Of a stretch of DNA of 64,000 nucleotides, positions 1 to 64,000 are shown one piece after another (position 1 is the stretch's first letter; each line of letters begins with the position of its first letter). The position numbers and the translations under genes are program-made. The DNA lies in assembly GCA_022571985.1 (NCBI GenBank), contig JACZWU010000001.1, positions 343,501 to 407,500 on the forward strand, written 5' to 3'. Source of the DNA: Candidatus Zixiibacteriota bacterium (GTDB lineage Bacteria > Zixibacteria > MSB-5A5 > GN15 > FEB-12). A model generated the notes under the pieces. It had not been told where the DNA came from and made no database searches. It worked only from the letters and a program-made list of their open reading frames with translations.

Positions 1-2299
1 TGAAATTATATCTGCGGCCGTCGATCGGACCTGAAATATCCCACAGAGAGTTATCATAGACCCAGCTGACGTAGTTTGTCAGCAGAAAAGTTTCGCGGCT
101 TTTGATTCCGAAGCGGAAGTCGCGCTTGGAATATCTGGCGGTGGTGGTAAAATCGACCCGGTGAAATTTCGACATCGGATAGCTGAAGAGCGAAAGTGCG
201 CCGACCTGCCTTTCAAAAAAGAAAAGGTCGAAGTCGTTATAATATTCGTTGTAGAGATGAAAAAAGCCGACGCCCCAGTTTAACTGATTTTTGCGGTTGA
301 TATAAGTTACACCGACATTAAATGATTGCAGCAGCTGATCTTTGGTTCGGGCAGTGTTACTCAGCAGAAAATGATAAGCATGATTTCCCAGCATATCGGA
401 TATAGCCACCTGCATCCCTCCCTGGGAACCATAGACCGGGTCAAATCCGATAGCGGACTGGGCGATATCAAAGGAGAAGTCGGTATCGTATTTTATCGAA
501 GTATTTGAGACTGCCCTCGATATTTTTTTGGGCTGCCAGCTGTTTTCTTTTGATGCCAGCGGCTGGGATATTTCTATTGGCTCAGGCGCTATTTCCATCT
601 GGTAAATTTGAAATGACATATCCTGGTAGCCGGTGTAGAATAGTTTGCTTTTATCGGGCGAAAGGCGCGGGTCGAATGCTCCCGTTACATAGGTTGACTG
701 CTGTGTCAGGGTGCCGTCGTTTGACAGCTTGAACAGGTTAAAAGTACCGCCGCGATCCGATGAAAAATAGAGACCGTCCTCGGCCGCTTCCGGCGACTGG
801 TCGCGAAAAGGACCGAAGGTCAGCTGCCTGATAGTCGATGTCGCCAGATCGTATTCAAAAATATTGAGCGCACCCGCCGGGCCATCAATAGCTCTGTCTG
901 AAGAAAATAAAATTGAACTGCCATCGAACGAAAAAGCCGGGTCGATGTCATAGTATATGTCCGCTATCAGTCTGTCGTAGGCGCCTGTTTCCAACTCGAG
1001 CAGATAAATATCTGAGATGCCGTCGGTGCCCATGCCTGTAAATACTATTCTCGTGCCGTCGGGTGAGAATCTGGGAGAACGAGCGGCCGCCAGAGAATCA
1101 AATTCAAAGCGGCGGACAACTTTACTTTTGTGAATATCATAAAGGTAAATGACATCTTTTTCTTTTGATTTTGATGAAAAAACTATCAGCCCTGAATTAT
1201 TGGCGTCGATTCCCGAACGAAGCAGATGCAATGATTCAAAATCCGAAGAGCGCTCTCCTTTGATGAGGGTCTTGATCTTTCGCTTTGGTCCGTCAAGCGA
1301 CAACAGATAAAGCCCCGAATAGCCGAGCTTGTTGGCTTTGAAAACAAGATAATCTTTTTCTGTATCATCTCTAGTCAGCCGGATGGGAACACCTTTGACT
1401 GCGAAGCCATCTCTGACAACTCGCCTGGAGTCCATCTTGGGCAGCCCCAGCTCTGCTATCTGCGGAAAATATTTTTTCTTCAGGGAATACTCCCACTTCT
1501 TCGAGAGCGTGGCCAGATTATCCCCGAGTGTTATCTGAACTACCTGATCAAAAGTTTTGCCTTTGTACCAGTTATCAAAAATACGAGCAAGTTTATCTTC
1601 GCCGTAGGCGGAGTCTATAAACTGGCAGATAGATTCACCCAGCTTATACATAAAGAATGTGCCTTGCACCCGCCACAACTGGGGAATAGAAAACAGTCTG
1701 CCGCCTACCACCATATCTTTGACTATCATGTCAGCCTCGGTATCCCATTTTTTCGACCAGAACTCGGCTAAGCCTTCGGTGAACCAGAGCGGCGGCCTGG
1801 CTACGCGTCTCGATGTCTGCCGGTTGTAGGCGGCATCAAGCAGGTCCAGCGTAAAGACATGCACTAACTCGTGTCTGATGACATGGTCAAAATCGTGGTA
1901 AGAACCGTGGAAAGGCAGCACTACCCTGCCTTTGATAAATTCCGTAAATCCGGCTACACCTTCGGGGAGAATTCCGGGCACTATGTTTGTCTGCGAAAAA
2001 TAGTTGGGTGACGAATAAATAATAAACGGCGTCTTATGCTTCAGTTCATGATTGAATCTGATTGCTAATTCGCGGTAGGAGTCTTCTGCAATCTGAGCGG
2101 CAATCTGGGCGATTTCGTGTTCGTCTGTATAAAAGTAAATCCTGAAATGCTCGGTAGTCATTATTTGCCAGTCAAAATCAGTATACTGGACCTTGTTTTT
2201 GCCGAAGTAGAATTGTGCTAAGACAGCGGAAGGACAAAATGATATAGCTGTGATCAGAGCCAGAATCAGAGTCAGAAATTTGAGTTTTAATTTGCACAT
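1..2299 (-). CDS. Secreted peptidase MA-like metalloprotease + TolB/PD40 beta-propeller + C-terminal beta-barrel (partial, runs off window start)
   Basis: Manual translation from ATG at 2299: MCKLKLKFLTLILALITAISFCPSAVLAQ signal peptide, HELVH...WFTEGLAEF gluzincin motif, repeated SPRFSPDGTRIVF / DPAFSFDGSSILFSSDR PD40 repeats, aromatic-rich barrel-like C-terminus. Absent from the ORF track because it has no stop in the window. Confidence 0.85.
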   Translation of the reverse strand, partial: MCKLKLKFLTLILALITAISFCPSAVLAQFYFGKNKVQYTDFDWQIMTTEHFRIYFYTDEHEIAQIAAQIAEDSYRELAIRFNHELKHKTPFIIYSSPNYFSQTNIVPGILPEGVAGFTEFIKGRVVLPFHGSYHDFDHVIRHELVHVFTLDLLDAAYNRQTSRRVARPPLWFTEGLAEFWSKKWDTEADMIVKDMVVGGRLFSIPQLWRVQGTFFMYKLGESICQFIDSAYGEDKLARIFDNWYKGKTFDQVVQITLGDNLATLSKKWEYSLKKKYFPQIAELGLPKMDSRRVVRDGFAVKGVPIRLTRDDTEKDYLVFKANKLGYSGLYLLSLDGPKRKIKTLIKGERSSDFESLHLLRSGIDANNSGLIVFSSKSKEKDVIYLYDIHKSKVVRRFEFDSLAAARSPRFSPDGTRIVFTGMGTDGISDIYLLELETGAYDRLIADIYYDIDPAFSFDGSSILFSSDRAIDGPAGALNIFEYDLATSTIRQLTFGPFRDQSPEAAEDGLYFSSDRGGTFNLFKLSNDGTLTQQSTYVTGAFDPRLSPDKSKLFYTGYQDMSFQIYQMEIAPEPIEISQPLASKENSWQPKKISRAVSNTSIKYDTDFSFDIAQSAIGFDPVYGSQGGMQVAISDMLGNHAYHFLLSNTARTKDQLLQSFNVGVTYINRKNQLNWGVGFFHLYNEYYNDFDLFFFERQVGALSLFSYPMSKFHRVDFTTTARYSKRDFRFGIKSRETFLLTNYVSWVYDNSLWDISGPIDGRRYNF

Positions 2300-2470
2300 A
2301 TCGTTATTTATCCGGCGGCGGTAAAGATAATGCTATAACGCTCTCTTATAGCTATAGGTTTCGACATTAGCAACCGCCAGAAGCCTTTGCCGGACTGCAT
2401 ATAATTTATAATCGACCTTTTTCTAACAGATTAAACCAGCCCATGCTGATAGCTATAACTTACCAAAAAA

Positions 2471-4060
2471 TCATTTATGAACATACTTATTTTCCAGAGT
2501 TTCAACCCTGGCCACAGCCGCCAAGAGGTTGTCGCATAGTAAGTTACCAAGCCCTTCCTGGTCCTGCGGCAGTTTCCTGCTATTCTCCCGGCCCTGACCT
2601 GTCAAGACCAGAAAATGACCCGCTCCGATTACCCGGCCAAGATTGAGATCGTCCAGTTTATCACCAATAACGTAAGATTTGCGCAGGTCAATATTATGCT
2701 CCAGAGCGGCCTTCTCTGCCATGCCACCGGCCGGTTTTCTACAATCACAGCTAAACGAGTATTCTGCTACCGCTCCGCCGGGATAGTGTGGGCAATATTC
2801 GATGGCATCGATTTTGATATTTTGCTCTGCCAGTTTTTGCTCTAAAGCAGCATTGAATTTTTTCATCTTATCAATGCCAAAGTATCCCCGGGCCACACCT
2901 GACTGGTTGGTGACGATTATTAATTTAAATCCTAACTCCTGAGCCTTTTTAAGAGCTTCAATCGAGCCGTTTTCAAATTCAATGTTGGCCGGGTCCGAAT
3001 CAAAGGGCTTATCTACTATAACAGTACCGTCGCGGTCAACGAACAGAGCTTTGGTCATCTTCAAACGCATTGCAATCAGCCTGCCTGCTTTTTTAATGAC
3101 CTCCGGCGGTTCAATCTGAGTAAAACAGTATTGTTCTTTTTGGAAGCAGGCCTTATCGCCATGCAAAGAACAGGGACGGCAGGAAACATCAGCTTGAATA
3201 ATTTCATCAAGCAGCCCCCTTGGCTCGAAGCCCAGCGCCGGATGGGTCGGACCAAAAATTGAAATCACCGGCGTTCCGACTGCCGAAGAAAGATGAGCGA
3301 TGCCTGAATCATTGGCGATTGTAATAGTCGCTTCGGAAATTATTGAAGCCAGCTCTGCTATCGGATGATTGCTTAACAAGCTAAGCTTGTCTTCGGGGAT
3401 TTGTTCTTTGAGACTGGCCGGAGTTTCGTCTTTCTCGGTGGCAGCCCAGATGATTTTTGCCTGATGGGAATGGTGAAGTTTAACGGCAACCTCGGCGAAT
3501 TTCTCAACCGGCCATTGTTTGTTTTTAAAAGCGGCACCGGCAGCAATTACAACCGTGGGATGCTCGGCTGCGATTATTCCCTTGATTTCTTGAAAAACCG
3601 GCCGGCGGGCAGGCGCTGCCAGACCGAGCTCTAGCAGGCAATCGTTATACTTGTCTATTGAATGGGTATGGGTATTGCCGTTTGTTGCGGTGAAATCTTT
3701 GAACCGTACAATACGCTGTCTGGCGCTGCGATTTCTGGGGTAAACAACTTTTTGTCCGGCAGTCAGAACTGTTCTGGCCAGTGATGACCTGAAATTGCCG
3801 TGCAAATCTACTATGATATCGAAGTTCTGCTGCTCCAGATATTTCAGGAGCAATAATTGTTCTGTAAACTTTCCTGATTCCGGCAGCAGCGCAATTTCAT
3901 CGACGGTGCCAAACATTTTTACTATCTGCCGGTACTTAGGTTTGGTCAGAAAAGTTATATGACTCTGCGGATATCCGATTTTCAGATTGAGGACTGTCGG
4001 GGAGGATAGAATGATGTCGCCCAGCGAACTGAAACGAATTACTAAAATTTTTCGGTTCAT
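2471..4060 (-). CDS. Fusion: glycosyltransferase family 9 (ADP-heptose:LPS heptosyltransferase-like) + D-glycero-D-manno-heptose 1,7-bisphosphatase (GmhB-like HAD)
   Basis: N-term MNRKILVIRFSSLGDIILSSPTVLNLK and ANDSGIAHLSSAVGTPVISIFGPTHP (GT9); C-term ALFVDRDGTVIVDKPF...LIIVTNQSGVARGYF...CDCRKPAGGM (GmhB). Confidence 0.88.
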   Translation of the reverse strand: MNRKILVIRFSSLGDIILSSPTVLNLKIGYPQSHITFLTKPKYRQIVKMFGTVDEIALLPESGKFTEQLLLLKYLEQQNFDIIVDLHGNFRSSLARTVLTAGQKVVYPRNRSARQRIVRFKDFTATNGNTHTHSIDKYNDCLLELGLAAPARRPVFQEIKGIIAAEHPTVVIAAGAAFKNKQWPVEKFAEVAVKLHHSHQAKIIWAATEKDETPASLKEQIPEDKLSLLSNHPIAELASIISEATITIANDSGIAHLSSAVGTPVISIFGPTHPALGFEPRGLLDEIIQADVSCRPCSLHGDKACFQKEQYCFTQIEPPEVIKKAGRLIAMRLKMTKALFVDRDGTVIVDKPFDSDPANIEFENGSIEALKKAQELGFKLIIVTNQSGVARGYFGIDKMKKFNAALEQKLAEQNIKIDAIEYCPHYPGGAVAEYSFSCDCRKPAGGMAEKAALEHNIDLRKSYVIGDKLDDLNLGRVIGAGHFLVLTGQGRENSRKLPQDQEGLGNLLCDNLLAAVARVETLENKYVHK

Positions 4061-4834
4061 TTAGGAGAAAAGATACCAGCCTGAGGCACCGGCAGCAAAG
4101 CAATAATAGGCAAAATATTGGAATCGTCCTTTTCTGATAATTGACAGCAGCAGACGAATAGCTGCCAGAGAAGAAACAAAAGCCACCATAGCGCCGGCCA
4201 GATAAGCCAGCATCATATCAGAGTCACTGGCCAGTATATCGTCAAACTTAAAGATAGTCGCTCCGATAATTGCCGGAATCGCCAGCAGAAAAGAAAATTC
4301 TGCCGCTTTGGATGGCTCGATTTTAAGCAGCATGCCAATTGCAATAGTTGAACCTGAACGAGAGATTCCCGGCAAAATAGCCAGCGACTGTGCCAGGCCT
4401 ATCAAAATGGCTCGTTTGCCGTCGACCTCTTGACTGCCGGTATTGGTCAGCCTTGTCGAAAGAAGAATAAAGCCTGTTACAATCAGCATTGACGAAGTAA
4501 AGAGAGCCGACGAAAAAACAGAATCGATAAAACTCTCAAAAAAAACTCCTGCCATAGCAGCCGGCACAGTGGCCATTGCCAGAAAAAGAATCTCTTTTTT
4601 GTGGCTGACTTTATCTTTCGAAAAAAGTGACAAGGTCAGTGACCAGAGTTTACTCCGAAAATAAATGAAAATAGCCAGCAGTGAGCCTAAGTGTACTAAA
4701 ATTTCGAAAGTTACTCCTTCGGAATTAACACCGAGAAGTTCCTGAGCCAGGACTAAGTGTCCGGACGAAGATATCGGCAGAAACTCTGTCAGCCCCTGTA
4801 GTAGCCCCAGTATTATAGCGTCAAGATATGACAT
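4061..4834 (-). CDS. uppP: Undecaprenyl-diphosphatase
   Basis: MSYLDAIILGLLQGLTEFLPISSSGHLVLAQ and LPGISRSGSTIAIGMLL are UppP/BacA signatures. ORF-track start at 4870 lies in an upstream hairpin; ATG at 4834 preferred. Confidence 0.93.
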   Translation of the reverse strand: MSYLDAIILGLLQGLTEFLPISSSGHLVLAQELLGVNSEGVTFEILVHLGSLLAIFIYFRSKLWSLTLSLFSKDKVSHKKEILFLAMATVPAAMAGVFFESFIDSVFSSALFTSSMLIVTGFILLSTRLTNTGSQEVDGKRAILIGLAQSLAILPGISRSGSTIAIGMLLKIEPSKAAEFSFLLAIPAIIGATIFKFDDILASDSDMMLAYLAGAMVAFVSSLAAIRLLLSIIRKGRFQYFAYYCFAAGASGWYLFS

Positions 4835-4860
4835 AAAAAAGCCCCGCTTAGCGGCGGGGC
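4835..4860 (-). terminator. Intrinsic terminator of the upstream OM-protein gene, abutting the uppP start codon
   Basis: Minus strand GCCCCGCCGCTAAGCGGGGC followed by TTTTTT then ATG. Confidence 0.8.
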
Positions 4861-4885
4861 CTTGGTGCAAAAATTATTGTCAAAA

Positions 4886-5611
4886 TTACATTACCTTAAA
4901 ATCTACTCCGATAAACAGGCCGTCGTTGCCGTCCATCTGGAATTCGCCATAAATATTCATAGTATTGGTAAACTGGTAAGAAACTCCGCTATTAAAACCA
5001 ATCTCAATATCTGAACTGGAATTTTTGACGCTGTTGACAGAAAAATTCGTGTTTTCCATTCTTACATTAAAACGAGCATAAGGCGTAATCATTTTGCCGC
5101 CACTGGTCACGAACGAATGAGAGCCCAGCAAAAATCCGCCAAATTGAAAAATTGATACGCTGGATTTGTTCTGGACACCTCCCAATATGAAATCATTATC
5201 GAATGACAGATATTCGGTCATGATTCCGATAGAAAGGTCGAAAGGTTTCTGGTTGGCCTTCCTGGTCAAATCAGCTTTTCTGTTCTTATTGCCTCTACCA
5301 GCCATGGAACTGGCTACTGACCAGACTTGCCAGCGGATTTCACCGCCAAGTGAAATGGCCATATCCGAATTGTTGGCATCGGCAAAACCAAGTTTCATAC
5401 GGACGGTAGTGAATTTTGACATACCGTAGTCAAATGTTCCGACAAACGAAGTGATGTCAGCCAATCCCAGAGTAATGGCGCCATTGGCATTCCCCTGGCC
5501 TAAAGCAACAGCTGTGCTCTGGGTGCCAAAGACAGAGCCGCCAGCGGCCGCTACTGGCTGGGCTGAAAGTGCCAGAGCCAGCATTGCTACTGTTAACATA
5601 ATTTTTTTCAT
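4886..5611 (-). CDS. Secreted outer-membrane beta-barrel-like protein
   Basis: Signal peptide MKKIMLTVAMLALALSAQPVAAAGG; alternating amphipathic strands; no specific family recognised. Confidence 0.6.
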   Translation of the reverse strand: MKKIMLTVAMLALALSAQPVAAAGGSVFGTQSTAVALGQGNANGAITLGLADITSFVGTFDYGMSKFTTVRMKLGFADANNSDMAISLGGEIRWQVWSVASSMAGRGNKNRKADLTRKANQKPFDLSIGIMTEYLSFDNDFILGGVQNKSSVSIFQFGGFLLGSHSFVTSGGKMITPYARFNVRMENTNFSVNSVKNSSSDIEIGFNSGVSYQFTNTMNIYGEFQMDGNDGLFIGVDFKVM

Positions 5612-5862
5612 TTCAAAATCCCTTCTTTCTTCTTCTAAATTGCTAAGTTAACAACTTCTCTTTATAAACAGCAATCAACTAAAAACCTATTCTGGCTATT
5701 TCTTCTTGACTTATAGGGATAATTATCGATTGTTTTAGCCCGTTGTGCCCTAATAATTAGCAAAAGAAGCCACCTTTGATACTAAGTAATTATCGGCTCA
5801 AACTACAGGTATCTTAGAGTTTAAAGTATATTTGAGCATTTCAAGCACGGAGAGGTCGGTTT

Positions 5863-7239
5863 ATGAGCAGTAATGAGATTATTGAAAGCAGCCAGGGAAG
5901 CTCCAGGGGTAGAGCACATTGGTCATCAAGAATAGGATTTGTGCTGGCTGCGGCCGGTTCTGCCATCGGATTAGGAAATATCTGGAAATTCCCTTATATC
6001 ACCGGAGAATTCGGCGGCGGAGCTTTTGTACTAGTCTATCTTGGCTGCGTTTTGCTGCTGGGGCTGCCTTTGATGGTGGCCGAGCTTATGATCGGACGCA
6101 GGGCTCAGACAAACCCCGTAGGAGCCTTTCAGGTTTTACACAGGCAAGGAAGTCTCTGGCAGACAGCTGGCTGGCTGGGAGTAGCCTCCGGCTTTCTAAT
6201 CCTCTCATTTTACAGCGTAATAGCCGGCTGGGCCATAGCCTACGTTTTTAAGTCTCTGGCAGGATTTTCCGGCACAGCTGAACAAATACAGGGTCAGTTT
6301 GTAGCGCTGGTTACCGATCCGGTACAATCGATTTTCTGGCACACCCTGTTTATGGGTTTGACCATTGCTATTGTAGCCGGCGGTATAAAAAATGGAATTG
6401 AGCGCTGGTCGAAAATTCTGATGCCAACTCTGTTTGTCCTTTTGACAGGCTTGATGTTTTACGGTCTCTTCGGAACCAGCGGCGGCTGGCAGGCGGTTTC
6501 ATTTTTGTTCAACCCGGATTTTTCAAAACTAACCGCTACTGGTTTTCTCTCAGCATTGGGGCATGCCTTTTTCACGCTTTCGCTGGGCATGGGCGCCATG
6601 ATTACCTACGGCAGTTATATGGGACGCGGAGCCAATATAGTAAGAGACGCTATTACTATTTCTATTCTGGATACTGTCATTGCTCTCATGGCCGGCATTG
6701 CAATTTTTTCGCTGGTCTTTCATTATGGCATGGAACCGGGGCAGTCGGTCGGTTTGATTTTCAAAACTCTGCCAGTTTTATTTAAAGAAACCGGGCGCTT
6801 GATATCAGTACCGTTTTTTGTACTGCTTACTTTTGCCGCTTTAACTTCGGCGATTAGCTTGCTTGAGGTGGTTGTTTCCTATTTCGTCGACCAGTTAGGC
6901 TGGAGAAGAATTAAAGCTACAATCATCATGGGAACTGTGACTTACCTGATAGGAATTCTTTCGGCTGTAGTTTCATGGCAGGTTTCTTTCAGAGGAGAGC
7001 AGCAAGGTTTTCTGGACATTTTTGACTATCTGACTACCAATTACATGCTGCCCATAGGTGGTGTCCTGACCTGTCTGTTCGTCGCCTGGGTCATGAAAGA
7101 AAAGGAAGTACAGGAAGAATTTGGTTCAGCGGGAATCGCTTACAAAGGAATGAGAATTTTGCTCGGTTATGTAACACCGGTGGCAGTACTGCTGGTATTG
7201 CTTCACGGCTTAGAGCTATTGCCGTTTGTCAGCTACTAA
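5863..7239 (+). CDS. Sodium-dependent transporter, neurotransmitter:sodium symporter (SNF) family
   Basis: WSSRIGFVLAAAGSAIGLGNIWKFPYITGEFGGGAFVLVYL is the SNF TM1 signature; multiple TM segments. Confidence 0.95.
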   Translation: MSSNEIIESSQGSSRGRAHWSSRIGFVLAAAGSAIGLGNIWKFPYITGEFGGGAFVLVYLGCVLLLGLPLMVAELMIGRRAQTNPVGAFQVLHRQGSLWQTAGWLGVASGFLILSFYSVIAGWAIAYVFKSLAGFSGTAEQIQGQFVALVTDPVQSIFWHTLFMGLTIAIVAGGIKNGIERWSKILMPTLFVLLTGLMFYGLFGTSGGWQAVSFLFNPDFSKLTATGFLSALGHAFFTLSLGMGAMITYGSYMGRGANIVRDAITISILDTVIALMAGIAIFSLVFHYGMEPGQSVGLIFKTLPVLFKETGRLISVPFFVLLTFAALTSAISLLEVVVSYFVDQLGWRRIKATIIMGTVTYLIGILSAVVSWQVSFRGEQQGFLDIFDYLTTNYMLPIGGVLTCLFVAWVMKEKEVQEEFGSAGIAYKGMRILLGYVTPVAVLLVLLHGLELLPFVSY

Positions 7240-7254
7240 TGAAATGACAGGGAA

Positions 7255-8688
7255 TTAGTAAAGATCGTAACGGGAGATTCTGTCTCTGAGTGTATTGCGG
7301 GAAATACCGAGCGACTCAGATGTCTTAACCTGATTGCCGTTAAAAAGCTTGAGGCATGACGATATGATAGCGCGTTCGAAAGCTGATTCAAGAAACTGAT
7401 ATATCTGTCCCGGCGAATTTAAGATTAACTTGGGCATGACCGGCTCGATAATATTCTTGAATGAATCGGTGTAATCACTTTTTATTTCAGAATTTTTCTT
7501 GCCGTTGGTGACATTCCTCTCAGTATAAGCAGGGAAATCATCAAGAGTCAGTATATCGCTGCGAGCCATCATGACTGCACTCTGTATATTGTTTTCCAGT
7601 TCGCGGACGTTGCCCGGCCAGTCATAGCCCGATAGATACTGCATTGCTTCTTTAGAAATCCTTTTGGGATTATCTGATTCTTTGACCGAATACTTACCTA
7701 AAAAATAATCAACTAAAAGCGGAATATCGTTGCGCCTGTCGCGCAGAGGCGGAATGTAAATAGAAGCTACTTTGAGCTTGTAAAATAGATCTACTCTAAA
7801 CGACCCTTCTTTCATGGCTTCCACCAGCGAACCGGTTGAGGAAACAATCAGACGGGTATCGACGTCAATACTTTCTTCTCCTCCGACACGTTCAAACTTG
7901 CCTTCCTGAAGAACGCGCAAAAGTTTTGACTGTGTCAGCATCGAAGCCTTGCCTATATCTGCCAAGAAGAGAGTGCCTTGATTGGCCTGTTCAATTTTAC
8001 CAATTCTCTTATAATAGGCGCCGGTAAAAGCTCCCTTTTCATGACCAAAAAGCTCAGATTCCAGAAGAGATTCCGGCATCGCAGCACAGTTAATAGCCAG
8101 GAACTGATTCGAACTCAGCAGAGAATTTCGGTGGATCGCTCTGGCTACCAGCTCTTTGCCTGTGCCCTGCTCCCCTACTATAAGTACCGGGACATTGCTT
8201 CTGGAAAGCTGGCCGACCATCTTGGCAATTTCCACGATTTCAGGAGCTTTACCAATCATTTCCCCAACTTCACCAGAAGAAATCTGATTAGCGTGGGAAA
8301 CTGGCGGGGCTTCGGCCGGCTGTGCGCTCAGGCCGCAGGCTCTGTTGACTGTGGCCACCAGCTTCTCTAATTCGAAAGGCTTAGTCAGATATTCAAAGGC
8401 GCCTTCGCGAATTGCCTGTATGGCATTTTCAGTAGAAACGAAACCGCTGATAACTATGACCGGGACAGTTTTGTTTACTTTCTTAATTTCCTTTAAGACT
8501 TCCAGACCGGACATCGTTGGCAAATTCACATCAAGCATGATCAGGTCATACTTTGAATTGCCAGCTACGATTTTTTTGACTTCGCTGCCATCTTCAAGAA
8601 AATCAAAATTGAAATCCTGAGCATCGAACAGATTAGCCAAAGAACGAGAAAGATTTTTGTCGTCGTCTACTAATAGTATCTTTTTCAT
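7255..8688 (-). CDS. NtrC-family sigma54-dependent response regulator (receiver + AAA+ + Fis HTH) with atypical ATPase motifs
   Basis: KKILLVDDDKN, DLIMLDVNLPTMSG receiver; GAFTGA loop; C-term NQVKTSESLGISRNTLRDRISRY Fis-type HTH. Confidence 0.92.
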   Translation of the reverse strand: MKKILLVDDDKNLSRSLANLFDAQDFNFDFLEDGSEVKKIVAGNSKYDLIMLDVNLPTMSGLEVLKEIKKVNKTVPVIVISGFVSTENAIQAIREGAFEYLTKPFELEKLVATVNRACGLSAQPAEAPPVSHANQISSGEVGEMIGKAPEIVEIAKMVGQLSRSNVPVLIVGEQGTGKELVARAIHRNSLLSSNQFLAINCAAMPESLLESELFGHEKGAFTGAYYKRIGKIEQANQGTLFLADIGKASMLTQSKLLRVLQEGKFERVGGEESIDVDTRLIVSSTGSLVEAMKEGSFRVDLFYKLKVASIYIPPLRDRRNDIPLLVDYFLGKYSVKESDNPKRISKEAMQYLSGYDWPGNVRELENNIQSAVMMARSDILTLDDFPAYTERNVTNGKKNSEIKSDYTDSFKNIIEPVMPKLILNSPGQIYQFLESAFERAIISSCLKLFNGNQVKTSESLGISRNTLRDRISRYDLY

Positions 8689-8967
8689 ATTACCGATTTT
8701 TAATTATATTACGTATTGATTTATGTCGGTGAAAATGGCAGTTTGTTAAGAGCCGAAGCGCATAATAAATGAGTTATTTCAGCTATGAAACGCGGCTGCG
8801 CAAAGTTGAATTCTTTTGCAGTTGTAAAACAAAAAAACGAAACAGTAAAAGAAAAAACTTCAGCAAATGTTTCAAAATGAAATGAACAAATCGAGTTCCG
8901 CCCATAGCGGATGACTGGCATTTTTGTACTGTTAGAATTTAAGTCGAAAGAAGAAAAAAGTTGAAAA

Positions 8968-9906
8968 TTAGTGCGCACCTTTTCCGGTAAGAACAACCTT
9001 GACGGTCTTAAAAAGTATTACAATATCCAGCCAAATCGACCAGGTCTTAATATAGTTTAAGTCGTAGCCCAGTTTCCTGGTAACTGTTGCTTCAGAGGAA
9101 TCATAGCCGCCTTCTATCTGAGCCAGTCCGGTAATGCCCGGCTTAACAAGCAGTCTCAGAGAATAGCCGTCTATTCTGTCAGTCAGGTCAGTCACAAATT
9201 TAGGCCTCTCAGGTCTCGGACCGACCAGAGACATTTCGCCAGACAGGACGTTTAGAAATTGCGGAAGTTCATCAAGACGCATCTTTCTTAAAACAGCTCC
9301 GAACCTGGTGACTCTTTTGTCGTCCGGCTTAGCCCAGACCGGACCCGATTCTCTTTCGGCGTCATGAATCATAGTCCGAAATTTGAATAAAGTGAATGTC
9401 CTGCCATAACAATTTTCACGACGACGCTCTCTGCTGCGGCTGTTACCCACGCTGTCTTCGGAGCTGGTCCGTCTCCTGTCTCTTCTTTGGTTTTTGCCTA
9501 CTCTGGTCTGACAATAAAAAACAGGTCCCTGAGAATCCATCTTTATTAAAATTGTGATAATCAGACACAGTGGCAAAGTCAGTACGATGCCCAAAATAGC
9601 ACCAACTACATCGAACAGTCTTTTTACAATTCTAAAACCCAATCTGTCCAATGGTGTAATAATACTGTCCACTCGAATATCCGGCTTAGCTGAGTCAGCT
9701 ATTTCTTCACCCGTTACCATATTAAGAGAATTCCCATGACCAAAGTAATCTTTTCTGTTTTTAAATGTCAAGGTAACAGATTCCCTGCAGGCAGGAATAA
9801 CCTGTCTTGAACTGATTCTTTCCAGTTCATCAAGCAAGGTGTTTTCTTCTCTAACTAACTTCATAAGTGTATTCTCATAGTTTTTACGCTTAATCATAGC
9901 GAGCAA
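8968..9906 (-). CDS. Bacterial sugar transferase (undecaprenyl-phosphate sugar phosphotransferase)
   Basis: KRLFDVVGAILGIVLTLPL, FTLFKFRTMI, LRKMRLDELPQFLNVLSGEMSLVGPRPERP, VKPGITGLAQ. Confidence 0.93.
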   Translation of the reverse strand: MLAMIKRKNYENTLMKLVREENTLLDELERISSRQVIPACRESVTLTFKNRKDYFGHGNSLNMVTGEEIADSAKPDIRVDSIITPLDRLGFRIVKRLFDVVGAILGIVLTLPLCLIITILIKMDSQGPVFYCQTRVGKNQRRDRRRTSSEDSVGNSRSRERRRENCYGRTFTLFKFRTMIHDAERESGPVWAKPDDKRVTRFGAVLRKMRLDELPQFLNVLSGEMSLVGPRPERPKFVTDLTDRIDGYSLRLLVKPGITGLAQIEGGYDSSEATVTRKLGYDLNYIKTWSIWLDIVILFKTVKVVLTGKGAH

Positions 9907-10108
9907 GAAAACTGCCAGCTATCCGGCTATTTTGCCTTTGTAACTCTATGCGCGACAACGGCAAGTTTAGGACCAAAAGCATTCTGCAATAATTTGTCAC
10001 TAAAATGACTGCTTTCTTGCAATATAGCTGCATATCTGTGGCTGCTTATTTGGTTGCTGAATCAGTAAATCTAACTGGACAATTTCCGCGGTGATGTTTA
10101 ATTGAGAG

Positions 10109-11191
10109 ATGCTTAGTGAATTTACAAATGCGGCTTTTAAAGACATTCCGATTGAGAGACCGCAGCCGGATGTAGTCAATTTTAAGAAATTTGGCAATTT
10201 CCCCTGTGCCGGACAAACCCTGCAAAAAAATATGACCCATTTCCGGCTGGACGATTCAGGTTATATCGCTTATCAAAAACTTGGCAAAGACAGATTTATC
10301 ATCGGTGATCCTGTTATTGCCGGTGACAGGTTTGAAGAAATCTTAAGCGCGTTTTTGTCCAGATATCCGCTCAGCAGTTTTGTGCAATGTTCAAAAAAGA
10401 CTGCTCTTATTTTGAAATCACTAGGCTGTTATCTGACTCCACTGGGAATCGAAACATTCCTGGAGCTGCCCTACCGGCTCGAAGGCGCCGGCCGCTGCGA
10501 TATCAGACATCTGGCAAACTGCGCAAAAAGAGCGGGGCTTAAAATCCGGGAGCTCCAAATATCTCAGCTGAGAGGCGACTGGCTCTGTTCTACTTTTGCA
10601 GGACTGACCAACGGAGCTGTCAGATTTTCCGGAGAACTAAAATTCTTGGCTGTCAGCAGTCTCAATGAGCAAATACCAGGGTCCAGAATTTTTGCCGGAT
10701 TTGATAATAACAGACTGGTCGGAACATCATTGTTTTTCCCTATGTATGACAATGAAAAAGTTTTCGGCTATAGCGAAGTTGTGCCTAAACGAAATCCGGC
10801 TTCTCCCAAAGGAACCAGGGTGGGCGTTCTGCTTGGCGCTATCAGACAATTTGAATCCGAGGGCGTAAAAGTTGTCAGCCTCGGTCTCTCACCTTTTTAT
10901 AAAGTCAAAGAAACTTATGATAGCTGCTCTGTCGGTAACTGCCGGGAGTCTGCCAAATTATTTGAAATGATTTACAAATATGCTGATATTTCGTTCAATT
11001 ATAAGGGCTTGTCATTTCACAAAAGTAGATTCCGGGGCATCGAAAAAGCGGCTTACTTTGCCAGTAAAAAGAAGCTGCCGGTTGCAGAGCTTCTTAAAAT
11101 TTACAGGTTAACAACCGGCAGGTGGCTGCCACCGGTATTCAAACGAAAAGTTCGAGAAATCAGTATTAGTCAGCTGCCGTCATTTTTTTGA
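10109..11191 (+). CDS. DUF2156 / phosphatidylglycerol lysyltransferase C-terminal-domain-like protein
   Basis: MTHFRLDDSGYIAYQKLGKDRFIIGDPV, SLGLSPFY, FNYKGLSFHKSRFRGIEKAAYFAS resemble the MprF C-terminal (dual GNAT) family. Confidence 0.65.
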   Translation: MLSEFTNAAFKDIPIERPQPDVVNFKKFGNFPCAGQTLQKNMTHFRLDDSGYIAYQKLGKDRFIIGDPVIAGDRFEEILSAFLSRYPLSSFVQCSKKTALILKSLGCYLTPLGIETFLELPYRLEGAGRCDIRHLANCAKRAGLKIRELQISQLRGDWLCSTFAGLTNGAVRFSGELKFLAVSSLNEQIPGSRIFAGFDNNRLVGTSLFFPMYDNEKVFGYSEVVPKRNPASPKGTRVGVLLGAIRQFESEGVKVVSLGLSPFYKVKETYDSCSVGNCRESAKLFEMIYKYADISFNYKGLSFHKSRFRGIEKAAYFASKKKLPVAELLKIYRLTTGRWLPPVFKRKVREISISQLPSFF

Positions 11192-12000
11192 GGCAGTCGT
11201 TTCAGCATGAGCTGATATTTATCTTTACCTAAACTGAGATGTTTTGGCAGCGGCTGCTGCTCACTGATCTGACTTCTGGCATTGGCAATTCTTTCCTGCG
11301 TTTCAGGGTGAGAGCTGACCAGTTTTTCAAAAACATTTCCTGATCTTTCGCCGCCCAGTCTGCCCAGAGTTTCAAACATGTCTACTGCCCCGGCCGGGTC
11401 ATAGCCAGCCTTTATCATATAATGAATACCATACTGGTCGGCTTCCCTTTCGGCGCCGCGGGAATAGCCCGCAAATAGTAAACCCATCCCCAGACCGATT
11501 CCGGCATTCACGGCCGCACCGGCATCGTCGCCGCCAAAGACCAGAGCGTAGGCTAACTGAATACCCAAAGCCTGCTGCACTCTTTTTATGCCGTGTCTGG
11601 CTACAACATGGGAAATTTCATGAGCCATAACTGCTGCCATTTCTGCCTCTGAATTCATTTCTCTGAGCAGTCCCGTATAAAAGTAGATGAAGCCACCTGG
11701 CGCTGCAAAAGCATTTATCTGATCAGACTCAATAACTGTAAAGTGATATTTAATATCTTTGCGGTCAGAAACTCTGACTATCCTCTGGCCTACTTCGTTC
11801 AGATAGTTTTGCCAGACGCTGTCAGCCAGGGTCTTTTCTGTCTTTGCTACCTCTTCGGCCATGCCTGAGCCGATAGCAACTTCCTGCGAAGTAGGAATAA
11901 TTATCAACGATGTTTTACCGCCGGGACCGGTGGTGGCACAGGCACAGAAAGAGAGCGAAATGATAATAAAAAGCAGAATATGTTTAGATAAAGCGCGCAT
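11170..12000 (-). CDS. M48-family metallopeptidase lipoprotein
   Basis: Lipobox-like SLSFCACATTG; AAVMAHEISHVVARHG HEXXH; READQYGIHYM. Confidence 0.93.
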   Translation of the reverse strand: MRALSKHILLFIIISLSFCACATTGPGGKTSLIIIPTSQEVAIGSGMAEEVAKTEKTLADSVWQNYLNEVGQRIVRVSDRKDIKYHFTVIESDQINAFAAPGGFIYFYTGLLREMNSEAEMAAVMAHEISHVVARHGIKRVQQALGIQLAYALVFGGDDAGAAVNAGIGLGMGLLFAGYSRGAEREADQYGIHYMIKAGYDPAGAVDMFETLGRLGGERSGNVFEKLVSSHPETQERIANARSQISEQQPLPKHLSLGKDKYQLMLKRLPQKNDGS

Positions 12001-12013
12001 CTGTTTTCGTCTG

Positions 12014-12442
12014 CTACAATTTGGTTTTGTCTATCAAATCCCCGATGACAGGCAGCTTGTAGTTTTTCCCCTGGGCAGCGAAAATCAACCCCGCCACGGA
12101 CAGCGCGACTGCAAAAATCAGGATAACTTTAAAGAAAAAATCCGAGACCTGGTCTATAAGGAAAAGCGCAGCTACCAGTTCTATTATAAAGAGAATCACT
12201 CCCTGTCGGGCATGGAAACGGACATCTTTGCTGCTGCTGACATTCAACAGCGGCACAAAGCACAAGAATGGAATGTAGGCCATGATTGAGGCCATTTTTA
12301 TATCTTCAGCAGGCATTTCCTCAGACAGGTCGATATTATCAGAATTCTTATCTGAACCGGACTCTGTCTGGCCTGGCTCGGCCTTATGCTCTTGTTTTGA
12401 TTTATCGCTGAAAAATGGTTCAGTCATTGTGTCACCTGTCAC
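12014..12442 (-). CDS. DUF4870/Tic20-like small membrane protein
   Basis: MASIMAYIPFLCFVPLL...VRFHARQGVILFIIE plus further TM segments. Confidence 0.6.
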   Translation of the reverse strand: MTGDTMTEPFFSDKSKQEHKAEPGQTESGSDKNSDNIDLSEEMPAEDIKMASIMAYIPFLCFVPLLNVSSSKDVRFHARQGVILFIIELVAALFLIDQVSDFFFKVILIFAVALSVAGLIFAAQGKNYKLPVIGDLIDKTKL

Positions 12443-12710
12443 TTATTGTTTCTGCTCTTATATCAGCATAATTCTTTGTATTGTAATACAATAGGACTAA
12501 AGCCTTTAGTCTACAAGAACTTTCCGTCGATTATCTATTCTCAGAAAGTGGTCTGCTTCTTCTTCCTGCGACAAAGAATTGCTATTTTTGATAGCGGCAG
12601 CAAGAACTGTCGATAGAATTCACCATGCAGTCGTGAACAAAACTGAAACTCAATAAAGTTTTTTTTGAAGCTAGTTAAATTGCTGGAGTGCTCAACCTTG
12701 CCAATCTAAA

Positions 12711-14078
12711 TTAACAGGGTCCTGGTGCGGGGCCGGCTCTGAATATCCAGTCTACCAGGTAGGTCAGGTCCAATATATTTGAACTATTTCCGTCAGAGTT
12801 AATATCGTTCTCTGTTGGGCAAAATCCTGAAATTCCGCTGCCTCTGAAAATGTAGTCTACGAGAAAAGTCAGATCCAGAATATTTGCATCATCACTATCT
12901 CCATTATAATCGCCTCTAATGCCATCGCAACAGTTTACACGAACAATTATTTCACAGCTGTCAGCATCAGACCCATCAGTGACGAATATCAAGAAGGTGT
13001 AATCAATCCCACTATCGGCATAGGTTGAACTGAAGGTAAACAGTCCTGTGGCACTATCAATTCCGTAGCTGCCGGCCGGTGTCGTGTTCACGCCCCCTAT
13101 GTAAAATATATTTGTGTCACAGTCACCGGCACCAACATCAAAATCAACTACGGCTGACTCAGAATACTCGAGCACTACCAGAGTGTCACATCCGGAAGAA
13201 AACTGAGGTGCAATATTAGTAAAGTTAAGGCTTATAGTACAAGGATACCAACTAAAGTTAGCCCCGGTAGTATCAATGGCGGCAACTTCTATGGATAGAG
13301 CCGTTCCAACATCATTAATAGTAGGAGAGTATGTCCACAGTCCTGTCAATGAATCTATTTCACCGGGACCACTTATAAGCTGGAAAAAGACCGCCGGCGT
13401 ATCAACTTGAGAGCTTATTTGAAATTGATATGCAACATCAGAGCAGTGGTCAAAGTTCAGGCTGGCGGGACATAGCGGGGGTGGGTGTGGTCCAGGATAA
13501 ACAATTGTATAGCAATGAGGGCCACTCCAATCAGGTCGTACTTCGCCAACAGTTGTTGACCACAGCCACTCGTTTACCCAATAATAGGAAGAATCGAGAC
13601 AAATCAAGGCACCGTGATACTTGTGGTGAATACCCGGAAAAGGAATTCTAATCTCCAGTACGTCTCTATCAAAGCCATCTTCAAACCCAATTCCATTCAA
13701 GTTGAAGCTCCCAATTCCTAATGTGTCAGAGCCCGAGCCGGTAACTGCGCTATACATAGAGACTATACCGTCCATTCTTTTTTTCCAGCCACCTCCCGGC
13801 TCAAAAGAGAAATCAAGTGTATCAATAGTCGGCAGCGGCCACTCTATTCCGGAGTTTGAATAAATTCGAAAACCGTTGGTATGGCCGAGCAAAGTACCTC
13901 CGCTATTGTTTCTAAGTGCGATTCTCCAAATAATTGGCGAATCTGTATAGACGGTGTCAACCAAGGGAAAACTGACATAGATTTCACTGTTCTGGCTTTT
14001 GACCGAACCGGCAATTTGGCTTAAAGCTAAGAAGATTGAAAAAATTATTGAATACTTTAAAAATCTAGTACACTGCAC
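12711..14078 (-). CDS. Secreted protein with cadherin/Ig-like repeats and C-terminal dockerin type I-like tail
   Basis: N-terminal hydrophobic segment; C-term GDYNGDSDDANILDLTFLVDYIFRG...NDINSDGNSSNILDLTYLVDWIFRAGPAPGPC. Confidence 0.75.
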   Translation of the reverse strand: MQCTRFLKYSIIFSIFLALSQIAGSVKSQNSEIYVSFPLVDTVYTDSPIIWRIALRNNSGGTLLGHTNGFRIYSNSGIEWPLPTIDTLDFSFEPGGGWKKRMDGIVSMYSAVTGSGSDTLGIGSFNLNGIGFEDGFDRDVLEIRIPFPGIHHKYHGALICLDSSYYWVNEWLWSTTVGEVRPDWSGPHCYTIVYPGPHPPPLCPASLNFDHCSDVAYQFQISSQVDTPAVFFQLISGPGEIDSLTGLWTYSPTINDVGTALSIEVAAIDTTGANFSWYPCTISLNFTNIAPQFSSGCDTLVVLEYSESAVVDFDVGAGDCDTNIFYIGGVNTTPAGSYGIDSATGLFTFSSTYADSGIDYTFLIFVTDGSDADSCEIIVRVNCCDGIRGDYNGDSDDANILDLTFLVDYIFRGSGISGFCPTENDINSDGNSSNILDLTYLVDWIFRAGPAPGPC

Positions 14079-14290
14079 TATAAGCTTATCCTTAGAATTA
14101 GCTATTTGCTAACTTACCAACAACTCCGCTAAATCAGCTGGCCAGCAGTAACTGTACTAACAAGAATAAAGATATAACTTTGAATTTACGCAATACCTAA
14201 TAGTACTTTGAATTCAGATGTCTGGTAGAATCTGTCTGAAAGAGAAGTGCAGCAACAGACAGAAAGACATGTCTCATGCGGCTTAAATTA

Positions 14291-14971
14291 TTAAGATGAG
14301 GCTGTAGATTTTTCGTAGAACAGTCTGGCCGCCCTGTTGGCGGTCTCTGACCCCTCGAAATTTTCCGTTATATATTCGAAATGCGGACGTGCTTTTTCTA
14401 CGTTATCGACTTTCAGATAGTTACGCATGGCGCCAAAGCGAAGACTCTGCTGAAGCGGGCTCTCAGGCAATTCCATAGTTCCCTTTTCAAAGGCTTCGGC
14501 AGCTTCGAGAAAATTGCCCTGATTCTCCATGGCCGTTCCGAGTCCGGTATATGAGGAAGCCCGATTAAGCAGATTTCTTGAATACTTCTGCAAATACATT
14601 TCAAATAATCTTATTGCTTCGGAATAGTTTCTGGTCTGAAGATAAACTTTGCCGAGCATAAAAGTAGCCTGTTCGGCTGACTTGGTGCCGCCATAATTGT
14701 TGATTATGTCGTTAAAGGTCAGCAGTGCCACCTGGCTGTTGCCGCCGCGATATTCCAGATTTCCCTTCGATAGATTGGCTGCAGCCTGACGGGAAGTCTC
14801 TTTAACAGAATCCAGATAATAAACAGAACCAACAACTCCCAGTATGACTACGATTACGGCAATAGCCAGATACTGCCAGTTCTCCTCAACCTGCTGCTTG
14901 GAGCTAAGCATAAAGGTAGTAAACTTATCTTCTTTAATCTGACGCTTTGTTAGTTTTACTTTTCCGTACAT
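14291..14971 (-). CDS. TPR protein with N-terminal TM helix (YfgM/outer-membrane assembly-like)
   Basis: WQYLAIAVIVVILGVVGSVYYL TM; repeats such as AEQATFMLGKVYLQTRNYSEAIRLFEMYLQKY. Confidence 0.7.
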   Translation of the reverse strand: MYGKVKLTKRQIKEDKFTTFMLSSKQQVEENWQYLAIAVIVVILGVVGSVYYLDSVKETSRQAAANLSKGNLEYRGGNSQVALLTFNDIINNYGGTKSAEQATFMLGKVYLQTRNYSEAIRLFEMYLQKYSRNLLNRASSYTGLGTAMENQGNFLEAAEAFEKGTMELPESPLQQSLRFGAMRNYLKVDNVEKARPHFEYITENFEGSETANRAARLFYEKSTASS

Positions 14972-15093
14972 ATCTTTTCCAGTTAAAGGCTATTTCAATT
15001 ATATCGGACAATTATCCCCTGAATTAGAGCTGCCTGGTATGCTTTTTTAGGTTTTCTCTGAATTATCTTAAAGTTTTTTAACTATACCAATAA

Positions 15094-16542
15094 TTAGAAG
15101 TATCCCGTAAAGCTGGCTGTCAGAAAATGATTTCTGTTGTTCGACTGTGCTGCAAATCCGAGGCTCTCAAGGCTCAAAGTAGAGTAATTATAGGCCAGGT
15201 CCAGTTTGATCAGCTCCCAGTGAATTCCGGTGCCGAGCGAAAACTCATAGCTGACAGCAGTAGTACGGACGCCATTTATATCTGTATCCGGAGTAGGCAC
15301 CGGCACGTATCCGATACCTGCTCTAAAGGGGATTGTCCCGATACCCGTTTCATTGAGATATTCGGTACCAGCCCGAACAATAAAGACATTGCTCCACTGC
15401 CACTGTTCTTCTGAAAGAATCAGAAATTCTTCTATATTATCTGCGCCGGGAACAAGCGTAATACTCTGGCGAATCTTAATCTGCTGCGCACTAAAATGGC
15501 GATATTCGGCATCAAATGCCAAAAGCAAGCTTTCAGAAACGTTATAGCCAATTCCAAATCCGACCATTAGAGGAATCTCATACTTTGTCAGAAGGTCAAT
15601 AGTAATAGTGGTATCAGTTTCAGCCACAACGCCATTTATCTTAAATATAAAGGCATTATAATTCAGGCTCTTTTGGTTCAAAGAAAAAGGTGTTCTCAAA
15701 ACAAGCCCGGCATCGAATCTTTCGCCATCATGTTTAAGTCCGATGGTAAAATTAAATCCGCCAAAACTACTGCTGTCTGCAGATAATGTAGTCAAATTCA
15801 AAGATCCGTTCTGGAAATTATTTACAGGAATATTGTCACCTGTGATTAAAAAATTGGTATGTCTCTGAACGGCTCCGCCATAGATATTCAGGCTGAAGCC
15901 AAAGGCAAGATTGCCGCTTAATCTTGTTCCAAAACCGAAGTTGACAGCATCAATGCCTCCTTCAAGCTCACTCGTAACACCAACCAATGCAATTACCGTA
16001 TCCTGATCTATCAGAACGCCGACTTCGTTAAATATCGGGAATATTTCAATCAGGTCAAATTCTACGTTAGAGAACTGGTACTCATCGGATACTCTGGTAT
16101 AAGATGCGGATGCAACAAACGGATGTCCCTTGATTCTTATAGGGGCTACAAAGTTTGCCGAACTAAGCGCTCCGAAAGTTCCGGTATGATCACTTGAAAT
16201 TCTTTCGTCGGCACTAAGCAGATTAAATTTGTCGCTGCTGAAATTTCCACGCGGCCTCAATGAACTAAAACTGAGTCCCAGCACAGGCGATTCCATTTTG
16301 TACAGTCCGGCAGGATTCCAGCCGATTGCAGTTATGTCGTCAGATACTCCCAAGTAGGCGTTGCCCATTCCCCGGGCGCGGGCGCCATTGCCAGTAAACT
16401 TAAAGTCGAATGGTTCAAACCGAATAATCTCATCTAGAAATTCTACCTGTGCGTTTGTGCTGAAAAACGGAATTAAAAGTACTCCCAAAACCAGTAAGAT
16501 TCTCTGAATCGATAATTTCATTCCCAAAACTCCTATAGCCAA
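15094..16542 (-). CDS. OmpP1/FadL/PorV-like outer-membrane protein
   Basis: ARARGMGNAYLGVSDDITAIGWNPAGLYKME is the typical N-terminal motif of UPF0164/FadL-like barrels; ends in aromatic FTGYF. Confidence 0.8.
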   Translation of the reverse strand: MAIGVLGMKLSIQRILLVLGVLLIPFFSTNAQVEFLDEIIRFEPFDFKFTGNGARARGMGNAYLGVSDDITAIGWNPAGLYKMESPVLGLSFSSLRPRGNFSSDKFNLLSADERISSDHTGTFGALSSANFVAPIRIKGHPFVASASYTRVSDEYQFSNVEFDLIEIFPIFNEVGVLIDQDTVIALVGVTSELEGGIDAVNFGFGTRLSGNLAFGFSLNIYGGAVQRHTNFLITGDNIPVNNFQNGSLNLTTLSADSSSFGGFNFTIGLKHDGERFDAGLVLRTPFSLNQKSLNYNAFIFKINGVVAETDTTITIDLLTKYEIPLMVGFGIGYNVSESLLLAFDAEYRHFSAQQIKIRQSITLVPGADNIEEFLILSEEQWQWSNVFIVRAGTEYLNETGIGTIPFRAGIGYVPVPTPDTDINGVRTTAVSYEFSLGTGIHWELIKLDLAYNYSTLSLESLGFAAQSNNRNHFLTASFTGYF

Positions 16543-16764
16543 ATTCTTAATTTGTTACAGCCCTTAGACGCAGTAGCTGCTCAAAATAAGCAATGAATAT
16601 ATACCCCTTTTTTGGCCGTGTCAAACGTTTTGGAGGAGCTTTTCCGGGATTATAAGCTGTTGAGGTATGAGCGATTACTGGCAAGGAGGCTGGTTTTGAT
16701 GGTAATTTCGTGGGCGGCCCGCCTCAGGCGGGTCCCTATCTAGACCAACAAGCAATACTGTCGA

Positions 16765-19700
16765 TTACTCCGCACAACACGGCGGGGCGCCGGTGCCGTT
16801 TATATAGGCGGCCAGATAGGTGATGTCAGCTATATTTACTGAACCATCACAATTTAAGTCACTCGCCAGGTAAGGGAAAGGCGTAGCACCGCCATAGAAA
16901 TAGAAGTTCAAAAGAAATTCAACATCGTCAACATTTACCAGCGAGTCGCCATTAGCGTCGGCACAGAGAAATCCGAGGTCACAACTCAAGTCAAGCGCTC
17001 CGATCAATGTCCCACAAGTGCTGTACTGTGCCAGACATTGAGAAAAGTTACTGAGATGAAAGTCACCAGCCGCAGTATCGCAGAAAAGTGGGTCGGCTGA
17101 GAAGTTGTCGTTGATATCTGCTTGGTCAGCTATGCAACCTACCCAGTCACCATCTTCATTGCCATAAACATCGCAGCAGGTGAGAGTGGGAACAGAGGTC
17201 TCGTCATTGCACCAGATTAGTTCACTGCCTCTGTTGAAAGCAAAAACAGTATTTTCGACAGATGGGGACGAATTTGTTCGCAAGGACAGGCCGCAGCCTA
17301 AGATGGCTGTATTATCTGTGATAGTGCTGTTGATAATAGAAGGATTGGAACTAATGCAAGAAATCCCGCCGCCGCGGAAGGCTGAATTTCCTGTGATGGT
17401 GTTGTTGCTGATTACTGGATTAGAATTAGACCCACAAACAATCCCGCCGCCAAAGCCATCGTCGGCTGAATTTCCGCTGATGGCGTTGTCGCTGATTGTG
17501 GGACTGGAAGCCTGGCAATAAATCCCGCCGCCAAAGCTAATGCCACTGACAGAATTTCCGCTGATAATATTGTTGATAATGGAGGGACTGGAATTAAGAC
17601 AATAGATTCCGCCGCCAGCCCGAGAGGCTGAATTTTTTATGATGGAGTTGTTAATGATTTTGGGGTTGGAATTATTGACACAAGAAATCCCACCACCACT
17701 TGAGGCTGAAGTTGATGTGTTTTCACTGATTATGTTGTTGCTAATAGTGGGGTTGGAATTTGTGACACAAGAAATCCCGGCCCCACTTGAGAGGGAAGTC
17801 GATGTATTTCTGCTGATAATGTTGTAGCTAATGGTGGGATTGGAATTATCGGTACAAGTAATGCCGCCCATATTTCCATTCGTAATTGTAAACCCTGATA
17901 CTACTGTTAGACTGTCACAACCAATAAGAGTTATCACGGTAAAAGCTGAGTCCCCGTCGATTACAGTATTCTTGATATCAAGAGAGTCGTCAGAATACAG
18001 GTAATTTGAAGTCAACAGAATACTTTTGCCCGAGACAATTATATTCTCAACATATGTCCCATTATCCACAACGACCGTATCACCTGAAAAGGACAGGTCA
18101 ACAGCGTATTGTATCGTTCTGAAAGGGTTCCCCGGAGTGCCGTCGCCGGCGCCATTACTGCCACCAACAGATACATACCAGATATTTCCAAACGAACATC
18201 CCGGATGATCCGGGAAGAACAGGCCAATATCGGAACGGCTTCCATCGGGATCGAGTATAGAAGGGTCGCCTGCATCGATGCAGGGAGATTGAAAGCATAC
18301 ATTGCCGTTAAAGGGACCTACGAAAAGAGGGTCAGTGTCAATGTTTCCCTCGCCTGTCCAGCCATCCTGAATACAACAATAAGTGATCATTGGTAATGAC
18401 GAGTTATTGGTATCAACTTGAATACCGGCGTTTGACCAGATTATTGTGTTTACGATAGCAGGACTGGAATTAGTTAAGTAGACCCCGCTACCAAAATTAG
18501 CAGTAATTGTGTTGTTGCTGATGTCGGCAATTGAAGAAGCGCAAAATATTCCGCCGCCGTTGCTAGCTGAATTCCTGCTGATATAGTTGTTACTGATGGT
18601 GGCATTAGAAGAAGTACAATAAATCCCGCCGCCGTTGCCAGTGAAGCCACCAGCTGAGTTTCCACTGATGGTGTTGTTACTGATGATGGGATTGGAAGAG
18701 CCGCTATATATCCCGCCGCCGGAGTTGTTGGATGAATTTTCAGTGATAGTGTTGCTGCTAATAGTAGGACCTGATTGAACACAAAAAATGCCAGCGCCAC
18801 GTAAACTGGCTGAATTTAATGTGATAATATTGTTTCTGATAGTGGGATTGGAATTTATGCAATAAATTCCGCCGCCTTCTAAAGCATTCCCATTCCTGAT
18901 AGTAAAGCCCATTATCCCTGTCGGGCTATCTTCGCTGCCATCAATGGTTACTACTGTTGAAACAGAATCGCCATCAATAATGGTACTATGGATATCAAGA
19001 CTGTCTCCAGTAAATATATACTCTGAAGTTACCAGAATGCTTTTACCACCGAAGTTGATGTTTTCTATATACGTGCCATTTTCAACAATAACAGTATCAA
19101 GGTGATAGGAAACGTTAATAGTGTGCTGAATTGTTCTAAAAGGATTGCCGGTTGAACCGTCTCCAGCGCCGTCACTGCCGCCAACAGATACATACCAAAT
19201 ATTTCCAGATGAACACACCGGGTGAGCAGGATAAAACACTCCCATATCCGAGCGGGTGCTATCGGGATCCAGTATAGAAGGGTTGCCGGAGTCGATGCAG
19301 GGAGATTGAGAACATATGTTATAGTTGTTGCTATTCGGACCAACAAAAGCAAAAAGAGGGTTGGCATTGATATTTCCCTCACCTGGCCAGCCACCCTCGA
19401 TGTCAGAGTACGTAATTATCAGCGAATTTACTCTCTCCGGAGAAATCTCAGGTCCGATGTTTGCCCAGATGATGGAGTTGCTGATATTAGGAGATGAGAA
19501 TGATCCGCAATAAACTCCAGCGCCGGAGCTGTCAGCTGAGTTTTCTGAAATAGTGTTGCTGCTTATTGATGGACTCGAGGAATCACCGCAATAAATCCCG
19601 CCGCCCGAGATGTTAGCGGAATTCCCTGTGATACTGTTGTTGCTAATACTTGGGCTTGAGAAATCAAGGCAGTAAATTCCACCACCTGACTCGGCTGAAT

Positions 19701-20442
19701 TGTTGCTGATGACGTTGTTGTAAATTGTGGGATTTTCTTTGCAATAAATCCCGCCGCCGACGCCAAAGGCTGAATTGTTGCTAATCGTGTTATTGCTGAT
19801 AGTAGGATTAGAAATGTCTTTGCAATAAATCCCTCCACCTGAGCCTAAGGCTGAATTGTTGCTGATAGTGTTGTTGTTTATTATGGGATTGGAGTTAAAG
19901 AAGCAGTTAATCCCCCCACCGGGTCCCAAGGCTGTATTGTTGCTGATAATATTGTTGCTGATGGTGGGATTAGAATTGTTGCGACAAAAAATCCCGCCGC
20001 CTCGGGAACTTGAATTACTGCTGATGGTGTTGTTGCTGATAGTGGGACTTGAGAAATTGCAATAAATCCCACCGCCGTCGCCAGCTGTATTTCCGCCCTG
20101 AATCGTAAACCCATCAACAACAGCTGTAGAATCTTCCCCGCTGTGAAAGTGGAATCCGCGATGAGGTTCTGATTCAGTTCCCTGACAGTCGATAATCGTG
20201 AAGTCCGCTCCATTTTCAGACTTCAGCAATACTCCCTTGCCGCCAAAGTCAATATCTCTGTTTCCCAAGCCGGTGTAGATTCCATCCGCAACCAGAACTG
20301 TGTCTCCAGCAATCGTGGCATCAATACCGGCTTGAATAGTCGGCTGGTCTGCCGGAATGTGGATTGTGGCAGATTGGGCAGTAGAAACAGCTACAATAAA
20401 AATAATTATGAATAGTGGGAAAATAAGATTAAAGAATTTCAT
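16765..20442 (-). CDS. Large secreted right-handed parallel beta-helix protein with C-terminal dockerin-like repeat
   Basis: Signal peptide; many NPTISNNTISNNSA.GGGIYC rungs; DANGDSLVNVDDVEFLLNFYF...DLNCDGSVNIADITYLAAYING. Confidence 0.88.
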   Translation of the reverse strand: MKFFNLIFPLFIIIFIVAVSTAQSATIHIPADQPTIQAGIDATIAGDTVLVADGIYTGLGNRDIDFGGKGVLLKSENGADFTIIDCQGTESEPHRGFHFHSGEDSTAVVDGFTIQGGNTAGDGGGIYCNFSSPTISNNTISSNSSSRGGGIFCRNNSNPTISNNIISNNTALGPGGGINCFFNSNPIINNNTISNNSALGSGGGIYCKDISNPTISNNTISNNSAFGVGGGIYCKENPTIYNNVISNNSAESGGGIYCLDFSSPSISNNSITGNSANISGGGIYCGDSSSPSISSNTISENSADSSGAGVYCGSFSSPNISNSIIWANIGPEISPERVNSLIITYSDIEGGWPGEGNINANPLFAFVGPNSNNYNICSQSPCIDSGNPSILDPDSTRSDMGVFYPAHPVCSSGNIWYVSVGGSDGAGDGSTGNPFRTIQHTINVSYHLDTVIVENGTYIENINFGGKSILVTSEYIFTGDSLDIHSTIIDGDSVSTVVTIDGSEDSPTGIMGFTIRNGNALEGGGIYCINSNPTIRNNIITLNSASLRGAGIFCVQSGPTISSNTITENSSNNSGGGIYSGSSNPIISNNTISGNSAGGFTGNGGGIYCTSSNATISNNYISRNSASNGGGIFCASSIADISNNTITANFGSGVYLTNSSPAIVNTIIWSNAGIQVDTNNSSLPMITYCCIQDGWTGEGNIDTDPLFVGPFNGNVCFQSPCIDAGDPSILDPDGSRSDIGLFFPDHPGCSFGNIWYVSVGGSNGAGDGTPGNPFRTIQYAVDLSFSGDTVVVDNGTYVENIIVSGKSILLTSNYLYSDDSLDIKNTVIDGDSAFTVITLIGCDSLTVVSGFTITNGNMGGITCTDNSNPTISYNIISRNTSTSLSSGAGISCVTNSNPTISNNIISENTSTSASSGGGISCVNNSNPKIINNSIIKNSASRAGGGIYCLNSSPSIINNIISGNSVSGISFGGGIYCQASSPTISDNAISGNSADDGFGGGIVCGSNSNPVISNNTITGNSAFRGGGISCISSNPSIINSTITDNTAILGCGLSLRTNSSPSVENTVFAFNRGSELIWCNDETSVPTLTCCDVYGNEDGDWVGCIADQADINDNFSADPLFCDTAAGDFHLSNFSQCLAQYSTCGTLIGALDLSCDLGFLCADANGDSLVNVDDVEFLLNFYFYGGATPFPYLASDLNCDGSVNIADITYLAAYINGTGAPPCCAE

Positions 20443-20631
20443 ATTTTGTTCTAATTTACAAGATTGACCTAATATACTGATATCCTAATATCAGACTGCA
20501 AAAGTGTATTTCTTGATGTAATTTCAGCAGCCTAATAGATTTGTAATACAAGAATTTACTCTCCAATTTACAAAAAAAGGGGTTTTTGTCAAGTCGTTAG
20601 GGGGCGTTTTCGGAAGTTTCAGGACAGTTCC

Positions 20632-20752
20632 TGTAGGTCAGGACCCCTGTCCTGAGCGAAGTCGAAGGGCTCGTGGTCCTGACGAATCAGACACAAAAGT
20701 CAGGAGTACAAGCCCTTCGGCTCCGCTTAGGATTGTAAACTCCTGACCTACA
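20632..20752. repeat. MITE-like imperfect long inverted repeat
   Basis: 12-bp perfect termini TGTAGGTCAGGA / TCCTGACCTACA with internal partial IR CCTGAGCGAAGTCGAAGGGCT / AGCCCTTCGGCTCCGCTTAGGA. Confidence 0.65.
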
Positions 20753-20770
20753 AAAGCAAAGATTTAGATA

Positions 20771-20844
20771 TACCCCCGGCAGGAATCGAACCTGCGACCT
20801 TTGGTTTAGGAAACCACTGCTCTATCCAACTGAGCTACGAGGGC
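20771..20844 (-). tRNA. tRNA-Arg(CCT)
   Basis: Cloverleaf GCCCTCGTAGCTCAGTTGGATAGAGC AGTGGTTTCCTAAACCAA AGGTCGCAGGTTCGATTCCTGCCGGGGGTA; loop TTCCTAA. Confidence 0.93.
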
Positions 20845-20948
20845 ATTCATTTTTGATATGCTAAATGAAATCAGAATCGGAACAAAAGACAAGTGGGATT
20901 AAGTGGTATTGAGCGTCACTCTTTGACCCCCTCTGGCTCTCGGATAAA

Positions 20949-20987
20949 CGAAATCTTTAGATTTCGTCATTCTCGCACATGCGAGAA
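20949..20987. repeat. Two adjacent small palindromes (REP-like)
   Basis: CGAAATC-TTTA-GATTTCG followed 3 nt later by TTCTCGCA-CA-TGCGAGAA. Confidence 0.5.
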
Positions 20988-21138
20988 TCCAGCCATTGAT
21001 ACGGCCGCAGAAGTTCGATTGGAAGTAAAATAAGGGCATACCTTGCGGCATGCTCAGGACTGTGCGAGACGTCTGCTCTAAGTTAAGGCAAGATGGATTC
21101 CAGTCTTCGCACGGGACTAAAGCTGGAAAGGCAATTAT

Positions 21139-21663
21139 CTATTCGGAGTCGTATGTTATCAGATAGTTGACATCGTAATCTTTTAGCAGGTCTTGCCAGG
21201 GCAGAAATGTCAACCCGATAATAGTCGAAATCCCGACCACTTCCCCGCCCAGCCTTTCAATCAATTTGCAGGTGGCGGCGGCGGTTCCTCCGGTTGCTAT
21301 CAGATCATCGACTATGACAACCCGCTGGCCGGAACTGATGGCATCAGAGTGCATTTCGACATGGTCAGTGCCGTACTCAAGCGTGTACTCCTGCGAAATT
21401 TTGTCTGAAGGCAGTTTACCAATTTTTCTGGCCGGCACTAATCCGAGATTTAGCCTGTCGGCTAAGGCGGCACCAAAAATGAAGCCGCGAGATTCTATAG
21501 CTACTAAAACATCAGGTTTGCAGCTGCGGACATACTTTTCCATGCCGTCAAGCGCCTGTTTAAAACCCTTGGGATCCTGCATTAGTGTGGTAATGTCATA
21601 AAAGCGGACTCCCGGTTTGGGAAAATCCGGCACTTCGCGGATATACGATGTTAAATCTGACAT
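21139..21663 (-). CDS. apt: Adenine phosphoribosyltransferase
   Basis: IREVPDFPKPGVRFYDITTLMQDP; VVIVDDLIATGGTAAATCKLIE. Confidence 0.95.
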   Translation of the reverse strand: MSDLTSYIREVPDFPKPGVRFYDITTLMQDPKGFKQALDGMEKYVRSCKPDVLVAIESRGFIFGAALADRLNLGLVPARKIGKLPSDKISQEYTLEYGTDHVEMHSDAISSGQRVVIVDDLIATGGTAAATCKLIERLGGEVVGISTIIGLTFLPWQDLLKDYDVNYLITYDSE

Positions 21664-21685
21664 AGCTGCCTCGATTCTGTTGAAG

Positions 21686-21964
21686 TCATCTCTCTACCCT
21701 GAACGATTCATACTGTCCGTTAAATTCGGTCCAGCGGACTCTGACATTCTGTACATTAGAGAATGATGGTCCAACATTCAAGGATTTAATAAACGATTCG
21801 ATCTGACTTTTGTCACCCTCGGCAATGACCAGGACAGAGCGGTCCGGCTCGTTTCTGACAAAGCCGGTCAGGTTCAAGTCTTTGGCTGTGCGATAGCAGA
21901 AATGCCTGAATCCGACTCCCTGGACGAGCCCAGTCAGTTTAATTTCAGCGGCGACATTACTCAA
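21686..21964 (-). CDS. acyP: Acylphosphatase
   Basis: LTGLVQGVGFRHFCYRTAKDLNLTGFVRNEPDRSVLVIAEG. Confidence 0.95.
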   Translation of the reverse strand: MSNVAAEIKLTGLVQGVGFRHFCYRTAKDLNLTGFVRNEPDRSVLVIAEGDKSQIESFIKSLNVGPSFSNVQNVRVRWTEFNGQYESFRVER

Positions 21965-22440
21965 TTTTGTTTTCTGGCAAGCTCCATCGCAATTTTAGCT
22001 GCCTCTAAGGGATCTTCGACCTGCTGTATTTCCTCGCCAAGTTTCCAAGCCTGAACTGAAATAATCGGTTTGCCCGATACCAGCGCAAAGGCCATTTCAG
22101 ACAAGGTGCCGTATTTCCCAGGCAAAGCCACGATGGCATCAGCAGCACGTACTACCAGTACGTTTCGGGCCTGGCCGAATCCAGTCGGGATGACATAGTC
22201 GATGAATTCGTTGGCATCAGTCTTGTTTTCTGAGGGAATAATTCCAATGGTCGTCCCTCCGGCTTCTTTGGCACCTCTGGCTGCCCCTTCCATTACTCCT
22301 CCCAATCCTCCGCAAAGGAGAACTCCACCGTTTTCCGCTACATATTTGCCAATTTCGGCTGCCATGTCGCGCAGTTTTTTGGAGCATTTTCCTGCGCCTA
22401 TAACGGCTATTACAGGTTTTCTGTCAGTGTTGTCACTCAT
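21961..22440 (-). CDS. TIGR00725/LOG-like (SLOG superfamily) protein
   Basis: IAVIGAGKCSKKL, GGVLLCGGLGGVMEGAARGAKEAGGTTIGIIP, GKYGTLSEMAFAL. Confidence 0.82.
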   Translation of the reverse strand: MSDNTDRKPVIAVIGAGKCSKKLRDMAAEIGKYVAENGGVLLCGGLGGVMEGAARGAKEAGGTTIGIIPSENKTDANEFIDYVIPTGFGQARNVLVVRAADAIVALPGKYGTLSEMAFALVSGKPIISVQAWKLGEEIQQVEDPLEAAKIAMELARKQN

Positions 22441-22525
22441 GCTGTCCTACCTAATAAAGTGTTTTTTTGCGGCTACAATCCGCAAATGTTACTGTCAATT
22501 CAATGTAAAAAAATTTGAAAAAATA

Positions 22526-22599
22526 TCGGGGCGACTGGAATCGAACCAGCGACCTCTTAGTCCCGAACCAAGCGCGCTACCAATCTGCGCCACGCCCCG
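22526..22599 (-). tRNA. tRNA-Pro(CGG)
   Basis: CGGGGCGTGGCGCAGATTGGTAGCGC GCTTGGTTCGGGACTAAGAGGTCGCTGGTTCGATTCCAGTCGCCCCGA; loop TTCGGGA. Confidence 0.93.
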
Positions 22600-22738
22600 A
22601 GTAAACGCTTACGCCAGTAGTTTATAATACAAAATTCGGAAATTAAGTCAACTATTTTCGAATCAAATTTGCTGGCTGTTAAGTCAAGAATAAAGCTCAA
22701 CCTGTACTATAGGAACTGTTGAAAACTCCCGTTACGTA

Positions 22739-22814
22739 ATTGCGAGGAGCGAAGTGACGAAGCAATCTCCTGGTGCCGCAACAATTGAGATTGCCGCGCT
22801 GCGCTCGCAATGAC
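22739..22814. repeat. REP-like inverted repeat
   Basis: ATTGCGAGGAGCGAAGTGACGAAGCAATCTC ... GAGATTGCCGCGCTGCGCTCGCAATGAC. Confidence 0.7.
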
Positions 22815-22839
22815 TGATATGGAACTTTATCAACATGAC

Positions 22840-23619
22840 CTATAATTTTAAATCGGTTTCACTCAGCTTTTTAAGTGACTCTGTGTCTAAAAAATCAGGC
22901 TTCATAGGGGAAATTGATACTTTTCCACTCTTTACTACGGCAAAATCCGTACCCGAAGTTTTTTGCCACTTTGGCTTACCACCAATCCAATAGTAGGACT
23001 TGCCTCTGGGGTCTGTCTTATGAATCACGATATCTTTGTATTTTCTGACACCTGGTTTTGTGAACAGAAAATTTTTATAAGGCCGGCCGTTGTCCGGCGG
23101 CAGATTCACATTCAAGAATACTGATGGCTTCAGTTCAAACTTTGGATAGGCCTTGATTAGCTTAGATACAAACTTGGCAGCTCTTGTCATGGGCATATCA
23201 GGCTCATAGTCAGACATGGAGACAGCAATTGATGGAATCTGTAATATGGATCCTTCAATGGCAGCAGCCACAGTTCCGGAGTAAGTAATATCATCACCCA
23301 TATTGGGGCCGTGATTTATTCCTGATACGATCAAATCCAGTTTGACGGACTTGAAGAAAAGATGAATCGCCAGCATGACACAGTCGGTGGGGGTACCGTC
23401 TATGGCGAAGCAGTTATCAGAAATCTTTTGTGCTCTAAGCGGTCTATTAAGCGTAAGAGAGTGCGAACTGGCTGATTGTTCCCGGTCGGGTGCTACTATA
23501 TAGACATTGGCGGTCTTGCCAAGTTCCCTGGCTAACACTTTTATGCCGTCGGAAAAATAGCCGTCGTCATTGGTGACTAAAATATTGAGTTTCTTCTTCT
23601 GCCCCGCTGCTTTTTTCAC
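22840..23619 (-). CDS. surE: 5'-nucleotidase SurE
   Basis: KLNILVTNDDGYFSDGIKVLARELG; GINHGPNMGDDITYSGTVAAAIEG. Confidence 0.95.
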   Translation of the reverse strand: MKKAAGQKKKLNILVTNDDGYFSDGIKVLARELGKTANVYIVAPDREQSASSHSLTLNRPLRAQKISDNCFAIDGTPTDCVMLAIHLFFKSVKLDLIVSGINHGPNMGDDITYSGTVAAAIEGSILQIPSIAVSMSDYEPDMPMTRAAKFVSKLIKAYPKFELKPSVFLNVNLPPDNGRPYKNFLFTKPGVRKYKDIVIHKTDPRGKSYYWIGGKPKWQKTSGTDFAVVKSGKVSISPMKPDFLDTESLKKLSETDLKL

Positions 23620-23650
23620 TCTGCCATCTTACCAAAGTTATCTGAAAGAA

Positions 23651-24346
23651 TCAACACCAGATTCGTTTCCAAATTTGTCTTATAAATCTCCCTGAATCGA
23701 CCAGCGGATTAATATAGGAATGGGAGCCATCGTAGACAGTCGAAATGGAAACTTCATCAATTCTATAACCAGCGGCGCCAGCCTTAAAAAGCATTTCGGA
23801 TTCTAAATCGTAGTTGATGGTCTTTAGCTCGATTGATTTTAACAGACTTACCGGCAGCAGCCTGAAGCCTGACTGGCTGTCTCGTATTCTGCAGCAGGAA
23901 AAAATAGAAATGATAATTGATGTCAGGTTGTTGGTCAGCCAGCGGTCCCAGGGCATAATTTTTGAATCGATATTGCGGGTACCCATAATTAATTTTTGGC
24001 CGTTGTCTTTGGCAAAAAAAGCAGGAATCTCTTCGGGCAGATGCTGCAGGTCGGAGTCTATGGTCAGCACCGAGCGATAGCCGTTTTCTTTGGCATAGTT
24101 AAAACCAGCTATCAGGGCAGCGCCTTTGCCTCCGTTTTGCTTAAAGCTCAGATATTTCACGCCCAGTTCTTTTAATATTTCCAGAGTGTTATCTGCGGAG
24201 CCATCGTTTACAAATAATAAATTTTCATCGCAGACGTACTGGCGAAGTCTGGGAATCAGGTCTCTTAGATATGGCGCCGCGTTATAAGCCGGGACTAAAA
24301 CGAGCACCGCATTTATTCTAAGTAAGGAATCTTTTGGAACTGTCAC
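23651..24346 (-). CDS. Glycosyltransferase family 2
   Basis: VLVPAYNAAPYLRDLIPRL; LLFVNDGSADNTLEIL; VLTIDSDLQHLPEEIP. Confidence 0.92.
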   Translation of the reverse strand: MTVPKDSLLRINAVLVLVPAYNAAPYLRDLIPRLRQYVCDENLLFVNDGSADNTLEILKELGVKYLSFKQNGGKGAALIAGFNYAKENGYRSVLTIDSDLQHLPEEIPAFFAKDNGQKLIMGTRNIDSKIMPWDRWLTNNLTSIIISIFSCCRIRDSQSGFRLLPVSLLKSIELKTINYDLESEMLFKAGAAGYRIDEVSISTVYDGSHSYINPLVDSGRFIRQIWKRIWC

Positions 24347-24379
24347 AATTGTTGCCGTTCTGCCTTAGTATTAAAATGG

Positions 24380-24453
24380 TCGGAGCGAGCCGATTTGAAC
24401 GGCCGACCTCTCGCACCCCAGGCGAGTGCGCTACCTAGCTGCGCCACGCTCCG
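24380..24453 (-). tRNA. tRNA-Pro(GGG)
   Basis: CGGAGCGTGGCGCAGCTAGGTAGCGC ACTCGCCTGGGGTGCGAGAGGTCGGCCGTTCAAATCGGCTCGCTCCGA; loop CTGGGGT. Confidence 0.93.
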
Positions 24454-24489
24454 ACTTATGGTGAAAATCTACTCTAAATAAATCTGAAC

Positions 24490-24840
24490 TCAAGAGAAAA
24501 GTTCAAGAAGGTCCAAAACGTCTTTTCTGATGTTGCCTATCAGTGTTTTGGCTTTGGCAAAGGCGACCATTCCTGTTTTTTCTTCTCCCTGACGTTTCAT
24601 CATCAGCTTTGACCGTGCACCCGGGATAGTCAGTTTTTCTTTGGTACGCAGGTGTTTTATGCGGTTTACGACTTCGATATCTTTGACAGTATAAGTCCGG
24701 TTGCCCCCTCTGTTTTTGCGGGGCTGAAGAATGGGGAATTCTTTTTCCCAAAACCTCAGGACATAAGGAGCCAGTCCGGTCATTTCGGATACTTCGCTGA
24801 TAGAATAATAAAGTTTTTCGTTTTTGGTAGCGGTAGTCAT
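24490..24840 (-). CDS. MerR-family transcriptional regulator
   Basis: YYSISEVSEMTGLAPYVLRFWEKEFPILQPRKNRGGNRTYTVKDIEVVNRIKHL. Confidence 0.92.
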   Translation of the reverse strand: MTTATKNEKLYYSISEVSEMTGLAPYVLRFWEKEFPILQPRKNRGGNRTYTVKDIEVVNRIKHLRTKEKLTIPGARSKLMMKRQGEEKTGMVAFAKAKTLIGNIRKDVLDLLELFS

Positions 24841-24862
24841 AATGTTATCCCTCTTGCTATAA

Positions 24863-25870
24863 TCAACTCCAGATTTCTGATTTTAGTTCGCGCCCCATTA
24901 ATTCCCAGATCGCCTCTCCGGGAGGTTTATTTTCAAATAAAACTTTGTAAACTTCTTTTGTTATAGGCATTTCTACGGATTTTAGCCGTGAAAGTTCATA
25001 GCCGGCCCTGGTTGTTTCCACACCTTCTGCAACCATGGTCATGCCCTCTAAGATTTCTTCGAGATTTCTGCCTTTGCCGATTTCTACTCCGACATAACGA
25101 TTACGGCTGTGTTTGGAGACGCAGGTGGTAATCAAATCGCCGACCCCTGAAAGTCCCGCAAAGGTTTCGGCGCTGGCGCCCATTGAAATACCCAGCCGGG
25201 ATATTTCTGCCAGACCTCTGGTAACTAAGGCGCCGGTAGTATTATCTCCCATACCCAGTCCGAAAATTATACCGGCGGCTATGGCGATAATGTTTTTTAA
25301 GGCTCCGCCCATTTCTACTCCGACGAGATCGTCGGATTTATAAACCCGAAAATAGCTATTGCTGAAAAGCTCCTGAAGATTTCTGTTAAGACGGTCATCA
25401 TGACCGGCTACTGTGATGGTAGTTGGCATGCGCTTGGCTACCTCTTCGGCATGCGAAGGTCCCGACAGAGTTGCAAACGAAAATTTCGAGTCCCCTAAAA
25501 CATCTTCGACTACTTCAGACATTCGTTTCAGTGTCTTATTCTCTATGCCTTTGGCCAGATTAAGAAGCCTGGGCTTCTCTCCAAAATAACTTTTAGCCTG
25601 ATTCAGTACAACCCGCAGGTTTTGAGACGGAATAGCCAAGATGACCAGACCGGTATTGCTCAAGGCATTTTCTAATGAGCTCGTAACTGTTACTGAATCG
25701 GACAGCTTAAATGAAACAAGTTTCTCGACCCTGGTTCTTTCGGATTCAAGCCTGCGGGCCTCTTTAGGATTGTATTCCCAGAGAGTTGTCTGGCAATCAT
25801 TATCACTGAGAATCTGAGACACAGCCATCCCCCAGGAACCGGCGCCGAGTATGGTTACGCCTTTTTGCAT
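24863..25870 (-). CDS. gpsA: NAD(P)H-dependent glycerol-3-phosphate dehydrogenase
   Basis: VTILGAGSWGMAVSQIL; LSGPSHAEEVAKRMPTTITVA; GALKNIIAIAAGI; FAGLSGVGDLITTC. Confidence 0.96.
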   Translation of the reverse strand: MQKGVTILGAGSWGMAVSQILSDNDCQTTLWEYNPKEARRLESERTRVEKLVSFKLSDSVTVTSSLENALSNTGLVILAIPSQNLRVVLNQAKSYFGEKPRLLNLAKGIENKTLKRMSEVVEDVLGDSKFSFATLSGPSHAEEVAKRMPTTITVAGHDDRLNRNLQELFSNSYFRVYKSDDLVGVEMGGALKNIIAIAAGIIFGLGMGDNTTGALVTRGLAEISRLGISMGASAETFAGLSGVGDLITTCVSKHSRNRYVGVEIGKGRNLEEILEGMTMVAEGVETTRAGYELSRLKSVEMPITKEVYKVLFENKPPGEAIWELMGRELKSEIWS

Positions 25871-25871
25871 G

Positions 25872-26522
25872 CTACCTGATATTCTCTGTCTTTGTCGAGA
25901 ACGAAAACACTTTCTCGTTGCCGGAAATTATTCTTGAGATATTTTTACGATGGGCAAAAATTACCAAGACTGTCAGGATTGAGGTCATAACTAAATAAAC
26001 ATTGCTGACAGCGTGTCCTAAAATATATTTTTCAAAGGCAAGACCCAATGAAAGCACCGTAGCACCTATAATCGAACCGAGAGATACGTATTTAGTCACC
26101 ATCAGAACTGCCAGGAATACTGACAAACAGATCAAAGAATGTATCGGAAGCAAGGCCGCCGCCACGCCTAAAGTAGTGTTGGCACCTTTGCCGCCTTTAA
26201 ATTTCAAAAAGACCGGAAAGATATGACCAATCACGACTGCTGCTCCGCAAGTTGCCAGAAACAAATCCAGCGAATAAAAGGACAAGTTAAAATTGTTATA
26301 GGCAGCTTCTGCCATCAAGATTGCCACCGCACCTTTTCCGATATCTGCGATAAAGACCCAGACAGCAGCTTTATATCCGGCAACACGCCAGACATTGGCA
26401 GCGCCAATGTTTCCAGAACCTTCATTCCTTATATCCTTGATTCCAAAAATCCGGCTTATGATAATACCGAAAGGAACCGCACCTACCAAATAGGCCATTA
26501 AAATTGTCAACGAAATCAGCAT
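25872..26522 (-). CDS. plsY: Glycerol-3-phosphate acyltransferase PlsY
   Basis: AYLVGAVPFGIIISRIFGIKDIRNEGSGNIGAANVWRVAG; GHIFPVFLKFKGGKGANTTLG. Confidence 0.96.
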   Translation of the reverse strand: MLISLTILMAYLVGAVPFGIIISRIFGIKDIRNEGSGNIGAANVWRVAGYKAAVWVFIADIGKGAVAILMAEAAYNNFNLSFYSLDLFLATCGAAVVIGHIFPVFLKFKGGKGANTTLGVAAALLPIHSLICLSVFLAVLMVTKYVSLGSIIGATVLSLGLAFEKYILGHAVSNVYLVMTSILTVLVIFAHRKNISRIISGNEKVFSFSTKTENIR

Positions 26523-26581
26523 CTAACGCTGCTACTCAAATTCATTTTCAGAAAAACCAACTTAAACGATTGTCAATATGA

Positions 26582-27034
26582 CTACTGAGAGGCAGCTGAA
26601 CTGTCAGTCTCCTCTGTCATATTATCCGTTCCTTCACTATTTTTGTACTGGTCAAGATCCGGGAAACTTTCTACCATGGCATTCAGAAAAGCAACTGCTT
26701 CGGCCGAATCTACTTTTTCATCCAGTCCACTCTGCTGAACAAATCCTATAAAAGGAAATAATTCTCCCTGAGAATATCTTGCAGTATCGACTTTGGCAAG
26801 AAATTCACCTGTTATGCGGTTAAGCAGGGTCGTATCAATTCCCGGTAAGTCAGCCTCGGTTATTAGTCTCATTTCATTTATGGCTGCCTTACTATGAATC
26901 CAAGCTGCAACTTCATTTTGTCTAGCTATGAACAAGATGACCAATGCGACTACCAAAACAAAAATTACACCGCCGACTATGAGAGCGATGGTGCAGCCTT
27001 TTGATAATCCTTTTTCTTGAATTTGTTCAGTCAT
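26582..27034 (-). CDS. Hypothetical protein with one N-terminal TM helix
   Basis: Complete 150-aa ORF, TM segment TIALIVGGVIFVLVVALVILFI; no family recognised. Confidence 0.6.
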   Translation of the reverse strand: MTEQIQEKGLSKGCTIALIVGGVIFVLVVALVILFIARQNEVAAWIHSKAAINEMRLITEADLPGIDTTLLNRITGEFLAKVDTARYSQGELFPFIGFVQQSGLDEKVDSAEAVAFLNAMVESFPDLDQYKNSEGTDNMTEETDSSAASQ

Positions 27035-27143
27035 ATTTTAGGTCAGTTAAACAGCTAATGGAATGGTTTATTATATAGTCTTATCACACAACCAGTCAAC
27101 GGTTTTCTACGAAAAATTTAGAAGGCTTGCCATCTTTGATAAT

Positions 27144-27170
27144 AAAAAAAACCCGCTTTGTCGGCGGGCT
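27144..27170 (-). terminator. Intrinsic terminator downstream of rplQ
   Basis: Minus strand AGCCCGCCGACAAAGCGGGTTTTTTTT. Confidence 0.85.
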
Positions 27171-27199
27171 TTTGATTTGAACTCGGCTTAGTCGTTATC

Positions 27200-27664
27200 T
27201 TATTTAGCTTTGGCTGCTTTTTTAGTCTTAGCAAGTTTGCTCTTTGAAGTCGCCTCAGCCTTTTTACTTTTCTTGCCTTTTTCATCTTTCTTGTCTTTAG
27301 TCTCAGGAGCTTCTATTAATAGCTCAACTATAGACATCGGTGCTCCGTCGCCTCGTCGCACGCCAAGTTTTAAAATCCGTGAAAAGCCGCTGGTGCGTCC
27401 CTCAAACTGAGGCACTATTTCATCAAAAAGTTTCTTAAAAACTTTCTTGTCTTTTACCTTTTTGGCCACCTGACGCATGGCCGACAGGTCATTTTTCTTG
27501 GCAGTCGAAATGATTCTGTCAATGACCGGCTTTAAGGCCTTGGCCTTGGCATCAGTAGTGCGAATGATGCGATGCATAAGCAGCGACATGGCCATATTTG
27601 AGAGCATTGCTTCGCGGTGTGGTTTTGTGCGGCCTAATTTTGCCGTTTTATCTCTATGTCCCAT
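27200..27664 (-). CDS. rplQ: 50S ribosomal protein L17 with Lys-rich tail
   Basis: MGHRDKTAKLGRTKPHREAMLSNMAMSLLMHRIIRTT. Confidence 0.97.
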   Translation of the reverse strand: MGHRDKTAKLGRTKPHREAMLSNMAMSLLMHRIIRTTDAKAKALKPVIDRIISTAKKNDLSAMRQVAKKVKDKKVFKKLFDEIVPQFEGRTSGFSRILKLGVRRGDGAPMSIVELLIEAPETKDKKDEKGKKSKKAEATSKSKLAKTKKAAKAK

Positions 27665-27679
27665 AGTAGCTTATTATCT

Positions 27680-28672
27680 CTATCCGTTACCGTTTTTTTC
27701 TGATTCAAGATATTGACCAATATCCATTCCAAAATGGAGTCCCATTTCTTCTAAGATAGAGCTTATCTCGTTAAGTGATTTTCTGCCGAAGTTTCTGAAC
27801 TTAAGCATTTCTGACTCTGATTTCGTTACCAATTCCTGAATAGTCTGAATATTGGCTGCTCTAAGACAGTTTGACGACCTTACAGACAGCTCAAGTTCAT
27901 CTACCCGTGTGTTCAGCAGATTTCTCACACGCTGGGTAGCTTCATCTTCTTCAGGTACTTCCTCTACTACAACTTCTTCATCAACCTGAATAAACAGATG
28001 CAGGTGGTTCTTGATAATTTTGGCAGCCCCGCTGAGAGCATCTTCGGGGGATATAGAACCATCGGTTGTAATTTCCAGAACCAGCTTGTCAAAATCTGTC
28101 TTTTGTCCGACACGCGTATCCTGCGTAGAGAAGGCGACTTTGGTAACCGGAGAATAGAGCGCGTCAATAAATACCGTGCCGGTGGGGGCATCGGGGTATT
28201 TATTAGATTCAGCAACCGCATAACCACGGCCGCTGGCGACATCTATTTCCATTTCAAAGTCTATATCTTCCGTCAGCTCACAAACAAGATGATCCGGGTT
28301 TAGAATTTCTACGTTCGCATCTGCTTCAAACATACCGGCAGTTATTTTCCCTTTGCTGCTCTTTTTAAGTCTGAGTGTTTTGACTTCGTCAGAGTGAGAC
28401 CTGGTAATAATGCCTTTTACGTTTAAGACTATCTGGGTGGAATCTTCAAAGACGCCTTCTAAAGCAGAGAACTCATGCAGGGTTCCGGCTATTCTCATAG
28501 CTATCGGGGCCGAGCCCTGAATAGATGAGAGAAGAACTCTGCGCAAACTGCTTCCCAGGGTAGTACCAAACCCTCTTTCAAGCGGTTCAATAATGAAGCG
28601 TGAATAGTTTTCGCCCGCAGACGACTGGTCGTTGACAACCTCTTTCGGAATTGACAGCGGCTTTAATTTCAT
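27680..28672 (-). CDS. rpoA: RNA polymerase subunit alpha
   Basis: [32 protein letters not shown]-terminal [34 protein letters not shown]. Confidence 0.98.
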
Positions 28673-28741
28673 CTTTACAAAGCCTCCTGAAACTGATATT
28701 GACTCATTAATAATCTTAATACCCTCGTTTACTATATTTTA

Positions 28742-29137
28742 TCACACCCGGCGCCGCTTTGGAGGACGACAGCCGTTATGTGGAATTGGGGTCACATCTC
28801 TGATCATGGTCACTTCTAACCCGGCCGCAGAAAGCGAGCGAATGGCTGCCTCGCGTCCGGAACCCGGTCCTTTGACCCATACTTCAACCTTGCGCAGTCC
28901 CATATCCATAGCTTCCTTGGCCGCAGTGGCAGCAGCCTGCTGGGCAGCAAAGGGAGTGGATTTTTTTGAACCCTTAAATCCGGCACGACCGGCGCTGGCC
29001 CATGATAGCACCTGACCTTTAGTATCAGTTATACTGATAATCGTGTTATTAAAAGTAGCTTTAATATGAGCCACTCCGTTGGGGTCGCTGACACGCGATT
29101 TCTTTTTAGACCTTGATTTTTTCTTGGGATCCGCCAA
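28742..29137 (-). CDS. rpsK: 30S ribosomal protein S11
   Basis: [46 protein letters not shown]. Confidence 0.98.
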
Positions 29138-29162
29138 ATCTCTACTCCATTAAATTTTAATT

Positions 29163-29546
29163 TTAACCCTTGAGGGGTTTCTTTTTCATGCCGCCAATCG
29201 GACGACTCGGTCCCTTGCGGGTACGAGCATTTGTTTTGGTACGTTGCCCCCGGCACGGCAAACCTCTGCGGTGACGCAGTCCCCGATAGGAGCCAATGTC
29301 AATAAGTCTCTTTATGTTCATCGTGGTCTGACTGCGAAGAGCGCCCTCGACGTCGTAATCATTTTCGATTACAGAACGAAGTTTGGCAACATCTTCATCA
29401 GTCAGTTTATTCACCCGTACGTCCGGATTTATTTTTGTCTTATTTATAATCTCCTGAGCCCGAAAAGGACCGATACCAAAAATATAAGTAAGCGCAATTA
29501 TTACACGCTTAGCATTTGGTAAATCTACACCTGAAATTCTTGCCAC
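29163..29546 (-). CDS. rpsM: 30S ribosomal protein S13
   Basis: [51 protein letters not shown]. Confidence 0.98.
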
Positions 29547-29573
29547 TATTTATCTCCCAAAAACTGCTTCATC

Positions 29574-29690
29574 TTAACCCTGACGCTGCTTATGGCTCGG
29601 ATTTTTTGAACAGATAACTCTCAAAATTCCGTGCCTCTTTATAATCTTGCAGTGGTCACAGCGTTTTTTTAGTGCTGAACGTACTTTCAT
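29574..29690 (-). CDS. rpmJ: 50S ribosomal protein L36 (38 aa; below ORF-track size cutoff)
   Basis: Manual translation [38 protein letters not shown]. Confidence 0.97.
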
Positions 29691-29710
29691 AACAATCTAT
29701 CTCCAAAAAC

Positions 29711-29929
29711 CTATTTGTACCTGTAGGTGATTCTGCCGCGTGACAAGTCATAGGGAGAGAGCTCCATAGTGACTTTATCTCCCGGCAGTATCTTGATAAA
29801 ATGCATACGCATCTTACCAGATATATGAGCCAGAACAACATGGCCGTTGTCGAGTTCCACCTTAAACATAGCATTTGCCATTGTTTCTATAACTTTTCCT
29901 TCAACCGTTATAGTTTCTTCTTTGGCCAT
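29711..29929 (-). CDS. infA: Translation initiation factor IF-1
   Basis: [41 protein letters not shown]. Confidence 0.98.
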
Positions 29930-29939
29930 ATACTCCTTC

Positions 29940-30686
29940 TCAGCTCAACGTCAAAATATCGGGGTCACCCGAAGTTATCGCTACCGTATGTTCAAAATGC
30001 GCCGAAGGTTGACCGTCGGAAGTTACCACCGTCCAGCCATCGGGCATTGTTTTTACATCAAATCCGCCGGCGTTTATCATCGGCTCAATAGCCAGAACCA
30101 TGCCTGCCTGAAGCTCCGGTCCATCATCAGGCGAACCGAAATTCGGAACTTGCGGCTCTTCGTGCATGCTGCGTCCGATTCCGTGACCGACTAATGAGCG
30201 GACAACGCCATAGCCGTTTGATTCGGCGGTGCCCTGCACCGCTGCAGATATCTCGCCCAATTTATTGCCGGCGCGGGCTTTGTCAATGCCTGCTTTGAGG
30301 CACTTTTGGGTGTATTCCATCAGAGTCTTTTTAGATTCTGATACTTCTCCGACGGCATAAGTCCGGGCAGCATCGCCATAGAAGCCATCGACAATAGCGC
30401 CAATATCAACCGAAACTATCTCCCCTTCTTTGAGAACCCTGTCTCCCGGAATGCCGTGAACGACTTCCTCGTCTATAGAGATACAAGCCGAAGCCGGAAA
30501 ACCGTGGTAATCCTTGAAAGCAGGAACGGCCCCGCAGGACAGAATAAATTCTTCCACCAGCTTATCCAGTTGCTTGGTGGTAATACCCGGCTTGATATTA
30601 TCACCGACCATATCAAGAGTACGTGCTACCACCCGTCCCGCTTTGCGCATTATTGCTATATCTTCTTTGGTTTTCAAGTTTTTCAA
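29940..30686 (-). CDS. map: Methionine aminopeptidase type I
   Basis: [57 protein letters not shown]. Confidence 0.97.
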
Positions 30687-31327
30687 TTTTTCACCGCAGC
30701 CAGAATGTCTTCAAAGACCGAATCTGGCTGTTGCTCACCTTTAATTTCTTTCAGGATAGACTCCTGACGGTAAAATTCTTCAATTGGCTGAGTCTGCTTT
30801 TTGTAAACGTCCAATCTGTTTTTTACGACTGCTTCTTCATCGTCGGGTCGTCGTAAAAGCTCCTCGCCATCACTGTCACACAGCCCCTCTTGCTTTGGCC
30901 TGTTACTGGGATAGTTATAGCCGGCGTTGCACTTCGGGCAAAACCAGCGTCCCGATAATCTTTTAACAACTTCTTCATCGCTGACTTCTAACAGGACAGC
31001 ACTATCAAGATGTTCCTGATTTTGCTCAAACATTTTTTTGAGGCTTTCGGCTTGAGGAATTGTTCTGGGGAATCCATCAAGAATAACGCCGTTGCCTTTA
31101 TTTCCATTCGAAATTTTCTCTTCTATCAATTTCACAATCAATTCATCGGGAACAAGATTACCACTTTTCATGAACTCTTCTGCCTGCCGGCCGAGTTCAG
31201 CCTTATTTTTGACAGCCTCACGAAGCAAATCTCCGGTGGAGATATGAGTCAGGTTCAATTCTTTGGCCACTCTTAGTGCTTGTGTCCCTTTGCCTGATCC
31301 CGGAGGACCTAAAAAAACGAGATTCAC
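30683..31327 (-). CDS. adk: Adenylate kinase (zinc-lid type)
   Basis: MNLVFLGPPGSGKGTQA; GVILDGFPRTIPQAESL; lid CPKCNAGYN...LCDSDGEELLRRPDD. Confidence 0.97.
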   Translation of the reverse strand: MNLVFLGPPGSGKGTQALRVAKELNLTHISTGDLLREAVKNKAELGRQAEEFMKSGNLVPDELIVKLIEEKISNGNKGNGVILDGFPRTIPQAESLKKMFEQNQEHLDSAVLLEVSDEEVVKRLSGRWFCPKCNAGYNYPSNRPKQEGLCDSDGEELLRRPDDEEAVVKNRLDVYKKQTQPIEEFYRQESILKEIKGEQQPDSVFEDILAAVKN

Positions 31328-31329
31328 GA

Positions 31330-32637
31330 TTACATCGACCTCCCGCGAATCTTACCCTTTTTCATAAATCCTTCGTAGTGGCGCATCATCAGATGTGATT
31401 CTATCTGCTGCAGGGTATCTAAGGCAACACCGACCACGATGAGCACACTGGTACCGCCAAAGAAGAAGTTTACGTTCGCCCGCGATATCAAAAGCCAGGG
31501 TAAAACAGCTATGGCTGCAAAGAATATGGCACCAGGAAGTGTGATTCTTGTCAAAATTCTTTCTATATATTCAGAAGTATTTCTGCCGGGTCTTATGCCC
31601 GGTATATAACCGCCATTGCGACGCATGTTGTCGGCGATTTCCATCGGGTTAAACACAATTGCCGTATAGAAAAAGGCAAAAAATACAATAATCAAGCCGT
31701 AGACCAGAGAATAGACGCCACTGCCCGGAGCCAGCCAGACACCAACCAGGTTTTGTATCCAGTCTGTTTCGGGAAAGAGCTGTGCCACAGTCGCCGGCAA
31801 AAACATTATCGATTGAGCAAAGATAATTGGTATTACGCCGGCCGAGTTAACTGATAACGGCAGGTGCGTCGAGGTTCCGCCGAAAACTTTTCGGCCGACA
31901 ATCTTTTTAGGGTATTGAACCGGAATTTTTCTCTGCGCTCTGGTTACCAAAATTACCGCGGCAATAACGAGCACCATCATAACGACCATTACCATCTCCA
32001 GCCAGATTGGCCGCACTCCGTAATACACGAGCTGTGCTTCTTCGACAATCGCCTCAGGGAATCTTGCGATAATGCCAATGAATATTATAAGGGAAATTCC
32101 ATTGCCGATTCCATTCTCAGTAATTTTTTCGCCCAGCCACATTATCAGAATGCAGCCGGAAGTAAATGTCAGCACGGTTAAGGGAATAAAGCTGATGTGT
32201 TCCATGAACACCGCCGAGACACCGTTGATATTGATTGAGGTCAGAAATATAGCGGTAGCCCAAGCCTGCATGGAGGCAATCATTACTGTCAAATAGCGGG
32301 TGTACTGGGTAATTTTACGTCGTCCATCTTCGCCTTCGCGTTGTAGTCTTTGCAGATACGGCACAACAGCGCCCATGAGCTGCATCATAATCGAAGCTGA
32401 GATGTAGGGCATTATGCCCAGCGCAAAAATAGTGGCTTTGGCAAAAGCTCCACCGGCAAAAAGGTCAAGCAGTCCAAAAATAGTGTTTCCTGACAGGGCG
32501 GCTGTAAGAATTGAACCGTCGATTCCGGGAGTAGGGATGTGCCCGCCAATACGGTAAACAACCAGAATCATCAGAGTATAAAAAATTCTCTTGCGAAGCT
32601 CTTCGACCTTAAAAACTGACGCGAATTTGTCGAACAC
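31330..32637 (-). CDS. secY: Preprotein translocase subunit SecY
   Basis: YRIGGHIPTPGID; IMPYISASIMMQLM; NGGYIPGIRPGRNTSEYI. Confidence 0.98.
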   Translation of the reverse strand: MFDKFASVFKVEELRKRIFYTLMILVVYRIGGHIPTPGIDGSILTAALSGNTIFGLLDLFAGGAFAKATIFALGIMPYISASIMMQLMGAVVPYLQRLQREGEDGRRKITQYTRYLTVMIASMQAWATAIFLTSININGVSAVFMEHISFIPLTVLTFTSGCILIMWLGEKITENGIGNGISLIIFIGIIARFPEAIVEEAQLVYYGVRPIWLEMVMVVMMVLVIAAVILVTRAQRKIPVQYPKKIVGRKVFGGTSTHLPLSVNSAGVIPIIFAQSIMFLPATVAQLFPETDWIQNLVGVWLAPGSGVYSLVYGLIIVFFAFFYTAIVFNPMEIADNMRRNGGYIPGIRPGRNTSEYIERILTRITLPGAIFFAAIAVLPWLLISRANVNFFFGGTSVLIVVGVALDTLQQIESHLMMRHYEGFMKKGKIRGRSM

Positions 32638-33074
32638 TAAACTACCTCGGCCTTACCGCCGGCCTTTTCGATTTTCTCTTTGGCTGATTTGGAAAAGGCC
32701 TGTACTTTTATGGTTAAGGCTTTTTCTATTTTGCCGTTACCCAGAATTTTGACTGGTTCTTTAATTTTTTTTATCAGACCTGCTGCTCTTAAGCTTTCCC
32801 TGGTTATTTCGCTGGTATCGCATCTGGACAAATCGGTCAGATTCACAACCTGATAGGAGACCCTGAAGATATTAAAAAATCCCCGCTTGGGAATTCTTCT
32901 GTAAAGAGGCATCTGTCCGCCTTCACGACCCGGACGGCTGGACCAGCCGCTTCTGGAACCGGCGCCATTTTCTCCTCTGCCCGAGGTCTTGCCAATGCCG
33001 CTGCCGGTACCGCGTCCGACTCTGCGTCGGTTTCTCTTGGAGCCTTTGGGCGGTCGTAAATTGTGTAGTTCCAT
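32637..33074 (-). CDS. rplO: 50S ribosomal protein L15
   Basis: MELHNLRPPKGSKRNRRRVGRGTGSGIGKTSGRGENGAGSRSG; internal Met preferred over ORF-track start 33095, which overlaps rpmD. Confidence 0.96.
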   Translation of the reverse strand: MELHNLRPPKGSKRNRRRVGRGTGSGIGKTSGRGENGAGSRSGWSSRPGREGGQMPLYRRIPKRGFFNIFRVSYQVVNLTDLSRCDTSEITRESLRAAGLIKKIKEPVKILGNGKIEKALTIKVQAFSKSAKEKIEKAGGKAEVV

Positions 33075-33078
33075 TATA

Positions 33079-33261
33079 TTACTTAACCTCTTCAACTGTG
33101 ACCAGGTGAATTACTGCCTGAACCATGCCTCTAATCTGAGGTGTGGCGTTATGTATGACCGTTTTGCGAATCTTACCCAGGCCGAGGGCAACTATAGTTC
33201 TTTTCTGTTCTTTAGGCCGCTTTATTGTGCTGCGAACCTGAGTTATTTTTAGCTTTATCAT
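33079..33261 (-). CDS. rpmD: 50S ribosomal protein L30
   Basis: KLKITQVRSTIKRPKEQKRTIVALGLGKIRKTV. Confidence 0.97.
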   Translation of the reverse strand: MIKLKITQVRSTIKRPKEQKRTIVALGLGKIRKTVIHNATPQIRGMVQAVIHLVTVEEVK

Positions 33262-33276
33262 TGCTTTATTCTGTTC

Positions 33277-33756
33277 TTATTCTCTAAATTTCAGTTCTTC
33301 TTCACGGGTGCGCAATCTAAGGAGACCGTCCATAGTAGCCTTGACTACGTTAAACGGATTGCGACTCCCCAGCGCTTTTGCCAGAATATCACTTATACCG
33401 ACTGCTTCCAGAATCGCCCTGACCGCACCGCCTGCGATAACACCTGTACCCGGTGAGGCTGGTCTCATTACGATAGTAGTTGCGCCGAATTCACCGTTTA
33501 TGCGATGAGGTATAGTACCGTCTACCAGACTGACGGCTTTCATAGCTTTCTTGGCCGCTTCGGTAGCTTTGCGGATAGACTCGGCAACTTCGGGCGCTTT
33601 ACCATGTCCGACCCCGACTTTACCTTTTTTATCACCGACAGTTACCAGGGCTGCGAAACTAAAACGACGTCCGCCTTTAACTACTTTTGCAACTCGATTT
33701 ATGTGAATTACTTTTTCGACGAATTCACTATCTGCTGCGTCATATCTTCTGGCCAA
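33277..33756 (-). CDS. rpsE: 30S ribosomal protein S5
   Basis: [50 protein letters not shown]. Confidence 0.98.
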
Positions 33757-33787
33757 ATTCTACCTCTTAATACTCTATATTCTAAAA

Positions 33788-34162
33788 CTAAAATTTAAGA
33801 CCGCCACTGCGGGCGCCTTCGGCTACGGCTTTAATCCGTCCGTGATATATATATTTATTTCTGTCGAACACTATTTTTTCAATGCCTTTTTCTCTGGCAA
33901 TTTTAGCTATTACTTCTCCGACTATTTTAGCAGCCTCGACTTTTGACAGATCCTTTTTCAAATTGTCTTTAACAGTGCCGGCGTTGGTTGCTGCCGAGGC
34001 AATTGTAGCACATTTCTGGTCATCAATGAGCTGGGCAAAAGTGTTTTGTGCCGATTTGGAGACAGTCAAACGCGGAATGGCGGCACTGCCTTTAATTTTG
34101 GAACGTACCCGGCGGCGACGTCGCTCTGCTTTTTTGTTTTTTACTATGTTTCTATCTGCCAT
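33788..34162 (-). CDS. rplR: 50S ribosomal protein L18
   Basis: RLTVSKSAQNTFAQLIDD; VFDRNKYIYHGRIKAVAEGARSGGLKF. Confidence 0.97.
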   Translation of the reverse strand: MADRNIVKNKKAERRRRRVRSKIKGSAAIPRLTVSKSAQNTFAQLIDDQKCATIASAATNAGTVKDNLKKDLSKVEAAKIVGEVIAKIAREKGIEKIVFDRNKYIYHGRIKAVAEGARSGGLKF

Positions 34163-34174
34163 TTTTTATCTCGA

Positions 34175-34726
34175 TTAGGCGGCACCGCTTCCGGCAGTCT
34201 TACCGGCTTTGGTCCGTACATATTCATCTGAGTAGCGGATACCCTTGCCTTTGTATGGCTCCGGCTTTCTAAATGAGCGAATCTTGGCAGCTGCCTGACC
34301 GACCATTTCTTTGCTTATTCCGCTAATTGTTATTTTGTTTGCTTTGCCATCTACTACTAAATCTACACCTTCGGGCGGATTAAAGATTATGGGGTGTGAA
34401 AAGCCCAGGTTGAGTATCAAAGTTTTGCCTCTTAGCTCTGCTTTATAACCGACGCCTATGATCTTCAATTCTTTTTGGAAGCTGCTGTTAACACCCACCA
34501 CCATATTATTTATCAGAGCCCGGGTTAGGCCGTGCAAAGCCCGCTGAGATTTTTCGTCGCTTGAGCGAGTCACCAGCAGCTGATCGCCGTCTATGGCGAC
34601 AGAGATACCGGGTAAAGTCTCATAAGACAAAGTACCTTTGGGACCTGTTACCGTCACCAATCTGTCTTTCAAATCGACCTTTGTCTTATCCGAAAGTTTT
34701 ATAGGCTGTTTACCAATTCTCGACAT
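34175..34726 (-). CDS. rplF: 50S ribosomal protein L6
   Basis: MSRIGKQPIKLSDKTKVDL; PEPYKGKGIRYSDEYVRTKAGKT. Confidence 0.98.
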   Translation of the reverse strand: MSRIGKQPIKLSDKTKVDLKDRLVTVTGPKGTLSYETLPGISVAIDGDQLLVTRSSDEKSQRALHGLTRALINNMVVGVNSSFQKELKIIGVGYKAELRGKTLILNLGFSHPIIFNPPEGVDLVVDGKANKITISGISKEMVGQAAAKIRSFRKPEPYKGKGIRYSDEYVRTKAGKTAGSGAA

Positions 34727-34741
34727 TCAAAAAATTCCCAT

Positions 34742-35143
34742 CTACCAGCACTTTAAGAGTACTTCGCCGCCTATCCCTTTTCTGGCAGCATCAAAATTTG
34801 TCATCAACCCCTGTGAAGTGGAAATAACCATCATGCCACGGGAGTTATGTATAGTCTGTTTAACTTTTTTCGAATCAAAATAAGAGCGCAGTCCGGGGCG
34901 TGACACCCGCTGGATGCCTCTGATAATGGGCACATCGCCGGCGCTATAGCGCAGATAAACGCGCAAGATACCCTGTTTATTATCTTCGAGCTCTACTAAG
35001 TCTTTTAAATATCTCTCATTCATGAGAATTTTTATAATCTCTTTCTTGAGATTGGAAGCCGGCACATCAATCGCGTTTTTATTTGCTTTGGCGCCATTTC
35101 TGATTCTGGTAAGTAAATCCGCTACCGGGTCAGTCATTGTCAT
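34742..35143 (-). CDS. rpsH: 30S ribosomal protein S8
   Basis: TDPVADLLTRIRNGAKA; RVSRPGLRSYF; GMMVISTSQGLMT. Confidence 0.97.
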   Translation of the reverse strand: MTMTDPVADLLTRIRNGAKANKNAIDVPASNLKKEIIKILMNERYLKDLVELEDNKQGILRVYLRYSAGDVPIIRGIQRVSRPGLRSYFDSKKVKQTIHNSRGMMVISTSQGLMTNFDAARKGIGGEVLLKCW

Positions 35144-35165
35144 ATCAAACTATCTCCGTCTTTCA

Positions 35166-35351
35166 TTACCAGCTGGCTTTTGTAACGCCGGGGATTTCTC
35201 CGAGCAGCGCCATTTCTCTAAAGCAAATTCGGCAGAGTCCAAAGCGGCGCATAAAGGCTCTGGATCTGCCGCATCTGCGGCAGCGGCTATAAGCACGAAC
35301 ACCAAATTTGGGCTTGCGCTTTTGTTTTTCAATTAAGCAAGTTTTGGCCAT
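35166..35351 (-). CDS. rpsN: 30S ribosomal protein S14 type Z
   Basis: 61 aa with [23 protein letters not shown] zinc motif and [11 protein letters not shown] end. Confidence 0.98.
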
Positions 35352-35356
35352 ATCTT

Positions 35357-35896
35357 TTATTTCCTGAACGGCACGCCCAGTTCCGTCAAAAGCTTTTTGG
35401 CTTCTTCGTCTGTATTTGCCGTCGTAGTAAATGTTATACTCATTCCTCTCACCTTATCGATTTTATCAATATCGATTTCAGGAAAGATGAGTTGCTCTGT
35501 CAGTCCGAAATTATAGTTTCCCCGGCCGTCAAAGGAAGTCGGCTTAAGTCCTCTAAAATCACGAATTCTGGGAATGGCCACGTTCACCAGTCTGTCGAAG
35601 AATTCGTACATGGTATCACGGCGAAGTGTGACTGCGCAACCGATGGGCATGCCCTGCCTGAGCTTAAAGTTTGAGATACTCTTCTTGGCGCGCCTTATCA
35701 GCGGTTTACGTCCGGTTATCCGGGAAAGATCATCAACTGCCGCATCCAGAGATTTGGGAGTCTGAGTTGCTTCGCCGACGCCGATATTGACCGTAATTTT
35801 GGTCAATTTGGGCACCTCCATTGCAGAAGAATACTTGAACTCTTCCATCATTTTGGGCACAACTTCTTCTTTGTATTTTTTAAATATACTTGTCAT
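35357..35896 (-). CDS. rplE: 50S ribosomal protein L5
   Basis: [40 protein letters not shown]. Confidence 0.98.
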
Positions 35897-35901
35897 TGCT
35901 T

Positions 35902-36219
35902 TTATATTTCTTCACCGGTTTTCTTGCAAATCCTGATTCTTTTGGTCTTGCCGCCTTCTGTAATTTCTCTTGAAGAAATCTTTGTCGGTCCGTTTAGTGC
36001 AGGATTATATAAGCCGACATTGCTGATATTTATTGGTCCTTCAATAGTGATAATTCCACCCTTTTGACTTTTCTGAGTCGGGCGCTGGTGCTTTTTACGC
36101 ATGTTGATGCCTTCAACCAAAATAGCCTTCTTCTTAAAATTCAGATTAAGAACTTTCCCTGTTTTTCCTTTATCAGCTCCGGAGCGGATATAAACGGTGT
36201 CGCCTCTTCTGATTCGCAT
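35902..36219 (-). CDS. rplX: 50S ribosomal protein L24
   Basis: [39 protein letters not shown]. Confidence 0.97.
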
Positions 36220-36585
36220 TTATATAACCTCTGGGGCCAGAGATATGATTTTCATAAATTGTTTTTCTCTAAGTTCTCTGGCTACCGGTCCAAAAATGCG
36301 CGTCCCCAGCGGTTCACGCTGGTCATTGATAATTACGGCGGCGTTGTCTGAAAATCTTATCAAAGAACCGTCTTTTCTGCGAACCGGCGCTTTGGTTCTG
36401 ACAATTACAGCTTTGCAGACTTCTGACTTTTTTACGGTGCCGCCGGGTATGGCTTCTTTAATGGCTACCACGACTATGTCGCCAATCCGGGCAGTTTTCT
36501 TTCTGCCTCCAAGTATTCTGAAGCACATGGCTTTGCGTGCTCCGGAATTATCCGCCACTAACAACATTGTATATTCTTGAATCAT
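36220..36585 (-). CDS. rplN: 50S ribosomal protein L14
   Basis: [52 protein letters not shown]. Confidence 0.98.
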
Positions 36586-36602
36586 CAGTAATATTCCAGT
36601 CT

Positions 36603-36872
36603 TTACTTAGCTTTCTCAACAATTTCGACCAGCCGCCAGCGTTTGGTGGCCGACAATGGTCTGGTTTCCATAATTTTTACGACGTCGCCGATATTTGCTT
36701 CATTTTTTTCGTCATGAGCATAATACTTCGAGAATGTTCCCACAGTTTTTGCATACAGAGGATGTTTCATTCTTCTGTCCACTCTGACAACAATACTCTT
36801 GTCGGCCTTGTCGGAAATAACCCGGCCAACTCTGGCTTTTCTATAATTTCTTTGTGCGCTGTTTTCTGGCAT
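36603..36872 (-). CDS. rpsQ: 30S ribosomal protein S17
   Basis: [46 protein letters not shown]. Confidence 0.97.
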
Positions 36873-36890
36873 CTTAATCTTCTCTATTCG

Positions 36891-37151
36891 CTATTTCTTT
36901 TTATCCTTGGCCTTGACATCAGCTAAGACCGTAGTAGTTGTTACAGCAAGTTTTCTTATGTTGGATTCGTCCTCTCGCAATATGGTCATGACCTGCGCCA
37001 CTTCTCTTCTGATTTGTCTTAAGCGAAGTGGATTATCCAGCGCCCTGATAGACTGCTGCATCCGCAGATTAAATTTTTCATCCATCAGCTCAGCTCTTTT
37101 CTGCTCAAGCTCTGCCCTGGTCAACTCTCTAAATTGCGGAACTTTATTCAC
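36891..37151 (-). CDS. rpmC: 50S ribosomal protein L29
   Basis: [27 protein letters not shown]...[16 protein letters not shown]. Confidence 0.95.
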
Positions 37152-37153
37152 TT

Positions 37154-37576
37154 CTATACACCTTCTGTATCTTCTCTGCGGACAAACCTTGTCTTAATAG
37201 GCAGCTTTCTGGAGGCCAGACGCATGGCTTCTCTGGCCAGTTCTTCAGAGACTCCTTCAACTTCAAACATAATTCTGCCGGGCTTAACAACTGCCACCCA
37301 ATATTCCGGGGCGCCTTTACCTTTTCCCATTCTGGTTTCTGCCGGTTTTTTAGTCACCGGTTTATCCGGAAATACCCTGATCCAGATTTTACCGCCACGT
37401 TTGATATAGCGCGTCATAGCCACCCGAGCTGCTTCAATCTGACGGTTTGTCATCCAGCAAGGCTCAAGGGCTTTCAGTCCATATTCACCAAAATCGATAT
37501 TAAATCCGCCTTTGGCTTTGCCGCCTCTGCGGCCGCGCTGCTGTTTACGAAACTTTGTTTTCTTTGGCATTAACAT
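37154..37576 (-). CDS. rplP: 50S ribosomal protein L16
   Basis: [44 protein letters not shown]-type core. Confidence 0.98.
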
Positions 37577-37609
37577 AAGTTTATCTATCCGGAAATCTTA
37601 AAGTTTTCC

Positions 37610-38626
37610 TTATTTCTCCTTAGAGTCATCCTTAGCTTTTACAGCCGGTTTGTCAGCTGCCGGCTTTGAATCGGTTTTCTTCGGCATTGCTGTCTTTGGC
37701 CCGGTCGCTTTTGCAGGCGCGTCAGGTCGATGCCCTTTTGGAGCTTCACCGGCTGCCGGCTTAGATTCGATTTTCTTCGGCATAGTTGTCTTTTGTCCGG
37801 TCGGTCTTGAGGGCGCATCAGGACGGCGACCTTTAGGAGCCTGGTCACCTGCTCCGGCTTTACGAACACGACCGCGAGGACGTTTGCCGTCACCACCGCC
37901 TCTGGGCCTGCGCTGGTCAGGACGGCGTCGCGAGGCCTGCTGCTCGTCTGATCGCTCAGTATCACGCTGCTGTTCTGGCTGACCGACAAAGTTTCCTTTT
38001 CCCATAATTTCGCCACGGCAAATCCAGACTTTGACTCCTATGCAGCCATAAGTGGTGTGAGCGGTCGCGATAGAATAATCGATGTCAGCACGCAGAGTAT
38101 GTAGAGGAACTCTGCCGGCGTGATATTTTTCCGAACGTGCAATCTCGGCACCTCCCAGACGCCCACCACATTGAATTTTTATGCCAACTGCTCCCATTTT
38201 CATAGTAGCAGCCAGAGATTTTTTCATAGCTCTCCGGAACGACACCCGGCCTTCAAGCTGTCTGGCGATTGAATCTGCCACTAAAGCAGCATCCAGTTCC
38301 GGCTTTCTTACTTCCACAATGTTCAAAACAATATCTTTGCCGGTCAAAAGTTTAAGTTCATCGCGCAGTTTATCTACCTCGGCTCCTTTTCGACCAATGA
38401 CGATTCCAGGGCGCGAAGTATGAATATCTACCGATACTCTTTTGGGGACACGTGCAATCTGAACGCTTGAAATGCCGGCATTTTCCAGACGGCGTTTTAC
38501 ATATTTTTTTATCTGAATATCTTCGTACAGCAGATCTGCAACTTTGTACCCCGGCGCAAACCAGCGGCTGTTCCAGGTGCGAATTATGCCCAGTCTAAAC
38601 CCTATTGGATGTGTCTTTTGACCCAA
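37610..38626 (-). CDS. rpsC: 30S ribosomal protein S3 with long C-terminal repeat extension
   Basis: [54 protein letters not shown]; low-complexity tail from about residue 210. Confidence 0.97.
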
Positions 38627-38644
38627 AACTAAATTCCTAACCTC

Positions 38645-39193
38645 TTACTTATCATCTTTTTTAACAGTCTTTGTTGTCGTTTTTTTGGCTGTGGTAGTTT
38701 TAGCCTTAGCTGCCGTAGCTTTGGATTTTCCACTTTTCGCCTTGGCTGTCTTCTTAGTACTAATTTTTTTCTTCTTCTTTACTGCAGCAGTCTTCGTGCT
38801 GCCTTCGGAGGACTTGCCTGCCTTGACTGCCGGCTGGACTATGTCTGCTTCACCTTCGAGATGTATGGTCAGGTGGCAGAAACGTTTTCTGATTCTGAAA
38901 ACACGTCCCATTGATTGAAATCTCAACCTCTTGGCAGTAGGGGCCGCGTCAACTATTACATTTGTTACCACTAAGTCTTCCGGTTTCAGGTGGTCGGTCC
39001 CTTGAATAGACAGAGCATTGGCTGCGGCAGACTTAACAGTTTTAGCGATATGCCTGGCTGCGATACGGGGAGTGAAGTTAAGCACGTTAAGTGCTTTTTC
39101 AACCGGCATACCTTTTACCATATCACCTACTAAGCGCATTTTGCGCGGCGGGATGCTGACATATCTTAATCTTGCTGTTGAGCGCACAATCAT
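38645..39193 (-). CDS. rplV: 50S ribosomal protein L22 with Lys/Ala/Thr-rich tail
   Basis: RYVSIPPRKMRLVGDMVKGMPVEKALNVL; LRFQSMGRVFRIRKRFCHLTIHLE. Confidence 0.96.
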   Translation of the reverse strand: MIVRSTARLRYVSIPPRKMRLVGDMVKGMPVEKALNVLNFTPRIAARHIAKTVKSAAANALSIQGTDHLKPEDLVVTNVIVDAAPTAKRLRFQSMGRVFRIRKRFCHLTIHLEGEADIVQPAVKAGKSSEGSTKTAAVKKKKKISTKKTAKAKSGKSKATAAKAKTTTAKKTTTKTVKKDDK

Positions 39194-39201
39194 AGCTTTT
39201 C

Positions 39202-39501
39202 TTATCCTGTACTTCTTTTTATAGAAGATCCACGTTCGGTTAATTTGCCGGCATGACCGCGAAACGTTCTGGTTGGAGAAAATTCACCGAGTTTATGTCC
39301 GACCATATTTTCAGTTACGAAAATAGGCACAAATTTCTTGCCGTTGTGAACCGCAAAAGTATGCCCCACAAATTCCGGCAGGACGGTTGAGCGCCGCGAC
39401 CAGGTCTTGATGACTTTCTTTTCATTCGATTCGTTAAGAGCCTCAACTTTTTTCTGAAGCTTCTCGTCTACAAACGGTCCTTTTTTTAATGAGCGTGGCA
39501 T
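39202..39501 (-). CDS. rpsS: 30S ribosomal protein S19
   Basis: [33 protein letters not shown]. Confidence 0.98.
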
Positions 39502-39517
39502 AAGTTCAATCTACTCC

Positions 39518-40351
39518 CTATTTTTTCGCTCTGCGATCTTCCACTAAGTGGGCCAGTGATTTTCTTTTACTTCTTGTTTTATAGCCTTTAGTCGGCTTAC
39601 CCCAGGGTGTACAGGGATGACGTCCACCCGAGCTGCGGCCTTCACCACCACCCATAGGATGGTCAACCGGGTTCATAGCCACACCCCTGACCGACGGTCT
39701 TCTGCCTCTCCAGCGCGAGGCACCGGCTTTGCCCCAGGTAACGTTTTTATGAAACAGGTTGGAAACCTGACCATAAGTCGCAAAGCATGAGGTCGGCACT
39801 ATGCGAACTTCACCGGAAGGCATTTTCAATGTCGTTTTGTTTCCTTCGCGAGCCACCAGCTGAACAAACGCGCCTGCCGAACGAGCCATCTGAGCGCCTT
39901 TGCCCGGACGCAATTCGATATTGTGACAGATTGTTCCCAGCGGCATATGCTGCAACCTGGTGGCATTGCCAATTTTGTTGTCAACATTTTCACCCGAGAC
40001 AATCATAGTGTCGACTTTGAGATTAGCCGGAGCTACAATATATCTTTTTTCACCGTCAAGATAATGAAGCAGGGCGATTCGAGCCGAGCGATTCGGGTCG
40101 TATTCTATGGAAGCTACCCTGGCCGGTACATCAAACTTGTTCCGCTTAAAGTCGATTAAGCGGTAGCGGCGCTTGTGTCCGCCGCCTCTGCAATAGGCTG
40201 TAATGCGACCTTTGTTATTGCGGCCACCTGATTTTTTCAGCGGTCTGATTAATGATTTTTCCGGTACGCTCGACGTAATTTCTTCATCAAACACAGGCAC
40301 AGTTCTGAACCTGAGCGACGGTGTAACCGGTCTAAACTTTTTAATAGCCAT
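39518..40351 (-). CDS. rplB: 50S ribosomal protein L2
   Basis: [48 protein letters not shown]. Confidence 0.98.
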
Positions 40352-40372
40352 CTTATATATCTGCCCTAATCA

Positions 40373-40666
40373 TTAACCTTCAAATATCGAAATTACTTCG
40401 CCTTCTTTAAGCCTGACAAATGCTTTTTTCCAGCTTAAGGTTCTGCCCTCTGGATGCCGTCCTACTCGGCGAGTTTTCCCGGGGACGACCAGTGTGCGGA
40501 CATCTACAACTTTTACCTTGAAAGCATTTTCTACGGCTTTTTTGATAACGTGCTTATTAGCCTTTTTATCAACCCTGAAAACATATTCATTATTTTTGGC
40601 ACGCAGATCGGTTGTGCGCTCTGTAGCAATATGAGAATAAATCAGCTGGCGTGAATCGTGGCTCAT
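40373..40666 (-). CDS. rplW: 50S ribosomal protein L23
   Basis: EYVFRVDKKANKHVIKKAVENAFKVKVVDVRT. Confidence 0.96.
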   Translation of the reverse strand: MSHDSRQLIYSHIATERTTDLRAKNNEYVFRVDKKANKHVIKKAVENAFKVKVVDVRTLVVPGKTRRVGRHPEGRTLSWKKAFVRLKEGEVISIFEG

Positions 40667-41286
40667 ACGAACACCTCCTGAACCTTGTCAAGGCCGGCTT
40701 TGGTCATCACCAGTACATCAGCATTGATCAAGTCGTAGCCATTGGCCAGTGAAGCGCGCGTATATTTGGTGCGCTGCAGATTCCTGCAGGACATGACCAG
40801 GTTTTCGTTTTTGCCTTCATCGAGCACCAGACACTTCTTATTTTCCAATCCCAGATTTGCCAGCATATTCACCATCGCCTTGGTTTTAGGCTCATCGAAT
40901 GAAATCTTATCCAGCACTTTAATTGACTTACTCTGAGCCTTATCTGAAAAAATTGACTGAAAAACTTTTCTCTTCATTTTCTTAGGCAGTTTAGAGCCAT
41001 AGGACCTTGGCTGAGGTCCGAAAACGGTACCGCCGCCCCTCCAGAGAGGCGAACGAATAGTACCTGCCCGGGCACGTCCTGTGCCTTTCTGACGATAAGG
41101 CTTTCTGCCGCCACCGCGAACTTCGCCGCGCTGTTTGGTCTTGGCAGTACCCTGTCTCTGGCGAGCCAGATAATTGACTACATACTGATGCACCAGGGAC
41201 TCGCTTGGCTCGACACCGAAAACTTCCGGCTTGAGTGTTACCTTGCCGACTTCTTTGCCATCCTGATTGTATACCGTAACGTTCAT
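40663..41286 (-). CDS. rplD: 50S ribosomal protein L4
   Basis: RQGTAKTKQRGEVRGGGRKPYRQKGTGRARAGTIRSPLWRGGG. Confidence 0.98.
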   Translation of the reverse strand: MNVTVYNQDGKEVGKVTLKPEVFGVEPSESLVHQYVVNYLARQRQGTAKTKQRGEVRGGGRKPYRQKGTGRARAGTIRSPLWRGGGTVFGPQPRSYGSKLPKKMKRKVFQSIFSDKAQSKSIKVLDKISFDEPKTKAMVNMLANLGLENKKCLVLDEGKNENLVMSCRNLQRTKYTRASLANGYDLINADVLVMTKAGLDKVQEVFV

Positions 41287-41292
41287 CTAAAT

Positions 41293-41919
41293 TTATCTTC
41301 TGTTCGAGTTTCTAATTTTTAGCAGCGAACCATTAAAACCGGGTACAGGGCCTTTAACAAGAATCAGATTTTCATCCGGTATAACCCGCACAACTTCTAA
41401 GTTCAGAACGGTTACTTTATCTTTTCCCATCCTGCCGGACATCTTCATGCCCTTGAACACTCTCGAAGGATCTGATGACTGGCCGATAGAACCAGGCGCC
41501 CGCCAGCGGTCCGACTGACCGTGTGTCTTATCTCCGCCGGAAAAATGGTGACGCTTCATCGTACCTGAAAAACCGAGCCCACGCGAAATACCGGTAACAT
41601 CAACCCTCTCGCCTTCTTTGAAAATATCAGCCTTGATTTCAGCTCCGGCCTCAAGCTCACTTTCGTCGAACTTGATTTCCCGAAGGTAGCGTGTCGGCTT
41701 TACGTTGGCATTTTCAAATCTTTTTTTCGAGGGCTTGTTGAAGCGACTTTCTTTTTGCGCTCCGAAGCCTACCTGAATGGCGCTGTAGCCATCTTTTTCT
41801 ATTGTCTTGACCTGAACGACATAGCATGGCCCCGCTTCTATGACGGTGACCGGCACAACTTCGCCGTCTTCGCGAAAGATTCGTGTCATTCCAAGTTTTT
41901 TTCCGAGAATTTCTTTCAT
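41293..41919 (-). CDS. rplC: 50S ribosomal protein L3
   Basis: MKEILGKKLGMTRIF; SRGLGFSGTMKRHHFSGGDKTHGQSDRWRAPGSIG. Confidence 0.97.
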   Translation of the reverse strand: MKEILGKKLGMTRIFREDGEVVPVTVIEAGPCYVVQVKTIEKDGYSAIQVGFGAQKESRFNKPSKKRFENANVKPTRYLREIKFDESELEAGAEIKADIFKEGERVDVTGISRGLGFSGTMKRHHFSGGDKTHGQSDRWRAPGSIGQSSDPSRVFKGMKMSGRMGKDKVTVLNLEVVRVIPDENLILVKGPVPGFNGSLLKIRNSNRR

Positions 41920-41930
41920 CAAATCATCTA

Positions 41931-42239
41931 TCAGGTTTTTATTTCGACATCCACACCAGCCGGTAAATCGAGCTTCATCAAAGCGTCAACTGTGGCCGGG
42001 GTCGATTCGTAAATATCAATTAATCTTTTATGTATTCTGGTTTCAAATTGTTCGCGCGACTTCTTGTCTACGTGCGGAGAGCGCAACACAGTATAAACCG
42101 TGCGCTTGGTCGGAAGCGGCACAGGTCCGATAATACGCGCACCAGTACGCAGCACCGTGTCAGTTATCTCTTTTGTCGAACGGTCTAAAGCGTAATGATC
42201 GTATGCTTTCAGCCTGATTCTTATTTTTTGTGCTTCCAT
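41931..42239 (-). CDS. rpsJ: 30S ribosomal protein S10
   Basis: [46 protein letters not shown]. Confidence 0.98.
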
Positions 42240-42251
42240 TGTTCTTTCTAC

Positions 42252-43466
42252 TTATCCTTCAATCACTTCACTGACAACGCCGGCGCCGACTGTCTTGCCG
42301 CCCTCGCGGATGGCAAATCGAAGCTCTTTCTCAATTGCTATGGGCATTATCAACTCTACATCCATGGTTACATTATCGCCGGGCATGACCATCTCGACTC
42401 CGCTGGGAAGCTGAGCTATGCCGGTTACATCCGTTGTCCTGAAATAAAACTGGGGACGATATCCCGTGAAAAACGGGGTGTGACGACCACCCTCTTCTTT
42501 GGTCAATATATATACTTCTGCCTTAAACTTGGTGTGAGGCTTGATAGATCCCGGCTTGGCTAACACCATACCGCGCTCGATATCATCGCGATCTACTCCC
42601 CTTAAAAGAAGCCCGACATTATCGCCGGCACGACCCTCATCAAGAAGCTTACGAAACATCTCAACTCCGGTTACTACCGTCTTGGTGGTGTCTTTGATAC
42701 CAACCACTTCGACTTCTTCACCTACCTTGATAATGCCGCGATCTATGCGGCCGGTGCCCACTGTGCCGCGACCCGTTATCGAAAAGACATCTTCAATCGG
42801 CATCAAAAAGGGCTTGTCTATCTCACGCTTGGGATCCGGGATATAATTATCTAAAGAGTCTATCAACTCAACTATCGATTTGAAAGCCGGATCATCAAGA
42901 CTCTTCGATTCATCCAAGCCGGCTGTCATGGCCTGCAAGGCTGAACCACGGATTACAGGTATATCATCACCAGGAAACTCATAGACGCTTAAAAGCTCTC
43001 TGACTTCAAGCTCGACTAAGTCCAGCAGCTCCGGGTCATCGACCTGGTCGACTTTATTCATATAAACTATGATATAAGGAACGCCTACCTGACGAGCCAG
43101 AAGAATATGCTCGCGGGTCTGAGGCATTGGACCATCGGAAGCCGATACCACCAGAATGGCTCCATCCATCTGAGCCGCGCCGGTTATCATATTCTTGACA
43201 TAGTCCGCGTGACCGGGACAGTCGACGTGGGCATAGTGACGATTCTCTGATTCGTATTCTACGTGAGAGGTGGCAATGGTGATGCCCCGTTCACGTTCTT
43301 CGGGAGCGTTATCTATCGAGTCGAACGAACGGACCTCTGTGTTACCGCTCTTGCGTGACAAATACATGGTCATCGCCGCGGTCAGAGTTGTCTTTCCGTG
43401 ATCAACATGACCGATAGTACCTACATTTACATGTGGTTTCGTGCGCTCAAATTTCGCCTTGGCCAT
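42252..43466 (-). CDS. tuf: Elongation factor Tu, copy 1 (str operon)
   Basis: [39 protein letters not shown]. Confidence 0.99.
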
Positions 43467-43483
43467 TTTCCTTATTACCTCCG

Positions 43484-45571
43484 CTAAACCTTAACTTTTT
43501 CCAGCATTTTTTGTGAAACTTCTGTCGGCACCGGGGCATACTTGGAAAACTGCATTGTAAAAGCAGCACGCCCCTGTGAAATATTTCTCAGTGTATTCGC
43601 ATAACCGAACATCTCCGAGAGCGGCACGGCTACAGCGATGACAGTAGCCGAATCACGCGGCACCATGCCAATGATTTTTCCACGTCTTGAATTTAAGTCT
43701 CCCACAACGGCTCCCATATAAGTCTCAGGGACCACAACTTCAACATCCATCATTGGCTCCAGGAGTTTAGGGCCGGCCTTTCTGGCGGCCGACTGAAAAG
43801 CCATAGAACCTGCAATTTTAAACGCAATTTCGCTGGAGTCAACTTCGTGAAATGAGCCGTCCAGTAATTCGCAATAAATTCCGGTCATATCATATCCGGC
43901 CAAAATACCATTTTGCATAGCTTCCTTGATGCCTTTTTCCACAGCCGGAATATATTCTCTGGGAATTGCACCGCCAACAATCTTATTGACAAATTCAAAT
44001 TCGGTGCCATCTTCGGCCGGTCTGACTTTTAAGACGACATGGCCAAACTGACCGCGTCCACCAGACTGGCGTATGAATCGGCCCTCGGCCTCGACCTCTC
44101 TGGAGATTGTCTCTTTATAGGCCACCGACGGACGTCCGACAGTAGCTTCTACATTAAACTCTCTCATCATCCGTTCTACCAGTATTTCGAGATGAAGTTC
44201 TCCCATACCACTTATAATGGTCTGACCTGTTTCTTCATCATATTTAACTATAAAAGTGGGATCTTCTTCGGCCAACTTAATCAAAGCTTCAGTAAGTTTT
44301 TCCTGATCAGACTGAGTTTTTGGTTCGATGGAGACTGAAACAACCGGTTTGGGGAAAGTCATCTTTTCTAAAACTATCGGATGCTTGACGTCACAGAGAG
44401 TGTCACCGGTAGTGGTTTTTCGCATTCCGATAATAGCCACAATGTCACCGGCGGCTGCTGATTTTATATCTTCGCGCTTGTTTGAGTGCATCCTCAAAAT
44501 CCTGGAGATTCTTTCTTTTATATTCGAATTCGGATTCAAAAGATAAGAGCCTGCTTTAATTTCGCCGGAATAGACCCGGACAAAAGTCAGCTTGCCAACA
44601 TAAGGGTCGGTCATAATCTTGAAAGCAAGTGCCGAGGTTGCCTCATCTATGCTTGCTTTTCTGGTCAAAATCTTAGTGGTATCGTCAGGGTCGTGGCCTT
44701 CGATTGCTGGTTTATCCAGAGGTGAGGGCAGGAAATCGATAACCGAGTCAAGAAGTTTTTGAATACCTTTGTTCTTAAAAGAGGAACCGCAGAGCACGGG
44801 AATCATGTGACCGCTGATAGTGGCCTTGCGAACCGCGGCCTGTACCTCAACAAGGTCGAGCTCTTCTTCGTTTAAGAACTGCTCCAACAGGTGGTCATCA
44901 TATTCGGCGACTGCTTCGAGTAATTTTTCACGATAATGCTTGGTGCTTTCGAGCATGTCATCCGGGACTTCCAGGTCTTCGTATGTCATCCCATGGGAGT
45001 CTTCATGGAACACCCGGAATTTCATAGAGAGCAGGTCGATAATCCCGGCAAACATCTCCCCTTCACCGGCCGGAATGCTGACCGCCACACAGTTCGACCC
45101 GAAGCGTTCATTCATGGCGTTTATAGTGCGGTCAAAGCTGGCACCGGTTCTATCCATTTTATTGATATAAGCGATTCTGGGAACGCCATATTTATCTGCC
45201 TGCCTCCAGACAGTCTCAGATTGCGGCTCAACCCCGCCAACTGCACAGAAAAGAGCTACTGCACCATCAAGAACCCGTAGCGAACGTTCTACCTCGACTG
45301 TAAAATCTACGTGACCGGGAGTATCAATTATATTGATAGTGTGATCGCGCCAAAAACAGGTGGTTGAGGCCGAAGTGATAGTAATACCACGCTCTTTTTC
45401 TTGCTCCATCCAGTCCATAGTGGCGGCACCTTCATGCACCTCACCGAGTCGGTGCGTCTTGCCTGTGTAAAACAGAATACGCTCCGTGGTGGTGGTTTTG
45501 CCGGCATCAATATGAGCCATAATGCCGATATTTCTTACTTTCTTAAGGTCCATTTCACTCTTTTTGGGCAT
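43484..45571 (-). CDS. fusA: Elongation factor G
   Basis: [49 protein letters not shown]; start uncertain (ATG at 45571 or 45553). Confidence 0.97.
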
Positions 45572-45737
45572 AAAAAAGCCCTGACTGATTGTAGCAACTC
45601 TAAGCAACGGCTTTTAGAAAAGCTCCACACCCGGTCAATAAATCAGTAGGGTTCTACCAAGGGGGAAAAGCTGATCAAAATCACCTAAGCCAGATTATTA
45701 ACTCCCATTTTGTAATACAACAACCTCATTTCGTAGA

Positions 45738-46208
45738 CTACCATCTGAAATGTGCAAAAGCCTTATTAGCTTCTGCCATTTTGTGGGTGTCTTCTTTTTT
45801 CTTAATTGCCGAGCCTTCACTATTGGCTGCGGCCAAAAATTCAGAGGCCAATTTATCGGCCATCGTTTTATCATTTCTTGTTCCGGCATAATGAATAATC
45901 CATCTGATTGACAGAGCCGTGCGACGCTCTGGACGAACCTCTATCGGCACCTGATAAGTAGCGCCGCCCACTCGACGGGAACGAACTTCCAGTACCGGCT
46001 TGACGTTGCTGACAGCCTTATGGAAAAGGTCCAGTCCCTCTTCACCGGCTTTCTTGCTCAGCGTCTCAATGGCATCATACAAAATACTCTCAGAGATAGA
46101 TTTCTTTCCCCGCTTCATGAGATAATTGACAAACTGCGAAACCAGCTTGTCATTAAACTTGGGGTCCGGCATTAGCCGTTTTCTCTGTGCTTTACTTCTT
46201 CTTGACAT
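45738..46208 (-). CDS. rpsG: 30S ribosomal protein S7
   Basis: MSRRSKAQRKRLMPDPKFNDKLVSQFVNYLMKRGKKS. Confidence 0.98.
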   Translation of the reverse strand: MSRRSKAQRKRLMPDPKFNDKLVSQFVNYLMKRGKKSISESILYDAIETLSKKAGEEGLDLFHKAVSNVKPVLEVRSRRVGGATYQVPIEVRPERRTALSIRWIIHYAGTRNDKTMADKLASEFLAAANSEGSAIKKKEDTHKMAEANKAFAHFRW

Positions 46209-46228
46209 ATTGTATCAGTTACAATTTT

Positions 46229-46603
46229 CTATTCTTTAGGTTTTCTGGTGCCGTACTTTGAACGGCCTCTTTTTCTGTCGGCAACTCCGGCGGTATCCAT
46301 GGTTCCTCTTATGATGTGATATCTCACACCCGGTAAATCCTTGATACGACCACCACGAATAAGAACAATCGAGTGTTCCTGTAGATTGTGACCTTCTCCC
46401 GGAATATAAGCCGTTACTTCCATCTGATTAGTAAGCCTGACACGGGCTACTTTTCTAAGAGCCGAGTTCGGCTTTTTGGGGGTTGAAGTGTATACCCTGG
46501 TACATACCCCACGTTTTTGGGGACATGAGTTCAATGCCGGAGTATTCCCTTTTTGCTTCTTGAGCTTACGCCCTTTTCTAATCAGCTGGTTTATTGTTGG
46601 CAC
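46229..46603 (-). CDS. rpsL: 30S ribosomal protein S12
   Basis: [37 protein letters not shown]. Confidence 0.98.
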
Positions 46604-46683
46604 TTTTCTTTCAAATTCCTCTTAGTCGTTTTCAAATACAGACTTGCATTATATCTAATAATAATGCCCTGTCAAGGCTTTTA

Positions 46684-50802
<4,119 letters not shown>

Positions 50803-50879
50803 CTATTTCCACTCCTTATTATATCATTAGCCGCGGTTCAATTAAATAAACCGCAGGAAACTTTTTTCAAGAATATCAG

Positions 50880-53800
50880 CTAACTCTTCAACAGCCTGAC
50901 GTCCAGACCCAAAGCCTGAAGCTCTTTTATCAATACATTAAAAGCTTCGGGGTAACCCGGCTCCGGTGGATTCTCTCCCTTTACAATAGCTTCGTAAACA
51001 CGACTTCTGCCCTGCACATCGTCTGATTTTACAGTCAGCATCTCCTGTAGAGTATAGGCCGCACCGTATGCTTCCAGCGCCCAGACTTCCATTTCTCCAA
51101 AACGCTGTCCACCAAACTGTGCTTTACCGCCCAAAGGCTGCTGAGTTACCAGGGAATATGGCCCGATCGATCGGGCGTGAATTTTGTCATCTACCAAATG
51201 CGACAGCTTCATCATATAGATATAGCCGACAGTTACCGGATTATCCATGGCTCGGCCGGTCAGGCCGTCATAGACTGTAACTTTTCCGCTTTCTGGCAGT
51301 CCGGCCTCTTTTAGTTTTTCTCTTATCTGGTCCATTGAAGGAGCCTCGAAAGCAGGCACGGCCACCTTTTCATTTAGCTTTGAGGCCGCCCAGCCAAGAT
51401 GAGTTTCGAGAATTTGTCCGATATTCATACGAGAAGGCACACCCAGCGGATTTAAAACAATATCAACCGGAGTCCCGTCGGCCAGATACGGCATATCTTC
51501 AACAGGTACTATTTTTGAAACAACACCTTTGTTGCCATGACGTCCGGCCATTTTGTCGCCGACCGAAATCTTGCGGCGTATCGCCACCGAAAGTTTGACC
51601 AGCTGCTTAACTCCCGGAGACAACTCGGCACCGCGGATGACTTTGTCAATCTGCAATTCCAGCATCTGGTTCTTTTCTTTTAAGAGCGCCGCCGCTTCAT
51701 TTATGATGCTTTCCACATGCTTGTTAGTCGCTGGGTCTTTGCAGTAGCCCTGTGAGGCAACAGCGTTATCGAAATCGAAGTCTTCAAATAATTCAACGCT
51801 ATATTTATGACCGGAACGAATCAGGATTGTATTATCTATGGCAGAGCGTACCGTCTGGGAAGTTTTGCCTTCCAATAATTTGGCTACTGCCTGGCTGCGA
51901 AGTTTACCGATATCAAAAATCTTCTTGCCAAAATCTTTTCTGAGTTCAGCAATATCTGTCTTCTCCTGCTTCTTGGCCTCTTCGGTGCGCTCTTTACGTG
52001 AAAAGACCGAGGTCTTGATAACTATACCCCTCATTCCCGGAGGAGCTTTCAGGCTGGCATCTCTGACATCACCTGCTTTTTCGCCGAAAATCGCGCGAAG
52101 CAGACGCTCCTCAGGAGAAAGCTCTGTCTCTCCTTTTGGAGTAACTTTACCAACCAATACGTCACCGGCTTCCACCTCGGCACCAACTCTGACAATTCCC
52201 CGTTCATCAAGATTAAGCAGAGCTTCTTCGGAAACATTGGGAATTTCGCGGGTAATCTCTTCTGAGCCGCGCTTTGTATCGCGAACCTGAAGTTCATATT
52301 GTTCAATGTGAACAGAAGTATAGATATCGTCCTTGACCAGTCTCTCGGAGAGAATTATTGCATCCTCAAAGTTGTATCCCCTCCAGGGCATAAACGCTAC
52401 CAGAACATTGTATCCCAGAGCAAGTTCACCTTGGTCGACTGCCGGTCCGCTGGCTATTATGTCACCTTTGTTGATCTTGTCGCCGATACGGACAACCGGG
52501 GAAAAGTTAATACAGGTATCCTGATTCGAGCGGCGAAATTTTGTCAGCTTGTATTCAATGTTTTCCACATAGCCCAGATGTCCAGCCCTTGACTTTATAT
52601 CGGGCTTGATTACAATTCTGGTAGAATCTACTTTAACAACTTCGCCATCTTCATTGGCAACTAAAACAGCACCTGAATCCCTGGCGACTTTGACTTCCAT
52701 ACCGGTACCAACAATAGGAGCCTGAGTCCTCAGAAGAGGCAGCGCCTGCCGCTGCATGTTTGAACCCATTAAGGCGCGGTTGGCGTCATCGTGTTCCAAA
52801 AAGGGAATCATCGAAGCTGCTACAGAGATAATCTGGCGCTGGGAAACGTCCATGTACTCAACCTCGTCGCGGCTGACCATCGGGTAATCCGAGCGCTTAC
52901 GGGCCATGATATGTTCATTTGTTAGCTTGCCGTTTTTGTCCCGGGGTTCGTTGCTTTGAGCGATAAAGCAGCGGTCTTCCTGGTCAGCTGACAGATAGAC
53001 TATTTCATCTGTCACTTTGCCTTTCTTGACTTTGCGATAGGGTGTTTCAAGAAAACCGTATTTATTTATTTTGGCGAAAGTTGCCATCGAGGTTATCAGT
53101 CCGATGTTTGGTCCTTCAGGTGTTTCGATAGGACACATCCGGCCGTAGTGAGTGTGATGAACGTCACGAACTTCAAAGCCGGCTCTTTCGCGGGTAAGGC
53201 CGCCGGGTCCCAGAGCACTTAACCGGCGCTTATGAGTCAGATCCGAAAGCGGATTAGTTTGGTCCATAAACTGTGAAAGCTGTGAAGAACCAAAGAAAGT
53301 ATCAATTACCGATGAAACCGTTCTGGCATTAATCAACAGCTGCGGCGTCACGTTCTCCTGGTCTTTCAGCGACAGACGTTCACGTATCGTCCTGCCAACC
53401 CTGGAAAGACCGACTGAAAACAGATTCGACAGCAGCTCTCCGACAGTTCTGGCGCGGCGATTGCCCAGATGATCAATATCGTCGGTGAAACCCTTGCCGT
53501 TTACCAGGCCGACCAGATACTTTATAATCGCAATGAAGTCATCTTTGACCAAAGTAGTAGTATCGAGCGGGGTTTTCAGGTCAAGACGCTCGTTAATCAT
53601 ATAACGTCCTACCGCACCCAAATCATAGCGCTTGGAATTAAAGAAATAGCGGTCAAGTAAGGCTTCAGCCATTTCCATTGTCGGCGGTTCGCCCGGACGC
53701 AGCAAGTTATATATCTTTACCAGCGCTTCTTCTTTCGAAGTCGTAGGATCTTTGCGAATAGTGTTAAGAATTACATAAACTTCGCGTTTTTCCTCTTTGG

Positions 53801-54695
53801 GAATAATTTTCACCGAGGTCTGCCCGTTTGCACGAAGTGATTCTATTACTTCCCCAGAAAGTTGCTCACCGGCGGGGAAAAGAACTTCGCCTGTCTCTTT
53901 ATTAACCACAGTCTCTGCCAAAAATTCGTTTTCATGGTCGACGGCCTGCTTGCCTTTGAGCGAAAACTTGGTGGTTTTATAAAAAAGGTCTATGAGTTCT
54001 TCGGTTGTGGAATAACCCAGTGCACGCAGCAAAATGGTGACCGGCATTTTACGGCGAGAGTCGAGATAGACATTCATTACACTATTTATGTCTGTAGAAA
54101 ATTCTACCCAGCTGCCCCGGTAAGGGATAATTCTGGCCGAGTGTAATTGGGTACCGTTGGGATGAATGCTGTTGCTGAAGAAAACGCCCGGGCTGCGGTG
54201 CAACTGGCTGACAATGACTCTCTCAGCGCCATTTATTATGAAAGTTCCCCATTGTGTGATTATTGGCAGCTCACCCAGATATACATCCTGCTCAATGATG
54301 TCTTTAACTTCTTTTTTGTCGCCCTCTCCTGCATAAGATATCAAACGCATGGTAACTTTCAGGGGCGCGGCATGGCTCATATTTCTTTCGCGGCATTCAT
54401 CAATAGTATAGCGCGGCTGGCCAAGGTAATAGTTTACGTATTCCAGCTGATACATCTCTTTTACATCGTTTATCGGGAAGATATCGGTAAATATCTGATG
54501 CAGGCCTTTCATCTCTCGCTTGTCGGGCGCAATATCCGCCTGAAGAAAGCTGTCATACGAAACTAACTGTATGTCCAGAAGGTTCGGCATTTCTGTTGCA
54601 TCAGCAATTTTACCGTAACTTTTTCTCAAATTTCCGTTCGTCTGCACCAAGGGAAATCCCTCCTTATATAACAGAGCATACCCAGCGGAAGCCAC
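50880..54695 (-). CDS. rpoB: RNA polymerase subunit beta
   Basis: [59 protein letters not shown]. Confidence 0.99.
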
Positions 54696-54763
54696 TGCTC
54701 CCGTTGAGCGTATTAATAATAATTTTCATCACACAAGCTGATTCTGCCACCTATTTCAATTTT

Positions 54764-54788
54764 CTCCCCATTTTTTCTATGCGGGGAG
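54764..54788 (-). promoter_or_regulatory. Stem-loop in rplL-rpoB spacer
   Basis: Minus strand CTCCCC-GCATAGAAAAAAT-GGGGAG in the 199-nt rplL/rpoB gap. Confidence 0.45.
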
Positions 54789-54894
54789 CCTTACATGCAG
54801 TTAATCAACCTTCAAAACAAAAAAGGGGATTAATATTTATTTCTCCAACCAGTACAAATAAAATTGGTTCCCGATTATCTGAAAACCAACTCAA

Positions 54895-55278
54895 TTACTT
54901 TAAGTCTACGCTGGCACCAACCTCTTCGAGCTTGGCTTTGGCCTTTTCAGCTTCTTCTTTAGATACGCCTTCTTTGACCGCCACCGGAGCGCTTTCGACT
55001 AAGTCTTTGGCTTCTTTAAGCCCCAGCGAAGTCAGCTCTCGGACAACTTTAATAACCTGAATTTTCTTGTCACCTGCAGCCAGCAGCTGAACTGCAAATT
55101 CAGTTTGCTCTTCAACAACAGCAGCACCAGCAGCCGGTCCGGCCGCAATCGCTACCGGAGCAGCAGCAGTTACGTTAAACTTGTCTTCGATAGCCGTCTT
55201 TAAATCAGACAGCTCCATGGCATTCAATGTACCAATCTTATCAACAATTTCTTCAACAGCAGTAGCCACTTGTTTCAC
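54895..55278 (-). CDS. rplL: 50S ribosomal protein L7/L12
   Basis: [32 protein letters not shown]. Confidence 0.98.
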
Positions 55279-55316
55279 CTCACACTTTATTCAATTAATG
55301 TTTCAATTTTCTAAGT

Positions 55317-55841
55317 TTAATTTTCGCTCTTTTTCTTTTCTGCAAGCGCCTCAATCACGCCCAAAAGACCCTGGAAGAAAGCATCAACCAACATTGCCAC
55401 ATTCTTGACAGGAGCTTCGACTACCGAAGCAATCATGCCCAGTAGCTCGTCTTTAGAAGGCAGATCTGCGAGTTTCTGAATATCGCCGCCGGAAAATACT
55501 TCTTCTTCGACAACAAAAACCTTCATTCTCGGCAGCTCGCGCTCCTTAAATGAATCGTGCAGAATCTTGGCCGCCACAGCAGCATCTTCTTTGGTGAAAG
55601 CTATCGCCGTGGGACCGATCAGATGCTCGGCAATACCGCTAACTCCGGCCTGCTCTGAGGCAACCTTGACCAGAGTGTTCTTGGCTATAATAAATTTAAT
55701 ATCCTGCTCACGCAGTTTTTTGCGCAGGATTGTCATTTCAGCCACATTCAAACCCTGATAATCAGTTACGAAGTAAGCATTATTGCCAACAAACAACTCT
55801 TTGATGCGGGCAACTTCTTCTAATTTTTGTGCATTCGGCAT
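55317..55841 (-). CDS. rplJ: 50S ribosomal protein L10
   Basis: FVTDYQGLNVAEMTILRKKLREQDIKFIIAKNTLVK. Confidence 0.97.
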   Translation of the reverse strand: MPNAQKLEEVARIKELFVGNNAYFVTDYQGLNVAEMTILRKKLREQDIKFIIAKNTLVKVASEQAGVSGIAEHLIGPTAIAFTKEDAAVAAKILHDSFKERELPRMKVFVVEEEVFSGGDIQKLADLPSKDELLGMIASVVEAPVKNVAMLVDAFFQGLLGVIEALAEKKKSEN

Positions 55842-55870
55842 TTTCTAATAGCTCCGTTCAATAACCAATT

Positions 55871-56563
55871 TTATGACGTAAGTGAACTTTGGTCTAATTT
55901 TATTCCCGGACTCATTGTCGAGCAAATAGAAGCATTTAGCATATAGGTGCCCTTTGAAGTTGTAGGCTTGGCTTTTATGATAGCCTCTGCCAGAGTCCGC
56001 ACATTTTCAATTAACTTTTCTTTTTCGAAAGACATTTTGCCAACTGCGGCTGCAATATTGGCCTGCTTATCAACTCTAAACTCGATACGTCCGCCCTTGA
56101 GCTCCTTGACCGTCCGGCCTATGTCCATTGTAACCGTGCCTGCTTTGGGATTTGGCATCAGTCCCTTGGGGCCGAGTACTTTTCCGAGCTTACCGACAAC
56201 TTTCATCATATCCGGCGTTGCCACACAAACATCAAATTCTGCCCAGCCGCCTTTTATTCTATCCCCCAAATCTTCAGCTCCGACAACATCAGCACCTGCT
56301 TCGGTGGCCTCGGCAGCTTTTTCGCCCTGGGCAAAAACCGCTATGCGAATTGTTTTACCGGTTCCGTGAGGTAAAGCAACTGTGCCGCGAACCATCTGGT
56401 CAGCATGCTTGGGATTTACACCCAACCTGAATGCCACCTCCAGGGACTCATCAAATTTGCCTTTATTACCCTCTTTGAGAATATCCAGTGCTTCTTCCAA
56501 AGTGAATGACTTCAGAGGGTCAATCTTTTCACGATAAGCTTTGTATCTTTTTGATCTTTTCAT
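55871..56563 (-). CDS. rplA: 50S ribosomal protein L1
   Basis: MKRSKRYKAYREKID; LGPKGLMPNPKAGTVTMDIG. Confidence 0.97.
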   Translation of the reverse strand: MKRSKRYKAYREKIDPLKSFTLEEALDILKEGNKGKFDESLEVAFRLGVNPKHADQMVRGTVALPHGTGKTIRIAVFAQGEKAAEATEAGADVVGAEDLGDRIKGGWAEFDVCVATPDMMKVVGKLGKVLGPKGLMPNPKAGTVTMDIGRTVKELKGGRIEFRVDKQANIAAAVGKMSFEKEKLIENVRTLAEAIIKAKPTTSKGTYMLNASICSTMSPGIKLDQSSLTS

Positions 56564-56621
56564 ATCTCTTTCTCCCTGAAAGTCAAAATGCAATCAGGTG
56601 CAAACGAATATTTATTCGGCT

Positions 56622-57047
56622 CTAGTTGCCAACTACGATCCCCATGGAGCGGGCCGTTCCTTCTATTATGAGCATAGCCTGACTTATTGAAGAGGCGTTT
56701 AAGTCGACCATCTTTGTCTTGGCAATTTCTTCTACCTGCTCTTTGGTTACTTTGCCAACTTTATCCTTGTTGGGCACCCCGGAACCTTTTTGAATTTTTG
56801 CTGCTCTCTTTAACAACGTTGACGCCGGCGGTGTTTTGGTTATAAACGAAAACGACTTATCCGTATAGACCGAAATTATGACCGGGGTCAGTATCCCCTC
56901 TCCGTCCTTGGTTCTGGCGTTAAATGCTTTGCAAAATTCCATAATGTTAACGCCACGCTGACCCAAAGCCGGACCCACCGGAGGAGCCGGAGTTGCCTGG
57001 CCGGCCGGAATTTGAAGCTTAATATATCCTGTTACTTTTTTACCCAT
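56622..57047 (-). CDS. rplK: 50S ribosomal protein L11
   Basis: [37 protein letters not shown]. Confidence 0.98.
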
Positions 57048-57060
57048 TTTCCTATAACCA

Positions 57061-57636
57061 CTAATTTTTTCCTTTGGCTGCCTCTACCTGCAGAAAATCA
57101 AGTTCTACAGGAGTAGGTCTGCCAAAAATTGAGACCATTACTTTTATCTTCTTGCGTTCCAAATTTACTTCGCTGACCGTACCTGAAAAATCATTAAAAG
57201 GTCCGTCGATGACCTTTACTGCATCACCCGCCTGATAGGGCACATTGGTCGGCTCTTCGGTGCGACTGCGGTCAATCTGACCGACAATTCGCTCGACTTC
57301 AACCTCTTTTAACGGCACCGGCTTGCCGCCGCCACCGACAAAATTGGTTATTCCGGGTGTATTAATTACCAGGTCCTGGGTACGCTTGTCCAGAGCTACT
57401 TCAATCAAAATATAACTTGGCAGAAACTTCTTATTGGAAGTCGTCCTTTTGCCATGCTTCATTTCAGTAACTTCTTCAGTCGGAACCAGAATCTGGCCGA
57501 ATTTTTCCTGAAGTCCGGCGTTTTCCACGTTTGACTCCAGATACCTCTTAGCTTTCTGCTCGTGGCCGGAATAGGTGTGTATGGCGTACCAGCGCAGAGT
57601 CGTTGTAGTTTTCTCAGCCTCCACTGCCACCGCCAA
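57061..57636 (-). CDS. nusG: Transcription termination/antitermination protein NusG
   Basis: [45 protein letters not shown]; non-ATG start. Confidence 0.96.
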
Positions 57637-57811
57637 AAATAGTTGTGACTATCAGTGTTAAAACCTTGTCCACAATTCCAATAAAGATAGCCACGATAAA
57701 TGAGACTATGATTACGACTATAGTCGAACCAGTAAGCTCGTCCTTGGAAGGCCAACTGACCTTCTTCAGCTCCACAGAAACTTCTTTTAGAAAACGTTTG
57801 AATTTATTCAT
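57614..57811 (-). CDS. secE: Preprotein translocase subunit SecE
   Basis: [42 protein letters not shown]. Confidence 0.95.
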
Positions 57812-57832
57812 TTCAACTCAATCTATAGATTT

Positions 57833-57906
57833 CAGGCCAGGGGGGACTCGAACCCGCAACATCCGGTTTTGGAGACCGGCGCTCTACCAATTGGAGCTAC
57901 TGGCCT
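57833..57906 (-). tRNA. tRNA-Trp(CCA)
   Basis: AGGCCAGTAGCTCCAATTGGTAGAGC GCCGGTCTCCAAAACCGGATGTTGCGGGTTCGAGTCCCCCCTGGCCTG; loop CTCCAAA. Confidence 0.94.
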
Positions 57907-57920
57907 ATTCAGCATCTTTA

Positions 57921-58073
57921 TTATCTCGTCTCCTTGTGCTTCGTATGCTTATTGCAAAACGAGCAATACTTTCTATTTTCAACGCGGTCAGGATGTGTCC
58001 GCTTATTTTTGGTCGAATTATAGTTGCGGCGCTTACACTGTTCGCACGCTAAAATTATTATATCCCTCGTCAT
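57921..58073 (-). CDS. rpmG: 50S ribosomal protein L33 (50 aa; below ORF-track size cutoff)
   Basis: Manual translation [50 protein letters not shown]. Confidence 0.97.
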
Positions 58074-58094
58074 AAATTATTCTCTCTGTTCTAC

Positions 58095-59309
58095 TTATCC
58101 TTCAATCACTTCACTGACAACGCCGGCGCCGACTGTCTTGCCACCCTCGCGGATGGCAAAACGAAGCTCTTTCTCAATTGCTATGGGCATTATCAACTCA
58201 ACATCCATGGTTACATTATCGCCGGGCATGACCATCTCAACTCCACTGGGAAGCTGGGCTATGCCGGTTACATCCGTTGTCCTGAAATAAAACTGTGGAC
58301 GATAACCTGTGAAAAACGGGGTGTGGCGACCACCCTCTTCTTTGGTCAATATATATACTTCTGCCTTAAACTTGGTGTGAGGCTTGATCGATCCCGGCTT
58401 GGCCAGTACCATGCCGCGCTCGATATCTTCACGATTGACGCCTCTTAAAAGAAGACCAACATTATCGCCGGCACGACCCTCATCAAGAAGCTTACGAAAC
58501 ATCTCTACGCCGGTTACGACCGTCTTAGTGGTGTCTTTGATACCAACCACTTCGACTTCTTCGCCGACCTTGACTATGCCGCGATCTATACGGCCGGTGC
58601 CCACTGTGCCGCGACCCGTTATCGAAAAGACATCTTCAATCGGCATCAAAAAGGGCTTGTCTATCTCACGCTTAGGCTCCGGGATATATTCATCTAAAGC
58701 CGTTATCAACTCAACTATCGATTTGAAAGCCGCATCATCAAGACTCTTCGATTCATCCAAGCCGGCTGTCATGGCCTGCAAGGCTGAACCACGGATTACA
58801 GGTATATCATCACCCGGAAACTCATAGACGCTTAAAAGCTCTCTGACTTCAAGCTCTACTAAGTCCAATAGCTCCGGGTCATCGACCTGGTCGACTTTAT
58901 TCATATAAACTATGATAAAAGGAACGCCAACCTGACGGGCTAAAAGAATATGCTCACGGGTCTGAGGCATAGGGCCGTCAGATGCTGATACCACCAGAAT
59001 GGCTCCATCCATCTGAGCTGCGCCGGTTATCATGTTCTTGACATAGTCCGCGTGACCGGGACAGTCAACGTGGGCATAGTGACGATTCTCTGATTCGTAT
59101 TCTACGTGAGAGGTGGCAATGGTGATGCCTCTTTCACGCTCTTCGGGAGCGTTATCTATCGAGTCGAACGAACGGACCTCGGTGTTACCGCTCTTGCGTG
59201 CCAAATACATGGTCATCGCCGCGGTCAGAGTTGTCTTTCCGTGATCAACATGACCGATAGTACCTACATTTACATGTGGTTTCGTGCGCTCAAATTTCGC
59301 CTTGGCCAT
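58095..59309 (-). CDS. tuf: Elongation factor Tu, copy 2 (secE-nusG cluster)
   Basis: Nearly identical to the 42252..43466 product. Confidence 0.99.
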
Positions 59310-59357
59310 AACAGCTATATTCCTTTCGTTTACCTACTTAACTTCAAAATTTAAACA

Positions 59358-59430
59358 AGCCCAGAACCAGGATTGAACTGGTGACCTCATCCTTACCAAG
59401 GATGTGCTCTACCAACTGAGCTATCTGGGC
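59358..59430 (-). tRNA. tRNA-Thr(GGT)
   Basis: GCCCAGATAGCTCAGTTGGTAGAGC ACATCCTTGGTAAGGATGAGGTCACCAGTTCAATCCTGGTTCTGGGCT; loop TTGGTAA. Confidence 0.94.
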
Positions 59431-59479
59431 CGAAATTTCTTCAGCCAAAAAAAATGCCTTTTTATAGGCAAGATGGCAA

Positions 59480-59517
59480 TGTATAAGTATTTACAAGATT
59501 TTGTCAAGCGCATTTTC
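59480..59517 (-). promoter_or_regulatory. Sigma70-type promoter for the tRNA-Thr-tuf-rpmG-tRNA-Trp-secE... transcript
   Basis: Minus strand TTGACA-N16-TATACA just upstream of tRNA-Thr. Confidence 0.6.
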
Positions 59518-59854
59518 TATCGAATCACAAATTTAATATCAAAAAACCGGACATTCTTTGCCATTTGCTTATTTCGGCAAAAAACTGTTCAAATTTAGCA
59601 CAATTTGTGGTTTTTCCGCACAGGCAGAACGCCACCCGACCCGTTAAACATTTGAGACACAACAGTTTAAACTAGAACAGATGCTGCTGAACAGAAATTT
59701 TAGGCAATTCGCTAATTTTCTCTTTTTTTTCATAATCTCGCCCCTGGTAAAGAGCAAGAAATCATACTTGTATAATTTGACGGATTTTCTATCTTATTAT
59801 GATATTTACAGGCATTAAGTACACTCTAAACTTTCCTAATTGAAAGGTTGATTT

Positions 59855-62242
59855 ATGCCTAGAGGTAATCCATTTGCATTGCAACAGCTTACTATTCTTC
59901 TCGTTGTTTTAGTTTCTCTAACAGCACAAACAGCATATTCACAAAAACCAATCAAATCAATGGATTTGAATGATAATCTGTCAAATGTCCGGATAACTAA
60001 AAATATCACCTCAATGCCCTTGGCTTTTACTGCCAATCAGGGTCAATGGGACGATAAGGTTAAGTTTAGGGCCAATGCCGGTGGAGCTACCATGTGGTTC
60101 GGTCCCGACGGTGCCTACTACCAATTCAGTCGCAGAATCGAAACTGAGGATAAAGCTCCATACTCTATTGCGGAAAAACGGTATGGTTTGATGCCAGATG
60201 AAATGATGGATAGACAATCGTACTCTGTAGAAACTATGATGATCAAAGCCACATTTGTGGGAGCCAATCCAAATCCACAAATGACCGGCGTTGATATGAT
60301 GGAGTACAAATGTAACTACTTCATCGGCAATGATCCGAACGAATGGCATACCGATGTTCCCAACTACTCTGCCGTATTGTACGAAGAAATATATGACGGT
60401 ATAAACTTGAAGTACTACGGCAACGGCAGGCAGATGGAGTATGATTTTATCGTCTCCCCCGGCGCTGACTATTCGCAGATAATGATACAGTATGAAGGCG
60501 CTGAATCCATCTCGATTAATACAAGTGGAGAGCTGGTAGTTACAACAAAATGGGGTAAAGTGATTGAGCAACGCCCTGTTATTTATCAGATAGAAAACAA
60601 CTCCCGTATTGCTGTCACCGGTGAATATAAAATGATGGATGATAATTCATTCGGGTTTGAGCTCAGTAGCAGCTATAACCCGGCGTTGCCACTGGTAATT
60701 GACCCTCTGTTATCTTACAGTACATACCTAGGGGGGAGCGACACTGATGCTGGTTATGGCATTGCGGTGGATGGTTCCGGCAACGCCTATATTACCGGCT
60801 CGACAGTTTCCGCGGATTTCCCAAGCGAAGGAGAATATCAAGCAGATCAGAGCGGTCAGGACGCCTTCGTGACCAAATTAAATCCTTCTGGCAATGCATT
60901 GGTTTACAGCACCTACCTGGGGGGAACTAGTGACGAATATGGCTATAGAATCGCCGTAGACCATTCCGGCAACGTCTATATTACCGGCGCGACGATTTCC
61001 TCGGATTTTCCAACCAAGGAAGAATACCAAACCTATCAGGGTGCTGTTGATGGCTTTGTAACAAAACTAAATAGTACCGGTGATTCTTTAGTCTACAGCA
61101 CTTACCTGGGGGGAACTAGTGACGAATATGTCTCGGGCATTGCAGTGGACGGTTCCGGCAATGCCTATATTACAGGCGTCACTTTTTCCACCGATTTTCC
61201 AATCGAAGGAGCATACCAAACCTATCAGGGTGACTGGGATGCTTTTGTAACCAAACTGAATCCTGCCGGTAGTGCTCTAGTATACAGCACCTACCTGGGG
61301 GGAAGTGGTCTTGATTTTAGCGGTGGCATTGCTTTGGACGTATCCGGCAATGCCTATATTACAGGCGTCACTTTTTCCACCGATTTTCCAATCGAAGGAG
61401 CATACCAAACCTATCAGGGTGACTGGGATGCCTTTGTTACGAAACTAAACAATTCCGGCGATTCCTTAGTGTTCAGCACCTACCTTGGGGGAAGCAGTAG
61501 TGATGTTGGCCAAGACATCGCCGTGGACAGTACAGGTAATGTTTATATAACTGGTCTTACTCTTTCCACCGATTTCCCAATCGAAGGAGCATTTCAGGCC
61601 ACTCCGGGTGGTCAGGATGCCTTCGTAACAAAACTGAATTCTTCCGGCAATGCTTTAGTTTATAGCACCTACCTGGGGGGAGGTGGTAATGACGAAAGCT
61701 TCGGTATTACAGTCGATGGTTCCGGCAATGCTTATATTACCGGCTATACTCGTTCAACCGATTTTCCAACCGAGGGTACAAACCAAACTTATCAAGGTGA
61801 ACAAGATGCCTTCGTGACCAAACTAGATTCTTCCGGTAGTGCTTTGGCTTACAGCACATACCTAGGGGGGGGTGGTAGAGACAATGCCTGGGACATCGCA
61901 GTGGATGGTTCCGGCAATGCTTATTTAGTAGGAAAGACTTGGTCCACCGATTTTCCAACCGAGGGAGAATTCCAGACCTTTCAGGGTAGCTCTGATGTTT
62001 TTGTGTCCAAATTTACTACCAATTGCTGTGTCGGCAATCGTGGTGACTTAAACGGCGATGGAGATGACGCCAATATTCTCGACCTGACATTCGCAGTTGA
62101 CAGAATTTTCCGAGGCGGGTCGGCGTCTCTCTGCCCGGAAGAAGGAGATGCTAACGGAGATAGCGACCCAACCAACATCCTGGACTTGACGTTTCTGGTA
62201 GACAGAATATTCCGCGGCGGCCCGCCACCGGGATCATGCTGA
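59855..62242 (+). CDS. Secreted SBBP (beta-propeller) repeat protein with C-terminal dockerin-like tail
   Basis: TANQGQWDDKVKFRANAGGATMWFGPDGAYYQF N-domain; repeats YSTYLGGS..D.G.GIAVDGSGNAYITG.T.STDFP; ends GDLNGDGDDANILDLTFAVDRIFRGG...PPPGSC. Confidence 0.92.
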   Translation: MPRGNPFALQQLTILLVVLVSLTAQTAYSQKPIKSMDLNDNLSNVRITKNITSMPLAFTANQGQWDDKVKFRANAGGATMWFGPDGAYYQFSRRIETEDKAPYSIAEKRYGLMPDEMMDRQSYSVETMMIKATFVGANPNPQMTGVDMMEYKCNYFIGNDPNEWHTDVPNYSAVLYEEIYDGINLKYYGNGRQMEYDFIVSPGADYSQIMIQYEGAESISINTSGELVVTTKWGKVIEQRPVIYQIENNSRIAVTGEYKMMDDNSFGFELSSSYNPALPLVIDPLLSYSTYLGGSDTDAGYGIAVDGSGNAYITGSTVSADFPSEGEYQADQSGQDAFVTKLNPSGNALVYSTYLGGTSDEYGYRIAVDHSGNVYITGATISSDFPTKEEYQTYQGAVDGFVTKLNSTGDSLVYSTYLGGTSDEYVSGIAVDGSGNAYITGVTFSTDFPIEGAYQTYQGDWDAFVTKLNPAGSALVYSTYLGGSGLDFSGGIALDVSGNAYITGVTFSTDFPIEGAYQTYQGDWDAFVTKLNNSGDSLVFSTYLGGSSSDVGQDIAVDSTGNVYITGLTLSTDFPIEGAFQATPGGQDAFVTKLNSSGNALVYSTYLGGGGNDESFGITVDGSGNAYITGYTRSTDFPTEGTNQTYQGEQDAFVTKLDSSGSALAYSTYLGGGGRDNAWDIAVDGSGNAYLVGKTWSTDFPTEGEFQTFQGSSDVFVSKFTTNCCVGNRGDLNGDGDDANILDLTFAVDRIFRGGSASLCPEEGDANGDSDPTNILDLTFLVDRIFRGGPPPGSC

Positions 62243-62387
62243 CGGGTGCCCAATTGGGTTTATATGGTCCATTCTCAAAAGGATTTAAAAAGAAAAATCT
62301 TGCATAATCTGTCGTAATATCTATCTTAATATGTCAATTTATAGGCTTTAAGTTCGCTCTAAACTTTCTTAGCAGAAAGGAAGATTT

Positions 62388-64000
62388 ATGCTTAAAGGTA
62401 ATTCGTCCTATCGCGGATTTTTCAAAAAAATCAATCTAATCATTATCTTTGTCATTCTTCTTGTCTCTTCAGCAGTTCAAACAGCTTCTTCAAAAGAATC
62501 AATCGTAAAAGATAATTTGTCAAACGTCCAGATAAACAGAAGTATTGCTTCACTGCCGCTGGCTTTTACTGCCAATCAGGGTCAATGGGACGATAAGGTT
62601 CTGTTTCGGGCTAATGCCGGCGGAGCCACAATGTGGTTTGCATCCGACGGCGCCTACTACCAATTTATTAGAACAATTGAATCAGAAGATGGTGATCCCA
62701 TTTCTATTGTAGATAAGCGTTTCGGCATGGTACCGGACGATATTTTAGATAGAAGGCCGAAAGCTGTTGAAACTATGATGATCAAAGCCACATTTGTGGG
62801 AGCCAATCCAAATCCACAAATGACCGGCGTTGATATGATGGAGTACAAATGTAACTACTTCATCGGCAATGATCCGAACGAATGGCATACCGATGTTCCC
62901 AACTACTCTGCCGTATTGTACGAAGAAATATATGACGGTATAAACTTGAAGTACTACGGCAACGGCAGGCAGATGGAGTATGATTTTATCGTCTCCCCCG
63001 GCGCTGACTATTCCCAAATAATGATACAGTATGAGGGGGCAGAATCAATCTCAATAAATGATAATGGTGATCTCGTAGTTGAAACTAAATGGGGTGAAGT
63101 AGTCGAACAACGCCCTCTGATTTATCAGTTAGAAAATGACTCCCGTATTGCAATTGCCGGTGAATACCGAATGATGAGTGACAATTCTTTCGGGTTTGAG
63201 CTCAGCAGCAGCTATAACCCGGTGTTGCCACTGGTAATTGACCCTCTGTTATCTTACAGCACTTATCTGGGAGGCGATGCATATGATTACGGAGTTGACA
63301 TTGCAGTGGACGGTTTTGGCAATGCCTATATCACCGGCCAGACTTATTCAACCGATTTCCCAACCGAAGGAGCATATCAAAGCACCCTTCAGGGTGGAGA
63401 TAGAGATGCCTTTGTGACCAAACTAAATTCTTCCGGCAACGCATTGGTATACAGTACTTATTTAGGAGGCAGTATTTATGAACATGGCAAGAGCATCGCA
63501 CTGGACAAGTTTGGCAATGTTTATATTGCCGGCATTACTTATTCCTCCGATTTCCCTGTCAAGAATGCTTATCAAAGATATAAAAGTGGTAATGAAGAGG
63601 GTTTCGTGACCAAACTCAATTCAGCCGGTAATGCTTTGGTTTACAGCACCTACCTGGGGGGTAGAAACGCTGATATGTGCTGGGATATAGCACTGGACTC
63701 TGCCGGAAATGCCTATATCACAGGCCATACTACTTCCAACGATTTTCCCACCAAAGGAGCGTATCAAGCCACCTATCAGGGTGGCACCGATGCCTTTGTA
63801 ACCAAACTAAATTCTACCGGCGACTCTTTGGTTTACAGCACATATCTGGGCGGAAGTGACTCAGAAATAGGCTTTGGCATCGCTGTGGACGGTTCCGGTA
63901 ATGCTTATGTTGCAGGCCGTACTTATTCCACCGATTTCCCAACCCAGGGAGAATATCAATCCAATCAGGGTGACCTGGATGCTTTCGTAACCAAACTAAA
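62388..64000 (+). CDS. Second SBBP repeat protein, paralog of the preceding gene (partial, runs off window end)
   Basis: Manual translation from ATG 62388: MLKGNSSYRGFFKKINLIIIFVILLVSSAVQTASSKESIVKDNLSNVQINRSIASLPLAFTANQGQWDDKVLFRANAGGATMWF...; not in ORF track because it lacks a stop in the window. Confidence 0.9.
   Translation, partial: MLKGNSSYRGFFKKINLIIIFVILLVSSAVQTASSKESIVKDNLSNVQINRSIASLPLAFTANQGQWDDKVLFRANAGGATMWFASDGAYYQFIRTIESEDGDPISIVDKRFGMVPDDILDRRPKAVETMMIKATFVGANPNPQMTGVDMMEYKCNYFIGNDPNEWHTDVPNYSAVLYEEIYDGINLKYYGNGRQMEYDFIVSPGADYSQIMIQYEGAESISINDNGDLVVETKWGEVVEQRPLIYQLENDSRIAIAGEYRMMSDNSFGFELSSSYNPVLPLVIDPLLSYSTYLGGDAYDYGVDIAVDGFGNAYITGQTYSTDFPTEGAYQSTLQGGDRDAFVTKLNSSGNALVYSTYLGGSIYEHGKSIALDKFGNVYIAGITYSSDFPVKNAYQRYKSGNEEGFVTKLNSAGNALVYSTYLGGRNADMCWDIALDSAGNAYITGHTTSNDFPTKGAYQATYQGGTDAFVTKLNSTGDSLVYSTYLGGSDSEIGFGIAVDGSGNAYVAGRTYSTDFPTQGEYQSNQGDLDAFVTKL

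Follow-up and report, generated by a model that had tools for sequence, protein, structure and literature searches.

The C-terminal tail shared by several proteins encoded in this stretch of a Candidatus Zixiibacteriota genome is, to judge from sequence comparison, a dockerin, and it probably belongs to a non-cellulosomal cohesin-dockerin surface-assembly system that is anchored via the type IX secretion system (T9SS) and in which the tail would bind putative cohesin partners. The window, that is, the whole stretch of 64,000 nucleotides that was analysed, corresponds to C1:343501-407500 of a 2.93 Mb genome in 17 contigs, and the features under study are listed in Table 1.

Table 1 Coordinates of the tail-bearing proteins and their domains in the window
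Feature	Position	Strand	Description
P0001	12711..14078	-	GTG start, Sec-type signal peptide, predicted cohesin-fold domain, cadherin-like repeats, dockerin tail
P0001 C-terminal dockerin	12714..12932	-	Two Ca-loop/helix repeats, GDYNGDSDDANILDLTFLVDYIFRG + NDINSDGNSSNILDLTYLVDWIFRA
P0001 cadherin/Ig-like repeats	12936..13478	-	
P0001 body domain 1 ('PDWS' family)	13479..13988	-	Without Pfam match; predicted cohesin fold (AF2, Foldseek)
P0002	16765..20442	-	Right-handed beta-helix protein with divergent dockerin tail
P0002 divergent C-terminal dockerin	16768..16959	-	
P0003	59855..62242	+	DUF7948, SBBP beta-propeller repeats, dockerin tail
P0003 C-terminal dockerin	62024..62239	+	CC / C / C-terminal Cys pattern as in P0001
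P0005	62388..63998	+	Second DUF7948/SBBP protein; runs past the window edge

The preliminary description had pointed to a common tail on P0001 and P0003 that is far more similar than their unrelated bodies. The tails quoted there match the sequence letter for letter, and the comparison agrees: 50 of 75 tail residues are identical (67%, E 1e-27), whereas the bodies yielded no significant alignment, the highest score outside the tails being 18.9 bits (E 0.63). In P0001, the dockerin carries a pair of Cys at its start, one Cys between the repeats and one at the C-terminus. The divergent copy noticed in the beta-helix protein P0002 was also recovered (27/63 identical, E 4e-6); it scores 19.3 bits with Pfam Dockerin_1, under the cut-off of 22.9, and 74.8 bits with a profile built from the tails. 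The dockerin tail of P0005 lies just beyond the window (C1:408090-408299, L047), so that P0003 and P0005 form a tandem of DUF7948/SBBP paralogues with a dockerin tail on each. Between P0002 and P0001, positions 15094-16542 (minus strand) encode an outer-membrane beta-barrel-type protein with weak similarity to PorV/PorQ (48 bits, cut-off 90) and to BamG (54.9 bits, cut-off 250). The region from 22 to 58 kb of the window resembles a ribosomal-protein/RNA polymerase cluster and not a prophage, and two EF-Tu-like genes (42252-43466 and 58095-59309, minus strand) were seen around genes of the EF-G and rpoB/rpoC types.

Type I dockerins (PF00404) are built of a loop-helix unit of about 22 residues that occurs twice in tandem and binds Ca through D-x-N-x-D...D ligands. 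Both repeats of the tail follow the pattern GD-x-N-x-D-G...N-I-L-D-L-T-(F/Y)-L-V-D-x-I-F-R-G-G, and a profile of 34 tails, when compared with the PDB, matched dockerins only (4fl4 at E 3.7e-5, then CelS, XynY and others), the alignment running from end to end. Instead of the canonical 12-residue Ca loop of type I, most tails have one of 13 residues; this length was counted for loop 1 in 58 of 79 tails (12 residues in 14) and for loop 2 in 68 (12 residues in 9). This is a variant loop and not a different fold. The 13-residue loops place the tails of P0001 and P0003 under the Pfam threshold and, with the one-residue insertion present in most Ca loops, Dockerin_1 misses most tails of the genome, where it matches 25 places only, 19 of them over the cut-off. 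Positions 10, 11, 17, 18 and 22, which correspond to the recognition positions of cellulosomal dockerins, are I, L, V, D and R in both repeats and near-invariant (R in 79/79), so that a single specificity is probably common to all tagged proteins. Repeat similarity is 0.76 within a tail and 0.72 between tails, a difference that is uninformative.

When the genome was searched with the P0003 tail as phmmer query, 103 places were found, and the 34-tail profile gave 104 at E <= 0.001. Such a recurrence goes far beyond chance. In the stretches taken around the matches, 97 ORFs carry the tail, and in 94 of them the distance from the last copy to the stop is 0-12 residues (a count in which one gene was entered twice, through overlapping stretches). 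Of the other three, two have a T9SS tail behind the dockerin, and the frame of the third is unclear. Among relatives, tails were detected in all 61 genomes of the order (our own and 60 relatives searched; 48 genera, 4 families), with 2 to at least 101 copies and a median of roughly 66 tagged proteins per genome. The suggestion that the tail is a portable C-terminal module of a lineage-wide surface-retention or assembly system thus gains support, the module being present in every one of the 60 relatives. At L067 and L094, tandem dockerins were observed, a second, more divergent dockerin standing directly before the terminal one (three proteins), and L077 (C9:29427-29612) is a 9,871-residue open frame that ends in a divergent dockerin without Cys.

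The terminal Cys had been put forward as part of a surface-anchoring tag, a role that was not supported. In 83 of 88 tails, the terminal Cys occurs together with a further Cys, which lies ahead of repeat 1, in between repeats 1 and 2 or within the Ca loop of repeat 2; the other five tails have neither, and mixed cases are absent (Fisher p 2.6e-8). In addition, 1-5 residues follow the terminal Cys in most tails. This perfect covariation fits a disulfide, and on its account the terminal Cys was rejected as a lipid or covalent anchor; most likely, the terminal Cys is half of an intramolecular disulfide clasp. Dockerin termini are known to be joined by an intramolecular clasp of stacking residues (cited in PMC5864761), and the disulfide suggested by the covariation may be the natural equivalent of that clasp.

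The genome was also examined for cohesins. PF00963 matched ten places, of which three pass the cut-off on their own and a fourth does so when its neighbours are counted in, and in eight of the ten a Por_Secre_tail was found in the same ORF. A profile made from five such PF00963/Por-tailed proteins (the 'WEYF' profile, A2) matched nine places of the genome, and its best matches in the PDB were cohesins only (E from 0.0017). The AF2 model of the L168 cohesin with the following region had a mean pLDDT of 87, and Foldseek with this model returned cohesins for all of the top 29 matches (E 1.7e-8, TM (target) up to 0.80). A PF00963 match at E <= 0.01 was present in 19 of 49 WEYF members. By predicted fold and by sequence signature, the WEYF family is a cohesin family. 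Almost all of its relatives come from MAGs that bear the name Candidatus Zixiibacteriota or candidate division Zixibacteria, and it occurs in 60 of the 61 genomes at 2-22 copies; in the remaining genome (G032), 31 dockerins were counted but no WEYF cohesin.

Within the 80 zixibacterial loci, a Por (T9SS type-A) sorting tail ends 89 of the 92 WEYF ORFs that could be judged. The usual layout starts with a signal peptide and a PDWS domain and/or cadherin-like repeats; the WEYF cohesin comes next, then an internal dockerin of the divergent kind, and an Ig-like part leads to the T9SS type-A tail. Each ORF carries a single WEYF cohesin, with the sole exception of L170, which has two. L122 (C3:132380-133775) has a pair of short neighbouring genes, one for a PDWS-family protein and one for a WEYF cohesin, each of them standing alone without dockerin or T9SS tail. 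The earlier statement that no cohesin is visible thus holds for the annotated domains of the window but not for the genome, which has PF00963 matches over the cut-off and the larger, lineage-specific and mostly T9SS-tailed WEYF family. A classical cohesin scaffold alongside the tail had been named as evidence against a lineage-specific system; cohesins were indeed found, but they do not make up a multi-cohesin scaffoldin of the classical cellulosomal kind.

The first body domain of P0001 gave no Pfam match and no sequence match to cohesins, and its AF2 model (mean pLDDT 79) has cohesins as the nine best Foldseek matches in the PDB, with TM (query) values of 0.47-0.60. This domain and the cadherin-like part are 41% identical over 397 residues to the protein encoded at C11:11777-14482, which ends in a WEYF cohesin, an internal dockerin and a T9SS tail and has no dockerin tag. 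The alignment identifies the two proteins as one body with two alternative C-terminal modules. Given the cohesin fold predicted for the PDWS domain, P0001 may offer a socket as well as a plug, which is suggestive only.

The genome also encodes T9SS components, with SprA at 538 bits (cut-off 200) and full-length PorU at 628 bits (cut-off 420), and SprA was found in 59 of the 61 genomes. Type II secretion was considered as the export route and set aside, the genome having only secretin matches under the cut-off. A Sec-type signal, assigned by rule, is present in 81 of 92 dockerin-tailed ORFs, as against 5 of 36 ORFs of the ribosomal cluster in the window. Among the 77 tagged proteins scanned with Pfam, repeats and adhesion domains dominate; the bodies include FG-GAP (9), TSP_3 (7), Peptidase_S8 (subtilase, 6), LVIVD (6), DUF7948/SBBP (3), C-type lectin (2), PKD (2) and Peptidase_M14 (carboxypeptidase, 2). 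No glycoside hydrolase is among the 25 most frequent families of these 77 proteins, to which 18 rarer families add. In function, the tagged set is probably not a cellulosome.

The strongest evidence that dockerin and cohesin form a functional pair is their synteny across genera, as read from gene order. Among the 49 WEYF genes with enough upstream sequence, 16 are immediately preceded by a dockerin-tailed gene of the same orientation, and all 16 but L197 belong to one conserved family; in our own genome, the family member C11:14711-15835 stands in front of the cohesin gene C11:11777-14482. Set against about 100 dockerin genes in about 2,600, this linkage has a binomial p of 2e-11, which is only indicative because the loci are related and the gene number is estimated. 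A coevolution of copy numbers was considered as well and dropped: across the 61 genomes, dockerin and cohesin counts correlate with rho 0.48, and the partial rho after correction for genome size is 0.16 (p 0.22), so that genome size accounts for the correlation.

We infer from these comparisons that tail and cohesin pair physically, that the assembly is located at the surface and that the dockerin proteins cross the outer membrane. About a hundred diverse proteins (beta-propellers, subtilases, lectins, beta-helices, thrombospondin-3 and Ig-like proteins) would be exported by Sec and would then fold with Ca2+ and disulfide, the two Ca loop-helix repeats of the C-terminal dockerin tag forming a small plug whose ends are clasped by the disulfide with the terminal Cys. 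The plug would most likely bind cohesins of the Zixibacteria-specific family. The cohesin carriers, multidomain proteins with a Por sorting tail and therefore candidates for surface display and anchoring via SprA and PorU, would provide the sockets, and the whole would amount to a surface coat or assembly that is anchored via T9SS and is not a cellulosome.

Several observations count against the pairing of tail and cohesin. About 100 dockerins face about 10 cohesins, mostly in single-cohesin proteins; a divergent dockerin immediately follows the cohesin in the same protein and could occupy it; one genome has dockerins and no WEYF cohesin; and the copy-number correlation vanishes after genome-size correction. 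The last three would equally suit a tail that is a dockerin-fold stabilising cap without partner, a Ca2+/disulfide-locked knob protecting exported proteins, with the cohesin-like domains being adhesion domains paired with their own internal dockerins. Such a cap, however, would need neither near-invariant recognition-face residues in both repeats nor a conserved linkage of dockerin and cohesin genes across genera, and we regard it as unlikely. We consider it quite improbable that the tail acts in its own right as a signal for sorting or anchoring, with its terminal Cys attached to the envelope or with the tail read by a dedicated secretion machine. Its strictly C-terminal position, the tagged proteins without T9SS tail and the replacement of the T9SS tail on homologous bodies would agree with such a role, but the terminal Cys is always accompanied by a second Cys and lost with it, residues follow it in most tails, and the dockerin fold family is a known binding module. 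Moreover, the tails are acidic and have neither the terminal hydrophobic helix nor the basic end of PEP-CTERM, MYXO-CTERM or LPXTG-type signals.

Cellulosomes are recognised by a non-catalytic scaffoldin with several cohesins and by plant-wall glycoside hydrolases that bear dockerins. A strict cellulosome-like enzyme complex for polymer degradation could draw on the hydrolases among the tagged proteins (Peptidase_S8 in 6/77, Peptidase_M14 in 2/77), but it is highly improbable here, where glycoside hydrolases are missing from the most frequent families, repeats and adhesion domains prevail, and scaffolds usually have one WEYF cohesin and exceptionally two. The preferred explanation, a cohesin-dockerin assembly anchored via T9SS, has its own weak point in the outer-membrane route, since the dockerin proteins are without T9SS tail and the search of the genome gave no clear type II secretin. 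One way around this, which we hold to be unlikely, is that T9SS exports the dockerin proteins as non-covalent passengers, which would plug, perhaps while still in the periplasm, into a cohesin borne by a T9SS cargo and would reach the surface although they have no T9SS tail themselves; T9SS would then have an adaptor branch for about 100 proteins in each genome across Zixibacteria.

Among published cases, Ca. Stygibacter (Cloacimonadota, FCB-group) comes closest; its single 3,755-residue scaffoldin combines tandem cohesins with CBMs and is reported to have a conserved C-terminal domain that would attach it to the cell surface, T9SS being cited for this, and a few of its hydrolases are dockerin-tagged (PMC8542988). 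Both cases have proteins with a signal peptide and a C-terminal dockerin, and a cohesin scaffold with a C-terminal domain for putative surface attachment; unlike Ca. Stygibacter, the Zixibacteria have a distinct family of cohesins, mostly one to a T9SS-tailed protein, and about 100 mainly non-enzymatic tagged proteins with dockerins that are presumably Cys-clasped, throughout the order searched. With the type I clostridial cellulosome, they have in common the dockerin fold with two near-identical repeats, the cohesin fold of the partner and a scaffold dockerin of a different type, whereas the predicted anchoring by a T9SS tail and not by SLH or sortase, the 13-residue Ca loops, the presumed disulfide clasp and the apparently non-cellulolytic cargo set them apart, and no multi-cohesin CBM scaffoldin was found. 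Noncellulosomal dockerin-cohesin sets are also known from ANME archaea, where many dockerin and cohesin proteins unrelated to cellulose are proposed to serve surface attachment (PMC9012536); those sets differ in their S-layer context and archaeal hosts and are without T9SS. The T9SS type-A tail (PF18962/YPNPFNP) resembles the dockerin tail in being a C-terminal module on many exported proteins of one genome and on homologous bodies, but the folds differ, the dockerin tail is used in its place and, where both occur, the dockerin is internal.

A 2024 survey of cellulosome-displaying bacteria does not include Zixibacteria (PMC11557425), and in the literature library searched, no paper links dockerins with Zixibacteria or Zixibacteria with type IX secretion. 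The kind of system is already known; what is new is its scale, the single-cohesin T9SS-tailed scaffolds, the Cys-clasped dockerins with 13-residue loops and the order-wide conservation. If the proposed pairing is true, it raises the testable question by what route proteins that lack a T9SS tail come to a partner anchored via T9SS. It would also supply a compact rule for annotating a large part of the uncharacterised exported proteins, which would be marked either by a dockerin tail that Pfam overlooks because of the inserted residue or by a WEYF cohesin combined with a Por tail. A whole uncultured phylum would then decorate its surface by plug and socket, with roughly 66 tagged proteins per genome, and the logic of the cellulosome would be a general principle of surface assembly in T9SS bacteria, not one specific to cellulose.
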